64,000 bases of DNA from Gemmatimonadota bacterium (GTDB taxonomy: Bacteria; Gemmatimonadota; Gemmatimonadetes; Gemmatimonadales; Gemmatimonadaceae), in NCBI GenBank assembly GCA_003134685.1, contig PLCA01000016.1, positions 361,988 through 425,987 of the forward strand, in the 5' to 3' direction. The stretch's first letter is position 1, and every line of letters begins with the position of its first letter. A program made the translations under genes and the position numbers. This document shows, in pieces, positions 1 to 64,000 of the stretch. A model generated the notes under the pieces. That model searched no databases. It was not told the DNA's origin and worked only from the letters and a program-made list of their open reading frames with translations.

Positions 1-1056
1 GCGGGTGTGATGCCGACGTACTCGATTCTCGAGGGAGCGAAGGTGAATGGACGGCCGCTCGAGCAGGTCGGTGCCGGCTTCAATCGCCAACTGCTCACCG
101 ATCTGCTTCGCAAGCGCTACGGATTTGACGGAGTGATACTCACGGATTGGGCGATTACGAACGATTGCTCCGAGCTTTGCCGCAACGGATTTCCGCCCGG
201 TGAGCGTCCCTCGTTCGGGGCGGTGGCAATGCCGTGGGGCGTCGAGGATCTGCCCAAGGTCGATCGCTTCGCCAAAGCGGTGAACGCAGGCGTAGATCAG
301 TTCGGGGGCACCGAAGAGGCGCAGTTCCTCGTTGAGGGTGTGCGCTCGGGAAAGATCACTGAGAGTCGTCTCAATGAGTCGGTCTACAGGATCGCGCTGC
401 TGAAAATCAAGCTGGGATTGTTCGAGAATCCGTATGTCGACACCGCGGCAGCCGGACGCATCGTCGGGAGTCCGCAGTTCCAGGCGGAGGCAAACGTAGC
501 TCAGCGCCGCTCGCTGGTGCTGCTGGAAAACAGGAACGACATTCTTCCTCTCGTCGCGCGCGGCAAGCGCGTCTTTTTGCACGGCGTCGATTCCGCGACA
601 GCGACGCGCTATGGCTTCAACGTCGTTTCCGATCTGTCCCAGGCGGAGATTGCCATCGTCCGAGCCAAGGCACCCTTCCAGACGCTCCATCCCAATTACG
701 TATTTGGTGCGATGCAGCACGAGGGCAGCCTCGACTTCCAGAATGGTGACAAGGAGTTCGAGGAGATCAAACGCATCACCGCGGCAGTGCCCACGATCGT
801 GACCGTGTATCTCGATCGACCGGCCATTCTGACATCACTGAAGGATCGAGCGGGCGCTCTCATTGCGAACTTCGGCGTCAGTGATGCCGCGCTGCTCGAT
901 GTATTGACTGGAGTCGCGCAGCCGGAAGGGAAGCTGCCATTCGAGCTGCCATCGTCGATGCAGGAGGTGGAAGCGCAGCGGTCGTATCTGCCGCACGATA
1001 TGGCGCATCCATTGTACCGCATCGGCTTCGGACGCCACTACCCAGCGAAGAGATGA
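1..1056 (+). CDS. Glycoside hydrolase family 3 (beta-glucosidase-like), C-terminal part
   Basis: The reading frame is open at the left edge, so the N-terminal part of the (alpha/beta) barrel lies outside the window. The visible part starts in the barrel: the block GFDGVILTDW carries the family's Asp nucleophile (D47 counted from the GTG at position 7, codon 145-147). A linker rich in basic residues follows, then the C-terminal domain starting near RRSLVLLEN, a hallmark of GH3. The protein ends LYRIGFGRHY. GH3 enzymes release terminal glucose or N-acetylglucosamine from oligosaccharides, usually in the periplasm of such bacteria. The PIG-L gene follows after 54 bp on the same strand. Substrate cannot be told from this part. 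Confidence 0.85.
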   Translation, partial: AGVMPTYSILEGAKVNGRPLEQVGAGFNRQLLTDLLRKRYGFDGVILTDWAITNDCSELCRNGFPPGERPSFGAVAMPWGVEDLPKVDRFAKAVNAGVDQFGGTEEAQFLVEGVRSGKITESRLNESVYRIALLKIKLGLFENPYVDTAAAGRIVGSPQFQAEANVAQRRSLVLLENRNDILPLVARGKRVFLHGVDSATATRYGFNVVSDLSQAEIAIVRAKAPFQTLHPNYVFGAMQHEGSLDFQNGDKEFEEIKRITAAVPTIVTVYLDRPAILTSLKDRAGALIANFGVSDAALLDVLTGVAQPEGKLPFELPSSMQEVEAQRSYLPHDMAHPLYRIGFGRHYPAKR

Positions 1057-1110
1057 CCGTGCCACGCGCCGCGTGCGCGAGCGGCGCGATGCCTTAGTCG
1101 GAGGAGACTT

Positions 1111-2505
1111 GTGAGACCATTATCTCGTGGTTTGACGCTGATCAGTTGGGTTTCAGTAGTAACGCTCGCGCAAATTGCCCAGTCGCAACAAGCGCCCACA
1201 AATCCACCAGCCGATAAACGATTCAAAGCCGATATTCTCGTCATCGCCCCACACCCCGATGACGAGTCGACGATCGCGGGCTACCTCGCCAAAGCTTCAC
1301 TCGACGAGCACCGGCACGTCGCCGTTGTCGTCACTACTCGCGGCGATGCAGGACAAAACCTCGTCGGCTACGAGCAGGCCCGCTCGTTGGCCGAGATACG
1401 CGAGACCGAGACGCGACAAGCGCTGGCCTCGATCGGCATCACTGACGTTTGGTTCCTGCGCGCGCCGGACACGTGGGCGCAGGATGTCTCCGACGTACTG
1501 CGTTCGCTCGAGACTTCGAATCACGGCAGCTCACTCGGCGAAGCGGTGCGATTCATCAGACTGACGCGGCCGGAAGTGGTGATCACCATGCTGCCCGCGA
1601 CAGTCGTTGGCGAGAACCATGAGGACCATCAAGCGGCGGGCGTGATTGCCACCGAGGCATTCGACCTCGCGGGCGATCCGACGTGGTTTCCTGAACAAAT
1701 CGCGGCGCCCGAAGACCACATGTGGTACGGCAACCTGATGGAAGGATTGCGCGCGTGGCAGCCGAAGAAGCTTTACTACTATACTGATGCGTCGCACCTC
1801 GACTTCGTAAAGGGCAAAGGACCGGAATATTCGATGACGGCGATGTCGCCGTCGCGGCACGTCTCATATGCGCGGCTCGCGGCCACAGAGCTGTCGTTCC
1901 ATCGCACTCAGTACGGCGACGATCCGGCAAAGGCTCTCGCGACGAACAACCTGAAGGACTACGAACAGCCGCTGCCGTTTGTGCTAGCCAAGTCGCTGGT
2001 GGGCGGCGCCGTCACCGGCGACATCATGGACGGCGTTCGCTCGGGAGCGATCCCGTTCGCACCAGTGCGCGGATACCGCCCGCCCGAGAATCCGGCCGGC
2101 TTGTCGATGGAGCTGGGCCAGGGATGGGCGTTCTACCGGCGCTTCTACCCGGCGCACAACCTCGACGTCATGCCCGGGCTCCTCACGCCGGAGCTCGGCG
2201 TCGGAAGCGGAGAGCATTTTCCCGTGATGCTGCTGCTTCACAACGCCACGGACAAGCCCGTCACCTTCCAATTGCGCACGCAGCTTCCGCCAGGCTGGAC
2301 CGTTGACAGCACATCGGCGCAGCACTCGCATCCCTGGCCAATGAGCGCTTTCACTGCCGCTCCACACGACGACTTCCCGGTACGCATCCGCCTCGTGGCG
2401 CCGCGGCTCGAGAAATCTCAGTGGCAAACGATTTCCTGGACTGCTGACGCTGACGGGCAGCAACTCGGACCAGTGACGCTAAGGGTTTATGTCGGGGGGC
2501 AGTGA
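1111..2505 (+). CDS. PIG-L (LmbE-like) deacetylase, secreted, with C-terminal beta domain
   Basis: 464 aa. A strong Shine-Dalgarno (GGAGGAG, 1100-1106) lies 4 nt before the GTG start. Residues 1-27 are a signal peptide ending at AQS. The zinc-binding motif HPDDE is at residues 48-52 and the second motif NHEDH at 169-173, both typical of N-acetylglucosaminyl deacetylases of the PIG-L/LmbE/MshB type. Beyond about residue 340 there is an extra region with an immunoglobulin-like block (LLLHNATDKPVTFQLRTQLP) resembling NEW3-type domains attached to carbohydrate enzymes. The likely role is deacetylation of an amino-sugar conjugate in the envelope or periplasm; the substrate is unknown. It sits between a GH3 gene and a methyltransferase. 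Confidence 0.85.
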   Translation: MRPLSRGLTLISWVSVVTLAQIAQSQQAPTNPPADKRFKADILVIAPHPDDESTIAGYLAKASLDEHRHVAVVVTTRGDAGQNLVGYEQARSLAEIRETETRQALASIGITDVWFLRAPDTWAQDVSDVLRSLETSNHGSSLGEAVRFIRLTRPEVVITMLPATVVGENHEDHQAAGVIATEAFDLAGDPTWFPEQIAAPEDHMWYGNLMEGLRAWQPKKLYYYTDASHLDFVKGKGPEYSMTAMSPSRHVSYARLAATELSFHRTQYGDDPAKALATNNLKDYEQPLPFVLAKSLVGGAVTGDIMDGVRSGAIPFAPVRGYRPPENPAGLSMELGQGWAFYRRFYPAHNLDVMPGLLTPELGVGSGEHFPVMLLLHNATDKPVTFQLRTQLPPGWTVDSTSAQHSHPWPMSAFTAAPHDDFPVRIRLVAPRLEKSQWQTISWTADADGQQLGPVTLRVYVGGQ

Positions 2506-2506
2506 G

Positions 2507-2563
2507 ATGAAACGAATCCTGAACTCCGCCATGCTGCTGGCTGCCGAGGCGATGTTCTACTGA
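2507..2563 (+). other. 18-codon mini-ORF between PIG-L and methyltransferase genes
   Basis: ATG at 2507 directly follows the PIG-L stop codon and opens a short hydrophobic frame (MKRILNSAMLLAAEAMFY) that stops at 2561-2563. It looks like the start of a signal peptide or the displaced start of the methyltransferase, because its stop lies just before the SRTA-coding segment in another frame. One indel between the two frames would join them. It is unlikely to be a functional gene by itself. Confidence 0.35.
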
Positions 2564-3411
2564 AAGCCGAGCGCGCCAGCAGAACCGCGATGATGGTCGC
2601 CTACATGCGCGCCGTCGCCGACGTGGGCGCATCGGACGTGCGCGATTTCCGCGATCCGACGGCGCGCGTCTTCCTGAACGACAAATGGTCGCGGCGGTTG
2701 GCAAAGCTCGAGGAACAGGTCAAGAGTGGTCGCAAGACGATGACGCTCCGGTTCGCCCGCGTGCCGGCGGACTTGATGGCGCTTCGCACATCGACCATCG
2801 ATGCCGCAGTGCGGGCAGCTGTTGCGCGCGGCACGACGCAGTTCGTCATCCTCGGAGCGGGTTTGGATGGGCGCGCCTGGCGGATGACCGACCTCGCAGG
2901 AGTTCGCGTCTTCGAGGTCGATCACCCAGCGACGCAGGCGTTCAAGCGCCGGCACGTCGGCGCACTGCCTCCTTCGATTGCTGACGTGACTTTCGTGTCG
3001 CTCGATTTCGAGCATGAGTCACTAGATGCCGCTCTTGCGCGCGCTGGGCATGACGCCACGCGGGCGACTTGCTGGATCTGGGAAGGCGTGGTGATGTACC
3101 TCACTCCCGAGGTGGTGCGGTCGATGCTAGCCAACATCGCGAAGCGAAGCGCGGAGGGATCGACGTTGATCGTGAATTACCACACCACCATGCGTCGCGG
3201 GTTCGCAAGATTGCTGTTCCGAGCGTTGGGTGAGCCGGTCAAGAGCAAGTGGTCTCCGGATGAGATGGCCGAGGCTCTTCGCGCGGTTGGATTCGGCGTC
3301 GTCGAGGACTCGGGCCTCGAGGATTGGGCGAAGCGGTTCGCGACGGGCACGGTCAACATGTGGGCCGCTCGCGTCATGCGGATCGTGGTGGCCGAAAGGC
3401 CTACCGCGTAA
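2560..3411 (+). CDS. SAM-dependent methyltransferase of the leucine carboxyl methyltransferase-like family
   Basis: From the ATG at 2590 it encodes 273 aa with the SAM-binding block FVILGAGLDGRAWRM and the following acidic residue in VFEVDHPATQ, as in class I methyltransferases of the TIGR00027/PF04072 type. These proteins normally begin with a conserved SRTA motif followed by an xxYxRA helix. Here SRTA is encoded upstream of the first ATG, in the same open frame (2578-2589). The frame has no ATG, GTG or TTG between the PIG-L stop (2503-2505) and 2590; the only near-cognate codon is CTG at 2560. Either CTG is used or the N-terminus is damaged. The last 11 bp overlap the convergent GH31 gene. 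Substrate unknown. Confidence 0.7.
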   Translation: MKAERASRTAMMVAYMRAVADVGASDVRDFRDPTARVFLNDKWSRRLAKLEEQVKSGRKTMTLRFARVPADLMALRTSTIDAAVRAAVARGTTQFVILGAGLDGRAWRMTDLAGVRVFEVDHPATQAFKRRHVGALPPSIADVTFVSLDFEHESLDAALARAGHDATRATCWIWEGVVMYLTPEVVRSMLANIAKRSAEGSTLIVNYHTTMRRGFARLLFRALGEPVKSKWSPDEMAEALRAVGFGVVEDSGLEDWAKRFATGTVNMWAARVMRIVVAERPTA

Positions 3412-5770
3412 TTCGCCATTTCACGCGTCCCCCAAACGGATCGGACACGAGGCGTGAACCATCCACGCGGAGTGACTGGACTACGCCGCCCGGAAGAACA
3501 AAACTCCCCTCCGAAATTCCGCCGTCAGTGCTGAAGACGCGCAGCTGAACGTCATCCCACTTCATGGCCGACGTGCTCTGCGCCACGGCCAGGTGCGGCA
3601 GGACCGTATGGTTCTTCACAAGCAACACGATCGGGATGGAGCCCGCCGTCATCTCGTGCCAGCGGCCACCCTCGTACGCGCGACCCGTTTGATAATCGAT
3701 CCACGTTCCGGGCGGGAGGTACACGCGCCGGCTGGTCGTCTCCTCAAAAAGTGGGGCCACGAGCAGGCTGGGTCCGAACATGTACTCGTCCTCGACCAGC
3801 CACGACGTCGGATCATCGGGATGCTCGAAGAACAGCGTTCGCAGCATCGGCCATCCATGGGCCGACGAGATCTGTGCCTGCGCATAGATGTAGGGCATCA
3901 GCGTGTACTTGAGTTCCACGGCGCGCCGAAAATCCGCTACTAGCGCCTCGTCGTACTCCCACGGCTCGCGCGGCGGCGCACCGTGTGTGCGCGTGTGCGA
4001 CGTGAGCACGCCGAACGCCAGCCACCGCCGATAGAGATCGCGTGGTGCCCGGTCGACGAATCCGCCGACGTCGTGACTCCAGTAGGTGAAGCCGGACATT
4101 CCGAATGAAAGACCCGCCCGCAGTTCCGCGGCCATGGCCGAGTTGGTGTTCTCGGCGTCGCCTCCCCAGTGGAGTGGATACCGCTGGCTCCCCGCCCACG
4201 CGCTGCGCGCCCAAATGATTCCTTCACCAGTCTTCTCTTTGGTGAGATCGAAGACCGCGGCATTGTATCGCAGAGGATAGAGGTTGTGCTCGTACCAACC
4301 GGTGCGGCCGGAGTGATACAGTCCTTCCACCGGCGCGTTCTCGCCGAAGTCGGCCTTGATTGCGCCGACGCCCATGTCGAACAGCGGACCCAGCTTCGAT
4401 CGATACCATGCGACCGCGGCAGGATTGCTGAAGTCCACGACCGCGTCGTCGGCTGTGGGGCGCCCGCCCTGGTCGCGCACGGTGAGCCCCTGATCGATCA
4501 GCTCGCGCGACAGCGAATTCTTTGGAGTGAAGTAGGTGTACTGCCAGAGACTGACGTGGAATCCATCCTTCCGCAGATCCTTGATCATCGCGGCAGGATT
4601 GGTAAAGCGCGTCTTCGAGAATTGATAGTCGCTGCGCCAGTCGGTCTCGAACCAGCCGGTGTCGATGTGAAGCACGTCCGCCGGGATGCGGTACTGGCGC
4701 AGCTTGGCCGCCACGTCTCGCACCTCTGCTTCCGACTTGTAAGTGATGCGACTCATCCAGAGCCCAAAGGACCAGAGCGGTGGCACCGGACTCCGGCCGG
4801 TGACGGCGGTGTATTCCGACAGCAGATCCTTGGGCTCACCGAGGAAGATGAAGAGGTCGAGCAGCTCGTCGCCCGAATAGATCGTGTTATGCGAATCGAA
4901 CTCGGCGCCCACGTCGAAGGTGACCGGAGCGCTGGTGTGGACGAACATCGCATAGCCGCGACTGCTCAGAAAGAATGGAACGGCCTTGTACTGGAGCGGG
5001 CTCTGCGCGCCCATCGCGTCGCGAATGAAGGCGATCACCCGCTGGCCGCGCTTGTTCAGCCGCGTGAACGACTCACCGAATCCATAAATCTTCTCGTCCG
5101 GCGCGAGCTCGAAGGTAGCCGCCGTGCTCCGCCCGATGTCACGCGAGCGGCGCACGAAGGAGAAGGGGACGTACGGCGTGAAGGACCTGGGTTGATTGAA
5201 ATGCTGCGTCCGTGTCAGCAGAGCGCCGCGCGCATCGTAGAGCTCGATGCTCCACGGATTCCGCGTGATGCGCACTCGCCCATATGCGCTGGTGTAGGTG
5301 ATGGCGCTGTCTGTCGCCTGCGCGCGCCACGACGTATCGCGCAAAACGGGCCCCGCCAGCATGAGTGACGGCTCGCCTTGCATCACCGCCGGCGGCAGGT
5401 CGCGTGTGCTGAAGCGCAGCCGCAGGGTGCGCGGGCTCACGAACGAGATGTCGAACGGCAGCGCCGGATCGCGGTCGTACTCAGTGCCTGGAAACTCGGT
5501 GGACATCGCCCGCGTGTAGCCGACGTCGATCTTGTTGAAGTTGAGCGACTGCTGGAGAGTGTAGCGGTCCCATTGCAGCGTGCCGCGCCCGGTCGCGACG
5601 TCGAACGCTGTGAGCCGGCTGGCCGCGAACAGCACTTGCTGCGGTTTGCGGAAGTCGAGTCCGACATCGATGACGTCGCCGAGGTTTTGCGCGGCGGCAT
5701 CAACAGGGCAAGCCCCCGCAACAAACAAGACGGCCACGATGGCGGCCCGGAACAGGATCGCGCTGGCCAT
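3401..5770 (-). CDS. Glycoside hydrolase family 31 (alpha-xylosidase/alpha-glucosidase type), secreted
   Basis: 789 aa, normal for the family. Residues 1-26 are a signal peptide. A galactose-mutarotase-like N-terminal domain covers about 30-250 (DEKIYGFGESF is the classic GH31 signature). The catalytic barrel covers about 320-640: nucleophile D474 in IKADFGE (471-477), acid/base D538 in WGGDAENT, and YWSHDVGGF near 563. The C-terminal beta domain is complete. The IKADFGE and ENAPVEG blocks resemble YicI/XylS-type alpha-xylosidases, so xyloglucan-derived alpha-xylose is a reasonable substrate, but alpha-glucosidase is possible. With the GH3, GH5 and PIG-L genes nearby it suggests plant-polymer use. 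It is transcribed convergently with the methyltransferase. Confidence 0.88.
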   Translation of the reverse strand: MASAILFRAAIVAVLFVAGACPVDAAAQNLGDVIDVGLDFRKPQQVLFAASRLTAFDVATGRGTLQWDRYTLQQSLNFNKIDVGYTRAMSTEFPGTEYDRDPALPFDISFVSPRTLRLRFSTRDLPPAVMQGEPSLMLAGPVLRDTSWRAQATDSAITYTSAYGRVRITRNPWSIELYDARGALLTRTQHFNQPRSFTPYVPFSFVRRSRDIGRSTAATFELAPDEKIYGFGESFTRLNKRGQRVIAFIRDAMGAQSPLQYKAVPFFLSSRGYAMFVHTSAPVTFDVGAEFDSHNTIYSGDELLDLFIFLGEPKDLLSEYTAVTGRSPVPPLWSFGLWMSRITYKSEAEVRDVAAKLRQYRIPADVLHIDTGWFETDWRSDYQFSKTRFTNPAAMIKDLRKDGFHVSLWQYTYFTPKNSLSRELIDQGLTVRDQGGRPTADDAVVDFSNPAAVAWYRSKLGPLFDMGVGAIKADFGENAPVEGLYHSGRTGWYEHNLYPLRYNAAVFDLTKEKTGEGIIWARSAWAGSQRYPLHWGGDAENTNSAMAAELRAGLSFGMSGFTYWSHDVGGFVDRAPRDLYRRWLAFGVLTSHTRTHGAPPREPWEYDEALVADFRRAVELKYTLMPYIYAQAQISSAHGWPMLRTLFFEHPDDPTSWLVEDEYMFGPSLLVAPLFEETTSRRVYLPPGTWIDYQTGRAYEGGRWHEMTAGSIPIVLLVKNHTVLPHLAVAQSTSAMKWDDVQLRVFSTDGGISEGSFVLPGGVVQSLRVDGSRLVSDPFGGRVKWRITR

Positions 5771-5891
5771 GGGTGGACGAAGATGGCACGGGCTCTATCT
5801 CTGTCAAGGCGGCCTACCCTTGTAGCGCCATGCGTGCGAAGCTCACGGCTGACAACTAGTTTCAGGCAGCTTTAATCCGGAGGGTGGCCCG

Positions 5892-6959
5892 ATGCGAAGC
5901 ATGACTGCAATGGCGATCGTGTCTGTGTTGTTCGCGTGCAGCGGCGGATCGAACGCCCGCGGACCAAACATCTCAGCGCCGCTACCACAGCCCGCTACCT
6001 TCGCGCCCGGTCGCGCCGCCCGGCCCACCACCGGGGTTGCGCTCCCGCTCGGCAAATGCGTCAACCTCGCCAACATGCTCGAGGCGCCGAGCGAGGGTGC
6101 GTGGGGTCGCGCGTTCCAGGACGCGGACGCGACCCGCATCCGGCAGGCAGGCTTCGCGACGGTCCGGCTGCCAGTGCGCTTTTCCGCCCATGCGCTCGGG
6201 GCGCCGCCCTATACGATCGAACCCGCTTTCATGGCGCGTGTCCACCACGTGCTCGACACCAATCTGGCGGCGGGCCTCAACGTCATCCTCGACATGCACC
6301 ACTACGAGGAGCTGTTCACGGATCCGAGCGGCAATACCGCTCGTTTCGCCGAGCTGTGGCGCCAGGTTGCTGACGATTTCCGCGGGGCGCCGTCGAATGT
6401 GTGGTTCGAGCTGATCAACGAGCCCAACGGACAGCTCAAGGACAGCAATTTGATGGCGGTATTGACGCCCGCGTTGGCGGCGGTGCGCGCGAGCAACCCG
6501 ACGCGGCCGGTTGTAATTGGTGGACAGAACTGGTCGGGGATCGAATCGCTGGCGACGTTAGCATTTCCGAACGATCCGAACATCGTAGCGACCTTCCACT
6601 ACTACGACCCGTTCCAGTTCACGCACCAGGGCGCGCCGTGGGTAAATCCGGTGATGCCCACCGGACGCAAGTTCGGGACAGCTGCCGATAACGCACAACT
6701 CAACGCCGCGCTTCAGAAGGTGACGAATTTCATCAATCGCACGGGTAGAGTTCCGTTCCTGGGCGAATATGGCGCGTACGACCCGATCCCGGAGGATCAG
6801 CGCGTCTCGTATTACCACACGATCACCTCCGCCTTCGCTTCGATCGGCATCCAGAGCTGCGCCTGGGGATACACGAATACCTTCAACCTGTGGCGTGACG
6901 CAACGGGTTGGGATCAGCAACTGTTGACGGCGATCACGACGACGACAACCGTGAAATGA
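5892..6959 (+). CDS. Glycoside hydrolase family 5 endoglucanase-like lipoprotein
   Basis: 355 aa; GGAGG at 5879-5883 precedes the ATG. A lipobox (LFAC, Cys16) indicates outer-membrane or periplasmic anchoring, followed by a Pro-rich linker. The GH5 barrel begins near residue 48. Visible motifs are VILDMHHYE, the acid/base Glu E177 in WFELINEPN, HYYDPFQFTHQGAPW and the nucleophile E292 in FLGEYGAYDP. This is the pattern of cellulase-type GH5 enzymes cutting beta-1,4-glucan or related hemicellulose. The gene stands alone between the divergent GH31 gene and the RCC1 gene. Confidence 0.88.
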   Translation: MRSMTAMAIVSVLFACSGGSNARGPNISAPLPQPATFAPGRAARPTTGVALPLGKCVNLANMLEAPSEGAWGRAFQDADATRIRQAGFATVRLPVRFSAHALGAPPYTIEPAFMARVHHVLDTNLAAGLNVILDMHHYEELFTDPSGNTARFAELWRQVADDFRGAPSNVWFELINEPNGQLKDSNLMAVLTPALAAVRASNPTRPVVIGGQNWSGIESLATLAFPNDPNIVATFHYYDPFQFTHQGAPWVNPVMPTGRKFGTAADNAQLNAALQKVTNFINRTGRVPFLGEYGAYDPIPEDQRVSYYHTITSAFASIGIQSCAWGYTNTFNLWRDATGWDQQLLTAITTTTTVK

Positions 6960-7162
6960 GAGTTCACAGAAGGGCGGCTACATCATCGAACACGATGCGG
7001 AGGTCGCGAAGGAGCGGGGATAGCGATTCCTCTATCCAGCACCGGAATGATTCGGCGTGCGCTGAACAGAAACTTCACGGTCATTCCGGCACAACAGAAT
7101 GATCGCTGGAAGTCGACCCGGGTACTCGTGGCCCATCGCCCTCGTCGCGACACGCCCCGGGT

Positions 7163-7201
7163 TGTAAGATTGGGGGCCATGAAACCCAACAAACTCACGA
7201 T
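7163..7201 (+). repeat. Promoter/start-codon direct repeat, left copy (pairs with 8436-8474)
   Basis: This 39-bp segment contains a -10-like TAAGAT (7165-7170), 8 nt, then ATGAAACCCAAC at the RCC1 gene start. It matches 8436-8474 at 33 of 39 positions with no gap and with the same spacing from TAAGAT to ATG. The right copy is the start of the OPT transporter gene. With no Shine-Dalgarno and the -10-like box about 8 nt before ATG, both transcripts may be leaderless. Confidence 0.75.
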
Positions 7202-8366
7202 GGACGTGACAGTAAACCATTGTGTCAGAACATTGTTGATCGGTCTCGCGCTCACCGGCTGCGGCGGTGGCGGTGAGACCGTTACCGGTACAAACACTTT
7301 CACGTTCTCGACCATCAGCGCAGGCAACGCGGTCTCGTGCGGCGTCACTATTGGAGGCAGCGGGTACTGCTGGGGCAACAACACGGCAGGCGAGTTAGGC
7401 AACGGCACGACGACGAGCAGCGCCAAGGCCGTCGCGTCATCCAGCGGCCTGCTCTCTTTCGGCGCGGTGAGCGTCGGGAATTCGCTCGATCGCGTTGACC
7501 AGCATTCCTGCGGGCTCACAACTGGTGGTCGTGTTTATTGTTGGGGCTACAACAACTTCGGCGAGATTGGCGACGGGACGAAGAACAACAGCCTGGTTCC
7601 GGTTCAAGCATCTGTCGCGGTCACCGTCTCGGCGGTGAGGGTTGGAGGCGCCCACACCTGCGGCATGACGACGGACGGGGTGTATTGTTGGGGCGACAAT
7701 ACCTATGGCGAGCTCGGAATTGGCTCGCACAACCCAAGCTTGACTCCCGTCCCAATCAACGGTGGTCTCAGCTTCATATTGATACAGGCCGGGAACAACT
7801 TCAGTTGCGCCATCACCGCTGGAGCCGCCGCGTATTGCTGGGGCCTCAACTCTTCCGGACAGCTCGGCAACGGCCTGACAAGTGACAGCAACACTCCGGG
7901 CCCCGTCACCGGCAACATCGCCTTTGTTTCGATCAGCACCGGAGGCGCCCACACCTGCGGTATCGCGCCGTCGGGTACAGCCTACTGCTGGGGGAACGAC
8001 GGATCGGGACAGTTGGGCGACGGGAAAACGGCAATGAGCCTGATTCCAACCGCTGTGTCGACTGCACTCAAATTCACTGCTTTGAGCGCGGGATCCTACC
8101 ACACGTGCGCCCTCACGAGCACGGGCGCGGCGTACTGTTGGGGGAAAAATCAGACCGGCCAGCTCGGTAACGGAACCTTGGCCGACAGCGGCACTCCGGT
8201 CCCTGTGTCCGGCGGCCTCACCTTCGCCGTGGTGAGCGCGGGTAGTGATCACACCTGCGGCGTTACGCCTGCAGGGGTGGCGTACTGTTGGGGCCTTAAC
8301 TCGAGTGGCCAGCTCGGCGACGGGACCCATAATAACAGCTCGGTCCCGGTGCCGGTGTCCCAGTAG
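7179..8366 (+). CDS. RCC1-repeat (seven-bladed propeller) lipoprotein
   Basis: 395 aa from the ATG at 7179, chosen because it gives a lipoprotein signal (LTGC lipobox) and lies 8 nt after a TAAGAT box. The mature protein is seven repeats of about 50 aa, each with a core like HTCG...YCWG.N..GQLG(N/D)GT, enough for one closed RCC1-type beta-propeller. Each repeat has a paired Cys (HTC...YCW), suggesting disulfides in an extracytoplasmic protein. Bacterial RCC1-like proteins are binding scaffolds; no ligand can be inferred. The gene is flanked by direct repeats of the OPT start region. Confidence 0.85.
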   Translation: MKPNKLTMDVTVNHCVRTLLIGLALTGCGGGGETVTGTNTFTFSTISAGNAVSCGVTIGGSGYCWGNNTAGELGNGTTTSSAKAVASSSGLLSFGAVSVGNSLDRVDQHSCGLTTGGRVYCWGYNNFGEIGDGTKNNSLVPVQASVAVTVSAVRVGGAHTCGMTTDGVYCWGDNTYGELGIGSHNPSLTPVPINGGLSFILIQAGNNFSCAITAGAAAYCWGLNSSGQLGNGLTSDSNTPGPVTGNIAFVSISTGGAHTCGIAPSGTAYCWGNDGSGQLGDGKTAMSLIPTAVSTALKFTALSAGSYHTCALTSTGAAYCWGKNQTGQLGNGTLADSGTPVPVSGGLTFAVVSAGSDHTCGVTPAGVAYCWGLNSSGQLGDGTHNNSSVPVPVSQ

Positions 8367-8435
8367 GCGACGAACGCAGTCTTCGGGCTTAGTGAGTGGC
8401 GTAGCGCCGCTACTCGTCACGCACCGGGCTTTGGG

Positions 8436-8474
8436 TGTAAGATTTTAGCCCATGAAACCCAACGAACTCACCAT
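8436..8474 (+). repeat. Promoter/start-codon direct repeat, right copy (OPT gene start)
   Basis: TAAGAT (8438-8443), 8 nt, then ATGAAACCCAAC (8452-8463). It matches 7163-7201 at 33 of 39 bp. Because ELTIRSLILG right after it is the normal N-terminus of OPT transporters, this copy is probably the original and the RCC1 copy the derived one. Confidence 0.75.
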
Positions 8475-10425
8475 ACGCAGCCTGATTCTCGGCGCGCTCA
8501 TCACGACCGTCTTCACCGCGGCCAACGTCTACCTCGGCCTAAAGGTCGGCCTCACCTTCGCCTCGTCGATCCCCGCGGCGGTGATCTCGATGGCAATCCT
8601 GAGCGGCTTCAAGGACTCGTCGATCCTCGAGAACAACATCGTCCAGACCGTCGCCTCGGCGGCCGGCACACTCTCCGCGATCATCTTCGTTCTGCCGGGA
8701 CTCGTGATCGTCGGCTGGTGGACGGGTTTCCCCTTCTGGCAATCGTTTTTCATCTGCCTGAGTGGTGGTGTGCTTGGCGTGGTGTTCACGATCCCGCTCC
8801 GGCGCGCGCTGGTGACGACGTCCGATCTGCCTTACCCGGAAGGCGTTGCGGCAGCCGAGGTGTTGAAGGTGGGATCGGGCACGCGCGGCGAAACGAAGGA
8901 CGATACGGGCGAAGCGAAAGAAGGACTCCGCGCCGTCATCCTCGGCTCCGTCGCCTCGGCAGGGCTCGCGATTGTGAGTGCGACGCGCGTCATCGGCGCT
9001 GGATTGGGGGGCGTCATTAGCCTGGGAGGTGGAGCGTCAACCGGGTACGACATCGCGTGGTCGCTCGCGCTGCTCGGCGCGGGCCATCTCGTTGGACTGT
9101 CAGTTGGACTCGCGATGCTGGTGGGCCAGGTGATTTCGTGGGTGATCGCCGTCCCGATTCTGACGCACATGCAGCCCGCCGCCGCGGGCGTGTCGCTGGC
9201 GGATCATACGATTGGGATCTGGCGCACGCAGGTGCGATTCCTCGGCGCCGGCACGATCGCGGTCGCCGCCGTCTATACTCTGGTGAGGCTGGCGAAGCCC
9301 GTGATGGGCGGACTCGTGAGCACACTCGTCGCTTCTCGCGCCGCGATCACGGCGGACGACACTGACCGCGACATCTCGCCGCCGTGGATTTACGCGCTGA
9401 CGGCCGCGTGCCTCATCATCACCGCGTGGCTGGCATACACGTTCGCGAAATCGACGGTGCTGGCGCCGAGCGCGATGAAGCTGACGTTGATCGCAGTCCC
9501 GTTCGTGCTGATCATCGGCTTCGTGATCGCCGGTGTGTGCGGATACATGGCGGGCCTGATCGGCGCATCGAACAGTCCGATCTCGGGGGTTGGGATTCTG
9601 TCGATCGTGATCTGCGCGTCAGTGATCATCCTCGCGGTAGCGCCGACGGTGGACACGCGACAGGCGCTGGTGGCATTCGCGCTATTCGTGACGGCGATCG
9701 TCTTCGCGTGCGCGACGATCTCGAACGACAACTTGCAGGATCTGAAGACCGGCCAGCTCGTGGGCGCGTCGCCGATGCGTCAGCAGATCGCGCTCATCGT
9801 CGGTGTGGCGGCGGGTGCGTCAGTGATTCCGTTCGTTTTGAATCTGCTCGCCAAGGCGTACGGGTTCGCGGGCGCGCCGAACATTGGCGTGATCGCGGCG
9901 AATCCGCTGCCGGCGCCACAGGCGACGCTGATCTCCGCGCTCGCGCAGGGTGTGATCGGCGGGCACCTCGAATGGAAGATGCTCGGCATCGGCGCGGCGG
10001 TTGGTGTGGGGCTCGTTATCCTCGACGCGGTGCTCGGCGTGATGAAGAAGATACGGATACCGCCTCTCGCCGTAGGCATCGGGATTTATCTGCCGATGTC
10101 GGCGACGTTCGCGGTGATCGTGGGCGCGGTGATCGCGCATTGGTATGATAGGCGTAGTGCATCGATGCCGAACCCGGATCGCGCCCAAAGACTGGGGACG
10201 CTGGTGGCGTCGGGGTTGATTGTCGGCGAGAGCATTTGGGGCGTGATCAACGCCGGGTTGATCGTTGGGTTCTCGAAGGACGCACCGATCGCGCTCGTGC
10301 CGGAGAGCTTTGCGCCCGCGCCGTGGCTTGGGGTGATCGGGTTCGTGGGCGCGATTGTCTGGTTGTACGGGTGGATGCTGAGGCGGTCGGCCGCAGTGCC
10401 GTCAAGCTCGAGCGACCGAGGATAG
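8452..10425 (+). CDS. OPT family oligopeptide transporter
   Basis: 657 aa, almost entirely hydrophobic with about 14-16 membrane segments. The N-terminus NELTIRSLILGALITTVFTAANVYLGLKVGLTFA (in parts) and LPYPEGVAAAEVL match prokaryotic OPT proteins, which import oligopeptides or metal-chelate peptides with protons. The start has no Shine-Dalgarno; a TAAGAT box 8 nt upstream suggests a leaderless mRNA. It is the last gene before the accessory patch, and the sequence downstream abruptly becomes more AT-rich. Confidence 0.9.
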   Translation: MKPNELTIRSLILGALITTVFTAANVYLGLKVGLTFASSIPAAVISMAILSGFKDSSILENNIVQTVASAAGTLSAIIFVLPGLVIVGWWTGFPFWQSFFICLSGGVLGVVFTIPLRRALVTTSDLPYPEGVAAAEVLKVGSGTRGETKDDTGEAKEGLRAVILGSVASAGLAIVSATRVIGAGLGGVISLGGGASTGYDIAWSLALLGAGHLVGLSVGLAMLVGQVISWVIAVPILTHMQPAAAGVSLADHTIGIWRTQVRFLGAGTIAVAAVYTLVRLAKPVMGGLVSTLVASRAAITADDTDRDISPPWIYALTAACLIITAWLAYTFAKSTVLAPSAMKLTLIAVPFVLIIGFVIAGVCGYMAGLIGASNSPISGVGILSIVICASVIILAVAPTVDTRQALVAFALFVTAIVFACATISNDNLQDLKTGQLVGASPMRQQIALIVGVAAGASVIPFVLNLLAKAYGFAGAPNIGVIAANPLPAPQATLISALAQGVIGGHLEWKMLGIGAAVGVGLVILDAVLGVMKKIRIPPLAVGIGIYLPMSATFAVIVGAVIAHWYDRRSASMPNPDRAQRLGTLVASGLIVGESIWGVINAGLIVGFSKDAPIALVPESFAPAPWLGVIGFVGAIVWLYGWMLRRSAAVPSSSSDRG

Positions 10426-10498
10426 TAAGGGTGGGCGCTGCCGGCGTCAGCGGTAAGTGCGTCCGCGCGACGCTCTGGTCCTACCCAATTGTTTTTGT

Positions 10499-10530
10499 TG
10501 CATATACTGCGAGAGTTTGCAGTATATGCA
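10499..10530. repeat. Perfect 12-8-12 inverted repeat
   Basis: Arms TGCATATACTGC (10499-10510) and GCAGTATATGCA (10519-10530) are exact reverse complements around the 8-bp asymmetric spacer GAGAGTTT. The site is AT-rich in a GC-rich genome and has no T-run after it on either strand, so it is not a simple terminator. The geometry is that of a dimeric operator or of a tyrosine-recombinase core site (lox/FRT sites have 13-8-13). It lies at the left edge of the accessory patch. Confidence 0.6.
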
Positions 10531-10673
10531 CATCAGTCAAACTCCTGGCATGTGTGTAAATAGTGAATCGAGCGGAAGTTGCAAGCTTGCAGCCTGTCGC
10601 CCCGAGTTGTTATCTCGCACTGGCTTGGCAGGTTGCGTTTTCTCTGCAGCATAAACACGTAGCATAATTACTA

Positions 10674-10680
10674 GTTAGGC
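10674..10680 (+). other. Lone integron-type core GTTAGGC
   Basis: GTTAGGC fits the GTTRRRY core cut by integron integrases. It lies 15 nt before the small membrane-protein gene, as the upstream core does in cassette arrays. I find no RYYYAAC partner within 150 bp upstream, so it could be an attI-like site, an eroded attC or chance. Confidence 0.35.
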
Positions 10681-10695
10681 GGACAGGACTCGACC

Positions 10696-11046
10696 ATGAT
10701 CGCTATCCTCAGTGCAATAGCTCTTGGTGTGGTGCTCGGCTTAGGCGCGTCGCATGCGCTGTTTCTCGGCCTGTGGACGCTTTTGCCGTGGGGGCTGGGT
10801 GGACTGGCGTTGGGATACGCGATGCCGCGGCGGCCAGCTATCGAGGGAGCGATCTTCGGCTTCGTCCTGTGCTTTACGTTTATGATGGCCGGCTACACTG
10901 GGAAAGCGTCCCTCCTCAGTCGCGTTCCCTTTTTCGCTCTCATTGGCGTAGTGGGCGCAGTCTGCGGCATGATACTCAGCGCCAGCGGGGCGTGGCTCAA
11001 GCGGACGGTCGCGCGCGCACACGGCTCGTCGGCCGGTGCCGCCTAA
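10696..11046 (+). CDS. Small membrane protein in a cassette-like setting
   Basis: 116 aa with three to four hydrophobic segments (about 1-20, 25-40, 50-65 and 78-98) and a basic tail. No family is recognised. The setting is notable: a GTTAGGC core lies just upstream, and the stop codon TAA is inside GCCTAAC, the R'' box of a complete attC-like site (11041-11133). This is the arrangement of an integron gene cassette, a single ORF followed at once by attC. A cassette gene usually has no promoter of its own, and I see no convincing one. Alternatively it is an ordinary small membrane gene. Confidence 0.6.
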   Translation: MIAILSAIALGVVLGLGASHALFLGLWTLLPWGLGGLALGYAMPRRPAIEGAIFGFVLCFTFMMAGYTGKASLLSRVPFFALIGVVGAVCGMILSASGAWLKRTVARAHGSSAGAA

Positions 11047-11133
11047 CGAACGTTGCAGCAGACGGGCGCGACCAAGTCGTTGGGTTGCGTATGTTCGAGA
11101 AGAATCGCCCGCAGCTGAACTTGGGCGTTAGGC
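11041..11133 (+). other. attC-like integron recombination site (93 bp)
   Basis: R'' GCCTAAC (11041-11047) and R' GTTAGGC (11127-11133) are perfect inverted partners. The inner boxes pair too: L'' GTTGCAGCAGACGGGCG (11052-11068) with L' CGCCCGCAGCTGAAC (11106-11120), leaving an unpaired G in L'' as expected for an extrahelical base. The centre (CGCGACC...GGTTGCG) can form a variable terminal stem. Order, spacing and size match bacterial attC sites. No integrase gene is in the window, so this would be a cluster of attC without integrase (CALIN). Confidence 0.7.
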
Positions 11134-11413
11134 CGCACAGACGACAGCAATGTTGTTCGAAGGCTGCAAGTTGTTCACTCCAACTCGCTGCAGACGTGGA
11201 TCGTGACGCCATGGTGCTCGAGCTCGTCGCCGGACTACTCTCCGGCGGATGGATCGTTGCTGATGTGTCCTGTTCCGATGTGGACGGCTCAACGCAGCTC
11301 ACGCAGTACGAGGGCACAGCTCCCGGAGCTCGGTGGCCCACCAAACGCTGAATGGGTGGATTGACTCTACCGCGTCGCGAATCACCGCTGAGAGGCGTAC
11401 ACTTCTCCCGACC
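11134..11413. other. Gene-free stretch after attC, before the GH144-type gene
   Basis: 280 bp. A 46-codon frame from ATG 11211 to stop 11351 ([20 protein letters not shown]...) is the only ORF of note and has no recognisable family or good ribosome site. A near-inverted repeat (CTGCAAGTTG...CAACTCGCTGCAG, 11163-11195) resembles the inner boxes of an eroded attC, without clear outer cores. No promoter for the downstream gene is clear. Confidence 0.4.
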
Positions 11414-13639
11414 ATGCCAAATCGCACGCTCACGCTCCCGCTCCCTGCGCTCGCCCTGCTGCTGGCGACCGCTGCCCAGGCACAGACCGAGTACTACCGC
11501 CATTCGGTCTTCGACAACAGCCTCGAGCGCGACTTCTACTACTACAGCTTCGCGCAGGCCACCGCGCCGAGCAGCCTCGAAGGGAAGAGCGGGCGGTTGC
11601 CCGTCGACAGTGTCCACTCCCTCTCACCGCCTAACGCGCTGCGCATCCACTGGCTGTCGATGCCCGGTGGCGGCTGGGATGCCGAAGTGCACCTCAACAA
11701 TTTTCGGAATCGATCCCCAGGACTGACGGGGCGCACGCTCTACTTCTGGATCTATTCGTCAACGGCGATCTCCGCGGTCGACCTGCCCAACCTCATGCTG
11801 TCGCAGGCGCGCGAGGGACTTCAGGTCGCGACCTTCCCAGGCAGCTTCACCGCGCCCGAGCCACTCGGCCGCTTCATCGGCGATCTGCCGGCGGACACGT
11901 GGGTTGAGGTTCGCGTCCCTATGGAACTGCTGCACAGCGCGTCCGTCTATCCATTCATCCTGGAGCAGCTCCAGAGCGTCGTGTTCCTTCAGGGTCGCGC
12001 CGACGGCGCCGAGCACACATTGCTCGTGGACCAGGTGCACGTTGGCGACGAGCCGTCGTCGGCGGCGAAATCGCTCGTGCTGCCCCCCGTGCGCGTGACG
12101 GCAAAGGGATATGAACGCCACGTGGTGCTGGAATGGGGGGCGGACGCCGGACACGTGGAGCCCGCGGCACACTACGTCATCTACCGGTCGCAGGATGGCG
12201 GCGCGTACCTCCCCATCGGGATCCAGGTGCCGGGCATGCACCGCTTCGTGGATTGGCTGGGACGCACGGGAGCGACCGCCAGCTATCGCGTCGCCGCCGC
12301 CGACTGGAGCAACCGCACATCCGCGCCGTCGTCGCCCGCGACAGCGTCCACGCGCGCGATGAGCGACGACGAGTTGCTCACGATGCTTCAGGAAGCCGCC
12401 TTCCATTATTACTGGGAGGGCGCCGATTCGAGCTCCGGTATGGCACACGAGAACATCCCAGGCGACGACCGCATCGTCGCAACGGGCGCGAGCGGATTCG
12501 GGATCATGGCGTTGCTTGCAGGCGTCGATCGCGGCTTCATCACACGGGTGCAAGGTCTCGAGCGTCTCACGAAGATCGTGAACTTCCTTGGGGCGGCCGA
12601 CCGGTACCACGGCGCGTGGTCGCACTACATGAACGGCGCGACAGGTCACACGATGGCAGTCTTCGGCATGCTCGACGATGGTGGCGATCTCGTGGAGACC
12701 GCGTTCCTGATGCAGGGGCTGCTCACCGCGCGGCAGTACTTCAATGGCACGAGCCCCGCCGAGCGCTCGCTCTGCGACCGCATCACTCGTCTGTGGGAAT
12801 CCGTCGAGTGGGACTGGTACCGCGACGCGACGCAGCAGCAGGCATTCATCTACTGGCACTGGTCGCCGAAGTGGGGATTCCAGATCCATCACCCGCTGAT
12901 CGGCTTCAACGAAGTGCATGTCGTCTACCTGCTTGCCATCGCGTCGCCGACGCACGGCGTCCCCGCGAGCACGTACTACTCGGGGTGGGCGAGCCAGGCG
13001 CCGAGCGCGCAGTCGTATCGCGAAGGATGGTCGGGGAGCACGGACGGGAACCATTACGGCAATGGCAAGAGCTATTTCGGCATTCCGCTCGACGTCGGCG
13101 TCGGCACGGGCGGGCCGCTGTTCTTCGCGCACTACTCGTACATCGGCGTCGATCCGCGCCAACTGCACGACAAGTTCACGTCATCGTATTTCCAGAATTT
13201 CCGCAACATGGCGCTGATCAACCGCGCGTACTGCATCTCCAACCCGAAGCACCAGCTCGGCTACGGCGCGGACGCGTGGGGGCTCACCGCGAGCGACGGC
13301 CCGTCGGACTATGTGCCCCACGCGCCGGACGACGCACACGACACGGGGACGCTCACGCCGACGGGAGCGCTTGCGTCCTTCCCGTACACGCCCAAGGAAT
13401 CAATGGCCGCGTTTAAGCACTACTACCGCGACCTCGGCGTCGAGCTGTGGGACATCTACGGGCCGCGCGACGCGTACAATCCGGGCTCAAACTGGGTGTC
13501 GCCGATCTACATGGGGCTCAACCAGGCGCCGATCGTGGCGATGGTCGAGAACTATCGCACGGGATTGCTGTGGCGAACGTTCATGTCCAATGCCGAGATG
13601 TCCATCATGCTCGAGAAGCTCGCCGCCGCCAGCAGATGA
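11414..13639 (+). CDS. Secreted GH144/PF10091-type glucanase (glucoamylase-family protein)
   Basis: 741 aa from the ATG at 11414, which gives a clean signal peptide (cleavage after AQA). An earlier in-frame start at 11333 would add 27 residues with no signal character. Residues about 24-230 form a beta-rich carbohydrate-binding-like domain, about 235-320 a fibronectin-III-like domain, and about 330-741 an (alpha/alpha)6 catalytic domain with [41 protein letters not shown] and [13 protein letters not shown]. These are typical of PF10091 proteins, whose characterised members (GH144) are endo-beta-1,2-glucanases. The likely role is extracellular or periplasmic glucan degradation. It is followed by integron-like sequence. 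Confidence 0.82.
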
Positions 13640-13659
13640 ACCGCACGCAGTTGGGTGCG

Positions 13660-13716
13660 CTCTAACGTCGTGTTAGGTGGACATCCCCGGGCGACCTGAC
13701 GTCCAACGCGTTAGGC
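13660..13716 (+). other. Probable second attC-like site (57 bp)
   Basis: CTCTAAC (13660-13666) and GTTAGGC (13710-13716) can pair as outer boxes (one mismatch plus a non-consensus first base). Inside, GTTAGGT (13672-13678) can pair with ACCTGAC (13694-13700), and CCAAC precedes the right core. Size and order fit a short attC, but pairing is less regular than in 11041-11133. Confidence 0.4.
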
Positions 13717-13741
13717 GTCTCGAACGGCATGTCACGTCGCG

Positions 13742-13825
13742 GCCTAACGGTGCTTGCTGCTGACGAGCGGCTTGCGGAAGTTCGCTGCGCTAGCAATGAT
13801 GTGGCGCTCGCAGCAGATGCCGCCC
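13742..13825 (+). other. Partial attC-like site lacking the right core
   Basis: GCCTAAC (13742-13748) is followed by TTGCTGCTGACGAGCG, which aligns with the left half of the 11041 site (GCCTAACG, TTGC, GC, GACG and GCG shared at equivalent positions). A matching inner box CGCTCGCAGCAG (13805-13816) is present. The expected GTTRRRY after it is missing; the sequence runs into CCGCCCAAAGG. It looks like an eroded attC just before the SnoaL-like gene. Confidence 0.4.
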
Positions 13826-13854
13826 AAAGGTCCACCCATTTGCCCAAATCACAC

Positions 13855-14370
13855 ATGACTGTTCGTCAGCTTCACTATCTAATCGCGGCGGCGTTACTTC
13901 CTGCACTCGGCTGCGCGTCGTCCGCCACGATGGCAAATACATCCACACCGTCAGGGTTGGTAGCAGCGGACAGCGCGCTGCATGAGCGCAGTCAGGGACT
14001 CCAGGCGGCCGAGACTGCGCTCGACGGAAACAGAGCGATCGCATTCTGGGCCGAGGATGCCGTCGTGCAGCCGGCGGGCATGCGCGCTCTTACGGGGCGC
14101 GCGGCGATCGGCAATCTGTACCACGAATTCTTCACGACAATGGGCGTAAAGGAGCTGGTCGGCACACCGACCCGCGTGGAGATGGCGCGTTCCTCCGACC
14201 TCGCGTACGAGACAGGCGTGAACCGCATCGTCATTCGAACACCGAATGGCGACATGCTGGACATGGGCAAGTATCTCATTGTGTGGAAGAAGATCAACGG
14301 TCAGTGGTATGTCACGGCGCTCAGCTTCACCAGCGACGCAGCGGCTCCGACTCCCATTCCCAGCAAGTGA
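13855..14370 (+). CDS. SnoaL/DUF4440-like lipoprotein
   Basis: 171 aa from ATG 13855, chosen because it yields a lipoprotein signal (LGCAS, Cys20). The frame is open further upstream but runs through attC-like sequence. After a Ser/Thr-rich linker the protein has the cone-fold pattern of SnoaL-like/DUF4440 proteins: NRAIAFWAEDAVVQPAG, LTGRAAIGNLYHEFF, then strands ending in GKYLIVWKKINGQWYVTALSFTSD. Such proteins bind or isomerise small molecules; no function can be assigned. GTTGGGC (14458-14464), another GTTRRRY match, lies downstream, but no partner box is seen. Confidence 0.75.
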   Translation: MTVRQLHYLIAAALLPALGCASSATMANTSTPSGLVAADSALHERSQGLQAAETALDGNRAIAFWAEDAVVQPAGMRALTGRAAIGNLYHEFFTTMGVKELVGTPTRVEMARSSDLAYETGVNRIVIRTPNGDMLDMGKYLIVWKKINGQWYVTALSFTSDAAAPTPIPSK

Positions 14371-14499
14371 ATGTCGGCGCGTTGAGAAGCTGGCCGTGAG
14401 GACGCGCTGACAATCAGTGACGAGTGCCGGATGTGAGACCCGGCAACACCGCCGCGCGTTGGGCCCTTGCGACACAACTCACCATAAGGGCGGCACGAA

Positions 14500-15183
14500 A
14501 TGACGATCACCGGCATCGACGACTCCCAACGCAAAGCTGCACGAGTCGCGGGATTCGCTTATCTGTTCTCGCTGGCGATCGAGGTCATTCATGAGTTCTT
14601 CATCAGCCCGCATCTGAATGTCGCGGGCAACGCTGCCGAAACCGCCCGGAATATCCTGGCGCACGAGCAACTATTTCGCCTCGGCATCGCCTGCGATCTG
14701 ATTTACTCCGCGGGCACGGTAGTCCTACTCACCGCGCTCTATGTGATTCTCAAGCCAGTAAGTCGGAACCTCGCCTTGCTTGCGACATTCTGGAGGCTGA
14801 TATACGCCGTGACGTGGGTCGTTGTCGCGCTCAATCTCTTTACGGCTCTCCGTCTCTTGAGCGGCGCCGACTACCTGCCGGCATTTGGAGCAGAGCGATG
14901 CGGTTCTGACGCTGGGACAGTGGGCGGTTTTAGAGTCGTTGTCCCGGGTCGCGGGGCGCTAATCCGTCATGATGTTCGGTACGGCCGGAAGGGCATGAAT
15001 TCAGATGAACTCCCCAATTTGAATTGCTTTGCGACCTTGGCATGCAGAATGGCAGTGGGGAGCGGGATCCAGCCTATTCCGGTTAGCGAGCCCGTAATGC
15101 CTGCACCAGCGCCACCAGAATCAATCCGACACCCATCACAAGTTCCAGCTTTCGCGGGGGCTGCGCGCCCAACCCCGTTATGA
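14500..15183 (+). pseudogene. DUF4386 membrane protein, C-terminal half lost
   Basis: The first about 133 residues (to about 14899) are a good DUF4386 N-terminal half: ARVAGFAYLFSLAIE, FRLGIACDLIYSAGTVVLLTALY, FWRLIYAVTWVVVALNLFTALRLLSGADYL. A family member then continues with two or three more membrane helices. Here the frame changes to a polar, low-complexity tail (GTVGGFRVVVPGRG...) with no helix until the stop at 15183. The other frames of the following DNA do not restore the family sequence, so this is a truncation or deletion junction, not a single frameshift. The tail overlaps an antisense small membrane gene. An intact DUF4386 paralogue is at 48625-49302. Confidence 0.7.
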
Positions 15184-15238
15184 TGAACAGTGTGCCGATG
15201 ATAACTAGCGCGACTCCTACGGACCTATTCTGATTCAT
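15083..15238 (-). CDS. Small two-helix membrane protein (51 aa)
   Basis: From the ATG at 15238 it encodes MNQNRSVGVALVIIGTLF... with two hydrophobic helices (about residues 7-22 and 31-47) joined by a short PPRKLE loop. A purine-rich GGGGAAAGG lies just upstream. The helices and basic ends look like a real small membrane protein, and this supports treating the sense-strand tail of the DUF4386 remnant as noncoding. No family recognised. Confidence 0.5.
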   Translation of the reverse strand: MNQNRSVGVALVIIGTLFIITGLGAQPPRKLELVMGVGLILVALVQALRAR

Positions 15239-15532
15239 CACCTTTCCCCGGTGCTGGCTACCTGATCTGGCGGCTCGGACCACTACAACCCGGTACATAC
15301 ACAACATGTTCGCTATGTTGACCAGCCACAAGCTGGATCAATGGCTTGTTCGAACCTTTTAGGTCCGTGATGCTGGATTCAAAAGCGACACGTTTAAACG
15401 ACATTATTGCTGTCGATTCAGCTGTCGATTGACTCCGACATTATCCGGCATCGCAAAGGGTGAACAACGGCAGTTCACGCCATCCGTCAACGATTTATAG
15501 TATTCTTGCCGGACTTCTTACTCCCCTGCGGT
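15239..15532. other. Gene-free left flank of the tRNA fragment
   Basis: About 290 bp, more AT-rich than the genome average, with short internal repeats (GCTGTCGATT twice near 15410-15430). No plausible gene, promoter or 5' half of the tRNA is seen; I looked for a GGGCCTG-like acceptor strand and found none. Confidence 0.5.
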
Positions 15533-15577
15533 CGCCTGATAAGCGTGAGGTCGGTAGTTCAACTCTACCCAGGCCCA
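15533..15577 (+). pseudogene. 3' half of tRNA-Ile(GAU), probable attachment-site scar
   Basis: The segment begins at CGCCTGATAAGCG, the inner anticodon stem and loop with anticodon GAT. It continues through the variable loop (TGAGG), a perfect T-arm (GGTAG-TTCAACT-CTACC, 15553-15569) and the 3' acceptor strand CAGGCCC (15570-15576). This is the 3' half of a typical bacterial tRNA-Ile(GAU). The 5' half (acceptor, D-arm and outer anticodon stem) is absent. Homology starting in the anticodon stem-loop and ending at the tRNA 3' end is the usual footprint of a tyrosine integrase element. No CCA is encoded. Confidence 0.75.
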
Positions 15578-15589
15578 TGTACCTAAAAG

Positions 15590-15627
15590 AAAGCCCGCAA
15601 CGGGTTGGGCGGTTGCAGGGCTTTTCT
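15590..15627 (+). terminator. Rho-independent terminator after the tRNA fragment
   Basis: AAAGCCCGCAAC (15590-15601) pairs with GTTGCAGGGCTTT (15612-15624), with one bulge, around a 10-nt loop and is followed by a T-rich run. It is placed where a tRNA gene's own terminator would be, which suggests that the DNA to the right of the tRNA scar is the original chromosomal flank. Confidence 0.75.
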
Positions 15628-15758
15628 CTTGGCACTATAACGGGATTACAGTGACAACCGCAGTGACAAAATTAGATCTCGCTCTACTTCATGGGCTACA
15701 ATTTTTGGAAGATCGAAGAAATCGTCGGGCTAATCTGGGAGAATAGAGAGGGGCGCGC
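15628..15758. other. Intergenic segment right of the terminator
   Basis: Contains a short direct repeat CAGTGACA (two copies, near 15652 and 15661) and a 27-codon frame from GTG 15663. Neither gives a recognisable function. Confidence 0.4.
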
Positions 15759-16271
15759 CTAGCGCCTTTCCGCTTTTGTTTTGATCGCCGCTTCGGATTG
15801 CTGCTCCCACCCAGTCTTTAATGAGGCGGAGCATTTGATCTGCTTCCCTTGAGTATCTATCCAGTTGGCGGTTACACTAACCGTGGCCCGAGTGCTATCG
15901 CCGTGGACGATCGCAGTGAACGGCGCGCCGAAAGGTCGCTCCCCGTACTTTCTGGTCCAATAAAAGCCTACATACTTGCTCCAGGATGGGACGGGAACAG
16001 AGTTGCCGCACAAGCCGAAATGCGATCTGTCGGGCGGCATTGTTGTGGTATCTGCCCTGATTATGCCTGACGAGCGGTCCGTGGTGTCTACGAAAACGCC
16101 GGATCGCACGAAGTAGTCCACCGCCGCGCCCCACGTCTTGCCGAGGGAGGCATGGACCTGTGTGGGCTTTCGCTCGGGAAGGGGACGCGCGAGCGATGCA
16201 CAGCCCAATAGCCCCACAACGGCCGTGCAACAAAACAAGCCGATTGGTGTCAGCACATTTCTGGGTTGCAT
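15759..16271 (-). CDS. Hypothetical lipoprotein
   Basis: 170 aa with a signal peptide and lipobox (LLGCAS, Cys24). The mature part has HASLGKTWGAAVDYFVRSGVFVDTTDRSSGIIRA near the start (in pieces), a pattern seen in small envelope lipoproteins with an alpha/beta domain that begins with a helix and a GxI strand, then NWIDTQGKQIKCSASLKTG near the end. The two Cys in the mature part could form a disulfide. No family is assigned with confidence. It is the first gene right of the tRNA scar and points toward it. Confidence 0.6.
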   Translation of the reverse strand: MQPRNVLTPIGLFCCTAVVGLLGCASLARPLPERKPTQVHASLGKTWGAAVDYFVRSGVFVDTTDRSSGIIRADTTTMPPDRSHFGLCGNSVPVPSWSKYVGFYWTRKYGERPFGAPFTAIVHGDSTRATVSVTANWIDTQGKQIKCSASLKTGWEQQSEAAIKTKAERR

Positions 16272-16435
16272 ACGCGCTCCACGATGATAAAAAGCCGAAC
16301 GCCTTCTAGGAGTATACGTAGTGCAGCCTTCATTCGCTCTGCTTCCTCCTAGCCAACATCATTCCGTCTCCCGGTTGATGTTGTTTGCGGTAACAGACCA
16401 GGCCCCTAATGATCAGCAATCCCCAAGACCGGCGG

Positions 16436-17260
16436 TTATGCGCGGTTAGGAGATGGTGTTGACGAATCCTCCAGCCGTCCCAGCAGACGGAGAAGCCCGT
16501 CCAGCACGGTCAATGGATGCGGAGGGCAACCGGGAATCCACAGGTCCACGGGTATCGACGGCGGAACGCCACCGAGCACCGCCTCGCTCTCCGCAAACAC
16601 GCCGCCTGATATGGCGCACGCGCCGACCGCTACGACGATTCGCGGGTCGGGGACAGCTTCATACGTCTTTTCGAGAGCCTCGCGCATGTTCACGCTGATC
16701 GCGCCGGCGATCACGATACCGTCGGCGTGACGCGGCGAGGCCACAAATTGGATACCGAACCGCCCTATGTCGAACACCACGTTGCTGAGCGCGGCGAGTT
16801 CCGCTTCGCAGCCGCCACAGCTTCCGGCCGCGACGAGTCGAAATCGAAGCGAGCGGCCGAGCAGCCCGCGCATCTTTCGATCCAGAGCGTGCGCCAGCTC
16901 GATCTCGCCGTCGGATGTTAGCAGGGCGCTTCGACTACTCGTGGCCATGCGGTAGTCCTGCGTGAACGACGCGGCCTCCCGTTCAAACTGCTGAGTCTCT
17001 TCCGGCGCAAACACGCTGCGGCCGAGATCGATGATTGGCAGATTAGGGCGGCGGCGGTGTGACAGCGCTTCGCTGACAATGGTGCCGCCATCAGTGGTAA
17101 CGTCTGCCTGCGGTTGCGCGATCACCGGCCTGCCACGAAAGCGGTGCGGCAGCCCGCTATCATTCGGCGCCAACGAAGCCGGAGCAAAACGATGCCCAAA
17201 GCGCGCTCTCAGATAGTCAAACACGGAAGTCTCCGCCACGACTTTGAGCGAGAGCGCCAC
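16436..17260 (-). CDS. HyfH-HyfI fusion: cysteine-free ferredoxin-like domain joined to NuoB-like small subunit
   Basis: 274 aa, GTG start, 41 bp after the large-subunit gene. Residues 130-260 are a NuoB/HyfI-type small subunit with all four [4Fe-4S] ligands: Cys148 and Cys151 (GSCGGCE), Cys215 (VGACAISGG) and Cys245 (PGCPPHP). Residues about 38-112 follow the HyfH/NuoI (8Fe ferredoxin) pattern (FRGRPVI, IIDLGR, FTQDYRMATSSR), but every cluster cysteine is gone; there is no Cys in residues 1-147. So one cluster would be built instead of three, and input from soluble ferredoxin or formate dehydrogenase looks unlikely. It belongs to the membrane complex encoded just upstream. Confidence 0.85.
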   Translation of the reverse strand: MALSLKVVAETSVFDYLRARFGHRFAPASLAPNDSGLPHRFRGRPVIAQPQADVTTDGGTIVSEALSHRRRPNLPIIDLGRSVFAPEETQQFEREAASFTQDYRMATSSRSALLTSDGEIELAHALDRKMRGLLGRSLRFRLVAAGSCGGCEAELAALSNVVFDIGRFGIQFVASPRHADGIVIAGAISVNMREALEKTYEAVPDPRIVVAVGACAISGGVFAESEAVLGGVPPSIPVDLWIPGCPPHPLTVLDGLLRLLGRLEDSSTPSPNRA

Positions 17261-17301
17261 GTCGTGCTTTCCCCGGCAGGCGAGAACGCTGGATCCGATC
17301 G

Positions 17302-18813
17302 TTACAGGTCATGCCCGGCGTATGACAGGTTGAAGCTCTTGTTGCACAGCGGAAAATCCGAGATCTGGTTGCCAGGCATCGCGGCGGATACCGCGCTCCA
17401 GTTGTGGAAGGACGGGTCCACCACCTTGTGGCGCAGTATGTGCCCGGCCGCATCGGTCATGACGATGTGCGCGATCTCGCCCCTCCAACCCTCTTCCAAA
17501 GCGACCACGAACTCCGAAGGCCTCAGGGCGCCGCAGTCCACCAGCACCTCGCCGCGCGGGAGCGCAGCCAACTGCTCCAGGATGAATTCCATCGATCGCT
17601 GGACCTCGAGCCACCGAACGATCGCGCGCGCGTACACGTCGCCACTCCAGGCCGTGGCGACGGGAATCTGTGCGTAGCGATACACGCCATAGGCGAAATC
17701 ATGTCGAACATCTCGCGGCACCCTGCAGCTCCGCGCAACGATGCCCACATAGCCATTGGCACGGCACTGCTCCGCGGACACCACACCCACGCCATCAAAC
17801 CGGGACTGCACGGATGCGTTTTCAAATAGCAGTCGCGCGACTGGCCGCACTTCTTCCCGAAGCCGCTCGACGCGACGCACTACCTCGCTCACCATCGTCG
17901 GTGAAATGTCGAACAGTACGCCGCCTGGTCGAATCAATCCGCGACCGTAGCGGTTGCCTGAGATCGTCATGAGAAGATTGAGACACTCGCCGCGCAAACG
18001 ACCGAAGAAAGCCGCGGGCGATTGGTACGCGACATCACCGGAGAGCGCGCCCAGATCCCCAATGTGATTGGCCAGGCGCTCGAGCTCGAGCGCAATTCCG
18101 CGAATCGTCTGCGCGCGGGGGGTTTTGTGACTGCGCGCGAGCGCCTCAATGGCACCGCAGAATGCGCTTGTGTGTCCGATGACCGTATCCCCGGCAATGG
18201 ACTCAGCGACGAGCACAGCCTTGCCGCGCTCCGAACCCTCGAGCAGACGCTCGACGCCACGGTGCTGGTAGCCCAGCATTATTTCCAGCGAAAGCACCTC
18301 TTCACCGTGCGCCTGGAATCGAAAGTGACCGGGCTCGATAATTCCGGCGTGCACTGGGCCGACAGCGACCTCGTGGACTTCGTCGCCGTGGACGACATCA
18401 AAGGGGAAATCCTCGCGGTCCTTCGGTCGCAGGATCCATTCGCTCGGCGCATGATCGGGCGGATGGCGACGCAACGGTTTGAGCGAAGGATGCCCTCTCG
18501 GAATCGCGCCGCACTGTTCGGCTATCTCGCGCTCGAAGCGACCCGCCTGCCGGCATGAGGTCGACAGCGCCGAAAACTCCTGGCCAACCACAGCGCAGGT
18601 CGCGCCCAATAGTCCGCTGTCATCATTCGCGAGCACCGCGCAGAGACGAAGGGTCCGAGCGTCTTCGGAGACACCAAATAGCGATACGATGCGCCAGCCA
18701 CGGCCGACCGAGCTCGCGAGCGTGGAAGCGAACTTCCCCACATCCAGGAGCGGAATGTCTGCCACGCTGACACACCGTCGATTGTAAATCGTCAGGAGTC
18801 CCTGAGTGCTCAT
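17302..18813 (-). CDS. HyfG-like (NuoCD-type) large subunit lacking Ni-Fe ligands
   Basis: 503 aa. Residues about 1-120 resemble the NuoC/30-kDa-like domain and about 150-503 the NuoD/HyfG catalytic domain (VGPVHAGIIEPGHFRF, YQHRGVERL). Where hydrogenases have the first CxxC (ERVCGIC), this protein has ESIAGDT (204-210). Where they end with DPCxxC it has DFPLCNKSFNLSYAGHDL (486-503). Both metal-binding pairs are therefore missing and no hydrogenase activity is expected. This is the known feature of Ehr (energy-converting hydrogenase-related) complexes. It overlaps the HyfF-like gene by 4 bp. Confidence 0.88.
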   Translation of the reverse strand: MSTQGLLTIYNRRCVSVADIPLLDVGKFASTLASSVGRGWRIVSLFGVSEDARTLRLCAVLANDDSGLLGATCAVVGQEFSALSTSCRQAGRFEREIAEQCGAIPRGHPSLKPLRRHPPDHAPSEWILRPKDREDFPFDVVHGDEVHEVAVGPVHAGIIEPGHFRFQAHGEEVLSLEIMLGYQHRGVERLLEGSERGKAVLVAESIAGDTVIGHTSAFCGAIEALARSHKTPRAQTIRGIALELERLANHIGDLGALSGDVAYQSPAAFFGRLRGECLNLLMTISGNRYGRGLIRPGGVLFDISPTMVSEVVRRVERLREEVRPVARLLFENASVQSRFDGVGVVSAEQCRANGYVGIVARSCRVPRDVRHDFAYGVYRYAQIPVATAWSGDVYARAIVRWLEVQRSMEFILEQLAALPRGEVLVDCGALRPSEFVVALEEGWRGEIAHIVMTDAAGHILRHKVVDPSFHNWSAVSAAMPGNQISDFPLCNKSFNLSYAGHDL

Positions 18814-20255
18814 GGCGCGACACCGCCGAGCAACCGCGCCGCCCGCGCCAGCGAGTCCTGCAGAGGGGACGGAATGTAGAGGCCCAACATCACGACGAGC
18901 GCCGCGAGCCCGAGGGGGCCGATCAGCAACAGTGCACTGTCGCCCGTCGCCTTCTCGTCGTCAGTCGTCGTCTCAGTGCCAGTGCCGAAAATGATTTTGA
19001 GAAGCATCCCGCCGATGCCGACAAAAATGATCGCCAGCAGCACCAGCATGGCTGCCGCGACCAACCAATGGTCCTGCCGGATCGCGCCGCTCACGATGGA
19101 GAACTCGCTTACGAAGAGGCCAAACGGTGGCGACCCTGTGACCGCAAACAGCCCGACAAAGAGCAGCGCGGCCGACCACGGGCGCACTTTCAGCATTCCG
19201 CGCATGTCGGCGGCTACGGACGATCCCGTCGCGAGCACGAGATTGCCGACGACGAGGAAGAGCATCCCTTTTGCGATCCCGTTATTCAGCACGTGAAGCA
19301 CGGAACCATACACACCGATTCCCCCAACGCCCAAGCCGAGTACGAGGAGACCCATATGCTCGACGCTGGAATAGGCCAGGAGTCGCTTGACATCGGCCTG
19401 GCCGATGATGAACGCCGCGGCGATCACGAGTGAAATCAGGCCGAATGCGATCAGAAGCGGTTGAGTGAAATCGGTCAGTCCCGCAGCCACCGCGACCTCG
19501 GTGAAGCGGGCGAGGCCCAGAAACGCGCAGCTTGTGAGCGCACCGGACATGAGCGCACCGACCAGGCTCGGAGCTTCGCCATATGTATCCGGCTTCCAGG
19601 TATGAAGGGGCGCCAGGCCCATCTTCGTTCCGAACCCTGCCAGCGCGAACACGTAGGCTGCGCGGAGCCACGTCTTTTCCAGCGAATTACTGTTCGCCAA
19701 AATATCGTCGAGAACGAGCGCGCGCATGCCGGGGAGGACTGGCTGCGAGGTGGCCAGGAGGAACACGGCGAGCAGCGCGAACGCGATACCGACTGAGGAG
19801 AGCACGAGGTACTTCCACACCGCTTCCAACGACCTCCGGTCATGTCGGTGGAAGATCAACGGAGCGACCGCGAGAGTCGTCGACTCCATTCCCACCCAGA
19901 GCAGCGCGAAATGGTGGCTGAGCGAGACGAGAGATGTTGCCGCCAGGAATCCAAGAAGGCACGTCACGAACAGGCGTCCGCCCCGCGGACTTTCCTCGCG
20001 CAGCAACCCTACGGCGTAGATTGACGCCGCGAGGAACAGCACGCTCACCAACGTCAGGACGATCAGCCCCAGTGGGTCAGACACCAGCCAACCGCGGAGC
20101 GCTGTGACGTCGGGGGTCGCCCACAAAACCGCGACGAGGGTGAGGTGGACGACGCTCGTGAGCACCAGGAGTGCCAGCCGGAGCCCGCGCCGCGGCAGCA
20201 GGTATGCAACCCCGGCGGCGACTGCCGGAATGAGCAGAATCGCAAGAAGAAGCAT
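18810..20255 (-). CDS. HyfF-like antiporter-type membrane subunit
   Basis: 481 aa from ATG 20255; a longer frame to 20378 would overlap the preceding gene and has no membrane character. About 14 transmembrane segments of the Mrp/NuoL/N family. Conserved ionisable residues are visible: Glu in LLWVGMESTTLA, Lys/His in FGTKMGLAPLHTWKPDTYGEAP and Lys/His in QADVKRLLAYSSVEHMG. Such subunits carry a proton or sodium channel. With HyfB it gives the complex two antiporter-like modules. Stop and next start overlap, so translation is coupled. Confidence 0.87.
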   Translation of the reverse strand: MLLLAILLIPAVAAGVAYLLPRRGLRLALLVLTSVVHLTLVAVLWATPDVTALRGWLVSDPLGLIVLTLVSVLFLAASIYAVGLLREESPRGGRLFVTCLLGFLAATSLVSLSHHFALLWVGMESTTLAVAPLIFHRHDRRSLEAVWKYLVLSSVGIAFALLAVFLLATSQPVLPGMRALVLDDILANSNSLEKTWLRAAYVFALAGFGTKMGLAPLHTWKPDTYGEAPSLVGALMSGALTSCAFLGLARFTEVAVAAGLTDFTQPLLIAFGLISLVIAAAFIIGQADVKRLLAYSSVEHMGLLVLGLGVGGIGVYGSVLHVLNNGIAKGMLFLVVGNLVLATGSSVAADMRGMLKVRPWSAALLFVGLFAVTGSPPFGLFVSEFSIVSGAIRQDHWLVAAAMLVLLAIIFVGIGGMLLKIIFGTGTETTTDDEKATGDSALLLIGPLGLAALVVMLGLYIPSPLQDSLARAARLLGGVAP

Positions 20256-20292
20256 CGTGCGCCCCGTCAGTCCGCGATGGCCATGGCGATCA

Positions 20293-20937
20293 TCACGACT
20301 CTCGAAGCTCCACGAGATTAGCAGCAGAAATGGAGTCGAACTCGCGATTGATGTGGAACACGACGATCCCCATGACAAAGACGGCGACGAACACGTCCAG
20401 GAGGACTCCGATTTCCACCAGGAATGGAACCCGGCTCAACTGCGTCAGCCCGAAAAGGTACACACCGTTTTCCAGTATCAGATATCCCACGACCTGAGTG
20501 ATTGCCTTGCTGCGCGTGACGAGGACGAGAAGACCAATAATCAGAGTCGCGAACGCGATCGGCACGAGTAGTTCGACCTTGGTGATGATTGGCAGACGGT
20601 TTGCCAGCGCGAACGAAGCTCCGACTGCGAGAGATCCGAGGAACAGCGAGGCCATGTAGCCAATTGCTGGTTCTACTTCGCGTCGAACAGCCGCTTCGCG
20701 CATGGCCCACCGGAGGAACAAGGGCAGAACGATGCCCTTGATTGCGACAGTTCCCGCGGCAAGTACCATTGCGTGCACCGATCGGGGATCGTCGATCACC
20801 AGCGACAGAATACCAAGGAGCACTCCCTGAATGGCGATCGCGCGGATACAAGCACTGAGACGTGAGGATCCCAGAACGGCGAAGTCCGTCAGCACGATCA
20901 GGAGCAGCAGTAGTTCCGCGAACTTTCCGATGTTCAT
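20293..20937 (-). CDS. HyfE-like (NuoK-related) membrane subunit
   Basis: 214 aa with six to seven hydrophobic segments. The second half (VGYLILENGVYLFGLTQLSR.PFLVEIGVLLDVFVAVFVMGIVVFHINREFDS) shows the Glu-containing helices and C-terminal signature of hydrogenase-4 component E. Its start overlaps the end of the HyfC-like gene by one base. Confidence 0.87.
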   Translation of the reverse strand: MNIGKFAELLLLLIVLTDFAVLGSSRLSACIRAIAIQGVLLGILSLVIDDPRSVHAMVLAAGTVAIKGIVLPLFLRWAMREAAVRREVEPAIGYMASLFLGSLAVGASFALANRLPIITKVELLVPIAFATLIIGLLVLVTRSKAITQVVGYLILENGVYLFGLTQLSRVPFLVEIGVLLDVFVAVFVMGIVVFHINREFDSISAANLVELRES

Positions 20938-21866
20938 TACTGCAAGAGGAGTATGAGGGCGAACGCGGAGAGAGCTGAGCCGCCGGCGATGTAGAGCGGC
21001 ACTTTCGGCAGCCGCAGGCGAGCCATCGCGGATTCCACGATCCCAATGCCAACGCCGACCACGAACAGGCCTGCAACCAGAACACCGAGACGCAACGCGT
21101 ACGAAAACTCCATGGCGGGAACGATGACGCGCGCCAGCAGCGCGCCGATGACTGAGAGCTTCAACGCGTTGGCATAAAGAATCATCGCGAGGTCCGGTCC
21201 GCTGTGATCGAGCACGATCACTTCATGAATCATCGTCAGCTCGAGATGCGTCGTTGGATCGTCCACTGGTGAGCGGGAGCATTCCGCCAGGAGCAGCACG
21301 AAGAGACCGGCGACGATCATGATGACGGCCGGTGCCGAGGACGACCACGTGTCAGCCAGCGCCGGCGAGCCGAGCATGCCACTGAGCGACAGCTGGTGCG
21401 TCGCGACACTGAGTGACGCCAGCGCGATGAAAAAACCGAACTCGACGAGCGCGGCAAACGTCACCTCCCGGCTCGCACCCATGCCCTCGAAGCTCGAGCC
21501 CGTGTCGAGCGCGCCGAGCACCAGCACGAATCGTCCGAGCGCCAATATGTATGCAAAGGCAACGACATCGCCGGGAAATCGGAGCAGGGCCGAGCGGCCA
21601 TCCAGAGGGAGCATCGAGGCAGCGACAATGACGCAAGTCACCAGCGCGATCGGCACGAGCCGGAAAACCACGGTCGTCGTACGAGAATACACGGAGCCGC
21701 GCCGAACAAGTTTCCACAGATCTGAATAGAGTTGCCAGACGGGCGCGCCTCGCCGCGCCGTGAGAATCGACCGAGTCCGGCTGGCGATGCCCGGGATAAG
21801 GGGCGCGAGCAGCATGACGAAAAGGAGCGTAGCCGCCCGCATCATGAGCTCAGGCATCGGCTTCAC
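20937..21866 (-). CDS. HyfC-like (NuoH-related) membrane subunit
   Basis: 309 aa from GTG 21866, which overlaps the HyfB-like stop codon (GTGA); ATG 21857 is an alternative. Seven to eight membrane helices. The cytoplasmic loop RRGAPVWQLYSDLWKLVRRGSVYS and the block ECSRSPVDDPTTHLELTMIHE are the NuoH/HyfC signatures that contact the peripheral arm and line the quinone or ion path. It anchors the HyfG/HyfHI arm to the membrane. Confidence 0.88.
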   Translation of the reverse strand: MKPMPELMMRAATLLFVMLLAPLIPGIASRTRSILTARRGAPVWQLYSDLWKLVRRGSVYSRTTTVVFRLVPIALVTCVIVAASMLPLDGRSALLRFPGDVVAFAYILALGRFVLVLGALDTGSSFEGMGASREVTFAALVEFGFFIALASLSVATHQLSLSGMLGSPALADTWSSSAPAVIMIVAGLFVLLLAECSRSPVDDPTTHLELTMIHEVIVLDHSGPDLAMILYANALKLSVIGALLARVIVPAMEFSYALRLGVLVAGLFVVGVGIGIVESAMARLRLPKVPLYIAGGSALSAFALILLLQ

Positions 21867-23830
21867 CGGCCGCCCGCGCGCACGAGCAGATATGCGAGCA
21901 GAGCCACCACTGTACTGATCACGTACATCAAGTAGCGACTTAGACGCCCTTGCTGAAGGGGCCGCAGCCGGAGCGCGGCGCGCTCGATCACTCCCCACCA
22001 CGGTATAACCGCGCTGTCCAGAACCAGATCGACGGGTTCGGAATGAAAGACGCTGGCGCCTCTATGTGTCCGAACGCCGCTCAGCCTGCCGAAGATTTCG
22101 AGCAGCGGCGCGGCGAACGAAGATGCTGTGTACTGCATGCGCGCGCTCGGCAGCCCATATCCGCCACTCCAGGTTTCGGAGTACCGCACCGGAGCGGTTC
22201 TGCGCAGTCGGTGCGCGATCAGCCAGATTCCCGCGGCGGTAAGCGACAGAACGGCCGCCATTATGGAGATCTCTTTCGCGCCTACCGCTGCTGCCATTGC
22301 TCCGGCATCCGGTGGCGGCAGTGGCATCCCCGCCACGAATGCTCCCGCGATCAACATAGGCGGAAGGACCAGCACCGGGAGGCAGCCGATGAATACGCAA
22401 ACCGCGGCGAGTACGAGCGGCGGACCATCAAGCAGGAGACCGGGCTTCGATGCGGTGAGGGCCCGCGAGGTTCGAGGCGTGCCGAGAAAGACAACTCCGC
22501 CAACCTTGACGAAGCAGGCAAGCGCCAATCCACCCACCAACGCCAGACCCGGCACAGCGAGCACGGCGATGCGCAGAGCATCCGTGGAAAAACCAGCGCG
22601 AAAGAGAGTCTGAAACACAAGCCATTCGCTCACGAAACCATTGAGCGGTGGCACGCCGATGATCGCCGCCGACCCCACGGCGAACGCCAGCCATGTCAGC
22701 GGCATTCGCCGCGCCAACCCGCCAAGCTCCTCCATGTTGCGAGTGCCCGTGAGCCGGTACACAGCGCCGGCACCAAAAAAAAGAATACTCTTGAAGAGCG
22801 CGTGATTGAGCGTATGCAGCAGCGCCGCGCCGTAGCCGAGGATCGCGAGCGACGGGTGGCCGTATGCGGTTCCCAGCGCGCCAGCGCCCATTCCCATCAG
22901 GATGATGCCGATGTTCTCGACGCTGTGATACGCGAGCAAGCGTTTGATATCGTGTTGTGCCAGCGCCCACAGCACGCCCAGCACCGCGGAGGATAGACCG
23001 AGTCCGAGCACTAGCCATCCCCACCAGGCGGGCGGAGGCCCAACAAGCGTGATCACGCGCAGCAGCCCGTAAACCCCGACCTTGATGAGAACGCCGGAAA
23101 AAAGAGCAGATACATGAGATGGTGCAGCCGCGTGCGCGGGTGGCAGCCAGAAATGGAGCGGAACAAATCCAGCCTTCACGCCGAACCCAACAAGGGCGAG
23201 AACCAGCACCGCTATTCGGGCGCCGCTTGGGCTCGTCGTACCGGTCGCGAGCGCGCTGAAGGACCAGTCGTTGCTTGCCCGCGCCAGCACCGCGAACATC
23301 GCGAACAGCGCCAGCGTTCCAGCGTGCGTGGCGACGATATAGATCAACCCTGCCCGGCGCGCCTCGGCGTGGCGGTACTCGGTGAGAATGAGGAGCAGCG
23401 AGCCGATTGCCATAAGCTCCCACGCGCCCATGAACGGCATGATCGCCTGTGCGCACAGCACCAGTGCCAGTGCGACCAGCTCCAATGAGAAGAGCGCGTG
23501 ACATGGCCACGCCGGAGTGCGTGGATCGAACGCCATGTAGCCGACTCCGTACACCGCGGCCGCAGCGCCTACGCCGAAGAGCGCGACCAGGAACACGGCC
23601 GAAAGAGGATCGATACCGATGATCCAGTCGCCGCCGGGAAGGGCGCTCGAGAATACGGAGCTCGTGGCCGTTCCGGAATAAAGGACCTGGACGGCGGGCA
23701 CCACACCGAGACCACATCCCAGGACCACCAACGTCGCGAACAACGTATTGCCGTGCCGATGGTTGCGCATCGCGATCACCGCCAACGCGGCCGCTACGAG
23801 CAGGGCAAGTCCGCTCAGCAGGACAATCAT
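21863..23830 (-). CDS. HyfB-like antiporter-type membrane subunit
   Basis: 655 aa with about 15 membrane helices. Visible conserved positions: Glu in MGAWELMAIGS, Lys in GFGVKAGFVPLHFWLPPAHAAAPS, QHDIKRLLAYHSVENIG and HTLNHALFKSILFFGAGAVY. These are the HyfB/NuoL/MrpA-type ion-channel features. It overlaps the HTH-EIIA gene by 4 bp at its start and the HyfC gene at its end, so six complex genes and the regulator-like gene look like one operon. Confidence 0.88.
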   Translation of the reverse strand: MIVLLSGLALLVAAALAVIAMRNHRHGNTLFATLVVLGCGLGVVPAVQVLYSGTATSSVFSSALPGGDWIIGIDPLSAVFLVALFGVGAAAAVYGVGYMAFDPRTPAWPCHALFSLELVALALVLCAQAIMPFMGAWELMAIGSLLLILTEYRHAEARRAGLIYIVATHAGTLALFAMFAVLARASNDWSFSALATGTTSPSGARIAVLVLALVGFGVKAGFVPLHFWLPPAHAAAPSHVSALFSGVLIKVGVYGLLRVITLVGPPPAWWGWLVLGLGLSSAVLGVLWALAQHDIKRLLAYHSVENIGIILMGMGAGALGTAYGHPSLAILGYGAALLHTLNHALFKSILFFGAGAVYRLTGTRNMEELGGLARRMPLTWLAFAVGSAAIIGVPPLNGFVSEWLVFQTLFRAGFSTDALRIAVLAVPGLALVGGLALACFVKVGGVVFLGTPRTSRALTASKPGLLLDGPPLVLAAVCVFIGCLPVLVLPPMLIAGAFVAGMPLPPPDAGAMAAAVGAKEISIMAAVLSLTAAGIWLIAHRLRRTAPVRYSETWSGGYGLPSARMQYTASSFAAPLLEIFGRLSGVRTHRGASVFHSEPVDLVLDSAVIPWWGVIERAALRLRPLQQGRLSRYLMYVISTVVALLAYLLVRAGGR

Positions 23831-24540
23831 TCCGCTGGCTCCGGGCGCGGCACCTGGAATGAGCCCGTGTTGCGCGACGTCTCGATGAAGTCCAGACGCT
23901 CGAGGATTTCCACGGCGTCCGCGCCCGAGCCAAGCATTTGCCGGAGGGTGCCATCGCGCAGGACAAAGCCGAGACGCGCGAGAATTCGCAGGTGCATGGG
24001 CACGGTGGGACTCACAACCATGAACAGTGCGTGCACGGGCTTACCGTCCAGAGCCCCGAATTCCACTGGACTACGCAACAGGCAAAGCGTCAGAAATGGG
24101 CGAGCTACGTGGAGCACGATCGGATTTCGCACGTGCGGAATGGCGATGCCATCCCCAATGCCCGTTGAGCCCAGAGCTTCCCGCGCTTCAAGAACGGCCA
24201 ACAGAAATTGTCGGTCCTGTTCCGGCGGAAGCGGCAGCCGTTCCACAAACCCGGCCAGGATCTCGTGCTTCGTGCTGCCTTCCACATCATGAAAGATTCC
24301 ACCTTCCCGCAGTAGCTCCGCCAGCGGCGGGACTTCGTCGGGAGATCGGCGAGCGTCTTCGAGCAGCGCGCGGGAAACCGAGACTCCCGATTCGACGGCC
24401 CACTCCCACACCTCGATCGGATTGAAGTACATCTGCTCGTCAACCGAGTGCGCCGGCAGCCCTCGCTGGTTGATCCAGCGGCGGACCGTCGTGTCGTTGA
24501 CTCCCAGATAGCCCGCGGTCTGACGGAGTGTCAGCTGCAC
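23827..24540 (-). CDS. HTH - PTS EIIA (PtsN-like) fusion protein heading the complex operon
   Basis: 237 aa from GTG 24540; a TTG at 24609 would add 23 residues made of the tandem repeat translated (WRLAVWRLAVW), which looks noncoding. Residues about 3-60 are an excisionase-type HTH (TLRQTAGYLGVNDTTVRRWINQRGLPAH). Residues about 85-225 are a PTS_EIIA_2 domain with the phosphorylatable His in IGDGIAIPHVRN. DNA binding combined with a PTS phosphorelay domain suggests it senses carbon or nitrogen status and may regulate this operon or the SulP gene. It overlaps the HyfB start (ATGA). No EI or HPr gene is in the window. Confidence 0.82.
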   Translation of the reverse strand: MQLTLRQTAGYLGVNDTTVRRWINQRGLPAHSVDEQMYFNPIEVWEWAVESGVSVSRALLEDARRSPDEVPPLAELLREGGIFHDVEGSTKHEILAGFVERLPLPPEQDRQFLLAVLEAREALGSTGIGDGIAIPHVRNPIVLHVARPFLTLCLLRSPVEFGALDGKPVHALFMVVSPTVPMHLRILARLGFVLRDGTLRQMLGSGADAVEILERLDFIETSRNTGSFQVPRPEPAE

Positions 24541-24563
24541 TGTTCTTGGGGAAAAAGGACTCT

Positions 24564-24603
24564 GCCAAACGGCGAGACGCCAAACGGCGAGACGCCAAAC
24601 GGC
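24564..24603. repeat. 2.7 tandem copies of a 15-bp unit in the divergent control region
   Basis: GCCAAACGGCGAGAC occurs at 24564-24578 and 24579-24593, then GCCAAACGGC at 24594-24603, all exact. It lies between the divergent EIIA and SulP genes, just upstream of the GTG start. Exact spaced repeats in such a place usually bind a regulator; the HTH-EIIA protein is the nearest candidate (inference). Confidence 0.7.
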
Positions 24604-24630
24604 GCGCAAGTCTGAATACTACTACGATTG

Positions 24631-24659
24631 TTGACCGACCATTTTGTGACCAGTATATT
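24631..24659 (+). promoter_or_regulatory. Sigma-70-type promoter of the SulP gene
   Basis: TTGACC (24631-24636), a 17-bp spacer, then TATATT (24654-24659). This close match to the consensus lies about 70 bp before the TTG start at 24730 and gives a 5' leader of about 63 nt. Confidence 0.7.
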
Positions 24660-24729
24660 GGATTTCCCGCCAGGAACGTGCTCCCACCGGCCACGGTGGC
24701 CGAACGCTGACCGACAGAGGCCGTTTTCT

Positions 24730-26499
24730 TTGCTCGTTCCGAAGTTATTCACGACACTAAAGTCGTATACCCGCGCCGAGTTCACTAGCGACCTGACGGC
24801 AGGTATCATCGTTGGGATTGTGGCGCTCCCGCTTGCCATCGCTTTCGCGATCGCGAGCGGTGTCACGCCGGAGCGTGGTTTGTGGACCGCTGTCATTGCG
24901 GGATTCATCATTTCGGCTTTGGGGGGCTCTCGTGTGCAGATCGGGGGCCCGACCGGAGCATTCGTGGTGATCGTGTACGGGATCGTGCAGCGCTATGGAT
25001 ACGACGGATTAGCCGTAGCGACTCTCATGGCGGGCGTCTTTCTCGTCTTCATCGGCGCGGTTCGACTCGGCGCGGTGATAAAGTTCGTGCCGCACCCCGT
25101 CGTTGTGGGATTTACCAGCGGCATCGCGATCATCATCCTCTCGGGCGAGGTCAAGGACTTCTTCGGCTTGCATATGAATGCCGTGCCGGCGGATTTTCTC
25201 GCGAAGTGGCAGGCGCTGATCGGAAACGCTCACTCGGTGAATCCATATGCTGTTGCCGTGAGCGGGCTGGCATTGGCGATCATAGTGATCTGGCCGCGGT
25301 TCAGCCGGCGTATCCCGGCGCCCTTCGTCGCATTGCTGGTGTCCACCGCGGTTGCGCAAGCATTACATTGGCCGGTCGAGACGATCGGCAGTCGCTTTGG
25401 AGCCATCAGCGCATCGTTCCCTCACCCCGCGCTCCCGCACGTTTCGCTTGCCCAGGCGACCGCGCTCGTGGGACCGGCGTTCACGATTGCGATGCTCGCC
25501 GCGGTGGAGTCTTTGCTGTCCGCAATCGTGGCCGACGGGATGATCGGCAGCCGCCACCGCTCGAACATGGAGCTGGTTGCGCAAGGCATAGCAAACATCG
25601 CCTCGCCGCTCTTCGGCGGAATTCCGGCTACGGGAGCCATCGCGCGCACAGCCACGAATGTAAAAAATGGCGGGCGTACGCCGGTCGCGGGCATTGTCCA
25701 CGCGCTTACGCTGCTTCTCATAACGCTCTTCTTCGGCCGTTGGGCGGGCCTCATTCCAATGGCGACGCTGGCGGCGATTCTGGTAATCGTCGCATACCAT
25801 ATGAGCGAGTGGCACTCGTTCGTCGCCGAACTCTCCGCGCCAAAGAGCGATGTCCTGGTGCTCATCGCGACTTTCCTGCTGACCGTTCTCGTGGATCTGA
25901 CTGTGGCGATCGAAGTGGGAATGGTCGCTGCCGCTTTCCTGTTCATGCGGCGAATGGCCCAAGTCACGAACGTCAGTTCGGTGACCCGCGAGCTGGAAGA
26001 CGAAGGCGATCCGTACTCCACAGATCCAAACGCGGTGATGCGGCGTGACGTACCGGCGGGAGTAGAGGTCTTTGAAATCAACGGACCGTTCTTCTTCGGT
26101 GCGGCGGAAACGTTCAAGGAAACCCTTAGCCACATAGCCGGGAAGCCGAGGGTGCTGATCATTCGCCTCCGCAACGTTCCCTCCATCGATTCTACCGCCA
26201 TGCACGCATTGAAGGACGTCGTGCATCGGACGAGAAAGGAGGGAACAGTCGTGCTGCTCTCCGATGTGCATACGCAGCCGCTCATAGCGCTTGGGCGATC
26301 GGCAGTGCTGGATGAGATCGGCGAGGAGAACCTGTTCGGGAACATCGACGACGCGTTAAACAGAGCAAGGGCGCTCCTCGGACTCCCAGCCGTTGAGCGG
26401 CCTGAGTTCGCTACTCCTACCGTTGCGAGAGAAACCCCGGCGAAAGGGCTTGAGGTCTTGGACGATGAAACCCTGGATCGCGGGCGCGGACGACGATGA
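24730..26499 (+). CDS. SulP family anion transporter with STAS domain
   Basis: 589 aa from TTG 24730, preceded by AGAGG (24714-24718). An upstream TTG at 24628 is excluded because the promoter at 24631-24659 lies inside it. Residues about 15-410 form 12-14 membrane segments with SulP motifs (SDLTAGIIVGIVALPLAIAFAIASG, IGGPTGAFVVIVYG); about 450-560 is a STAS domain (FEINGPFFFGAAETF, VLIIRLRNVPSIDSTAMHAL). SulP proteins carry sulfate or bicarbonate, often with sodium or protons; substrate cannot be told from sequence alone. It diverges from the HTH-EIIA/Ehr-like operon, sharing a 190-bp control region. Confidence 0.9.
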   Translation: MLVPKLFTTLKSYTRAEFTSDLTAGIIVGIVALPLAIAFAIASGVTPERGLWTAVIAGFIISALGGSRVQIGGPTGAFVVIVYGIVQRYGYDGLAVATLMAGVFLVFIGAVRLGAVIKFVPHPVVVGFTSGIAIIILSGEVKDFFGLHMNAVPADFLAKWQALIGNAHSVNPYAVAVSGLALAIIVIWPRFSRRIPAPFVALLVSTAVAQALHWPVETIGSRFGAISASFPHPALPHVSLAQATALVGPAFTIAMLAAVESLLSAIVADGMIGSRHRSNMELVAQGIANIASPLFGGIPATGAIARTATNVKNGGRTPVAGIVHALTLLLITLFFGRWAGLIPMATLAAILVIVAYHMSEWHSFVAELSAPKSDVLVLIATFLLTVLVDLTVAIEVGMVAAAFLFMRRMAQVTNVSSVTRELEDEGDPYSTDPNAVMRRDVPAGVEVFEINGPFFFGAAETFKETLSHIAGKPRVLIIRLRNVPSIDSTAMHALKDVVHRTRKEGTVVLLSDVHTQPLIALGRSAVLDEIGEENLFGNIDDALNRARALLGLPAVERPEFATPTVARETPAKGLEVLDDETLDRGRGRR

Positions 26500-26563
26500 A
26501 CGAAGCTCGCAGGCAGCGAGCGGCGCCGACAAGCTGATCGTCAACCCATCTCCCGGACTAATA

Positions 26564-27604
26564 ATGCGTCGATACGTCAGCCTCCTCACCGCTCTCGCTG
26601 CGCTGCAAGTCGTTAGGCCGGCGCACGGCCAAGACTCGCGTCCCGCTCCGCATCAACCAACGTTCGCGAATCTCGGCACGTGTCGACTTGCGAGCGGCGC
26701 GACAATCGAGAGTTGTCGATTGAGCTACCGCACCTTCGGGCACCTAAACGCAGCCCGCACGAACGCCGTCCTCATCCCGACATGGCTGCTGGGGCGCTCG
26801 GAAGACTGGATCGGAATGTTCGGAGATAACGGATGGGTCGATACGACGCGGTTCTTCACCATCGTCGTCGATGCGTTGGCCAACGGGCGATCGTCTTCAC
26901 CCTCGAATACACCGGCCGCGGGCCGCGCTGCCTTTCGCGATCTCACCATCGCGGACATGGTCGATGCGCAGCACCGGCTCGTCGCGGAAGTAATGAAGCT
27001 GCCACGCCTTCACGCCGTGCTCGGCATCTCCATGGGCGGGATGCAGGCCTTCGAATGGGCCGTTAAGTATCCGAATTTCATGGACGCGGTCGTTCCGATC
27101 GTGGGCACCCCGCAGGCGGGAGCCTTTGATCAGACGTACACGTCCGCGTATATAAGCCTGGTCGAGAACGGTCGGGCGCACGGCGTTCCCGATGATTCCG
27201 TCTGGAATCAGATTGCCCTCCTGAGCGAGATGCATCTTCGTACGCCGCGCGCGGTGAATAAGGACGGCGTCACCGCCACGGCCGCTGATGTCGCGCGAAG
27301 CGCCAAAGAGCTCAGCGCCAACTGGACGCTGGAAGATTTTGCGTCGCAGGTTCGCGCCGCCCGAAGACAGGACGTCGCGGCGAATTTCGGCGGCGATCTG
27401 GCCCGTGCCGCCGCTCAGGTGCGGTCTCGCATGCTCATCATCTATTCGTGGGACGACCACAGCGTCAGCGCCGAGTCCGCGGCAGCCTTTGCCAGGTACG
27501 TGCATGCGGACACGATCTCGGTCGCAAGCCCGTGCGGACATCTTTCAACTGGATGCGAAGGGGCACGGATCACGCCTGTAGTGAGGCAATTCCTCGCGAA
27601 GTGA
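26564..27604 (+). CDS. Secreted MetX-like alpha/beta hydrolase
   Basis: 346 aa from ATG 26564, which begins a signal peptide (cleavage near AHGQ, residue 23). The fold follows homoserine O-acetyltransferase (MetX) proteins: nucleophile Ser156 in LGISMGGMQAFEW, Asp in IIYSWDDHSVS and His in PCGHLSTGCEG. A true MetX is cytoplasmic, so this exported relative more likely hydrolyses or transfers an acyl group on a secreted or dietary substrate. No methionine genes are near. Confidence 0.82.
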   Translation: MRRYVSLLTALAALQVVRPAHGQDSRPAPHQPTFANLGTCRLASGATIESCRLSYRTFGHLNAARTNAVLIPTWLLGRSEDWIGMFGDNGWVDTTRFFTIVVDALANGRSSSPSNTPAAGRAAFRDLTIADMVDAQHRLVAEVMKLPRLHAVLGISMGGMQAFEWAVKYPNFMDAVVPIVGTPQAGAFDQTYTSAYISLVENGRAHGVPDDSVWNQIALLSEMHLRTPRAVNKDGVTATAADVARSAKELSANWTLEDFASQVRAARRQDVAANFGGDLARAAAQVRSRMLIIYSWDDHSVSAESAAAFARYVHADTISVASPCGHLSTGCEGARITPVVRQFLAK

Positions 27605-27624
27605 TCGCCACTTCGATCAGGTGA

Positions 27625-27650
27625 ACTATCATTCCGTCGAAGTTCTTGTT
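27625..27650 (+). repeat. Dispersed 26-bp repeat, copy 1
   Basis: ACTATCATTC-GTCGAAGTT-TGTT pattern; matches 45474-45499 at 23 of 26 positions in the same orientation. Both copies are in or next to intergenic DNA. Nature unknown. Confidence 0.4.
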
Positions 27651-27751
27651 ACGAAGCTCTCGCTCAGCGCACGTGTGCTATCGGGGTCAGGGTATCCCTT
27701 ATTGCGCTTGCTGAAATTTCAGCATACTGTAGGACATCGAAGACACCGGGA

Positions 27752-29230
27752 ATGCGTATGCGAGTGTTCTGCGTCGCTGGCGGTCTGATCTCCACTCTGT
27801 TGCTGGTCGAACCGCTGCAAGGTCAGGAGTCCAAGCCGGAATCATTTCGCTCTCGGGATGTAGGGCTCGACCTATCCGTCGATTTTGCGGAAGAACGGCT
27901 CTCCGGCTCGATGACTCTCGAGATCGAGAATTGGACGAAGGAGCCCGCATCGCGAGTCTCATTCCTTCTGAACCGGCTCATGGAAGCGTCCGCGGTTCGG
28001 GACGGTGCCGGGACGCCGTTGAATTTCACCCAGGACGTCGTGCGTTTCCTTGACACGCCGATGCGGCAGGTGACTCAGGTTCTCGTCGACCTCGGCAAGC
28101 CTGTGCCGCCCGGCGGCCACACAGTCGTGCGGCTGGATTACGCCGGGAATCTCGTAGGCTACACCGAGGTCGGTTGGCTGTATGTGAAGGATCGGATCGA
28201 CACGGCCTTCACGATCATTCGGGAGGACGCGCTGGCATTCCCACGGATTGACGGCGTCGTTGATGCATCGAACCGGCGCGTTCCCACCGTTCCGTTCACC
28301 TATCGGGCGTCCGTCCGTGTACCATCAAAGTACGTGGTGGCGGCGGGTGGGAAACCGTCACGCGTGATCAATGCTGACGGCACGACTACGTGGAAGTACG
28401 TGTCGGGAGTTCCATCTCCCTTCATAAACATCGCCATCGCTCCATTCGATACGCTCTCTCAGGGAGGTGTGCGGCTCTTCTTCTTCCGCGGCGACAGTAT
28501 TGGCGCACGCCGACTCATGTCAGGCGCTCAGGCGGCCCTCATTCTGCTCACCGCGTGGTTCGGTCCGCTTCATTCGCCACTCAATCTTACCATCACCGAG
28601 ATTCCAGACGGCTGGGGCTCGCAGGCCAGTCTGGTGGGAGGCATCATCCAGACGGCGGCGGCGTTCCGAGACAGCACACACATGGGAGAGCTGTATCACG
28701 AACTGTCTCACCTGTGGAATGCACCCGACCTGGAAAATCCATCGCCACGCTGGAACGAAGGGTACGCGATGTTCATGCAGGACCTGCTGCACGAGCGGAT
28801 AGACGCATGGCCGAAACGCCGGGAGTCGGAGATCGAAGACATCGCGACCGTGAAGAAAATGATCGCGGCCGACTCATCAATGCGCCGGGTTCCGATGATC
28901 GATTATGGGACGGCAAACAAGACGGGCCGATCGTACCGGGTAGGCGCGCTGATGTTCGCGACGCTCTTCGATCTCGTCGGGCAACAGGAGTTCAACAAGA
29001 TCGTTGGCGGCTATTACCAGCAGTTTGGGCCGGGCGGTACGACCCGGGATTTCATCAACTTTGCGAAGCGAACCTCGTCGCGCGACCTAACCGGCTTCTT
29101 TGACGACTGGCTGCTCTCTACGCGCTGGGTGGATGTCCTCGCCAACTCTACATCTATCAGCGATCTGGTCGCGCATTACAGGCGCGGAGCCGCGACGCGA
29201 GAAAGACTTCCGATGTTCCCGACAATCTGA
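27752..29230 (+). CDS. Secreted M1-like (gluzincin) metallopeptidase
   Basis: 492 aa with a signal peptide (residues 1-25). An N-terminal beta domain resembling the M1 aminopeptidase saddle (LSVDFAEERLSGSMTLEIEN) is followed by a thermolysin-like domain: HELSH at 316-320 with the third ligand Glu336 in NEGYAMF. The substrate-binding GAMEN motif of classical M1 enzymes is not seen, so this is a divergent relative. Probably a periplasmic peptidase. Confidence 0.8.
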   Translation: MRMRVFCVAGGLISTLLLVEPLQGQESKPESFRSRDVGLDLSVDFAEERLSGSMTLEIENWTKEPASRVSFLLNRLMEASAVRDGAGTPLNFTQDVVRFLDTPMRQVTQVLVDLGKPVPPGGHTVVRLDYAGNLVGYTEVGWLYVKDRIDTAFTIIREDALAFPRIDGVVDASNRRVPTVPFTYRASVRVPSKYVVAAGGKPSRVINADGTTTWKYVSGVPSPFINIAIAPFDTLSQGGVRLFFFRGDSIGARRLMSGAQAALILLTAWFGPLHSPLNLTITEIPDGWGSQASLVGGIIQTAAAFRDSTHMGELYHELSHLWNAPDLENPSPRWNEGYAMFMQDLLHERIDAWPKRRESEIEDIATVKKMIAADSSMRRVPMIDYGTANKTGRSYRVGALMFATLFDLVGQQEFNKIVGGYYQQFGPGGTTRDFINFAKRTSSRDLTGFFDDWLLSTRWVDVLANSTSISDLVAHYRRGAATRERLPMFPTI

Positions 29231-29264
29231 TGGCTGGTTTGAAGAGCCCAAGGTCCGCACCAAG

Positions 29265-30515
29265 TTACTTGGCGGATATCGCTCGCATCAGACTTCCGTC
29301 GTCGCCGCCCAGCTCCCATATCACCACTCCTCCCAGCCCGTGCTCGCGCACGTACCGGACTTTCTCGCCCACTGATTCCGGATCGTCGTAGCTCACCCAC
29401 GTTCCGCTGGTCGAATCGTATAGCCACGGGACGCGAGCCTTCGATTCCCAGTACCGGACGTAGCGGGAATTCTTGAGACGCGTCCGCGCGAGAACATTCC
29501 AATCACCGTCGTGCTCGCGCCACGCGGCCGGCTTGTCGGTGCCATTCTGAAATAATCCATTGCTGACGTTCGGCACGCTGCCGTAAGCGTGTCCATAAAA
29601 TGGAATGCCGAGGAGAAGCTTGCGGGCGGGGACCGCGGCGTCGAGGAATGCGTGCATCGTCACATCGATATTCACCGAGGGGTCTATATCTCCCCTGGCT
29701 GCGTACAACGGCGCGTTGAAGTTGGTCCTGCCCGGAGCCGAGTGGTAATCGTAGGTCATGACATTTATGAAATCGAGCAGCCGCTGGATCTGCCCGATCT
29801 CGAGGTTGTCGATCTCCTGCAGGCGCGCTGAAGCGGCAATGGTGAGCTCGTAATGCTTGTTGTCGGTCGCGCCTTGTGCGTCGAGCTGCCGGCGCAGCTC
29901 GCGGAGCAGGAGAGTAAAATTCTTCTTGTCTGCCGGCCGCTCGAGGTTCCCCTCCAATCCTCCCTCGACCGGAAACTCCCAGTCGATATCGATGCCGTCG
30001 AAGAGCCCCGGCCTTTGACGAATGAAGAGGTCAAGCGCGGATTCGGAGAACAAGCGGCGGCTCGAGTCGGTGAGCGCGGCGTCGGAGAACTTTCCGGAGT
30101 CCGTCCAGCCGCCGATTGAAATGGCCAGCTTCAAATGTGGGTTGAGTCCTTTCAGACGCTCGAGCTCCGCGAAGTTTCCGCCGGGGTTCACGGCTGCCGT
30201 CGAATCACATTTGCCGATGTCGACGCAAGGATCCGAGAGCACAACGCGACCGTCTTTTCCAATTTTCGCGAACGCGTAGTAGATATGCGTCAGATCTTTC
30301 GCGGGCAGATCAGCGATGCGAGTTCCCTTGCTCCGCACATCCCACGAAGCGAAGTAGCCGACGACGCGGCCGCCTCGATCGACATGCTCTGACCTCTCCA
30401 TTGTTGGCTGCGGGTCCGCGGAGGCGTCTGAGCCGGCGGTGGCCTCGGAGACGGGTATCGCGCGTGCGCACGCGAAAAAAACCACGAGAACGAAGGAAAG
30501 CCGATTGAGACGCAT
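29265..30515 (-). CDS. GH18 chitinase
   Basis: 416 aa. N-terminal hydrophobic segment with a possible lipobox (FFACA, Cys16), then a Ser/Ala/Pro-rich linker. The GH18 barrel starts at VVGYFASWD; SIGGW and the catalytic motif DGIDIDWE (173-180, acid Glu180) are intact, as are MTYDYH and the late WELGGDDG. It should cleave chitin or a chitin-like glycan outside the cytoplasm. It is convergent with the M1-like gene, 34 bp apart. Confidence 0.9.
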   Translation of the reverse strand: MRLNRLSFVLVVFFACARAIPVSEATAGSDASADPQPTMERSEHVDRGGRVVGYFASWDVRSKGTRIADLPAKDLTHIYYAFAKIGKDGRVVLSDPCVDIGKCDSTAAVNPGGNFAELERLKGLNPHLKLAISIGGWTDSGKFSDAALTDSSRRLFSESALDLFIRQRPGLFDGIDIDWEFPVEGGLEGNLERPADKKNFTLLLRELRRQLDAQGATDNKHYELTIAASARLQEIDNLEIGQIQRLLDFINVMTYDYHSAPGRTNFNAPLYAARGDIDPSVNIDVTMHAFLDAAVPARKLLLGIPFYGHAYGSVPNVSNGLFQNGTDKPAAWREHDGDWNVLARTRLKNSRYVRYWESKARVPWLYDSTSGTWVSYDDPESVGEKVRYVREHGLGGVVIWELGGDDGSLMRAISAK

Positions 30516-30587
30516 TGGTCGAGTCGGGAAAGAATCTTCGAATGTGCCCTACGATTCGCCTGAGCGGAATAGCTAGAATGCGAGGTC

Positions 30588-31253
30588 ATGAAGGCCATCG
30601 AAACGATCGGAGGCATTATGGGTCACAAAGTCGAAGACGCTGCATTGGACACACTCTTCCGCGAGGCGCGCACGTACGCGAAGTGGCAACCGCGGCCGGT
30701 TTCGGATGAAACGCTTCATGATCTCTACGATCTGTTGAAGTGGGCGCCGACAAGCGCGAATGCCGAACCCGCGCGGTTCGCGTTTCTTCGGTCAAAGGAA
30801 TCAAGGGAACGCCTTCGGCCGGCGCTGGCCCCACTCAACATCGAAAAGACGATGACCGCTCCAGTCACTGTGATCGTGGCGTATGATTTGAGGTTCTACG
30901 CGCAGCTGCCGAAGCTGTTCCCACAGAATCCCGGGATGGCGAAGCACTTTGAGAACAATCCTGAGATGGTCGAATCGACCGCCAAGCGGAATTCCAGCCT
31001 TCAGGGCGCATACATGATCATGGCCGCGCGCGCGCTCGGTCTCGATTGCGGGCCCATGTCCGGATTCGATCATGCCAAGGTGGACGAGGAGTTCTTTGCC
31101 GCCGGCAAGCCCTGTTTCGGCTGCGATCAGGAATTTTTCCCCGAAGGGCATGTCAAGACGAATTTCATCTGCAACCTTGGGTACGGGGATCCATCCTCGC
31201 TGCACCCGCGACTCCCCCGCTTGGCGTTCAACGAGGCGTGTTCGCTCCTGTGA
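30588..31253 (+). CDS. Nitroreductase-fold FMN reductase, RutE/HadB-like (malonic semialdehyde reductase type)
   Basis: 221 aa; GGCATT ATG at 30618 could also be the start (211 aa). The protein follows RutE closely: LFREARTYAKWQPRPVSDETLHDLYDLLKWAPTSANAEPARFAFLRS, MIMAARALGLDCGPMSGFDH, and the C-terminal TNFICNLGYGD. RutE-type enzymes reduce malonic semialdehyde or related aldehydes with NADH/FMN. No other pyrimidine-degradation gene is adjacent, so the substrate is open. Confidence 0.82.
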   Translation: MKAIETIGGIMGHKVEDAALDTLFREARTYAKWQPRPVSDETLHDLYDLLKWAPTSANAEPARFAFLRSKESRERLRPALAPLNIEKTMTAPVTVIVAYDLRFYAQLPKLFPQNPGMAKHFENNPEMVESTAKRNSSLQGAYMIMAARALGLDCGPMSGFDHAKVDEEFFAAGKPCFGCDQEFFPEGHVKTNFICNLGYGDPSSLHPRLPRLAFNEACSLL

Positions 31254-31551
31254 TCCCGGCCGCGCCCACATAGTTATGACGCTGCACCAGGAGACCGACG
31301 ACGAGCATTGCGACGAGCAGTGCTCCGCCGAGGCGCGTTGGGCGACCCCGCCGCCAGACGAGCTGCGGAATCCCGAGTCGCAAGCACTCCGCAATGATCA
31401 CGAGTCGCGCGACCCACCGTCGCGACCGCCGGGCGTGCATCCCGTCCTCATCCAGCCAGAGGTCCGTCAGTGCGGGCTCGAACACGCGCTCGCGAAAATC
31501 GCCTGGCAGCAGCCGGGCGAAAGCCTGAAGCACCGCGTCCTTACGTGCCAT
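31228..31551 (-). CDS. Small membrane protein co-transcribed with PadR
   Basis: 107 aa from ATG 31551, overlapping the end of the PadR gene by 11 bp. The N-terminus (MARKDAVLQAFARLLPGDFRERVFEPALTDL) resembles the short cytoplasmic prefix that precedes PadR-linked permeases in these bacteria, and one hydrophobic helix follows (GGALLVAMLVVGLLV). It may be a shortened or stand-alone version of that prefix. Confidence 0.55.
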   Translation of the reverse strand: MARKDAVLQAFARLLPGDFRERVFEPALTDLWLDEDGMHARRSRRWVARLVIIAECLRLGIPQLVWRRGRPTRLGGALLVAMLVVGLLVQRHNYVGAAGITGANTPR

Positions 31552-31861
31552 GGGCGAGGTCACTCCGACGCGCCGTCGTCCGCTGATAGAAGTCACGTGA
31601 CGTTTTCCAGGCTGTCATTCCGCTTGCGAGCACCTTGTAGTGGCGCTCCCGGATGATCTGGCCGTCGACTATCTGCTGCTCGTACCGTCCGGATACGAAT
31701 CCGGCGTCCTCGAGCGTGGCCATCATCTGATAAAATCCCGGGCCGCTCTGCCGAACGCCTGCCGCGCGCAAGCGCGTGCGAAGGTCGCGCCCTCGGGCCG
31801 CACCGCGCAGCAACTCCGCGATCACGAGAAACTGCAAATGGGTCAATGTTGGTAACGGCAT
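31541..31861 (-). CDS. PadR family transcriptional regulator
   Basis: 106 aa winged-helix protein: LTHLQFLVIAELLRGAARGRDLRTRLRAAG, SGPGFYQMMATLEDAGFVSGRYE, RERHYKVLASG. This is the short PadR-2 type, a repressor often controlling the adjacent membrane gene. It diverges from a DoxX-type gene; their shared control region holds an inverted repeat (31861-31867/31890-31896) overlapping a promoter. Confidence 0.85.
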   Translation of the reverse strand: MPLPTLTHLQFLVIAELLRGAARGRDLRTRLRAAGVRQSGPGFYQMMATLEDAGFVSGRYEQQIVDGQIIRERHYKVLASGMTAWKTSRDFYQRTTARRSDLAHGT

Positions 31862-31896
31862 TGACTAGTGATATAATGGGGCCTTACGTTAGTCAA
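31849..31896 (+). promoter_or_regulatory. Promoter and likely PadR operator between divergent genes
   Basis: Rightward: TTGGTA (31849-31854), 17 bp, TATAAT (31872-31877). TTGACTA (31861-31867) and TAGTCAA (31890-31896) form a 7-bp inverted repeat that brackets the -10 box, and TAGTGATATA resembles PadR-type operators. On the minus strand TTGACT is also positioned as a -35 for padR. Autoregulation is likely. Confidence 0.6.
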
Positions 31897-31957
31897 GGTT
31901 TGTTCTCAAGTACGGCATCCCGCAACAAGGCGGGGCCGTCGCCGATCAGGGGAGACA

Positions 31958-32353
31958 ATGGAAAAAAGCGCACGCTGGCCCCGGATCGCCTGCACGATAC
32001 TCCTATGGACGGCCAGCGTCGTGGTCGCCCTCGGCATCGGGATAGCGGGCCTGACCAAATTCCACCGACCCAATCGTTGGGAGCCATTGTTCGTAGGTTG
32101 GGGCTACCCGCCATGGGTCTCCATGGTGGTCGGTATCGCCGAGGTGTGCGGCGCGATCGCGCTGCTCGTGCCGGCCGTCGCGTTGTATGGGGCGACCCTC
32201 CTTGCCGTCGTCATGGCTGGAGCGCTTATCACTTTGCTGCGCCACCCGGATGGCCCGCTCGGATGGGGCGCCACGCCGTCCGTGTACATCATTCTGCTCA
32301 TCATCATCGCTGTTTGCCGGTCGAGGCGACGACCGCTGCCTCAGGGTGACTAG
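31958..32353 (+). CDS. DoxX-like small membrane protein
   Basis: 131 aa with four transmembrane helices. GIAGLTKFHRPNRWEPLFVGWGYPPWVSMVVGIAEVCGAIALLVP carries the DoxX pattern (K/W loop then G..E..G helix). DoxX proteins are quinol-oxidase-related or redox-stress membrane proteins. Promoter TTGGTA-TATAAT lies about 80 bp upstream. Confidence 0.8.
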   Translation: MEKSARWPRIACTILLWTASVVVALGIGIAGLTKFHRPNRWEPLFVGWGYPPWVSMVVGIAEVCGAIALLVPAVALYGATLLAVVMAGALITLLRHPDGPLGWGATPSVYIILLIIIAVCRSRRRPLPQGD

Positions 32354-32390
32354 GTGGCTGCGAGAGGGCACGCCCGCGTATCATTCCCGA

Positions 32391-33476
32391 ATGAACCTCC
32401 CTGTCAATCCGCCGGTCCTCCCGATGCTCGCGAAGCGGGTCGGCGAGCTGCCACCCGGCGAGGGATGGATCTTCGAGCCCAAGTGGGACGGCTTCCGCGC
32501 GCTCTTCTTCCGTGACGGCGACGAGGTCTTCATTCAGAGCCGAGACGAGAAGCCGCTCAACAGATATTTCCCCGAGCTGATCGATCCGCTCAAGGCGCAG
32601 CTCCCCAAGCGCTGCGTGCTCGACGGCGAGATCGTCATCGCGGGCAAGGAAGGCCTCGAATTCGAAACGCTCCAGCTGCGACTACATCCCGCCGAATCGC
32701 GCGTGAAGAAACTGGCCGGCGAAATCCCTGCGTCGGTGGTCTTCTTCGATCTGCTCTGCGAGAATGACCGGAGTCTCTGCGACACGCCATTCGGCGAACG
32801 GCGCGCCAGACTCGAATCCTTACTCTCGGGCGCGGAGCCACCTTGCCACCTAACGCCCGCAACTCGGGACAGAACGATTGCTGCGGATTGGTTTCGCCGC
32901 TTCGAGGGCGCGGGACTCGACGGCGTCGTCGCGAAAGCCGAGGCCGGAACATACGAGCCGAACAAACGAGTGATGCTGAAAGTAAAACACGAGCGTGATT
33001 GCGATTGCGTCGTCGCCGGATTCCGCTGGCACAAGCGTGGCGGGAAAACCAGGGTCGGCTCGCTGCTGCTCGGCCTCTACGATGGCGACGGTCTCGAGCA
33101 CGTCGGTGTCTGCGCGAGCTTCACCGATGTAAAGCGTCAGGAGCTGGTGAAGTTTCTCGATCCTTATCGTGAGAATGCGCTCGACAATCATCCGTGGCGC
33201 GAGTGGGCAGAAGCGCAGCCAAACGCCGACGCCGAGCCGCATCGCCGGCCGGGCGGCCAGAGCCGTTGGAGTGCGGGGAAGGACTTGTCGTGGGAACCGC
33301 TACGTCCGGAGCTCGTCGTCCAGGTTGCGTACGACCACATGCAGGGCAGCCGTTTTCGGCACACGGCGCAGTTCCGCCGGTGGCGCGACGACAGGCGCCC
33401 GCGCGACTGCACCTACGATCAGCTGGAGGTCGTGCCGCCGCACGAGCTCGCGGCTATCTTCGCAACGTCCCGCTAG
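32391..33476 (+). CDS. ATP-dependent DNA ligase, LigC/LigD-ligase type
   Basis: 361 aa from ATG 32391. Nucleotidyltransferase motif I EPKWDGFRAL places the adenylated Lys at residue 31; QSRDEK, CVLDGEIVI, VVFFDLLC, GLDGVVAKAEAGTYEPNKR and MLKVKHERDCDCVV are motifs Ia-V. The C-terminal OB domain is complete (GSLLLGLYDGDGL...). Single-domain ligases of this type act in end joining or gap repair with a separate polymerase, as found at 43483-44859. No Ku gene is in the window. Confidence 0.88.
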   Translation: MNLPVNPPVLPMLAKRVGELPPGEGWIFEPKWDGFRALFFRDGDEVFIQSRDEKPLNRYFPELIDPLKAQLPKRCVLDGEIVIAGKEGLEFETLQLRLHPAESRVKKLAGEIPASVVFFDLLCENDRSLCDTPFGERRARLESLLSGAEPPCHLTPATRDRTIAADWFRRFEGAGLDGVVAKAEAGTYEPNKRVMLKVKHERDCDCVVAGFRWHKRGGKTRVGSLLLGLYDGDGLEHVGVCASFTDVKRQELVKFLDPYRENALDNHPWREWAEAQPNADAEPHRRPGGQSRWSAGKDLSWEPLRPELVVQVAYDHMQGSRFRHTAQFRRWRDDRRPRDCTYDQLEVVPPHELAAIFATSR

Positions 33477-33508
33477 CGGCGTTTTCGTCCCGCCGGCGGC
33501 GTTTTCAT
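33469..33508 (+). repeat. 20-bp tandem duplication across the ligase stop codon
   Basis: Two adjacent units (33469-33488 and 33489-33508) match at 17 of 20 bp; the ligase TAG stop lies in the first. The decamer CGCTAGCGGC recurs at 33527-33536. Confidence 0.6.
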
Positions 33509-33609
33509 AGTCGTTCCCGGTCCGAACGCTAGCGGCCAGCGATGCCGACGATCACTTTTCGGACGACATGAGCGCCGTTAAAGCCCGCCGTCCATCCCGC
33601 CCGAATCGA

Positions 33610-34476
33610 ATGCGAGCGCCACTGCTTGCGCTCGTTGCGGGATTATCCTGCGGCAGTCTCACTGATCCGGCGCTGCCCCAGAACGCTCAGCTCTTGATCC
33701 CGCCACCGGACTACGCGGGATGGTGGGCAATGGTGGAGTCGTGCTCTGGTCTTAGTGGATCACTCGAGAGCGTTCAGTGGTACTCGACAACGAGTCTGCT
33801 ACGGAACCCAAATGAAACTGACGAAACCGTCGCTGGGTATTGGTCGCTCGCAAGCAATCGAATCGTCCTTTATGCGAACGATACAATTGCCGGAGCGGTC
33901 GTCCGCCATGAGATGCTGCACGCGCTGATACGTGCGGCGGGACACCCACGATCGGCGTTTCTCCAGGCTTGCGGTGGTGTCGTTCTGTGCGGAGAGGCAT
34001 GTGTGCGCGATGCCGGCCCTCCCACCTCGCCCGCTCCCGGCACGCCGACGATCGCGCCCTCCGAGCTGGAGGTTACCAGCGCGGTGTCACCAGCGGCACC
34101 AACCTCCGGGCTCCATGGAGGTCTGGCGACCTTTACGATCTCGGTTCACAATCCATTTTCGCACCCCGTGGTTGTCTCACTTCCGAGCGGGTCCGGGAGT
34201 GTGCCTTACAGCTACGGCTACGCGATGCACGACGGTTCCGGCGCCGGCATCAGCAAGGGAGATTTGGCTCTGGACATAGGCGTCACCTATTTCGCGGCGG
34301 GCGAGACAAAGCGTGATGTGATCGATTTCTTCGTCATCGCGCCAGATTTTCCCTCCTACCAGGGCGGACCGGGCATTGGTGAAAGTCCAATCGCACTTCC
34401 GGTAGGGACGTATTCATTCCAAGGTGATTATGGTGGGAAAGCAGCGCCAACTTTGAGCGTAGTGTTGAGTCAATAG
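33610..34476 (+). CDS. Hypothetical lipoprotein with HEMLH zinc-protease-like motif
   Basis: 288 aa from ATG 33610, which gives a lipobox (LSCGS). Residues about 25-140 contain WSLASNRIVLYANDTIAGAVVRHEMLHALI, where HEMLH fits the HExxH zinc motif; a third ligand is unclear. Cys residues (CSGLSG, QACGG, CGEACV) suggest disulfides. From about 160 a second, immunoglobulin-like beta domain follows. Several similar small HExxH lipoproteins occur in Gemmatimonadota-type genomes; activity unproven. Confidence 0.6.
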   Translation: MRAPLLALVAGLSCGSLTDPALPQNAQLLIPPPDYAGWWAMVESCSGLSGSLESVQWYSTTSLLRNPNETDETVAGYWSLASNRIVLYANDTIAGAVVRHEMLHALIRAAGHPRSAFLQACGGVVLCGEACVRDAGPPTSPAPGTPTIAPSELEVTSAVSPAAPTSGLHGGLATFTISVHNPFSHPVVVSLPSGSGSVPYSYGYAMHDGSGAGISKGDLALDIGVTYFAAGETKRDVIDFFVIAPDFPSYQGGPGIGESPIALPVGTYSFQGDYGGKAAPTLSVVLSQ

Positions 34477-34494
34477 CGTACCCCGGAGACCTCT

Positions 34495-34878
34495 ATGAGA
34501 GACTGCTCGATCCAGCTCACGAATCACGCCGGCGACCTCGCCCGAGTGGCGCAGGCGCTCGCCCACCGCGGTGTCAACATCAAAGCTCTCACAGGAATGT
34601 CCATCGGCGGCGTGGCGATGGCGCGCATTCTCCCGGATGACATCGTGGGAGCACGCAGCGCGTTCGAGGCAGCGAGCATTCGGTTCACGGAGAGCGAAGT
34701 CCATCTCGTATTGCTCGAAAACACGGCCGGAGTACTGGCCACTGTCACGGGCCGACTCGGCGATGCGGGCATCAATCTCGAGGCGATTTACGTAACCGGC
34801 ACCGCGGATGATCTGGTCGAGCTGGCGATCGTCAGTGACAATCCCAAGAAGGCGAAAAAGATTCTTGAAGAGTTCTGA
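34495..34878 (+). CDS. Tandem ACT-domain protein
   Basis: 127 aa made of two ACT domains (about 3-62 and 66-125): CSIQLTNHAGDLARVAQALAHRGVNIKAL and HLVLLENTAGVLATVTGRLGDAGINLEAIY. The Asn/Gly turn positions that bind amino acids are present. No enzyme domain is attached, so it is probably a regulatory amino-acid sensor. Confidence 0.85.
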   Translation: MRDCSIQLTNHAGDLARVAQALAHRGVNIKALTGMSIGGVAMARILPDDIVGARSAFEAASIRFTESEVHLVLLENTAGVLATVTGRLGDAGINLEAIYVTGTADDLVELAIVSDNPKKAKKILEEF

Positions 34879-34890
34879 CGAGGAGCCTCG

Positions 34891-35994
34891 ATAACGATCT
34901 CTCGCTCAGGATGGGCGCTGGCGCTTTGTTGCCTGGCGCCGCTGCCGTCGCGCGCGCAATCCTGCTCTGCTCTCCGCGGCCTGCGATTGGAGAATACGAC
35001 AGTCATCTCGGCGCAGTTGGTGGATTCAGGCAAGTTTGTGCCGCCGATAAGGGTGCGTCGGGCTTCACCGGAATTCTTCACTGCATTCAACACCTTGCCG
35101 GCGTTCTGTCGGGTCCAGGCGGTGGCTCGACCGTCGTCGGATTCGGAAATCAGCATCGAGGTCTGGCTTCCGGCCACTGGTTGGAACCGGCGTAACCTCG
35201 GCGTGGGTAATGGCTCGTTCGCCGGCTCGATCAACTACTACCGTCTCGGTGAATCGCTGCGCAACGGCTATGCGACTTCGTCGACCGATACCGGGCACCG
35301 CGGCAGGCCGAGCGAGTCGGCGTGGGCCGTGAATCATCCCGAGAAGCAAGCTGACTTCGACTATCGTGCGGTTCACGAGACGGCGCAGACAGCAAAAGCA
35401 CTGATTCAGGCTTTTTATAACTCCGCGCCCACGCAGTCTTACTTCAGTAGCTGTTCAAACGGTGGCCGACAGGGACTTATGGAGGCCGAGCGTTATCCAA
35501 CGGACTACGATGGCATCATGGCGGGAGCGCCGGCGACGCACTTTGGTTTCAAGACTTTCGTCACCGGCGATTTTGCGGCGTTCCAGAAGCGCGGCGGCAA
35601 GATCATCATCTATCACGGTGGAAACGATCGTCCCGAGGCGAATCTGAACTTGTTTTCGTCTGCGCGCAGGCGAATGGGAGATGAGACGGTTCGCGATTTC
35701 CTGCAGCTGTATCTGTTCCCGGGGGTGGGGCACTGCGGCGGTGGCGACGAGCCGAACGATTTTGGCCAGTGGCTGCGGCCGGGCGACAGTCCGCAAAGCA
35801 GTCTCTACGCGGCGCTCGAGGAGTGGGTGGAGAAGGGTGTCCGACCCAATGGCGTGATCGCCACCAAATTCGCGATTGACGGTGATCCGAGGAGCGCAGT
35901 TGTCAAAAGGCGTAGGATCTGCCCGTATCCGGGAGCTGCGCGCTCGGATCATTTGGATAGTGATTCGGCCGCGACGAATTACGTGTGCCCATAA
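34891..35994 (+). pseudogene. Tannase/feruloyl esterase-like gene, decayed
   Basis: The frame codes a signal peptide (ITISRSGWALALCCLAPLPSRAQ) and the conserved start CSALRGLRLENTTVISAQLV, then GxSxG-like CSNGGRQG (nucleophile Ser), the Asp in YHGGNDRPE and His in VGHCGGGDEPNDF. Two defects are visible. First, the position 5 nt after a good Shine-Dalgarno (AGGAG, 34881-34885) where ATG is expected is ATA (34891-34893); the first normal start codon is a TTG at 34987, after the signal peptide. Second, AGAPATHFGFKTF is joined straight to GKIIIYHGGND: the lid/metal-binding middle of roughly 150-190 residues found in full-length tannases (about 520 aa) is missing. Probably inactive. Confidence 0.7.
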
Positions 35995-36138
35995 CCTGAA
36001 CTGCAACTGAGAACTACGATCCTGCCCGCAGCCAGCTGATTGCAGCGTGCCCTTAGCTGCAAACGTCGGGACGGCCCTCGGCGGCGTGATGGCACAGGCA
36101 GTTGATTGTGCTCCTGACCCGTGACATATCTTCCCGGC

Positions 36139-36843
36139 ATGCCATTCACGAAACGCGCACTCGGATTCTTTCGAGGACTCGCCCGGCACAATGAGAAGGC
36201 CTGGTTCGAGGCGCATCGGGACGAGTACGAGACCGAGGTACGCCAGCCGATGCGCGACCTGATCGAGGATCTCGACACTCGGTTCGCCGAGTTTGCGCCG
36301 GAGATCGGTGGAGATCCGAAGCGATCGATGTTCCGCATCAACCGCGACATTCGCTTCTCGAAGGACAAGTCGCCGTACAAGACTCACGCGGCCTGCTGGT
36401 TCCACCATCTGAACGCCGCTCGTACCGTCGGCGCAGAGGCGGATGAAGGGAGCGCCGGCTACTACTACCACTTTCAGCCGGGTGGGAAGTCGGCGCTCGG
36501 CGCAGGCATCTGGATGCCGCCGCGGCCGCAGTTGAAGAAGCTGCGCGACGCCATTGGCAAGGATCCCAAGGGATTCGACCAAATGGCGCGCTCGATTCCG
36601 CGCCGATTCGGTGGGCTTGATGACGAGGGCATGCTGAAGCGGATGCCACGTGGCTACGCCGACGATCATCCTTCCGCGAAATGGCTGCGATTCCAATCCT
36701 TCACCAGCGGCCGCACACTAACGGATGCGCAGGTGACCAGTCCGTCGCTGGCCGCGTTTCTGGCGCGCGAGTACGAGGCACTCCTTCCGCTCGTGCGATG
36801 TCTGAATGGTGCACTGGGCTTTAAGCCAGCTTCGAGGCGGTGA
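36139..36843 (+). CDS. DUF2461 (TIGR02453) protein
   Basis: 234 aa from ATG 36139; a GTG at 36121 is a possible earlier start. Family signatures: FFRGLARHNEKAWFEAHRDEYE, KRSMFRINRDIRFSKDKSPYKTHAA, GGKSALGAGIWMPPRPQLKKLRDAI. Function of DUF2461 is unknown; members are widespread single-domain cytoplasmic proteins. Its stop overlaps the GTG start of the rhamnosidase gene. Confidence 0.88.
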   Translation: MPFTKRALGFFRGLARHNEKAWFEAHRDEYETEVRQPMRDLIEDLDTRFAEFAPEIGGDPKRSMFRINRDIRFSKDKSPYKTHAACWFHHLNAARTVGAEADEGSAGYYYHFQPGGKSALGAGIWMPPRPQLKKLRDAIGKDPKGFDQMARSIPRRFGGLDDEGMLKRMPRGYADDHPSAKWLRFQSFTSGRTLTDAQVTSPSLAAFLAREYEALLPLVRCLNGALGFKPASRR

Positions 36844-39623
36844 CGAAAATGCGAACACGCTTCAGCTATGCGCTTGCGATTTGCTGCATCACTCAGCTCA
36901 CGGTTGCACCTGTTCGTGCGCAGATGCTCCGCGTCGAAGCGCTGAAAACCGAATATCAACAAAATCCGATTGGCATCGATGTGCGCGCGCCGCGTCTCAG
37001 TTGGCGGATTCAGGCCGACCGACGCGGCACGATGCAGAGTGCTTATCAAATTCGCGTCGCTACCGATTCCGCTTCGCTGGCGCGCGCACCGCTGTGGGAT
37101 TCCGGTAAGGTTTCGTCAGGTTCGTCAATCTTTCGGCCGTACGGCGGCCCGGCGACCCGCTCGGGCACTCGCTACTACTGGCAACTGCGTGTCTGGGATA
37201 ACGAAGGGCGGATGTCGTCGTGGAGCCCGCCGGGGTTCTGGGAAACGGGCCTGCTGGACCGCGGCGACTGGAGCGCGCAATGGATCACTCCTGACCTCAG
37301 GGAAGACAGCTCCCGGGCGAATCCCAGCCCGATGCTGCGTCGCGAGTTCACGCTTGCGCGGCGCGTTGCATCGGCTCGACTCTACGTCACGAGCCTGGGC
37401 CTCAACCTGGTCGAGGTGAATGGCCAGCGTGTGAGCGATCACCTCTTCAGACCAGGCTGGACCAGCTACGACAAGCGATTGCAGTACGACACCTACGATG
37501 TCACCGCACTCCTTGGCTCTGGCGCGAACGCAATTGGCGTGACGCTCGGCGATGGGTGGTATCGCGGGCGCGTCGGTTTCGAGGGCAAACGGAACAATTA
37601 CGGCACGCGACTCGGTCTGCTCGCGCAGCTCGTCGTTCGCTACGAAAATGGTCAGACTCAAGCAGTCGGCACAGATGGACAGTGGAAATCATCGACTGGA
37701 CCGATCCTGATGTCCGACATTTATGATGGTGAGACGTACGATGCGCGACTCGACCAACCCAGCTGGAGTCGCGCCGGTTACGATGACCACACGTGGAGCG
37801 GTGTCCGGGCACTCAATGGCGTCGCGGCAGCGCTGATCGCGCCCGTCGGTCCTCCTGTGCGGCGAATGCAGGAGCTGAAAGCGGTTCGCATCATCCACAC
37901 GCCAGCTGGCGAGATCGTGTTCGATCTTGGCCAGAACATGGTGGGATGGGTGCGCCTCAAAGTGAGCGGACCTGCTGGAACGACGGTGCGGCTGCGCCAC
38001 GCCGAAGTCCTGGACAAGGCGGCCAATTTTTACACGGCAAATCTGCGCGACGCCGCGCAGACGGTGCGATACACACTGAGCGGAAAAGGCGTCGAAATCT
38101 TCGAGCCGCACTTCTCGTTTCAGGGCTTCCGCTACGTCGCCGTCGATGGCTTCCCGGGAACGCCAACGCTCGATGCGATCACCGGGATCGTGGTCTACTC
38201 CGACATGGCGGCGACGGGCACGTTCGAGACATCGAATGCGCTGGTGAACCGTCTGCAGCAGAACATCGTGTGGGGACAGCGCGGGAATTTCCTCGATATC
38301 GCCACCGATTGTCCGCAGCGCGACGAGCGGCTCGGGTGGACCGGTGACGCGCAAGTTTTCTCGCGCACCGCTGCGTTCAACATGGACGTCGCCGGCTTTT
38401 TCGCGAAGTGGCTGGCTGACGTCCCGGCGGATCAGCACGCCGACGGCGCGGTGCCGTGGGTGATACCCGACGTCATCGGTCGCAGCAATCCGAACTTCGC
38501 GGCGAGCGCGGGCTGGTCCGACGTCGCCGTAATCGTGCCGTGGAATGTCTATCAGGCCTACGGTGACACTGGCGTGCTGTCACGCCAGTACCCGAGCATG
38601 CGCGCGTGGGTGGAATACGAGCGCGCGCAGGCAGGCCCGAGTTTCCTCTGGACGAAAGGCTTTCACTTTGGTGATTGGCTCGCGTTCCAGACGACTCGTG
38701 CGGATTATCCCGGCGCGACGACGGATAAGGATTTGATTGCGACTGCTTATTACGCGCATTCGACAGATCTTCTGGCACGAACGGCGGAGGTGCTGGGACG
38801 CGCCGATGACGCGCGAAACTATCGGACCCTGTTCGAGAACATCCGTGCGGCGTTCCAGCGCGAGTACGTCACGTCGACGGCGCGGCTAACCTCGAACACA
38901 CAAACCGCCTACGTGCTCGCCCTCGATTTCGATTTGCTTCCGGACGCGATGCGCGCCGGGGCAGCGCAGCGACTCGCTGATGACGTGCGGCGGATGGGAC
39001 ATCTCACGACTGGATTCCTCGGCACCCCGTCGCTGACGCGGATGCTGAGCGAAAACGGGCACCTTGACGACGCGTACAACCTTTTGCTCAATGACAAGTA
39101 TCCGTCATGGCTGTACGAGGTGAAGCAGGGCGCGACGACGATATGGGAACGATGGGACGGCAAAAAGCCGGACAGCACGTTCGAGGAAGCGAGCATGAAC
39201 TCGTTCAACCACTACGCGTACGGCGCCGTCGGCGATTGGATGTATCGGGTGGTGGCGGGTTTGAACAGTGATCCCGCGCAACCAGGCTACAAGCACATCA
39301 TCGTGCGACCGCAGCCTGGTGGCGGCTTCACGCACGTCATGGCGACGCTGATGACCCCGCACGGTGAGGCGGCATCGGGCTGGAAGATCGATGGAGACCG
39401 TGTGCTAATAACGGTGCGTGTTCCCCCGAATGCGCGGGCGACCGTTAATTTGCCTGGCGCACGACTTCAGGATGTCCGTGACGGCAGCTCGCCGCTCGCT
39501 TCTACGGCCGGTGTTATGCGGTCGACGCAGGTCGGCGACACCGTGCAGGTCGAGTTGGGATCGGGTAATTACGAGTTCGCGTACGACGCTCCGACCTTGG
39601 TAAAAGGGACGGCTAAAAAGTAG
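36840..39623 (+). CDS. GH78 alpha-L-rhamnosidase, secreted
   Basis: 927 aa from GTG 36840 (overlapping the previous stop) or 924 aa from ATG 36849; a signal peptide ends at VRAQ. Domains in order: fibronectin-like (about 30-115), two beta domains including the rhamnosidase N-domain (TSYDKRLQYDTYDVTALL, LGDGWYRGRVGFEG), an (alpha/alpha)6 catalytic domain with TDCPQRDERLGWTGDAQ at about 487-503 holding the catalytic acidic residues, and a C-terminal beta domain. It should release terminal alpha-L-rhamnose from plant glycosides or pectin. Confidence 0.9.
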   Translation: MTKMRTRFSYALAICCITQLTVAPVRAQMLRVEALKTEYQQNPIGIDVRAPRLSWRIQADRRGTMQSAYQIRVATDSASLARAPLWDSGKVSSGSSIFRPYGGPATRSGTRYYWQLRVWDNEGRMSSWSPPGFWETGLLDRGDWSAQWITPDLREDSSRANPSPMLRREFTLARRVASARLYVTSLGLNLVEVNGQRVSDHLFRPGWTSYDKRLQYDTYDVTALLGSGANAIGVTLGDGWYRGRVGFEGKRNNYGTRLGLLAQLVVRYENGQTQAVGTDGQWKSSTGPILMSDIYDGETYDARLDQPSWSRAGYDDHTWSGVRALNGVAAALIAPVGPPVRRMQELKAVRIIHTPAGEIVFDLGQNMVGWVRLKVSGPAGTTVRLRHAEVLDKAANFYTANLRDAAQTVRYTLSGKGVEIFEPHFSFQGFRYVAVDGFPGTPTLDAITGIVVYSDMAATGTFETSNALVNRLQQNIVWGQRGNFLDIATDCPQRDERLGWTGDAQVFSRTAAFNMDVAGFFAKWLADVPADQHADGAVPWVIPDVIGRSNPNFAASAGWSDVAVIVPWNVYQAYGDTGVLSRQYPSMRAWVEYERAQAGPSFLWTKGFHFGDWLAFQTTRADYPGATTDKDLIATAYYAHSTDLLARTAEVLGRADDARNYRTLFENIRAAFQREYVTSTARLTSNTQTAYVLALDFDLLPDAMRAGAAQRLADDVRRMGHLTTGFLGTPSLTRMLSENGHLDDAYNLLLNDKYPSWLYEVKQGATTIWERWDGKKPDSTFEEASMNSFNHYAYGAVGDWMYRVVAGLNSDPAQPGYKHIIVRPQPGGGFTHVMATLMTPHGEAASGWKIDGDRVLITVRVPPNARATVNLPGARLQDVRDGSSPLASTAGVMRSTQVGDTVQVELGSGNYEFAYDAPTLVKGTAKK

Positions 39624-39628
39624 GGATT

Positions 39629-40612
39629 TTGTCGATCACGTTTGACGAGAGGTCCAATGACAGCGACACGCCTGTGAAGATCAAGAAGATCGTCATCGGC
39701 GCATTGCTGGTCATCATCGGCCTTCCTGTCCTGTCGATCCTGATAATTCTGCTGTCCGTCTCGTTTGCCAATCGGAACAACGCCACGATCGTCTCTTCCG
39801 GGGAGAAGCGGGAGTACCTCCTGTATGTCCCCAGGAGCTACGACCCCACCGAGCCGACGCCGCTCGTGATCAGCATGCACGCCGCGATGAACTGGCCGGC
39901 GTATCAGATGAAGATCACTCAGTGGAATAAAGCCGCAGATGAGAGCGGCTTCATCGTCGTATACCCGGCGGGATCCGATCCCCTCCATCTCGGACCCAAA
40001 GCCTGGTTCATGGGCGGGTCGCGAAGCCCGTCTACAATGCCGGATGTCAGATTCATCTCTGAGTTGATCGACACCCTCGAGGCGCACTACAACATCGATT
40101 CGACGAGAATCTATGCGAACGGAATGTCCAACGGCGGCGGTATGGCGTTCGCGCTTTCCTGCACGTTGTCCCATCGGATCGCGGCTATCGGCGCAGTGTC
40201 GGCTGCTCAATCACTGTCGTGGAGCTGGTGCGCGGACTCCACACCCGTGCCGATGATCGCGTTTCATGGAACTGCCGATCCATTCGTTCCGTACAAGGGC
40301 GCGCCAACGGGGTGGTTGAACCCCACCGCGCCGTTCCCCAACATCACGACCTGGGTGGCGAGCTGGGCGCGAAGAAACCACTGCGCGTTGAACCCGATCG
40401 ATTCTATTGTCGCCGTGGATGTGACGCGTCGCGAATACACCGACTGCGCCAGGAACGCATCCGTGGTGCTCTACACCATCAAAGGCGGAGGGCATCAGTG
40501 GCCCGGCGGCAAACCGATCCCGGAGTGGATAGTCGGGCGCCTGAGCAATAGCGTTGACGCCACCAGTCTGATGTGGGCGTTCTTTCGCGAGCATCCGCTC
40601 GTCAGGAATTAG
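39629..40612 (+). CDS. Membrane-anchored PHB-depolymerase/LpqC-type esterase
   Basis: 327 aa from TTG 39629; GTG 39674 is an alternative start just before the membrane helix (about residues 21-45). The rest is an alpha/beta hydrolase: nucleophile Ser167 in ANGMSNGGGM, Asp217 in HGTADPFVPY and His near 293 in GGGHQWPGG. Relatives cleave feruloyl or short-chain esters and polyhydroxybutyrate. The rhamnosidase before it suggests plant cell-wall ester removal. Four Cys in the outer domain may form disulfides. Confidence 0.82.
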   Translation: MSITFDERSNDSDTPVKIKKIVIGALLVIIGLPVLSILIILLSVSFANRNNATIVSSGEKREYLLYVPRSYDPTEPTPLVISMHAAMNWPAYQMKITQWNKAADESGFIVVYPAGSDPLHLGPKAWFMGGSRSPSTMPDVRFISELIDTLEAHYNIDSTRIYANGMSNGGGMAFALSCTLSHRIAAIGAVSAAQSLSWSWCADSTPVPMIAFHGTADPFVPYKGAPTGWLNPTAPFPNITTWVASWARRNHCALNPIDSIVAVDVTRREYTDCARNASVVLYTIKGGGHQWPGGKPIPEWIVGRLSNSVDATSLMWAFFREHPLVRN

Positions 40613-40650
40613 CAAAGCCGTAGTCGCCCCTGTTCAACGAGGACAGTCTC

Positions 40651-41577
40651 GTGCCTTTCGGACGTTCGATCCTGCTGGCCGCGGCGCGAAGCCGGAGGCT
40701 CAACGATTTCGCTCTTCGGAGCGCATTCGTGAAGCGGGCGACGCGGACGTTCATGCCGGGCGAGCACGCTGATGATGCGCTCGAAGCCGGTGCCGCCATC
40801 GCCGCGAGCGGCCGCGGGCTGATCTTCACGCAGCTCGGCGAGGCGATCTCGAGCGCCGAGGCCGCCATCTCGGTGCGCGATCACTATCTCCGGTTCTTCG
40901 ATCGGATTCGCGCGAAGGCGCTTCCGGCACAGGTCAGCGTCAAGCCGACACAGCTCGGTCTTGATCTCTCCTTCGGCGAATGCGAGCGCCATCTGCTCGG
41001 GCTGGCGGCCAAGGCGCAGGAAACCGGATCGGCGCTCTGGCTGGACATGGAAGACTCGAGCTACGTGGACCGAACGCTCCAGCTCTACGTCGCGCTGAAG
41101 AGAAATCACGCTTCCACCGGTGTCGCGCTTCAGGCGTATCTGCGTCGCACGCCGGAGGATCTCGCGCGGCTGATGCCGCTCAAGCCGGTGATCCGACTCG
41201 TGAAGGGAGCATACGACGAGCCCAAAGAAGTTGCGTTCGAGAAAAAGAGTGACACGGATAGGGCGTATTACTCGCTTGCAGTACGAATGCTGGACGGAGC
41301 GGGTACGGGCGCGTGCTCTCCCGTTTTCGGTACGCACGATCTCGCGCTCATCGCGCGAATCGCCGAGCGGGCGGAGGCGTCGGGCGTGGGGAAAGACAAG
41401 TATCAGATTCACATGCTCTACGGAATTCGCGACTCCGCCCAGCGCCGTTTCGTCGCCGAAGGGCACATCGTGAAGACGCTGGTCAGTTATGGATCGGCGT
41501 GGTATCGCTGGTACATGCGGCGCCTGGCCGAGCGTCCGGCCAACGTCTTGTTCGTCGTCAAGTCATTATTCGGGTGA
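40651..41577 (+). CDS. Proline dehydrogenase (monofunctional)
   Basis: 308 aa, GTG start. It follows single-domain PRODH proteins: QVSVKPTQLGLDLS, WLDMEDSSYVDRTL, VALQAYLRRTPED, IRLVKGAYDEPKEVAF (flavin and proline binding) and HMLYGIRDSAQRR. It oxidises proline to pyrroline-5-carboxylate with FAD and passes electrons to the quinone pool. The partner P5C dehydrogenase is not in the window. Confidence 0.9.
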   Translation: MPFGRSILLAAARSRRLNDFALRSAFVKRATRTFMPGEHADDALEAGAAIAASGRGLIFTQLGEAISSAEAAISVRDHYLRFFDRIRAKALPAQVSVKPTQLGLDLSFGECERHLLGLAAKAQETGSALWLDMEDSSYVDRTLQLYVALKRNHASTGVALQAYLRRTPEDLARLMPLKPVIRLVKGAYDEPKEVAFEKKSDTDRAYYSLAVRMLDGAGTGACSPVFGTHDLALIARIAERAEASGVGKDKYQIHMLYGIRDSAQRRFVAEGHIVKTLVSYGSAWYRWYMRRLAERPANVLFVVKSLFG

Positions 41578-41671
41578 TGCGCAACACGTAAGGGCCGTAT
41601 CTTCTAAGACAGGCGCCAGAAACTTTCACCCATCGGGCGCGTAGGTTTTCTATGGAGATGAGGATTTCGTC

Positions 41672-42064
41672 ATGACTCGACGGGCCAAGTTGTGGCGAGC
41701 GGGTGCGGTGTTCTTCGGCATCGTCAACCTTGCCGGCATGGGGTTCGCCCTGGCGATGGATGAGACGATGCACGCTATGGCGCATGCGTTCCTCCTGTTC
41801 GTCGGCCTCGGCGCTTATCTGTTGTGGAAAACGGTGACCACCTGGGCCGCGGCACCATCGGCTGACCAGCTGACCCAAGCACCCCCGCTGCCGTCATCGG
41901 GCAGGGATTCGACGCCGAAGCTCGGCGATCAACGCATCGAGTACCTCCAGCGGTCGATTGATGCCCTCGCGCTCGAAGTGGAGCGCATGGGCGAGGCGCA
42001 GCGCTTCAAAGACAAGCTCCACCCGGAACGGGACGAGATCACTCCACGGAAAAAGGATCAGTAA
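41672..42064 (+). CDS. Small membrane protein with C-terminal coiled coil
   Basis: 130 aa; GATGAGGA just before the start is a ribosome site. Two membrane helices (about 11-28 and 36-55), a Pro-rich linker, then a charged helix (LQRSIDALALEVERMGEAQRF) likely to be a coiled coil. No assigned family. The next ORF starts on its stop codon. Confidence 0.7.
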   Translation: MTRRAKLWRAGAVFFGIVNLAGMGFALAMDETMHAMAHAFLLFVGLGAYLLWKTVTTWAAAPSADQLTQAPPLPSSGRDSTPKLGDQRIEYLQRSIDALALEVERMGEAQRFKDKLHPERDEITPRKKDQ

Positions 42065-42225
42065 TGCGCCTTCTCATCCTTCTCAACGATCCGCGACGCT
42101 CGGGTGGACCGCACTACCGCACGGATTGGCGCGCAGCGGGAGTCGGCGCAGCGTGGGGCGGTGGCATCGGTGCCGTCATCGGGTTGACCTGGCCGTACGA
42201 ACGCTGGCACCGCGTCATCCACTGA
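42064..42225 (+). CDS. 53-aa small protein overlapping the preceding stop codon
   Basis: ATG 42064 shares the A of the previous TAA. It codes MRLLILLNDPRRSGGPHYRTD..., with a Gly/Ala-rich hydrophobic stretch (GVGAAWGGGIGAVIGLTWPYE) and ends at TGA 42223-42225, 12 bp before the next gene. Translation coupling and the membrane-like stretch support a real small gene. No family recognised. Confidence 0.55.
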   Translation: MRLLILLNDPRRSGGPHYRTDWRAAGVGAAWGGGIGAVIGLTWPYERWHRVIH

Positions 42226-42237
42226 CCCCGGAACGCG

Positions 42238-42513
42238 ATGAGACCTCGCTGGACGTTGCTCGGTGTACTACTTCTTGGCGTTGGATTGCTCTTGCATTTG
42301 CTTTCAGCGCGAGCGATCGGCGGCAGCTATCTGGCTTACAGGGATCACATCTTCGGCTTCGTAGTCCTCACTCTCGTGTCGGGCGCCATCATTGCGGGGC
42401 TTAGCTGGCGCTTCTGGAAAGGCCGTCATGACATCACGCTGCTGATTCTCGGTTCGGTGCAGACGATTGTTGGCATCGTGGTGTATATCAACCGGTTTAG
42501 CGTCCACGGCTGA
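42238..42513 (+). CDS. Small three-helix membrane protein
   Basis: 91 aa with three hydrophobic segments (about 7-22, 38-56 and 66-85). Last of a three-gene run of small membrane proteins. No recognised family. Convergent with the hydrolase gene, 12 bp apart. Confidence 0.65.
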   Translation: MRPRWTLLGVLLLGVGLLLHLLSARAIGGSYLAYRDHIFGFVVLTLVSGAIIAGLSWRFWKGRHDITLLILGSVQTIVGIVVYINRFSVHG

Positions 42514-42525
42514 GTGGACAATGGT

Positions 42526-43482
42526 TTAGCGGGGAAACACGGGGCGGACTAACGCGGATGGCGGCATGCCGTACGCCAGCTCGCGAAGCAGATCAAGCAC
42601 TGCATCTCCGCCGACGGGACCGCTGGTCGGATCGATGATGTTATGCGGCAGACGCAACGAGTCCGGCAGCTCGAATGCAGAGACCGTGGCGCCATGTCGC
42701 AACCAGTTGCGCGCGAGCGCCTCCGCAGCAGATCCCTTAACCGTACGATCGCTGGCGTTCACCAACACGACGATGTCGCGCGTGAGTGACGCTTCGCGCG
42801 CCGCCTCGCCCAGGATGGAGCGCCCGAGCTCGAGGATCTCAGCAATCGCGCGCAAGTTGAATCCCGGTTCCCGGTCGGGCCGCGCGCTATCAGGCTGCGA
42901 TCGCCGCGCCATGCTCGGCAGATGGTCAGCAAGGCCGATCAGCGGCCGATCGAGGAGGGACGGGATCCGCCCTGGCTCGATCGCCGGTGCGATCAGGACC
43001 ACCCGCGACACTTGGCGCTGCTGCGCGATCCATGCGCCTATCGTGCCGCCCATGCTCAGGCCGACAACCACCACCGAATCGCCAAGTCCGCGAGCTTCGT
43101 TCACGACGGAGTCTGCCACTCCTCTCAGTTGTGCCGCGGTCAGGGCAGAAAGCACACCGACATTCTTGCCGCGAAGACCATGCTGCGGCAGTCGCGGCAC
43201 GTAGACATTGTTTCCGTCGGCGTGGAGCAGATATGCGAACGCCTCGAATTGCCGCGGGGAATCGGTGAGGCCATGAAGGAGGATGATCGCGCGCGCGGTT
43301 GGCGCACCACCGGCCAGCAAGATGCTTCGCGCGCCGGGGGCGGCAACGCTGTCGTCGACAGCCTGACGACGAGCGATCGCGGCGATAGAACTGGTGTATG
43401 CCGCCTGGTCCTGCTGCGCTGGCAGGCGTTGGACCACCGCTATCACGGCGAACCAAAGAGCTGCGGTTGGTCGAGCCCACAT
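42526..43482 (-). CDS. Secreted alpha/beta hydrolase
   Basis: 318 aa, probable signal peptide (1-22). LLHGLTDSPRQF forms the oxyanion turn, nucleophile Ser143 is in VGLSMGGTIG, Asp in VNASDRTVKG and His in LRLPHNII. It resembles carboxylesterase or monoacylglycerol-lipase-type hydrolases. Its start is next to the end of the NHEJ polymerase gene on the same strand. Confidence 0.8.
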   Translation of the reverse strand: MWARPTAALWFAVIAVVQRLPAQQDQAAYTSSIAAIARRQAVDDSVAAPGARSILLAGGAPTARAIILLHGLTDSPRQFEAFAYLLHADGNNVYVPRLPQHGLRGKNVGVLSALTAAQLRGVADSVVNEARGLGDSVVVVGLSMGGTIGAWIAQQRQVSRVVLIAPAIEPGRIPSLLDRPLIGLADHLPSMARRSQPDSARPDREPGFNLRAIAEILELGRSILGEAAREASLTRDIVVLVNASDRTVKGSAAEALARNWLRHGATVSAFELPDSLRLPHNIIDPTSGPVGGDAVLDLLRELAYGMPPSALVRPVFPR

Positions 43483-44859
43483 TTAGTTGCCCTTCCCCCG
43501 CGCTTCACGCCACGCGCGCGTTGGGTCATCGTCCGGGTCGGGCGTCTCCTGCGGCGGTCTGATCTGCTCCGAAACGTTACGTAGATTGACGCGGATCCGC
43601 GTCCACGTTGAGGATCGGCCGCGCATCGAATCGACCAGGACGTCATCGACGGCGAGATTTGACGCCGCATCTGGAAACTTCGCCTTCCACCGCTCGAGCC
43701 CTGCCAGCGCCGCCTCCCTGTCTGGCGAGTTGGCGACGACGATCAGCGGCATCTTCGCGCGCGGTTTAGCGAACCGTGCTGAAAGTTCCCTCGATGGTGC
43801 TCGCGTCGCTGTCTTCTTCACCGCTGCCTTCTTAGTCGCCGACTTTGTCGCCGACTTTGCGCGTGACGGAGCGACGCGTGTCGACTCGCCTTCCATCTTG
43901 CGAAAGTGTGGCGGCCAGGGCGCGTCGCCAAGTCCGGCTGCTTCGTCGCGGCCAGCTAGTTCAAGCAACTGTTCCAGTGAACCGGGCGTTAGCTCCATCC
44001 GCGCATTCGGATCCCCGATCGCTTTGAACCGCGCCGGCATAGTCAGCACCGTGAAATCGGCCGGCTCGCAATCCCGAACCTCCTCCCAGCGCAGTGGCGC
44101 CGAGACACGCGCGTCGGGCAGCGGGCGTATCGAGTAGGCAGAGCAGGTCGTGCGGTCCTTCGCGTTCTGGTTGTAGTCGAGAAAGACGCCGTGGCGCTCC
44201 TCCTTCCACCATTTTGACGTCGCGATCTTCGGTGCGCGCCGTTCGATCTCGCGGGACAACGCGAGGGCGGCGCGTCTCACTTCGGTGAACGACCACCGGT
44301 GCTGGATGCGAACGTTGACGTGCATTCCACGCGAGCCACTCGTCTTCGGCCAGCCACGCAATCCCATCTCCTCGAGCAGACCCTTAACCTCCATCGCCAC
44401 CCGCCGCACGTCTTCCCATTCCACGCCGGGAATCGGATCGAGATCGATGCGCAGCTCGTCGGGATGATCGAGGTCATTCGTGCGCACGGCGTGCGGGTGC
44501 AGCTCGATGCAGCCGAGGTTGACGATCCAGGTGAGGCCGGCCGCGTCGTCGACGACCACCTCTTCAGCGGTGCGCCCGGATGGAAATGAGAGCGTGACGG
44601 TCCTCAGCCACTCCGGACGATTCTCGGGCGCGCGCTTCTGGTAAAACGGCGGCTTCTCCGCGCCGTCGACAAAGCGCTTGAGCATGCTCGGCCGATCGCG
44701 TATACCGGCGACGGCTCCGCTCGCGACCGACAGGTAGTACTGAACGACGTCGAGCTTGGAGAGCTTGACGTCGCGTGAGAAGTAGGGCTTGTCCGGATTG
44801 CTGATGCGGACCTCGCGCCCCTCAACCGTGAGAATCTCCACCGCCTCTTTCTTTGCCAT
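43483..44859 (-). CDS. NHEJ polymerase (LigD PolDom-type primase-polymerase)
   Basis: 458 aa. Archaeo-eukaryotic primase fold: ISNPDKPYFS at the start, WIVNLGCIELHPH, catalytic Asp139/Asp141 in RIDLDP, SGSRGMHVNV (174-183) with the nucleotide-binding Ser/His, and RTTCSAYSIRPLPDARVS. After about residue 300 a Lys/Ala-rich linker leads to an extra C-terminal region of unknown role. It adds ribo- or deoxynucleotides at broken ends. With the ligase at 32391 it makes a split LigD-like pair. Confidence 0.88.
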   Translation of the reverse strand: MAKKEAVEILTVEGREVRISNPDKPYFSRDVKLSKLDVVQYYLSVASGAVAGIRDRPSMLKRFVDGAEKPPFYQKRAPENRPEWLRTVTLSFPSGRTAEEVVVDDAAGLTWIVNLGCIELHPHAVRTNDLDHPDELRIDLDPIPGVEWEDVRRVAMEVKGLLEEMGLRGWPKTSGSRGMHVNVRIQHRWSFTEVRRAALALSREIERRAPKIATSKWWKEERHGVFLDYNQNAKDRTTCSAYSIRPLPDARVSAPLRWEEVRDCEPADFTVLTMPARFKAIGDPNARMELTPGSLEQLLELAGRDEAAGLGDAPWPPHFRKMEGESTRVAPSRAKSATKSATKKAAVKKTATRAPSRELSARFAKPRAKMPLIVVANSPDREAALAGLERWKAKFPDAASNLAVDDVLVDSMRGRSSTWTRIRVNLRNVSEQIRPPQETPDPDDDPTRAWREARGKGN

Positions 44860-44931
44860 CGTCTCTTTGCCCGGGAATCCTATTGCAGAAACTACAACGC
44901 CATCCGAGAGGCTCGTCCGTCCATGCCGGAC

Positions 44932-45456
44932 TCAGCCCCTTGCGCCGCGCGGACGTCTATCCGAACCCAGCGGCGAATCAGGATCCAGATTGACGAACGT
45001 GAGACCACCCGCCGCGTCCACTTCGCAGCGGTACACCAGCACGTCCCCTTCGCTAGCAAATTCACGGCGTCGCGCTAGAAGATCGACCGCATCGAGCTCC
45101 TGTCGGGCGCGGAGCTCCGCGATGGTTGCCCACGGGAGCTTGCGACGATAGTCCGCGCATGCCGCCTCGATTCGACCGGCTGCTGATGGGCCGTGAAAGA
45201 GAAGTATCACGCGTCTCACCGCGTGCAGCTCCACCAGATACTTGCACTCGGCGCACATCTGTTGGGCCCGAACTGGATCGGTGCCGCTCGAGGCAAGCGC
45301 GCCGCCGCCGCCCGGAACATAGAAGCGGTCGTATCGTGTGATCTTGAACTCGCGCGCGAGAAACGCGTCGGTCGCTTCCTGCAACCGCCCATCCGAGCAG
45401 GCTACAACCATTGCGTTTGGTCGCGCCGGAGTCCAGCGAAGCTCAGGTTCCGTCAC
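44932..45456 (-). CDS. Beta-carbonic-anhydrase-like protein, one zinc ligand replaced
   Basis: 174 aa. ACSDGR (Cys20, with the Asp/Arg dyad) and RYDRFYVPGGGGAL match the start of beta-carbonic anhydrases, and ILLFHGPS carries the His (88). The usual third ligand in HxxC is Ser91 (HGPS). So one zinc ligand appears lost and catalysis is doubtful. It may be a regulatory or metal-independent relative. Confidence 0.65.
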   Translation of the reverse strand: MTEPELRWTPARPNAMVVACSDGRLQEATDAFLAREFKITRYDRFYVPGGGGALASSGTDPVRAQQMCAECKYLVELHAVRRVILLFHGPSAAGRIEAACADYRRKLPWATIAELRARQELDAVDLLARRREFASEGDVLVYRCEVDAAGGLTFVNLDPDSPLGSDRRPRGARG

Positions 45457-45473
45457 ATCCGTCGATTCGATGG

Positions 45474-45499
45474 ACTATCATTCGGTCGAAGTTACTGTT
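45474..45499 (+). repeat. Dispersed 26-bp repeat, copy 2
   Basis: Matches 27625-27650 at 23 of 26 bp, same orientation; lies just before a single-helix membrane protein gene. Confidence 0.4.
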
Positions 45500-45556
45500 T
45501 CCGTGAAATGTCGCTCTTCAGTTCTGCTGATTCACAAGAAGCGAGGACAGACTCAT

Positions 45557-46117
45557 TTGCTCCAACTAACACTCGTCGCAATACTGCTCGCGGGTGCCGT
45601 CTACATGTATTGGCGAAGCAAGCAGAGTCAAGAGCAACCGCCAATCGGTATGACGGACGAGCAAATCAAGCAACATTGGCGCAAGCTCGGCTTCTTCTGC
45701 GAGCTGGACGTTGAGAGGAAGCGATGGACACTGACGGGATCTCGAGCCGGGCTGCTCTACTTTCCTGACCTATTGCTCGGTTATGTCGCGGATCCACAAA
45801 ACGCGCCGGACCGTGAGCACCAGCGTTACGGACCTTACGGATCTCTCGAAGTAATGACGTGGCCTGATGCGGGATTCGATGGCAACGCAATTCGTGGTTC
45901 TTTGACGGGTCTCGCCCGCCTCGCCGAGCTCATCGAGGCCAAACTTACTACCGCCGAACCCGGCTCGCGGATTGTGATCCGCGAGGAGTTCGCAGAGAAT
46001 AGTCCATACTCTCTTGTTCTCGATGTCAGAGCGGATGGATTCGACCCGGCGTCAGCAGATCGTGAACGCCTGGGCGCTCCTACCGAACCGAAGCCCCCAG
46101 CTGACAAGAAACCATAG
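45557..46117 (+). CDS. Single-helix membrane protein of unknown function
   Basis: 186 aa from TTG 45557 (GAGGA lies about 9 nt upstream); the frame is open further left but without a convincing start. One N-terminal helix (LLQLTLVAILLAGAVYMYW), then an alpha/beta domain with MTDEQIKQHWRKLGFFCELD, GLLYFPDLLLGYVADP and SLEVMTWPDAGFDG. C-terminal tail is Pro/Lys-rich. No family assigned. Confidence 0.6.
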   Translation: MLQLTLVAILLAGAVYMYWRSKQSQEQPPIGMTDEQIKQHWRKLGFFCELDVERKRWTLTGSRAGLLYFPDLLLGYVADPQNAPDREHQRYGPYGSLEVMTWPDAGFDGNAIRGSLTGLARLAELIEAKLTTAEPGSRIVIREEFAENSPYSLVLDVRADGFDPASADRERLGAPTEPKPPADKKP

Positions 46118-46155
46118 GGGAAACTCTCAGATGACTCTTCAGTGCGAGGGTGCGA

Positions 46156-47046
46156 TCAGCTCGGCGGTGCCGATTCGTTAACCAGTCGCTCGTCGCGTTG
46201 AGCAGTCGTGGGCAGCCGGTCTCGTACACCAATCGCAGCCTCCGCGCGCGACAACAGGCGCTTGTCGTCAATCCGCGTCGCCCAATCCGCAAACGCCGCT
46301 GTTGGTCCCCTCCATTCCATTTGATCGACATTATCGAAGAGCGGCGCGTCGGTCTTCAGCGTGGCGAGCGTCTTAAACAGAATGGCGCGCTCGCGCCCAG
46401 CTCCGAGTGTCGCTGGGGGAAATGACTCGATCGGTCCGTACTTATTGAGTAGACTCGCGGCTGTGCTCTTTCCGATGCCGGGGATTCCTGGATAACCATC
46501 CTGCGCGTCCCCGACGAGGGCGAGAAAATCCGGGATTAGCGCCGGCTCGACTCCGAACTTCGCGCGCACCGCCTCGGCGTTCCGGACTTGCATGCCCTTA
46601 CGGATGATCTGCACGACGCGGTCGCCACGCACGCTCTGCGCGAGATCCTTGTCGTTGGCCCAGATGCAGACTTTCTCGACACGCGGATCTTCCGCCGCGA
46701 GATGGGCGGCCGAGGCGAGGCCGTCGTCGGCCTCGAGCTCGATCATTGGCCAGACCGCGACTCCCATCGCGGCGAGCGCATCCTCGAGCGGGAGAAACTG
46801 CGCGTTGAGCACGCGGTCGATTCCCTCGCCCGTCTTGTAGTCCGGCCAGAGGTCGTTGCGAAAGGACTCGATCACGTGGTCGGTCGCCACGCCGATGTGG
46901 GTCGCTCCCGTCTCGACCATCTCGAGCACCGAGTGCAGCACTCCGGCAACGGCGGCGAGTGGTTTGTCTTTTCCCTCGTTCCAGCTGCGCTGGCCGTAGA
47001 AGTGGCGGAAAAGCTCGTATGTGCCGTCGATCAGGTGAACGATCAC
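46156..47046 (-). CDS. 5'-3' exonuclease (Pol I N-domain/flap endonuclease type)
   Basis: 296 aa. DGTYELFRHFYG, FRNDLWPDYKTGEG, ELEADDGLASAAHLA and DKDLAQSV carry the acidic metal ligands, and DFLALVGDAQDGYPGIPGIGKSTAASLL contains the H3TH DNA-binding motif. A stand-alone FEN-like nuclease, removing primers or flaps. It overlaps the BlaI gene by 4 bp (ATGA), so it is the third gene of an M56-BlaI-exonuclease unit. Confidence 0.88.
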   Translation of the reverse strand: MIVHLIDGTYELFRHFYGQRSWNEGKDKPLAAVAGVLHSVLEMVETGATHIGVATDHVIESFRNDLWPDYKTGEGIDRVLNAQFLPLEDALAAMGVAVWPMIELEADDGLASAAHLAAEDPRVEKVCIWANDKDLAQSVRGDRVVQIIRKGMQVRNAEAVRAKFGVEPALIPDFLALVGDAQDGYPGIPGIGKSTAASLLNKYGPIESFPPATLGAGRERAILFKTLATLKTDAPLFDNVDQMEWRGPTAAFADWATRIDDKRLLSRAEAAIGVRDRLPTTAQRDERLVNESAPPS

Positions 47047-47423
47047 TTCTTCTGGCGCTTCGGCGCGCGCTTCAACAGCTCGCGCATGCGCTCGAGCTCC
47101 TTTGCGGACAAGCGCTGTTGCTGCACGAGGTGAGCGAGGAGCTTGATTGGCGACCCGCCATAGATCTTGTCCAGCACTCGGCCCAACGCGGTCTCTCCGG
47201 CTGCCTCGGCTTTGATCACGGGAAAGTAGACGTGCGTCTTACCCTCGCCGCGCCGGTGCGACACGTAACCCTTGATCTCGAGCGTTCGAATCATGCTGGA
47301 GATGCTCGTGTACGCGAGGTCCGGGTCGACCCGGTCCCGGACTTGGGTTACCGTCGCCTCGCCGCGATCCCAGAGCACACTCATTATGTCCAGCTCGCGC
47401 TGGGTCAGATGGAGATCTGTCAT
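47043..47423 (-). CDS. BlaI/MecI-type repressor
   Basis: 126 aa winged-helix protein: LTQRELDIMSVLWDRGEATVTQVRDRV, AYTSISSMIRTLEIKGYVSHRRGEGKTHVYFPVI. The C-terminal dimerisation helices are present. It should bind dyad operators and be cleaved on signal from the M56 protein encoded just upstream. No beta-lactamase gene is nearby. Confidence 0.9.
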   Translation of the reverse strand: MTDLHLTQRELDIMSVLWDRGEATVTQVRDRVDPDLAYTSISSMIRTLEIKGYVSHRRGEGKTHVYFPVIKAEAAGETALGRVLDKIYGGSPIKLLAHLVQQQRLSAKELERMRELLKRAPKRQKK

Positions 47424-47436
47424 CGTGGGAGGAAGT

Positions 47437-48432
47437 TTACCTCGGTAGTGCGCGCGAAGTGTAGTTCGGGACTGGCGTTGTTGTGCTCGATGTCATTGCG
47501 TGGGATCCATGCGTGAGTACCGGGTGCGGCATCAACAACACGATGGCGAGTAGACCAAGCGCCAGCGCCGGCAACAGGAATCGCTGAACATGCCGGAGCG
47601 GCGTCGGCGCGAGGAGTACCGTTAGCCGGCGCTCCAACGTCCCCACCCCTCCGAGAAGCGCCGGTTGAAGACGCGGACCTCTGCTCGAGGCCAGCGCGAC
47701 CTTGAGCAGCAGCTCTCCGTACGCAGTCGCGTCGCCCAGTCCGGATACTACCCGGTTGTCGCAGTCCATCTCGACCGCGAGGCACAGCCGCCGAAGCTGC
47801 CACCACATGGCAAGATTCCACGGCATCAGGATTAGCGGGAGCGAGGCTACGAAAAGAAGGCGCGCATCGTGTGACCTTCGATGCTCCTCCTCGTGACGGA
47901 GGACATATTGGCGCTGCGGTCGCGGCAGGGCGAGCACCCACCGCGGGACCAGGACGAGGGAGCGAAACAATCCGACCGTGGCAGGCCCGATCGAGTCGGT
48001 GACGACTACCGGAAAACCGTCGACGATTGAAGATCCATCAGCGTCGCCCCGTTCCCCGCGTGACAGACTTACCAGGCGTGACACGCGCCACGCATTGGCC
48101 AGGCCCCATAGCACGAGAACCGCGGAAACAGTGATCCACACGCGATTAATGCTCGTATCGTACGATTCGATACGCGCCCACCATGCGGGGTCCAACGCGG
48201 TGAGGTATGCCGTTCCGAACGCCTGCCCCAGAGGTGGCTGCACCGCCTGCTGCACATCAAGGACGGACACCATGTGGTGTCCCCGATAATAGCCAGGAAG
48301 GATCATGGAGATCGGGATGACTGCAAACCACAGCCAACGACGCGGAAACGTCGCTGGCAACACGCGCTCGACCAGGATCCCGGCAACGGCCAGGAGCATG
48401 CCGACGGCGTTGACATAGAGAATGCAGAGCAT
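47437..48432 (-). CDS. M56 (BlaR1/MecR1-like) membrane sensor peptidase
   Basis: 331 aa from ATG 48432; upstream in-frame residues lack membrane character. Helices near the N-terminus, then the zinc motif HEEEH (180-184) in LRHEEEHRRSHD and the later EMDCDNRV. There is no C-terminal penicillin-binding sensor domain; the protein ends with one more helix and a short tail, so the signal sensed is unknown. It pairs with the BlaI gene 13 bp downstream. Confidence 0.85.
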   Translation of the reverse strand: MLCILYVNAVGMLLAVAGILVERVLPATFPRRWLWFAVIPISMILPGYYRGHHMVSVLDVQQAVQPPLGQAFGTAYLTALDPAWWARIESYDTSINRVWITVSAVLVLWGLANAWRVSRLVSLSRGERGDADGSSIVDGFPVVVTDSIGPATVGLFRSLVLVPRWVLALPRPQRQYVLRHEEEHRRSHDARLLFVASLPLILMPWNLAMWWQLRRLCLAVEMDCDNRVVSGLGDATAYGELLLKVALASSRGPRLQPALLGGVGTLERRLTVLLAPTPLRHVQRFLLPALALGLLAIVLLMPHPVLTHGSHAMTSSTTTPVPNYTSRALPR

Positions 48433-48624
48433 GATTGACGCGTTCCTCCTCCTGAGGCGTACGGGGAGAGGTCGCCCGCGGTTTCGTGAACGAGCCAACA
48501 ATCGGGGCAAGGCCGCCATTCAATGCCGGTTGTTTGAAACTGAAAACTAAGTTATTCCGTACTCCGGGTAGATCCCCGCATGGCAGCCACGAGTCTCCGG
48601 AGAGGTGACAAAGGTGCAGCCCAC

Positions 48625-49302
48625 ATGACTCGCACGACGAACGCAAGGATTGCGGGCTTCACGTTCCTCTTCTACATCGCAGTCGGAGTCGCCGCCATGG
48701 TTTTGTTCGGCCGAGCGACTCGGGGAGAAGGGATGGCGGCGAAGCTCGCGAGCATCGCTCAACACGCGACATACGTGCGCCTCACGGTGATTCTCACGCT
48801 GCTCGCGGGTTTCTGCGCCCTCGTACTCGCCGTGACACTCTATGCGATCACGCGCGACGAGGATCCCGATCTCGCGCTGCTGGCCATGACGTGTCGTGTC
48901 GCTGAAGGCATCACCGGGATCTTCGTAGCGAGTACGCTGGGACTGCTGTGGCTCGCGACAGCCACGGGAACCGATGCACCGGACACCGCAGCAGCGCGCG
49001 CCCTCGGCGCGTTCCTTCTCAGGATGGAAGCGTGGAGCCCGGGCGCGATTTTCTTCGCCGTGGGCAGCACGATCTTCTCCTGGCTTCTCCTGCGCGGCCG
49101 GATGATCCCTTTGGGACTGGCCCGGCTCGGTGTGTTTGCGTCGGCCCTGCTCGTCGTGATCCTTCCCCTGCAGCTCGTCGGGCTGGCCGGCGGTTGGGTC
49201 ACCACGTTCATGTGGTTACCGGCGTTGGTGTTCGAGCTGGCGCTGGCGCTGTGGCTCCTCGTCAAAGGCGTCGCCGCGCCGGCGGGGAGGCAATCGGCAT
49301 GA
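48625..49302 (+). CDS. DUF4386 membrane protein
   Basis: 225 aa from ATG 48625 (AAAGGTG upstream); the frame extends to 48580. Six to seven helices; NARIAGFTFLFYIAVGVAAMVLFG, YVRLTVILTLLAGFCALVLAVTLYAI and FRVAEGITGIF-type block (CRVAEGITGIF) are typical. This is the intact counterpart of the remnant at 14500. Function unknown. Its stop overlaps the next ATG. Confidence 0.82.
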   Translation: MTRTTNARIAGFTFLFYIAVGVAAMVLFGRATRGEGMAAKLASIAQHATYVRLTVILTLLAGFCALVLAVTLYAITRDEDPDLALLAMTCRVAEGITGIFVASTLGLLWLATATGTDAPDTAAARALGAFLLRMEAWSPGAIFFAVGSTIFSWLLLRGRMIPLGLARLGVFASALLVVILPLQLVGLAGGWVTTFMWLPALVFELALALWLLVKGVAAPAGRQSA

Positions 49303-50000
49303 GCTTGCTGCCTATCCACATCGTCGCTGGGCTGATCGCGATCGTTGCGGGATTCGTTGCGGTCTTTGCGCTCAAGGGAATGAAGTTGCACCGGAAGAGT
49401 GGGATGATCTTTGTCTACGCCATGGTGATTCTGTCGCTCACTGGTGCAGTGATGGCGACTTTCAAGCACCAGACCAGCAACGTGATTGGCGGTTCGCTGG
49501 CCTTCTATATGGTGACTACCGCGTTGCTTACGGTCCGTCGCCGCGATCGCGACTTTCACTGGATAGACGTCGGCGCCTTCCTGGTTGGGGCCACAGTTGG
49601 CGTTCTTGTCATGAAGTTGGGTTTTGATGCGGTGAACACCCCCAGCGGAAAAATCAACGGTGCTCCGGCTGGGATGATGTTCTTCCTTGGCAGCGTGGCA
49701 CTGCTTGCCGCGTTGGGAGACATACGTATGATGCTGGCCGGCGGCCTCGAGGGAGCGCACCGCATCGCGAGGCATTTATGGCGCATGTGCTTTTCGCTGT
49801 TCATCGCCTCCGGTTCGTTTTTCCTGGGCCAGGCAAAGGTGATTCCGAAGCCCATACGCATTTTTCCGCTGCTCGCCATTCCGGCGCTACTGCCGCTGGT
49901 GCTCCTGCTCTATTGGCTGGCGCGGGTGCTGTTCACGAAATGGTATCGTCGTCGCGCCAATGATTTCTTCGAGCCGACGCCTGTTCCTAGCTCCGCTTAG
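49299..50000 (+). CDS. DUF2306-like membrane protein
   Basis: 233 aa from ATG 49299, overlapping the previous stop (ATGA). Six to seven helices: LPIHIVAGLIAIVAGFVAVFALKG, LHRKSGMIFVYAMVILSLTGAVMA with His/Lys positions typical of DUF2306-type proteins. Function unknown; coupled to the DUF4386 gene. Confidence 0.75.
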   Translation: MSLLPIHIVAGLIAIVAGFVAVFALKGMKLHRKSGMIFVYAMVILSLTGAVMATFKHQTSNVIGGSLAFYMVTTALLTVRRRDRDFHWIDVGAFLVGATVGVLVMKLGFDAVNTPSGKINGAPAGMMFFLGSVALLAALGDIRMMLAGGLEGAHRIARHLWRMCFSLFIASGSFFLGQAKVIPKPIRIFPLLAIPALLPLVLLLYWLARVLFTKWYRRRANDFFEPTPVPSSA

Positions 50001-50070
50001 CGCAACGAGGAACAATGGGCTTTTGCCTTGTGCTCAAGGGGCTACGCCCCGCTGTCAACATTTCACGTTG

Positions 50071-51321
50071 ATGACCGCGAAATCCGGGTCTGCAGAACCA
50101 ATCGCCTCGCTGCCCAACGGTCACACCGCTGCTGTCGCTTTGCCGGTGTCCGTGCACGAGCGCATCCAGGCTCTGGATGTCCTCCGCGGCATCGCGGTTG
50201 GCGGCATACTCATGGCGAACGTGCTGGTGTTCTTCGGTCTGATATTCATGTCACCGGATCGCGCCGCCGGCCTGCCTTCCGTAGCTGCCGACAGAGTCGC
50301 GCTATTTCTCGAACACGTCTTTGTCGACGGCAAGTTCTACTCGGTGTTCTCCCTGCTGTTCGGCATCGGCTTCGGCGTGCAGCTCGAACGCGGCGGCAAT
50401 GCGGCGTTGCCGAGGTTCAAGCGGCGTCTGCGCATTCTATTGGGCATCGGCGCGATTCACGCCTTTCTGATCTGGGCCGGCGACATCCTGATGCTGTACG
50501 CGCTCCTCGGTTTCACCATGCCGTGGTTCGCGCGGAAGTCCAATCGCGCGCTCGTGCGGTGGACCGTGATCCTGCTTGCGGTGCCAACAGCGCTCTATGT
50601 CGTCGCGCTCGCCGTCTGGATGCTCGTCGGATCTGGCGCGACTCAGACACCGTCCAGCGCGGCCATGCCCGCGAAGATGCTCGCATACTTTGAAGCCATC
50701 GGCACGGGCGGTTTCAAGGATGCGTTCATCGGCAACCTGGTATTTCTCGGCGGCAGGTGGGCCGACCTGTTTGCTACTGTGCGCTTCCCGAAAGTGCTCG
50801 GCATGTTCGTACTGGGGCTCTGGACCGTGCGCACCGGCATCGCGCTCTCGCCGTCCAGCCGCCGCGCCACGCTTGTCCGGTGGGCAAAGCTCGGTTGGAG
50901 TATCGGCCTGCCAGCGAACCTCATCGCGGCGTGGGCGTTCGACCACTGGTCCTACCTGCCGCCGTCAATTGGAGGGCTCTTGGGAACAGCGATGCAGGGC
51001 GTCGGCGTTCCGATGCTTGCCCTTGGGTACGCCGCTACGGTTGGACTGCTGGTCGTTGACGGCCGGCGTTTTATCACGGTATTCGCGCCAGTCGGCCGCA
51101 TGGCGCTGACGAATTATCTGATGCACTCGATCATCTGTGTCGTGCTGTCATACGGGTTCGGGTTCGCGCTCTGGTGGCGAATCGGCGCCTCGACCGCGAT
51201 GGGAATCGCCGCCGCGATCGTGCTGGTGCAGATTCCGCTCAGCGCCTGGTGGCTCTCGCGCTTCCGCTTCGGACCCGTCGAGTGGATCTGGCGCCGTCTC
51301 ACCTACGGCCGGCCGCTCTAA
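50071..51321 (+). CDS. DUF418 membrane protein
   Basis: 416 aa from ATG 50071. About ten helices. RIQALDVLRGIAVGGILMANV and FSLLFGIGFGVQLERG are DUF418/YeiB signatures; GRMALTNYLMHSIICV and FGPVEWIWRRLTYG close the protein. YeiB-type proteins may move acyl groups or small metabolites across the membrane; function unproven. Confidence 0.87.
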   Translation: MTAKSGSAEPIASLPNGHTAAVALPVSVHERIQALDVLRGIAVGGILMANVLVFFGLIFMSPDRAAGLPSVAADRVALFLEHVFVDGKFYSVFSLLFGIGFGVQLERGGNAALPRFKRRLRILLGIGAIHAFLIWAGDILMLYALLGFTMPWFARKSNRALVRWTVILLAVPTALYVVALAVWMLVGSGATQTPSSAAMPAKMLAYFEAIGTGGFKDAFIGNLVFLGGRWADLFATVRFPKVLGMFVLGLWTVRTGIALSPSSRRATLVRWAKLGWSIGLPANLIAAWAFDHWSYLPPSIGGLLGTAMQGVGVPMLALGYAATVGLLVVDGRRFITVFAPVGRMALTNYLMHSIICVVLSYGFGFALWWRIGASTAMGIAAAIVLVQIPLSAWWLSRFRFGPVEWIWRRLTYGRPL

Positions 51322-51429
51322 AATCCTCGGCCTGCCGTCGCCGTTTTACTTCGATGACTGAAATTCGGGCGCTACATAGATAAATTGCTTCTTCTCCACA
51401 GTCAGAAGCGCCCTTCAACTCCGACGAAA

Positions 51430-52473
51430 ATGTCATTGATCAAAGCGTATGCGGCCCAGGGGCCGGACACTCCTCTCGCTCCTTTCCAGATCGATCGCCG
51501 AGCGCTGAGGCCGAAGGACATTCAGCTCGAGATTCTCTACTGCGGCGTGTGCCACTCCGACATCCACATGGCGCGCAACGAGTGGAAGCAGACGATTTAT
51601 CCCATCGTTCCGGGCCACGAGATCGTGGGCAGAGTAACCGCGGTTGGCGACAAGGTCACGAAATTCCGGCGTGGTGAGCTCGCCGGCGTCGGAGTCATGG
51701 TCGAATCGTGCCGCGAGTGCGTCAACTGCAAGAAGGGTCTCGAGCAGTACTGCAAGGTGGGCATGGTGGGCACGTATAGCGCTCGTGACAAGAACGGCGA
51801 TGTCACGCAGGGCGGCTATTCAAAGCAGGTCGTCGTCGACGAGAATTACGTTCTGCGCGTTTCCGACAAGCTTCCGCTCGCCGGAGTGGCGCCCCTTCTC
51901 TGCGCCGGCATCACCACTTATTCGCCGCTCCGCCACTGGAAAGTCGGCAAAGGCGACAAGCTTGGCGTGGTCGGGCTTGGTGGCCTCGGCCACATGGCGG
52001 TTAAGCTCGCAGCTTCATTCGGTGCCGAAGTAACGATGTTGAGCACTTCGCCCACCAAGGAAAAGGATGCGCGACGTCTGGGTGCGCAGAAGTTTGCGCT
52101 CACGAGCGATGCCGCGCAGCTCAAGCAGCTGGCTGGATATTTCGACTTCATCATCGACACCGTTTCGGCCAAACACGATTACAACCTTTATCTCCATTTG
52201 TTGGATACCGATGGCGTCATGATCTGCGTCGGCGCACCGCCCACGCCCGCCGAAGTGGCGGTGTTCAGCCTGATAGGCGGCCGGCGCAGCCTGGCGGGTT
52301 CGGGGATCGGCGGCATTGCGGAAACGCAGGAGATGCTGGACTACTGCGCGGAACACGGCATCACCTCCGACATCGAGGTGATCGACATCGCATCCGTCAA
52401 CAAAGCCTACGAGCGCATCCTGAAGAGTGACGTACGCTACCGCTTTGTGATCGACATGGCCTCGTTGACCTGA
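51430..52473 (+). CDS. Zinc-dependent alcohol dehydrogenase, YahK/CAD-like, NADP(H)-type
   Basis: 347 aa from ATG 51430. Catalytic zinc: Cys in CGVCHSD and His in PGHEIVG; structural zinc: four Cys in SCRECVNCKKGLEQYC. The Rossmann motif GLGGLGHMAVKLA is followed by STSPTKEKDA, the Ser/Thr/Lys pattern associated with NADP preference. It should reduce aldehydes to alcohols, for example aromatic or short-chain ones. Confidence 0.9.
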   Translation: MSLIKAYAAQGPDTPLAPFQIDRRALRPKDIQLEILYCGVCHSDIHMARNEWKQTIYPIVPGHEIVGRVTAVGDKVTKFRRGELAGVGVMVESCRECVNCKKGLEQYCKVGMVGTYSARDKNGDVTQGGYSKQVVVDENYVLRVSDKLPLAGVAPLLCAGITTYSPLRHWKVGKGDKLGVVGLGGLGHMAVKLAASFGAEVTMLSTSPTKEKDARRLGAQKFALTSDAAQLKQLAGYFDFIIDTVSAKHDYNLYLHLLDTDGVMICVGAPPTPAEVAVFSLIGGRRSLAGSGIGGIAETQEMLDYCAEHGITSDIEVIDIASVNKAYERILKSDVRYRFVIDMASLT

Positions 52474-52631
52474 GGGGCGTGCCCGTCCCGGGCGACGCCC
52501 TACGACGGGTCATTCATCAATCCTCCCGACACCGACATCGCAGATCCCTGTCGCCGCCCTTCCGCGCCCCGGGAAGAGTGCTACTTTGGCCTCGTCAAAC
52601 AATTCATGGCCTTTGGCCAGGAGGGGTGCTC

Positions 52632-53297
52632 ATGTCTGATCTCATGGCGTCCAAAACGGCGCGCCGGGGCTTCCTTGGCCGCATCGCCGCGGCCGCAGCG
52701 GTTGCCGGCTTGAGCGGCGTACTGCCATCGCGCGTGGCCGCCGAAAATGCGCCGAGCGGGGGCTCCGCCGACCCCGCGCTCGAGGCTTGGTTCGGGAAGA
52801 TCACGGGAAAGCACCGCATGGTCTTCGACGCGCCGGAGCCGAATAGCGGTATGGTCGCCATCTGGCCGCGGGTCTATCTCAATTCCATGGACGCCACCTA
52901 TCCCGGTCCGACGACGGCCGTCGTCATCCTGCGGCACGCGGCGCTTTCGCTCGCGCTGGGTGACGCTGTCTGGGCCAAGTACGGGATCGGTGAGATGTTC
53001 GGGATCAAGGACGGCGACGCGCCCGCCAAGCGGAACCCGTACGCCACGATCACGGGGCTTCCGATTCCGGGCCTGGGCATCGCCGAGCTGATCAAGTCGG
53101 GCGTCCTCGTGGGCGCATGCGACGTCGCGCTCACTATTTACAGCAGCGGCGCGGCCAAGAAGATGAGCCTCGATCCCGCCGCAGTGAAGAAGGAATGGAT
53201 CGCCGGCCTGCTGCCGGGCGTGCAAATGGTGCCGTCCGGTGTGCTCGGGGTGGCCCACGCGCAGGAGCTCGGGTGCGGGTACTGTTTCGCTGGGTAA
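52632..53297 (+). CDS. Tat-exported DsrE-like protein of unknown function
   Basis: 221 aa from ATG 52632 with a good ribosome site (GGAGGGG). Twin-arginine signal (KTARRGFLGRIAAAAAVAG) then a compact alpha/beta domain: TTAVVILRHAALSLALGDAVWAKYGIGEMFGI, ELIKSGVLVGACDVALTIYSSGAAKKM, VPSGVLGVAHAQELGCGYCF. The single internal Cys (GACDVAL) and the final CGYC resemble DsrE/DsrF-fold proteins. Twin-arginine export suggests a folded or metal-binding protein. Confidence 0.7.
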   Translation: MSDLMASKTARRGFLGRIAAAAAVAGLSGVLPSRVAAENAPSGGSADPALEAWFGKITGKHRMVFDAPEPNSGMVAIWPRVYLNSMDATYPGPTTAVVILRHAALSLALGDAVWAKYGIGEMFGIKDGDAPAKRNPYATITGLPIPGLGIAELIKSGVLVGACDVALTIYSSGAAKKMSLDPAAVKKEWIAGLLPGVQMVPSGVLGVAHAQELGCGYCFAG

Positions 53298-53391
53298 CGG
53301 AAAGGGGGGCCAGGGCCCAGGAGCCTGGCCCCCGCCACAGGTCTCCACCGACGCGGTTCGGCTGAGGGACCTTTGCGGGTAGATTCAGTGC

Positions 53392-54897
53392 ATGCACACC
53401 AACACCGCATCCAATCGTTCACCTCAGCGAGAACCGGAGAGCAATTCCCTCGCTGAGCGCTTGCGCGCAGCCGCGGATCTGCTCGAGAAGATCGTCGCCG
53501 ATCGTTCTCTGCTTGCAGACATTCCCGAAGCCGATCGCAACCGGTTCCTGAATGCGGCCGGTCGCGTTTCGCGTCCCGACGCGCTCAGCCGGCGCCAGCT
53601 GCTGAAGGTCGTGAAACGGAATAAGCGAGCCGAGAGAGTACAACGCGCAGAGAGCGTGCTCGCCGCAACCGGCATCCGCAAGCTGCGCCGCGAGCCAGTC
53701 TTCATCACTTCGCCGAACATCTATCCGCCGAAATCGGGCGAGCTCCTCACCAGCGGCGCGCCGCATCCCGAAACTGAAGACTCTCGCAAGTGTTACGTCT
53801 GCAAGAAGGAATTCTCGACGGTCCACCATTTCTACGACCGCCTGTGCATCCCCTGCGCCGAGGAGAATTTCGCGAAGCGTACGGAGCTCGCGGATTTGAG
53901 TGGACGCGTCGCCCTGCTCACCGGCGGCCGCGTGAAGATCGGCTACCAGGCAGGGATCAAGCTCCTTCGCGCTGGTGCGCGTCTCATCGTCACTACGCGT
54001 TTTCCTCGCGACTCGGCGGCTCGCTACGCTCGCGAGCCCGATTTCCGCGAATGGGCCGACCGGCTCGAGATCTACGGCCTCGACCTGCGACATACGCCGA
54101 GCGTGGAAGCATTCTGCACGGAGGTGCTGGCGACGGAGCAGCGACTGGACTTCATCATCAACAACGCGTGCCAGACTGTCCGCCGCCCGGTCGACTTCTA
54201 CGAGCACATGAGGGAAACAGAAACCGCGGCGCTGACCTCGATGCCCGCTCACGTGCGAGGCCTGCTCGGCACGTACGAGGATCCGCAAGCAAGCCACACG
54301 ATCCATCCGAAGTCGGATGTCTCGCTTCTTGGGCGCGGGCCACAGGAGGATGGAAGTCTCTTTCCGATCGGACTGCTCGACCAGGATCTGCAGCAGCTGG
54401 ATCTCCGGGGGCGCAACTCCTGGCGGATGCTGCTGGCCGAAGTATCGTCCGTTGAGCTGCTCGAGGTCCATCTCGTCAACGCAATTGCGCCGTTCATCAT
54501 CAACGCGCGGCTCAAGCCGTTGATGATGCGAACGCCCGAGCGCGACAAGCACATCGTCAACGTCTCTGCCGTCGAGGGGCAATTCTACCGCTCGCACAAA
54601 ACGATTCGGCATCCGCACACGAACATGGCGAAGGCGGCGCTCAACATGATGACCAGGACCTCCTCCGCCGATTATGTAGCTGACGGAATTCACATGAACA
54701 GTGTCGACACGGGATGGATCACGGACGAGGATCCGGAAGAGATTGCCGCGCGGAAAACCGCTGAGCATCGCTTCCATCCTCCGTTGGACATCGTGGATGG
54801 CGCGGCAAGAATCGTTGACCCGATTATTTCCGGGTTCAACACCGGCATTCATGTGTGGGGCAAGTTCCTCAAGGACTATCGCTCGACTGACTGGTAG
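53392..54897 (+). CDS. SDR-fold protein with zinc-ribbon N-terminal extension, catalytic Tyr replaced
   Basis: 501 aa. Residues 1-170 are an extension with a treble/zinc-ribbon pair Cys134-x2-Cys137 and Cys152-x2-Cys155. The Rossmann domain begins at [16 protein letters not shown] (171-186). Where SDR enzymes have YxxxK the sequence is [12 protein letters not shown], so the Tyr position is Thr (TNMAK) while Lys is kept. NxxQ-type loop IINNACQT is intact. It may bind NAD(P) without classical dehydrogenase chemistry, or belong to the widespread but uncharacterised HTNMAK subgroup. Confidence 0.75.
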
Positions 54898-54943
54898 AAT
54901 CGCACGGAGCTGAACCAAGCCACCAGACCCTTCACCCAACATC

Positions 54944-55672
54944 ATGTCCCCCATACTCGCAGAGCTTTTCGGAACCGCGATCCTCATAGTGCTCGGCGAC
55001 GGCGTCGTCGCCAACGTCGTGCTTCAACGGACGAAAGGCCACGACTCCGGCTGGATCGTCATCACCGCTGGCTGGGCGCTCGCCGTCACGATCGCCGTCT
55101 ACTGCGTGAACAGCATCAGCGGCGCGCACTTGAATCCTGCCGTTACGATCGCGCTGGCGTCCATCGGAGCCTTCGATTGGGCCAAGGTTCCCATGTACAT
55201 CGCCGCTCAGATCGCCGGTGGATTCCTGGGCGGCGTCATCGTGTGGCTCGCATATCTGCCGCACTGGAAGGCGACGCCGGATCCGGTGAGCAAGCTCGCG
55301 GTGTTCTCCACCACACCCGCGATCCGTCAGCCGGGCGCCAATCTCCTGGCGGAGATCATCGGCGGATTCGCGCTCGTGCTCGCGCTCCTCGCAGTGATCT
55401 CGCCCGGCAACTTCGTGCCCGGCTCGGACTTGGCGAAGGGATTCGGGCCGCTGCTCGTCGGCGTGATCGTGATGGCGATCGGTCTCTCGCTTGGCGGTCC
55501 CACCGGTTACGCGATCAATCCCGCGCGCGATCTCGGGCCGCGGATCGCGCACGCCGTGCTCCCGATCGCCGGCAAGGGGAGCTCCGACTGGGGCTACGCG
55601 TGGATTCCGATCATCGGTCCAATTATCGGCGGCGTGCTCGGCGCGCTGGTGTACCAGATGGTGTGGAAGTAA
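54944..55672 (+). CDS. Aquaporin/glycerol facilitator (MIP family)
   Basis: 242 aa, six helices and two half-helices. Both NPA boxes are present: GAHLNPAVTIAL and GYAINPARDLGPR. Asp after the second NPA (NPARD) is the glyceroporin-type residue. It moves glycerol or water across the inner membrane. Confidence 0.92.
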   Translation: MSPILAELFGTAILIVLGDGVVANVVLQRTKGHDSGWIVITAGWALAVTIAVYCVNSISGAHLNPAVTIALASIGAFDWAKVPMYIAAQIAGGFLGGVIVWLAYLPHWKATPDPVSKLAVFSTTPAIRQPGANLLAEIIGGFALVLALLAVISPGNFVPGSDLAKGFGPLLVGVIVMAIGLSLGGPTGYAINPARDLGPRIAHAVLPIAGKGSSDWGYAWIPIIGPIIGGVLGALVYQMVWK

Positions 55673-55694
55673 TGAGTCTATACCTTGCCTGGAC

Positions 55695-55724
55695 CAATCG
55701 CTCGGCATGATGAACAGCGGTGCG
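55695..55724 (+). repeat. 30-bp direct repeat, left copy, at the glutamine cyclotransferase start
   Basis: Matches 56644-56673 at 28 of 30 positions, same orientation. It contains the ATGATGAACAGCGG start of the cyclotransferase gene. The right copy is the antisense of the last codons (PLFIMTSD) of the phosphofructokinase gene. Confidence 0.8.
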
Positions 55725-56603
55725 ATACGTATCGTCGCGGCGCTTTGTCTCGCAGCCTGCGACGGGAACGCGAGTGACAACAGCGCTGATCGATCGCCGG
55801 CGCTCCCACCCGGCATGCAAACGCTGCCTCAGACTCACGCCGAAGCGCGGCCGCCGGCAATTCCCTTTGACACAACCACGCCTCGTGTCTCGCCTCGCGT
55901 CATCCGAAGTTGGCCGCACGATACCGCGGCGTATACGCAAGGACTGGCGATCTATCGCGGGCGGTTGCTCGAAAGCACGGGACTTCTGGGCCAGTCAGAT
56001 GTGCGCGAGGTGGATTTGGCGACAGGAAGCGTCCGTCGCAGAAGGGCGCTGCCCGCGACAGAGTTCGGAGAGGGAATAACTGTGGTTGGAGACCGCCTTT
56101 ACCAACTGACATGGCGCGGCGGCCGGGGACACGTCTATGATGCCACTACACTCAGCCCAATTGACAGCTTCTCATATGCCGGCGAGGGATGGGGACTCAC
56201 GACTGACACTCGCGTTTTGTACATGAGCGACGGCACCAGTCGAATTCGCGTGCTGGATCCAACCGGATTCCGCGAGCTACGCACGATACGGGTGCGCGAG
56301 ACAGATAGCACGGTCTGGATGCTCAATGAGTTGGAGTGGGTGCGGGGTGAGCTGTGGGCGAACGTGTATCAGACAGATCTCATTGCTCGCATCGACCCGA
56401 CAACTGGGCGTGTCGTGGGTTGGATTGATGTGGGGAATTTGCTAACTGCAGCGCAACGCCAGGACGTAGCCAGGCGCGGCGGCGTCGCGAACGGCATCGC
56501 ATTCGATTCGGTCAGGAATCGGCTGTTCGTAACCGGGAAACTCTGGCCCCGCTTATTCGAGGTCGACGTAGCCAGCATTGCGCGCTCATCGAACCGGCCA
56601 TGA
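55707..56603 (+). CDS. Glutaminyl-peptide cyclotransferase (beta-propeller type) lipoprotein
   Basis: 298 aa from ATG 55707 (ATG ATG tandem). Lipobox LAACD. The five-bladed propeller glutamine cyclotransferase pattern is complete: RSWPHDTAAYTQGLAIYRGRLLESTG, LLGQSDVREVDLATG, GEGWGLTTDTRVLYMSDGTSRI, VWMLNELEWVRGELWANVYQTDLIARIDPTTG, GVANGIAFDSVRNRLFVTGK. It cyclises N-terminal Gln to pyroglutamate on exported peptides. Flanked by 30-bp direct repeats. Confidence 0.88.
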   Translation: MMNSGAIRIVAALCLAACDGNASDNSADRSPALPPGMQTLPQTHAEARPPAIPFDTTTPRVSPRVIRSWPHDTAAYTQGLAIYRGRLLESTGLLGQSDVREVDLATGSVRRRRALPATEFGEGITVVGDRLYQLTWRGGRGHVYDATTLSPIDSFSYAGEGWGLTTDTRVLYMSDGTSRIRVLDPTGFRELRTIRVRETDSTVWMLNELEWVRGELWANVYQTDLIARIDPTTGRVVGWIDVGNLLTAAQRQDVARRGGVANGIAFDSVRNRLFVTGKLWPRLFEVDVASIARSSNRP

Positions 56604-56642
56604 CCACAGCTCGAATCGCTGAGATGGTCATCTTCTGCCCCA

Positions 56643-57833
56643 TCAATCGCTCGTCATGATGAACAGCGGCGCGCCGTCGAACTCGTAAATCGGCCGCAGG
56701 CGATCCGTGTTGTAGTACTTCTTGACGTCGACGATTTTCTTCTCCGACGTCACGCTCGTGATCGCTACGCTGTCGTAAAAGCCCTTGTGCACGCTCACGA
56801 GCCGGCCGAACTCCTTCTTCAGGATCAGATCGAGCGCGAGATTGCCGAACGCCATCGGCACGATCGAGTCGAGCGCATCCGGATCGCCCGAGCGAACGAG
56901 ATAGCCGAGCCGCTGGTTCACGACGTCGATCCGCCTGCCGTTGTTGTATTTGGGCGAATACTCCTTGAGCGCGGCCGCGACCTTGTCACCGATGCCGCCG
57001 AGCTTGCGGTGTCCGAACATGTCCTTCTCTTCGCTCTCGAAGCTCATTCCTTCCTGCGTCTTGAGGTGTGCTCCCTCCGACACGAGCGCCACCGAGTACT
57101 TACTGGGATTCCTGTTGTGGTCGTAGGTCATCAGCTCGGCGAGATGCTCGACGTCTACCGGATACTCCGGGATGAGGCAGCGGTCGGCCGCACCGGCCAT
57201 CGTCGGCAGGAGCGCCGTGAAGCCGGCGTATCTGCCGAAAACCTCGATGACCAGAAAGCGCTCGTGGGACCCGGCCGAGGTGCGCAGACGGTGCGTGAGC
57301 TCGATCGTGCGCGTGACGCAGGTACTGAAGCCGATGCAGTAATCGCTGCCGTACACGTCGTTGTCCATCGTCTTCGGGATGGCGACGACGTGTACGCCTT
57401 CATCGTGCAGGCGTTTGCCGTAGCTGAGCGTGTCGTCGCCTCCGATCGGAATCAGTACGTCGACGCCGATGTGCTCGAGGTTCTTGAGCACGTCCTTCGT
57501 GACGTCGTTGATTGGCTCGTCGTAGCCGGTGAGATGCGCCGGCACGCGCGCGCGTGGCAGGTGGCTTGGCCTCGTTCGAGAGGTGTGGAGAAAAGTGCCG
57601 CCGCTGCGGCCGGCGCGATTCACGACGGCTTCCGAGAGCTCCACCACGCTTTCGGAGTTGTCGGCGCCATCGTCGCGATTGTAGTCGACGAGTCCCGCCC
57701 AACCGCGCCGAATACCGATAACACGGTACCCTTCGCGCAGCGCGCGGATGGTGATCGCCCTGATGGCGGGATTGAGACCGGGGACGTCGCCGCCGCCGGT
57801 GAGAATCGCAATTGTTGGTTTGTTGATCGTCAT
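56643..57833 (-). CDS. 6-phosphofructokinase, probably pyrophosphate-dependent
   Basis: 396 aa. GGGDVPGLN starts the nucleotide/PPi domain. Key positions: GGDDT (131-135), where ATP enzymes have GGDGS/T, and PKTMDND (153-159), where ATP enzymes have PGTIDND. The Asp and Lys at these sites are diagnostic for PPi-dependent phosphofructokinases. It catalyses a reversible fructose 6-phosphate/PPi reaction and saves ATP. Its 3' end carries the right direct repeat. Confidence 0.88.
   Translation of the reverse strand: MTINKPTIAILTGGGDVPGLNPAIRAITIRALREGYRVIGIRRGWAGLVDYNRDDGADNSESVVELSEAVVNRAGRSGGTFLHTSRTRPSHLPRARVPAHLTGYDEPINDVTKDVLKNLEHIGVDVLIPIGGDDTLSYGKRLHDEGVHVVAIPKTMDNDVYGSDYCIGFSTCVTRTIELTHRLRTSAGSHERFLVIEVFGRYAGFTALLPTMAGAADRCLIPEYPVDVEHLAELMTYDHNRNPSKYSVALVSEGAHLKTQEGMSFESEEKDMFGHRKLGGIGDKVAAALKEYSPKYNNGRRIDVVNQRLGYLVRSGDPDALDSIVPMAFGNLALDLILKKEFGRLVSVHKGFYDSVAITSVTSEKKIVDVKKYYNTDRLRPIYEFDGAPLFIMTSD
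56644..56673 (+). repeat. 30-bp direct repeat, right copy, in the PFK 3' end
   Basis: 28 of 30 identical to 55695-55724. Here it is antisense to the last codons and stop of the PFK gene, so this is probably the original copy. Confidence 0.8.
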
Positions 57834-57874
57834 GGGTCCAAAGCTAGCGGGGGCAGGCCATTCATCGGGGGATC

Positions 57875-59395
57875 CTAATCATGCGACTTCAAGCCGAGGC
57901 GACGGAGCGCGTGCCGGCGATTCGGCTCCTTCTCGAGCGTCGCGCGATACTCCGCGCTCGCCTCGGCTGGCCGCTTGAGCTCCGTCAGCATATCGCCGAG
58001 CAGCTCATGCGCCGGCGCCAGCGGCCCGGGTGTCACAGCGCTTTTATCGGTCGCGTCCTCACGCGTCACGGCTTCGCGCATGCGCATCAGAGCATCGTTC
58101 TCCCGATGCTCGGCGAGGTCGAGCCAGGCCTGGGCGGCGAGATGCTGGATGGCCACCTGCTCCGACCAGTATCCTTCGCCCGTCGCGCTCAACTGCTGCT
58201 GAATCGACGCCAACGAATCGACGGCCGCCTTTGCTTTTGCGAGATCGCCGATGTGCGACGCGCCGAGCGCGCGGGCGAAGTACGTCATCGCTTCCGTGTA
58301 CGGATAGGCGCTCGCTTTCGGCTCGAGCGCGGCGGCTTCCGTCCAGGCGCTCCGCTCGAGCGCCCAGCGCGCCGGAATCGCCGCCAGCGCGAACACGCCT
58401 GCTGAACCGGGCGCGGCGCCCGTAACCGCGTTGGGGTCGAATCGCGCCGCGAGTGCCGGCAGTCCATCGAGAATCGCTTTCGCCTCGGACTCCTTTCCCA
58501 TCTGCAGATACGCGTACATGTCGTAGTCGGCGGCGTGCAACGCTTCTGCGATAGAGCCGGTGCTCAGCGCGACCTTGATCGACCGATTGTTTGCGTCGAC
58601 TGATTCCTGCCACATGCCGACCCTGGTAAACGTGTGCGAAGGCATATGCAGCGCGTGCGCGGCGGACGGCGCGATGCTCGCATAGCGCTCCGCGGCCGCT
58701 CGCGCCTTGTCAGCAAGCGCCGGATAGTCGTAGGTGTGAATGATGTAATGCGCGAGCCCAGGGTGATTCGGCTGCTTCGCCCAGAGCGCTTCGAGAATAC
58801 TGCCCGCCTTCAGCTGATTTGTGTACGTCTTGTCCGTCGGCGACGCGGACGCAGTGAGCGAGATGGCGTAGAAGATCATGGCCTCGGTATCTGCCGGCTG
58901 CTGCATCGCGAGCTCGTTCATCGCGCTTGCGTAGGCGACGACACGCGTCTGCTGATCCTTGTGCTCGAAGTCGTCGTAGAGCTGGCTGACGGCGTGTATA
59001 TAGGCGCGCTCTCGCTCGGAGGCGTGAACGCCGCGTCGCGTCGCGTCGTCGACAGCCTGTTGGCCCTGACGGAGCTGCGCGACGGATCGATTTCCGGCCG
59101 CCATCGGATTGGTCCATCGACTGAGCGCGATCCCCCAGTCCGCCATCGCGCACGTGGAGTCGGCAGCGAGCACTGCATTGAAGGCCTGGATCGACGCGCC
59201 AAATTCGAAGGAGTGCAGCAGCGCAACGGCGCGGTCGAACTGCGGCGCGACGCTGGGGCTGCACGACGTCGCGAAGTGAACGGTGCCCAACTTTTCAGTC
59301 GGCGTCGCCTCGGGATGTGCGTGCTCCTGCGAATACGCGGCGACCGCGGGGAGAGTGAGAAGAACCGCGGCCGCGGCGACAGATAAGCGTGTCAT
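57875..59395 (-). CDS. Secreted TPR-repeat protein
   Basis: 506 aa from ATG 59395, which starts a signal peptide (cleavage near AYSQ). About ten tetratricopeptide-like helix pairs: FDRAVALLHSFEFGASIQAFNAVLAADSTCAMADWGIALS, AEALHAADYDMYAYLQMG, HELLGDMLTELKRPAEASAEYRATLEKEPNRRHAL. Similar long periplasmic TPR proteins are common in this group and act as binding scaffolds. Confidence 0.85.
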   Translation of the reverse strand: MTRLSVAAAAVLLTLPAVAAYSQEHAHPEATPTEKLGTVHFATSCSPSVAPQFDRAVALLHSFEFGASIQAFNAVLAADSTCAMADWGIALSRWTNPMAAGNRSVAQLRQGQQAVDDATRRGVHASERERAYIHAVSQLYDDFEHKDQQTRVVAYASAMNELAMQQPADTEAMIFYAISLTASASPTDKTYTNQLKAGSILEALWAKQPNHPGLAHYIIHTYDYPALADKARAAAERYASIAPSAAHALHMPSHTFTRVGMWQESVDANNRSIKVALSTGSIAEALHAADYDMYAYLQMGKESEAKAILDGLPALAARFDPNAVTGAAPGSAGVFALAAIPARWALERSAWTEAAALEPKASAYPYTEAMTYFARALGASHIGDLAKAKAAVDSLASIQQQLSATGEGYWSEQVAIQHLAAQAWLDLAEHRENDALMRMREAVTREDATDKSAVTPGPLAPAHELLGDMLTELKRPAEASAEYRATLEKEPNRRHALRRLGLKSHD

Positions 59396-59533
59396 GTGGC
59401 TCCTTGATTCTGCGGCTCGAGAGCGCGAACGGCAAGTTCTTGCTGCCTGGGAATTTGGAGGCACTGGATGCGACTTCCCGCCATCCTACGCCACTTCCGC
59501 ATGCGACGTCGTCACAGTTGTTGTAATGTGATT

Positions 59534-59556
59534 GCAGCTAAACCAGGGCGTCAGGC
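59534..59556 (+). other. Right half of an attC-like site before a small membrane gene
   Basis: GCAGCT, AAC, GGGCGT and AGGCC occur in the same order and spacing as in the right half of the 11041-11133 attC (11111-11135); the core is GTCAGGC instead of GTTAGGC. ATG of the next gene is 5 nt after it, as in a cassette. No matching left half is seen upstream. Confidence 0.35.
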
Positions 59557-59561
59557 CACAT

Positions 59562-59975
59562 ATGAACGCAACAGGTCACATTCGGTGGGTCCGGGCTGTG
59601 CTGCTCGTGGGCATCCTGTACCTTGCTGCCGGTCTCGTCTTCGGGGCACTCGCCAGATCGGCCGGGTCCAATCAGGTGCGGGATGCGTGGCGCTTAGCCG
59701 CCTGGGTGATCAGCGCCGCCGCGTTCGGCGCGCACATAGTTTACGAACAGATTCGGCTGCGTAGCTCGTCTACGACAACGGCACTGCACGCATCGTTGGC
59801 TGCCGGCCTGGGTGCGTTCGGACTTGCGGTCGCGGCAAGGCTTCATGCGCAGGCAACGCAGCACCATTTCCCCGCCATCGCCATCCTGATATGGCCAGTC
59901 ATGACGGCGCTGCCCGCGTTTGTCGTCGCGCTGGCGGCGGCCGCCGTGCTCACCCGAGCGCGGCGCAGCGTTTAG
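59562..59975 (+). CDS. Small membrane protein, possibly cassette-borne
   Basis: 137 aa from ATG 59562, directly after an attC-right-half-like sequence. Four helices: LLVGILYLAAGLVFGALA, AWVISAAAFGAHIVYEQ, LHASLAAGLGAFGLAVAARLHA, IAILIWPVMTALPAFVVALAAAAVL. No recognised family. No clear Shine-Dalgarno. Stop is in GTTTAGGC. Confidence 0.65.
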   Translation: MNATGHIRWVRAVLLVGILYLAAGLVFGALARSAGSNQVRDAWRLAAWVISAAAFGAHIVYEQIRLRSSSTTTALHASLAAGLGAFGLAVAARLHAQATQHHFPAIAILIWPVMTALPAFVVALAAAAVLTRARRSV

Positions 59976-59995
59976 GCAGGACCGCGGTAGCGAGT

Positions 59996-61039
59996 TTAGG
60001 GGATGAGCGCGGGTCCGAGTTCCTTGCGCAACGTGGGCGCGACGCGGGTGCCGAGCAATTCGATGGCTTGCATGAGCTTCGCGTGGGGCAGGGAAGCTGC
60101 GTTCATTTGAAAAGTGAAGCGTGAAACGCCGCCCAGCGCTTCGCTATGTCGAATGATCTTCTCTGTAACCTCGTCGGGACTGCCAATCAGCAGCGCGCCT
60201 TGTGGACCTCGCTGAGCGTCGAAAGCCGCATGGGTGACGGGAGGCCATCCACGCTCCTTCCCGATGTCGGTGAAGGCGCGAGCGTAGCCGGGAAAGAAGT
60301 CATCGGCCGCCTCCTGCGTTGTCGTCGCGACATAGCCGAGCGAGTGCACGCCGACCTTGAGCCGATCGGGCGAGTGCCCTGCACGCAGGCCCGCCTCTCG
60401 ATAGAGATCGATGAGCGAACGGAATCTGTGCGTTTGCCCCCCGATGATGGCGACCATCAAGGGAAGTCCGAGCGCGCCGGCGCGGACGAATGATGTTGGG
60501 GTTCCACCAACACCCAGCCATATCGGCAAGGGATTCTGCAGTGGTCTCGGGTAGACGCCCTGGCCGGTGAGAGCAGCTCTATGCTTGCCGGACCAGGTAA
60601 CGTGCTCGTTGTCACGGATCTTGAGCAGCAGGTCCAGGTTCTCGGCGAACAGCGAGTCGTAGTCCTCCAGTCGGAGACCGAACAACGGGAACGAATCGAC
60701 GAACGAGCCACGGCCTACGACGATTTCCGCCCGGCCCTGCGATATGAGATCGAGAGTGGCGAAGTTCTGAAATACTCGCACCGGGTCGGCCGAGCTAAGG
60801 ACTGTTACAGCGCTGGTGAGACGTATGCGACTCGTTCGGGCCGCCGCGGCCGCGAGAATGACGGCAGGAGCGGAGTCCAGGAAGTCCTTGCGATGGTGTT
60901 CCCCGATTCCGAAGACGTCGAGTCCAACCTGGTCGGCGTGTTCGATCTCCTCGATCAGGTTATTCAGGCGCTCGGTTGCACTTAGCTCCCGGCTGGTGTC
61001 AGTGTGCGCCGCTGCGAAGCTATCAATGCCGATCTGCAC
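59996..61039 (-). CDS. LLM-class (luciferase-like) flavin oxidoreductase
   Basis: 347 aa from GTG 61039, overlapping the DoxX gene by 17 bp. TIM-barrel bacterial luciferase-like protein: GIGEHHRKDFLDSAPAVILAAAAARTSRIRLTSAVTVLSSADPVRVFQ, GRAEIVVGRGSF, IWLGVGGTPTS. FMN or F420 may be the cofactor. Coupled to a DoxX gene, opposite an HxlR regulator, which suggests a redox or electrophile response. Confidence 0.85.
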   Translation of the reverse strand: MQIGIDSFAAAHTDTSRELSATERLNNLIEEIEHADQVGLDVFGIGEHHRKDFLDSAPAVILAAAAARTSRIRLTSAVTVLSSADPVRVFQNFATLDLISQGRAEIVVGRGSFVDSFPLFGLRLEDYDSLFAENLDLLLKIRDNEHVTWSGKHRAALTGQGVYPRPLQNPLPIWLGVGGTPTSFVRAGALGLPLMVAIIGGQTHRFRSLIDLYREAGLRAGHSPDRLKVGVHSLGYVATTTQEAADDFFPGYARAFTDIGKERGWPPVTHAAFDAQRGPQGALLIGSPDEVTEKIIRHSEALGGVSRFTFQMNAASLPHAKLMQAIELLGTRVAPTLRKELGPALIP

Positions 61040-61586
61040 TCGTGGCCCCCGCCATTTGGTTTTGCGCAATCGCGGGACGCCGGCGCAAGGCGACATTGGC
61101 GAAGCCGCCGACGATCCCCAGTGTCAAAGCAATCCATGTGTCGACCGCGGGCAAGTGCCCCGCGATTCCCAGCCACGCGTCGAGGGAGTACTGACCGAAG
61201 CCGGTCACAGCGAGCGCGAGCGCGGCGGTGGCGTAGAGCAGAGTGAGCTCGATTCCATTTTTGGCGATTATTCCGTGCTCCCAATGCACCGTGACCGCCG
61301 CGACGATCATGACGGAGATCATGAGTGCCGGCCCGACGGGACCGAGAAAGCCTAGTGCAACGAGCAGTCCGCTCGCGATCTCGCTGATCGCGGCCGCTCC
61401 GGCGAAGGCGCTGCCGGGCTGAAAGCCGATCTGCTCGAAGAACTGGCCAGTTGCTTTGAGACCGTAGCCGCCGAACCAGCCGAACATCTTCTGCGCTCCG
61501 TGGGCGGCCATGAGCAGGCCAATGACGACCCGCGCCACCAGGAGTCCAACGCTGAAGGTCTGAAAATCCGCTATGTAGGTACCCAT
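61023..61586 (-). CDS. DoxX family membrane protein
   Basis: 187 aa, four to five helices. LLVARVVIGLLMAAHGAQKMFGWFGGYGLKATGQFFEQIGF and AAAISEIASGLLVALGFLGPVGPALMISVMIVAAVTVHW carry the DoxX signature. Together with the LLM gene downstream it forms a unit that diverges from the HxlR regulator, a pairing often seen in response to quinones or reactive electrophiles. Confidence 0.9.
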   Translation of the reverse strand: MGTYIADFQTFSVGLLVARVVIGLLMAAHGAQKMFGWFGGYGLKATGQFFEQIGFQPGSAFAGAAAISEIASGLLVALGFLGPVGPALMISVMIVAAVTVHWEHGIIAKNGIELTLLYATAALALAVTGFGQYSLDAWLGIAGHLPAVDTWIALTLGIVGGFANVALRRRPAIAQNQMAGATSADRH

Positions 61587-61610
61587 GGTGCAGCTCCTTC
61601 CGTCGATATA

Positions 61611-61637
61611 GGTTACTGTTGGTAACTATCGGCAACC
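61611..61637. promoter_or_regulatory. Likely HxlR operator
   Basis: GGTTAC (61611-61616), GTAAC (61622-61626) and GGCAACC (61631-61637) form overlapping inverted half-sites between the divergent DoxX and HxlR genes. Confidence 0.5.
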
Positions 61638-61702
61638 TAAGGCACTCGTTCGCAACCAAAAAGAAGGCACGCGAACGTGCCTGAGTCACCTCGGAGTAAC
61701 CA

Positions 61703-62164
61703 ATGGCACAACGGCCAATTGCGCGGCCCGCCGAGCTGGAGCACACGCCCGCGAACTGCCGCGCGCGCGAGATGCTGGCGCGCGTCGGAGACAAGTGGTC
61801 GATGTACGTCATCCATGTCCTCAGCGACGCCGGAACATTGCGGTTCAATGAGCTGCGGAGCCGGGTGGACGGAATCAGTCAACGGATGTTGACGGTGACG
61901 CTCCGCGGCATGGAGCGCGATGGCCTGGTGACCCGCAAGGTCTACCCCGAGGTGCCGCCGCGCGTGGAGTACGCGCTCACGAGACTCGGTGCGACGCTTC
62001 GTCAGCTGGTGGGCGGGCTCGTCGAGTGGTCAGGCGCACATCTCACCCAGGTGGACGCGGCGCGGGCCGCGTACGATGCGCGGAACAGGCGGCTCGCAAA
62101 GCCGGTGCCGCTCGGACGTCCTGCGCCGCGTCAATCGCGCGCATCGGCTGTGGCCGGCTTCTAA
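61703..62164 (+). CDS. HxlR family transcriptional regulator
   Basis: 153 aa; winged-helix HxlR domain from about residue 18: CRAREMLARVGDKWSMYVIHVLSDAGTLRFNELRSRVDGISQRMLTVTLRGMERDGLVTRKVYPEVPPRVEYALT. The single Cys19 at the domain start is the conserved redox-sensing position in many HxlR proteins (HypR/QorR type). It likely represses the divergent DoxX-LLM unit. Confidence 0.9.
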   Translation: MAQRPIARPAELEHTPANCRAREMLARVGDKWSMYVIHVLSDAGTLRFNELRSRVDGISQRMLTVTLRGMERDGLVTRKVYPEVPPRVEYALTRLGATLRQLVGGLVEWSGAHLTQVDAARAAYDARNRRLAKPVPLGRPAPRQSRASAVAGF

Positions 62165-62223
62165 CTCCAACCGGTATTCGGCCGGAGGTTCCCCCTCTGC
62201 CGAGGCACGCCGCTATCTTGAGG

Positions 62224-62327
62224 ATGCCGTGGACGGTTTCCAGAGGAAGGCCGGCGCAGTGGGTTCGAGTCCCACGAACAACAATGGGCGCCGGAGCCTC
62301 GGCCGGGTTCGATTCCCGGACGGCATT
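62224..62327 (+). ncRNA. tRNA-like structured RNA (unusual cloverleaf)
   Basis: ATGCCGT (62224-62230) and ACGGCAT (62320-62326) form a perfect 7-bp closing stem. A canonical T-arm follows the rules (CCGGG-TTCGATT-CCCGG, 62303-62319, directly next to the acceptor strand). A second hairpin GTGGG-TTCGAGT-CCCAC (62259-62275) sits where the anticodon arm would be (CGA in the anticodon position). A 27-nt variable region and an odd D-region (TTTCC/GGAAG stem, no GG in the loop) fill the rest. A T-run (62327-62330) follows. At 104 nt, and with this D-arm, it is not a normal tRNA; tRNA-Ser-like, degenerate or novel RNA are possible. Confidence 0.5.
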
Positions 62328-62351
62328 TTTCAGTTTCTGCCGGAATAGATG

Positions 62352-62383
62352 TTGACTTATCCATGCGCTTGTGCCTATATAGG
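62352..62383 (+). promoter_or_regulatory. Promoter and ArsR-type operator
   Basis: TTGACT (62352-62357), 18 bp, TATATA (62376-62381). The -10 lies inside the perfect palindrome CCTATATAGG (62374-62383), the usual placing of an ArsR autorepressor site. The predicted start of transcription is at or after the first ATG (62386), so translation may begin at ATG 62404. Confidence 0.65.
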
Positions 62384-62385
62384 GT

Positions 62386-62730
62386 ATGGCCTATGGAACC
62401 GTAATGGCCGCGCTGGCCGACCCGACCAGGCGCTCGCTGTTCGAGCGCCTGCGCAGCCGTCCCCACACCGTCGGCGAGCTCGCCCGGATCGCGAAGATCC
62501 GTCAGCCGAGCGTCTCCCAACACCTTCGAGTTCTTCGCGGTGCGCGGCTGGTGCGCGACCGCAGGGAAGGAACCCGACGGTACTATAGCGCGTCGCAGGA
62601 GGGTCTCGCCGAGCTGCGACGCTACGTCGAGAGGATGTGGAACGATGTTCTGACTGCTTACGCCGCCGAGGATCCGCGCCCATCCAGGAGCGCGGCGGCA
62701 ACGCCCCCGAAAAAGAGAGGAGCCCGCTGA
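62386..62730 (+). CDS. ArsR-family winged-helix regulator
   Basis: 114 aa from ATG 62386, or 108 aa from ATG 62404 (better placed relative to the promoter). ALADPTRRSLFERLRSRPHTVGELARIAKIRQPSVSQHLRVLRGARLVRDRREGTRRYYSAS is a typical ArsR domain without metal-binding Cys. Such regulators paired with SRPBCC proteins are common. The stop overlaps the next ATG (TGATG). Confidence 0.92.
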   Translation: MAYGTVMAALADPTRRSLFERLRSRPHTVGELARIAKIRQPSVSQHLRVLRGARLVRDRREGTRRYYSASQEGLAELRRYVERMWNDVLTAYAAEDPRPSRSAAATPPKKRGAR

Positions 62731-63284
62731 TGTCCAGGAAGAAAGAGCCATCGGTCGCGCCAATTCTCAGATCTGTCTCCGTGCCCTGGTCCCAGGACGA
62801 AGCGTACCGCCGTTTTACCAAGGATTTCGCGACATGGTGGCCCAGCTACAGCTACTCCATCGGCGGGAGCAGGATCGCGCGCGTGGTGTTCGAGCCCCGC
62901 GCGGGCGGACGGATCTATGAAGAGCACAAGGACGGCACGCGCATGCGCTGGGGCACGGTCATCGCGCTCGAGCCGCCGCGCAGAGTGGCGTTCACCTTAC
63001 ATCCCAGCCGGGCCGAGTCGGACGCCCAGCGGATCGAGATCACTTTTTCGCCCGAGGGAGACGGCACGCGGGTCGATCTGGTCTCGACAGGCTGGGAGAA
63101 GATGAGCGACAAGGCTCAACGCACACGCGGCGGATACCAGTTGGGATGGGGCCTCGTGCTCGACAGTTTCGCCGGCCGCTTCAGAGCCGTTCTCCTGTTT
63201 TTCGGCGCCATGTCCGCCGGAATCACTCTCATCGGCCAGCGCGGGAAGTTCATCCGAGAAAGCCTGGGCAAAATGGAGGACTAG
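62730..63284 (+). CDS. SRPBCC/AHSA1-type protein
   Basis: 184 aa from ATG 62730. Activator of Hsp90 ATPase-like START-fold pattern: ILRSVSVPWSQDEAYRRFTKDFATWWPSYSYSIGG, FEPRAGGRIYEEHKDGTRMRWGTVIALEPPRRVAFTL, WEKMSDKAQRTRGGYQLGWGLVLDSF. Binds a small ligand; regulated by the co-transcribed ArsR protein. Confidence 0.88.
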   Translation: MSRKKEPSVAPILRSVSVPWSQDEAYRRFTKDFATWWPSYSYSIGGSRIARVVFEPRAGGRIYEEHKDGTRMRWGTVIALEPPRRVAFTLHPSRAESDAQRIEITFSPEGDGTRVDLVSTGWEKMSDKAQRTRGGYQLGWGLVLDSFAGRFRAVLLFFGAMSAGITLIGQRGKFIRESLGKMED

Positions 63285-63404
63285 GTACTTCTGACCATTC
63301 CGTCGGCGAGCGGAGTCGGCGTCGCTTGACGGCTGAATGTCTGCATCCTACGTTCGACTCGCCTTACTTCTGCTACAGGATCGTCCACCCTCCGGTGTCC
63401 TGAC

Positions 63405-63956
63405 ATGCGAAGACGCGAAGTCGTACAGTTCCTCGGCGCCGCCCTTGCGCTGCCCTTCATCCCGCGCGGCGCAGAAGCCGCGATAAAGCTCGGCGCGGAG
63501 CTCCATCTCCGCCTGGACGACGTTCCGTTCAGGACGCTGAATCGCGATCAGCAGGCGCTGGTAACCGGCATCGCGGAGATGATCATTCCCGAGACAGACA
63601 CTCCGGGCGCGACCAGCGTGAAGGTCCCGGAGTTCATCGATCTCATACTGACCGAATGGGCGAGCGACGATGAGAGGGCCGCGTTTCTGGCCGGCCTGAG
63701 CGACATCGATGTGCGCGCGTCGGCGATGGGCTCACCTCGATTCGTCGCTTTGCCGGCGGCGAAGAAAGTCGAGCTCATGACGGCTCTCGATGCGGCGAGG
63801 GGAGACAAGACGGGCGCCGGTCTCGCGTTCGCGCGACTCAAGGCACTCACCGTGTACGGCTATTTCACATCGAGTCGTGTCGAGCAGGAGATCCTCAAGG
63901 TGCAGATGTACTTCAATGGATATCAGGGCAGCGTCCCATTCACCCCGGCGGTCTGA
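63405..63956 (+). CDS. Gluconate 2-dehydrogenase subunit 3-like protein
   Basis: 183 aa. Tat-like start (MRRREVVQFLGAALALPFI), then LNRDQQALVTGIAEMIIPETDTPGATSVKVPEFIDLILTEWASDDERAAFLAGL, the PF13618 signature. This small subunit carries its GMC partner, encoded 2 bp downstream, across the membrane by hitch-hiking on its Tat signal. Confidence 0.92.
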   Translation: MRRREVVQFLGAALALPFIPRGAEAAIKLGAELHLRLDDVPFRTLNRDQQALVTGIAEMIIPETDTPGATSVKVPEFIDLILTEWASDDERAAFLAGLSDIDVRASAMGSPRFVALPAAKKVELMTALDAARGDKTGAGLAFARLKALTVYGYFTSSRVEQEILKVQMYFNGYQGSVPFTPAV

Positions 63957-63958
63957 TC

Positions 63959-64000
63959 ATGCCTCCGATGACATTTGATGCAATCGTCGTAGGCTCTGGA
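63959..64000 (+). CDS. GMC-family oxidoreductase, first 14 codons
   Basis: ATG 63959 starts MPPMTFDAIVVGSG and runs off the window. FDAIVVGSG is the beginning of the FAD-binding GxGxxG motif. It is the flavoprotein subunit that pairs with the upstream subunit 3. Confidence 0.8.
   Translation, partial: MPPMTFDAIVVGSG

Follow-up and report, generated by a model that had tools for sequence, protein, structure and literature searches.

The window analysed here, a stretch of 64,000 nucleotides from the genome of a member of the Gemmatimonadaceae (G000), contains an integron without an integrase, in which an attI site, a gene cassette and an attC site follow one another and no intI gene accompanies them. 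We consider it probable that the attI is a fixed satellite site that was once served in trans by an integron integrase, IntI, and that is now frozen by the loss of intI. The host of this integrase-less integron is a soil bacterium. The earlier note, made from the letters of the window alone, had read the site as belonging to an integron cassette. As far as the attC-bearing end of the cassette is concerned this was right, but the picture was incomplete: missing from it were the attI at 10499-10680, the exact limits of the cassette (10675-11127), the disappearance of intI from another locus of the genome, and the swap of cassettes at this attI between the genome and a sister species, G380.

The attC site lies at 11041-11133 on the forward strand and consists of R'' (11041-11047), L'' (11053-11059), a variable terminal structure, L' (11114-11119) and R' (11127-11133). 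Read from the sequence, R'' GCCTAAC and R' GTTAGGC are complementary at 7 of 7 positions and fit the attC cores RYYYAAC and GTTRRRY. L'' TTGCAGC pairs with L' GCTGAA and leaves one extrahelical G at 11055, the unpaired spacers are 5 and 7 nt long, and the TAA of the ORF at 10696-11046 falls within R'', at 11044-11046. The perfect outer partners, the inner boxes with their one extra G and the stop codon inside R'' had been noticed before, and all three stand. The bottom strand of an attC is the strand used by IntI. The bottom strand of the window site folds at -22.1 kcal/mol (z -3.87), equalled by 0 of 200 shuffles, and the top strand gives a z of -2.14. The site is functional-looking, and it may be competent for recombination by IntI through its folded bottom strand.

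A covariance-model search, proposed in the earlier note as a check, was carried out with a model (R1) built from 19 attC sites in arrays of other Gemmatimonadota, none of them from G000. Across the 3.63 Mb of G000, an assembly that is 98.4% complete, the window site scores 57.7 bits (E 3.3e-11 in the whole genome). This is the score of a true attC, and it ranks the site tenth among 25 attC at E < 1e-5, the next match reaching 21 bits. The 25 sites occupy six loci, namely three arrays (C4:266159-276081, C1:428839-438421 and C1:474302-476088) and three lone sites (C12:340070, C5:353406 and the window). In an alignment of 42 attC from G000 and its relatives, which was fitted to the structure, 90.7% of pair cells hold standard pairs, against only 20-36% after shifting the partner by 1-3 columns. 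The genome collection has six contigs with an exact 25-base piece of the window attC, and each of them comes from a Gemmatimonadetes/Gemmatimonadaceae MAG. A search of plasmids returned no similar site that spanned the greater part of this attC, and Rfam at gathering thresholds returned no match. Chance inverted repeats and transcription terminators can mimic attC, and GTTAGRC heptamers taken alone occur in the window about as often as expected by chance (8 observed, 5.6 expected). Such mimicry is nevertheless contradicted by the E-value of 3e-11, by the 24 sister sites and by homologues of the cassette gene that lie between attC sites, and no T-run follows the hairpin; we give this explanation practically no weight. 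The window site at 11041-11133 is a genuine attC.

Cassette 1 measures 453 bp from crossover to crossover (10675-11127, forward strand), and the 7-mer GTTAGGC at its left end and the GCCTAAC of its own R'' are reverse complements. Between the crossover points there is a single short ORF (10696-11046, forward strand) with a 116-aa hydrophobic product, P0001, which is probably a membrane protein and for which neither Pfam nor NCBIfam gave a family above cut-off. Homologues about 50-56% identical to it were found in 7 sampled genomes. In two of these, G145 and G113, which belong to two other genera, the homologue is flanked on both sides by attC sites located with R1 (L053 1334-1474 and 1843-1984; L054 1332-1472 and 1843-1981). 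Because these homologues sit between two attC, we take the window ORF to be an integron cassette gene. In G136 (G136:C39, L052 1492-1848) no attC turned up in the neighbourhood of the homologue. That copy is apparently an ordinary chromosomal gene adjoining one that, from a reading of its sequence, we take to be guaB-like, and the cassette gene may derive from it.

To the left of the cassette, positions 10499-10680 are a complete attI, whose motifs and spacing match those of the attI downstream of intact intI genes of the same genus. Those genes are followed first by an inverted repeat and then, at a distance of about 200 bp, by short repeats ending in GTTAG. In the window the distal element (10499-10530) is a perfect 12-bp inverted repeat, TGCATATACTGC / GCAGTATATGCA, and the proximal attI (10646-10680, forward strand) consists of the repeats GCAGCATAAACAC-GTAGCATAATTACTA and then the crossover core G/TTAGGC at 10674-10680. 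The proximal attI is identical at 28 of 33 positions to the attI at the former intI locus of G000, and the latter is identical at 25 of 33 to the attI found 248 bp 3' of the intact intI in G276. Similar distal repeats lie shortly past the intI stop at L043, L046, L028/L041, L045, L047, L081, L089 and L187, within the genus and family. A role for the distal inverted repeat is only suggested, since an automatic search after every intI gave mixed results that were clear in the genus and part of the family and not in distant families. Binding of IntI and integration are predicted for the window attI.

Clusters of attC sites lacking an integron integrase are known as CALINs (PMC8618304, PMC12444791), and one proposed route to their formation is off-target insertion (PMC8618304), by which IntI would have put the cassette into an arbitrary attG, leaving a lone attC without a real attI. 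The left flank of the window cassette, however, has a distal inverted repeat and proximal repeats that are homologous to intI-adjacent attI, and it has this attI in common with G380. Off-target insertion is contradicted by this homology, and we regard it as highly improbable.

The left anchor for comparing the locus between genomes is an ORF for a 657-aa membrane transporter (8452-10425, forward strand), which from a reading of its sequence we take to be an OPT-type oligopeptide transporter. Its orthologues were found in 7 genomes of the same genus, at 98-99% identity in G380 and 83-95% in the others. Only G380 among them shows the window attI downstream of the gene; no attI of this type was found there in G093, G350, G396 or G332, and the contig of G061 ends inside the gene. 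Between window positions 10000 and 10677 the alignment with G380 is unbroken at 91% and ends in the GTTAG core, and past the crossover G380 continues with another insert, of 379 bp, that carries an attC of its own. The attI has been in place since before G000 and G380 split, and its first cassette has changed. The presence of different cassettes at one crossover in the two genomes is what would be expected of an attI.

Insertion of a circular cassette places the R' half of that cassette at the left boundary. Among 13 attI junctions, for which one attC start was adjusted by one base by eye, the variable triplet at the left boundary equals the R'' triplet of the cassette itself in 12 (1.5 expected; 0 of 200000 shuffles). 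The attached R' matches the left-boundary triplet in only 3 of the 13.

On the right side, homology with G380 picks up again at window position 13813. Between the attC and this point lies a segment with a glycoamylase-domain gene (11414-13639, forward strand; 741 aa; Pfam PF10091, E 5e-66), and the G380 locus lacks this segment. In relatives the gene has only distant homologues, which made it of no use in the search for empty sites, and the transporter gene served instead. The right limit of the array is set by a probable attC remnant without R' (13742-13817, forward strand), with an R'' GCCTAAC at 13742-13748 and an R1 score of 21.1 bits at 13755-13817 over model positions 15-85. The glycoamylase segment is possibly a large and partly eroded second cassette. 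Past the glycoamylase gene there is also a weak hairpin at 13660-13716 (CTCTAAC ... GTTAGGC), possibly a second, short attC-like one, whose R'' does not match the left boundary of the cassette.

A complete integron has an adjacent intI, and none was found in the window region or in the whole of G000; the earlier note had described a cassette layout in a region without integrase, and this description also proved accurate. The recombinases left in G000 are XerC/XerD-like ones and a 27-aa IntI C-terminus. This relic lies on contig C1 (L040 10956-11036, reverse strand) and is followed by attI, a cassette and an attC, with three more attC on its opposite side. Relic and attI are orthologous, at 91% identity, to a locus of G380 with a nearly complete intI. 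The G380 gene is interrupted by a frameshift and by an assembly gap, so that this lineage has yielded no intact IntI; the G380 assembly is 86% complete. By this orthology, intI has been lost at the C1 locus in G000. Within the phylum sample, 139 of 395 genomes have an intI above the curated cut-off. In the Gemmatimonadota loci examined, including L043, L088 and L091, intI, attI and array are co-directional, with attI past the intI stop. At these three and at L046, L047 and L081, intI reads toward attI and the array, in contrast to the classical divergent layout.

Leaders without an integrase also head other arrays. Leader A, a conserved stretch of about 190 bp, stands before first cassettes (L127 786-989, L138 1010-1215 and L039 9570-9762); it begins three other loci of G000 and is present in G380 (three copies), G291, G332, G061 and G425. 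No intI was found within the approximately 1.5 kb examined around these copies. Where more than one species has leader A downstream of one and the same host gene, the first cassettes differ. The core of leader A, CTAATAGGCGTTAG, is similar to CTAATTGGCGTTAG, the attI core that follows intI genes in G306 and G246. We read the copies of leader A as integrase-less attI sites at fixed loci in several related genomes; leader A could also be a regulatory RNA.

Loss of an integrase from beside the window attI deserves separate consideration. The window locus could be a decayed complete integron, from which intI was deleted in cis after all cassette movement had taken place, the two species keeping different leftovers of an ancestral array. 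Just such a deletion is seen at C1, where the IntI C-terminus was left behind, and genomes of the genus can hold more than one complete integron, as G276 does. At the transporter locus, however, both G000 and G380 are without intI and their homology is unbroken through attI, and any loss of intI here would therefore predate their split. In addition, their first cassettes differ with exact crossovers, each left end carrying the R' triplet of its own cassette, and the other attI copies at fixed loci are likewise without intI in several genomes. We consider a decayed integron unlikely. Our main doubt is that an intI beside the window attI could have been deleted before G000 and G380 split, in which case the difference in cassettes could stem partly from the ancestral array. 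The damaged state of the G380 intI and the incompleteness of the two assemblies also weigh against the satellite reading.

In the satellite reading, which we prefer, a complete attI (10499-10680) is fixed downstream of the transporter gene, where it carries the 453-bp cassette ending in attC. The attI repeats, and the bottom strand of the cassette attC in its folded form, would have been bound by an IntI encoded elsewhere in the genome, which would have joined the circular cassette at G/TTAGGC. The intI gene has since disappeared from G000, save for the 27-aa relic at its original locus, and as a consequence the window cassette would now be fixed unless a new IntI arrives. We infer the trans action of IntI, which IntI was involved and the competence of the sites; trans action is favoured by the lack of intI at the transporter locus in both species and, in the DNA examined, beside the leader A copies. 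The odds lean slightly towards a more general statement, that in some Gemmatimonadaceae one IntI serves several attI at different loci, that these landing pads outlive species splits, and that loss of the one gene freezes them all. If this is true, a single integrase is able to run multiple landing pads spread over a chromosome, and G000 and G380 would be a natural pair of genomes, one without intI and one with it, for testing the consequences of an end to integron activity.

Integrase-less arrays have mostly been read as debris or as the result of off-target insertions. Their mobilisation in trans is already known (PMC12444791, PMC9668308), and attI has been described as adjoining its integrase (e.g. 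PMC9668308). The attC and cassette of the window are ordinary and of a known kind; what would be new is the satellite attI sites, and we found no description in the open-access literature of several conserved intI-less attI acting as landing pads. Like a CALIN, which is mobilisable in trans in principle (PMC12444791), the window has an attC and a cassette without a neighbouring intI. Unlike one, it is headed by an attI that is conserved at the same locus in the sister species, and its one full attC and one 21-bit remnant would fall below the threshold of at least two attC without a nearby intI that is used with IntegronFinder (PMC12444791). The CALINs of Xanthomonas are also integrase-less arrays at fixed loci across species, with intI at one other locus, and in the passages about them no conserved attI is reported, whereas the window array is headed by attI and its cassettes differ between species (PMC12444791). 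Cassettes of the Delta-attI type in mobile integrons resemble the window in having attI-derived sites that lie away from the intI platform and can be recombined by IntI, but theirs is a truncated attI within a resistance cassette, and that of the window is a full attI heading a chromosomal array (PMC12901181). Sedentary chromosomal integrons in which intI reads toward attI are known from Treponema (PMC3607928), and an attI downstream of intI is known from Archaea (PMC9668308). The Gemmatimonadota loci L043, L088 and L091 are like these in that intI, attI and array share one direction, and the window locus differs in having no intI.

Two further observations concern the other arrays. Leader A includes a terminator-like hairpin with compensatory changes (AAAGGCCGCG..CGCGGCCTTT versus AAAGGCTGCG..CGCAGCCTTT). 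The array of four attC on contig C1 of G000 (L144 8660-8760) has no leader and starts, after an acetyltransferase-like gene, with a half attC made up of L' and R' only.
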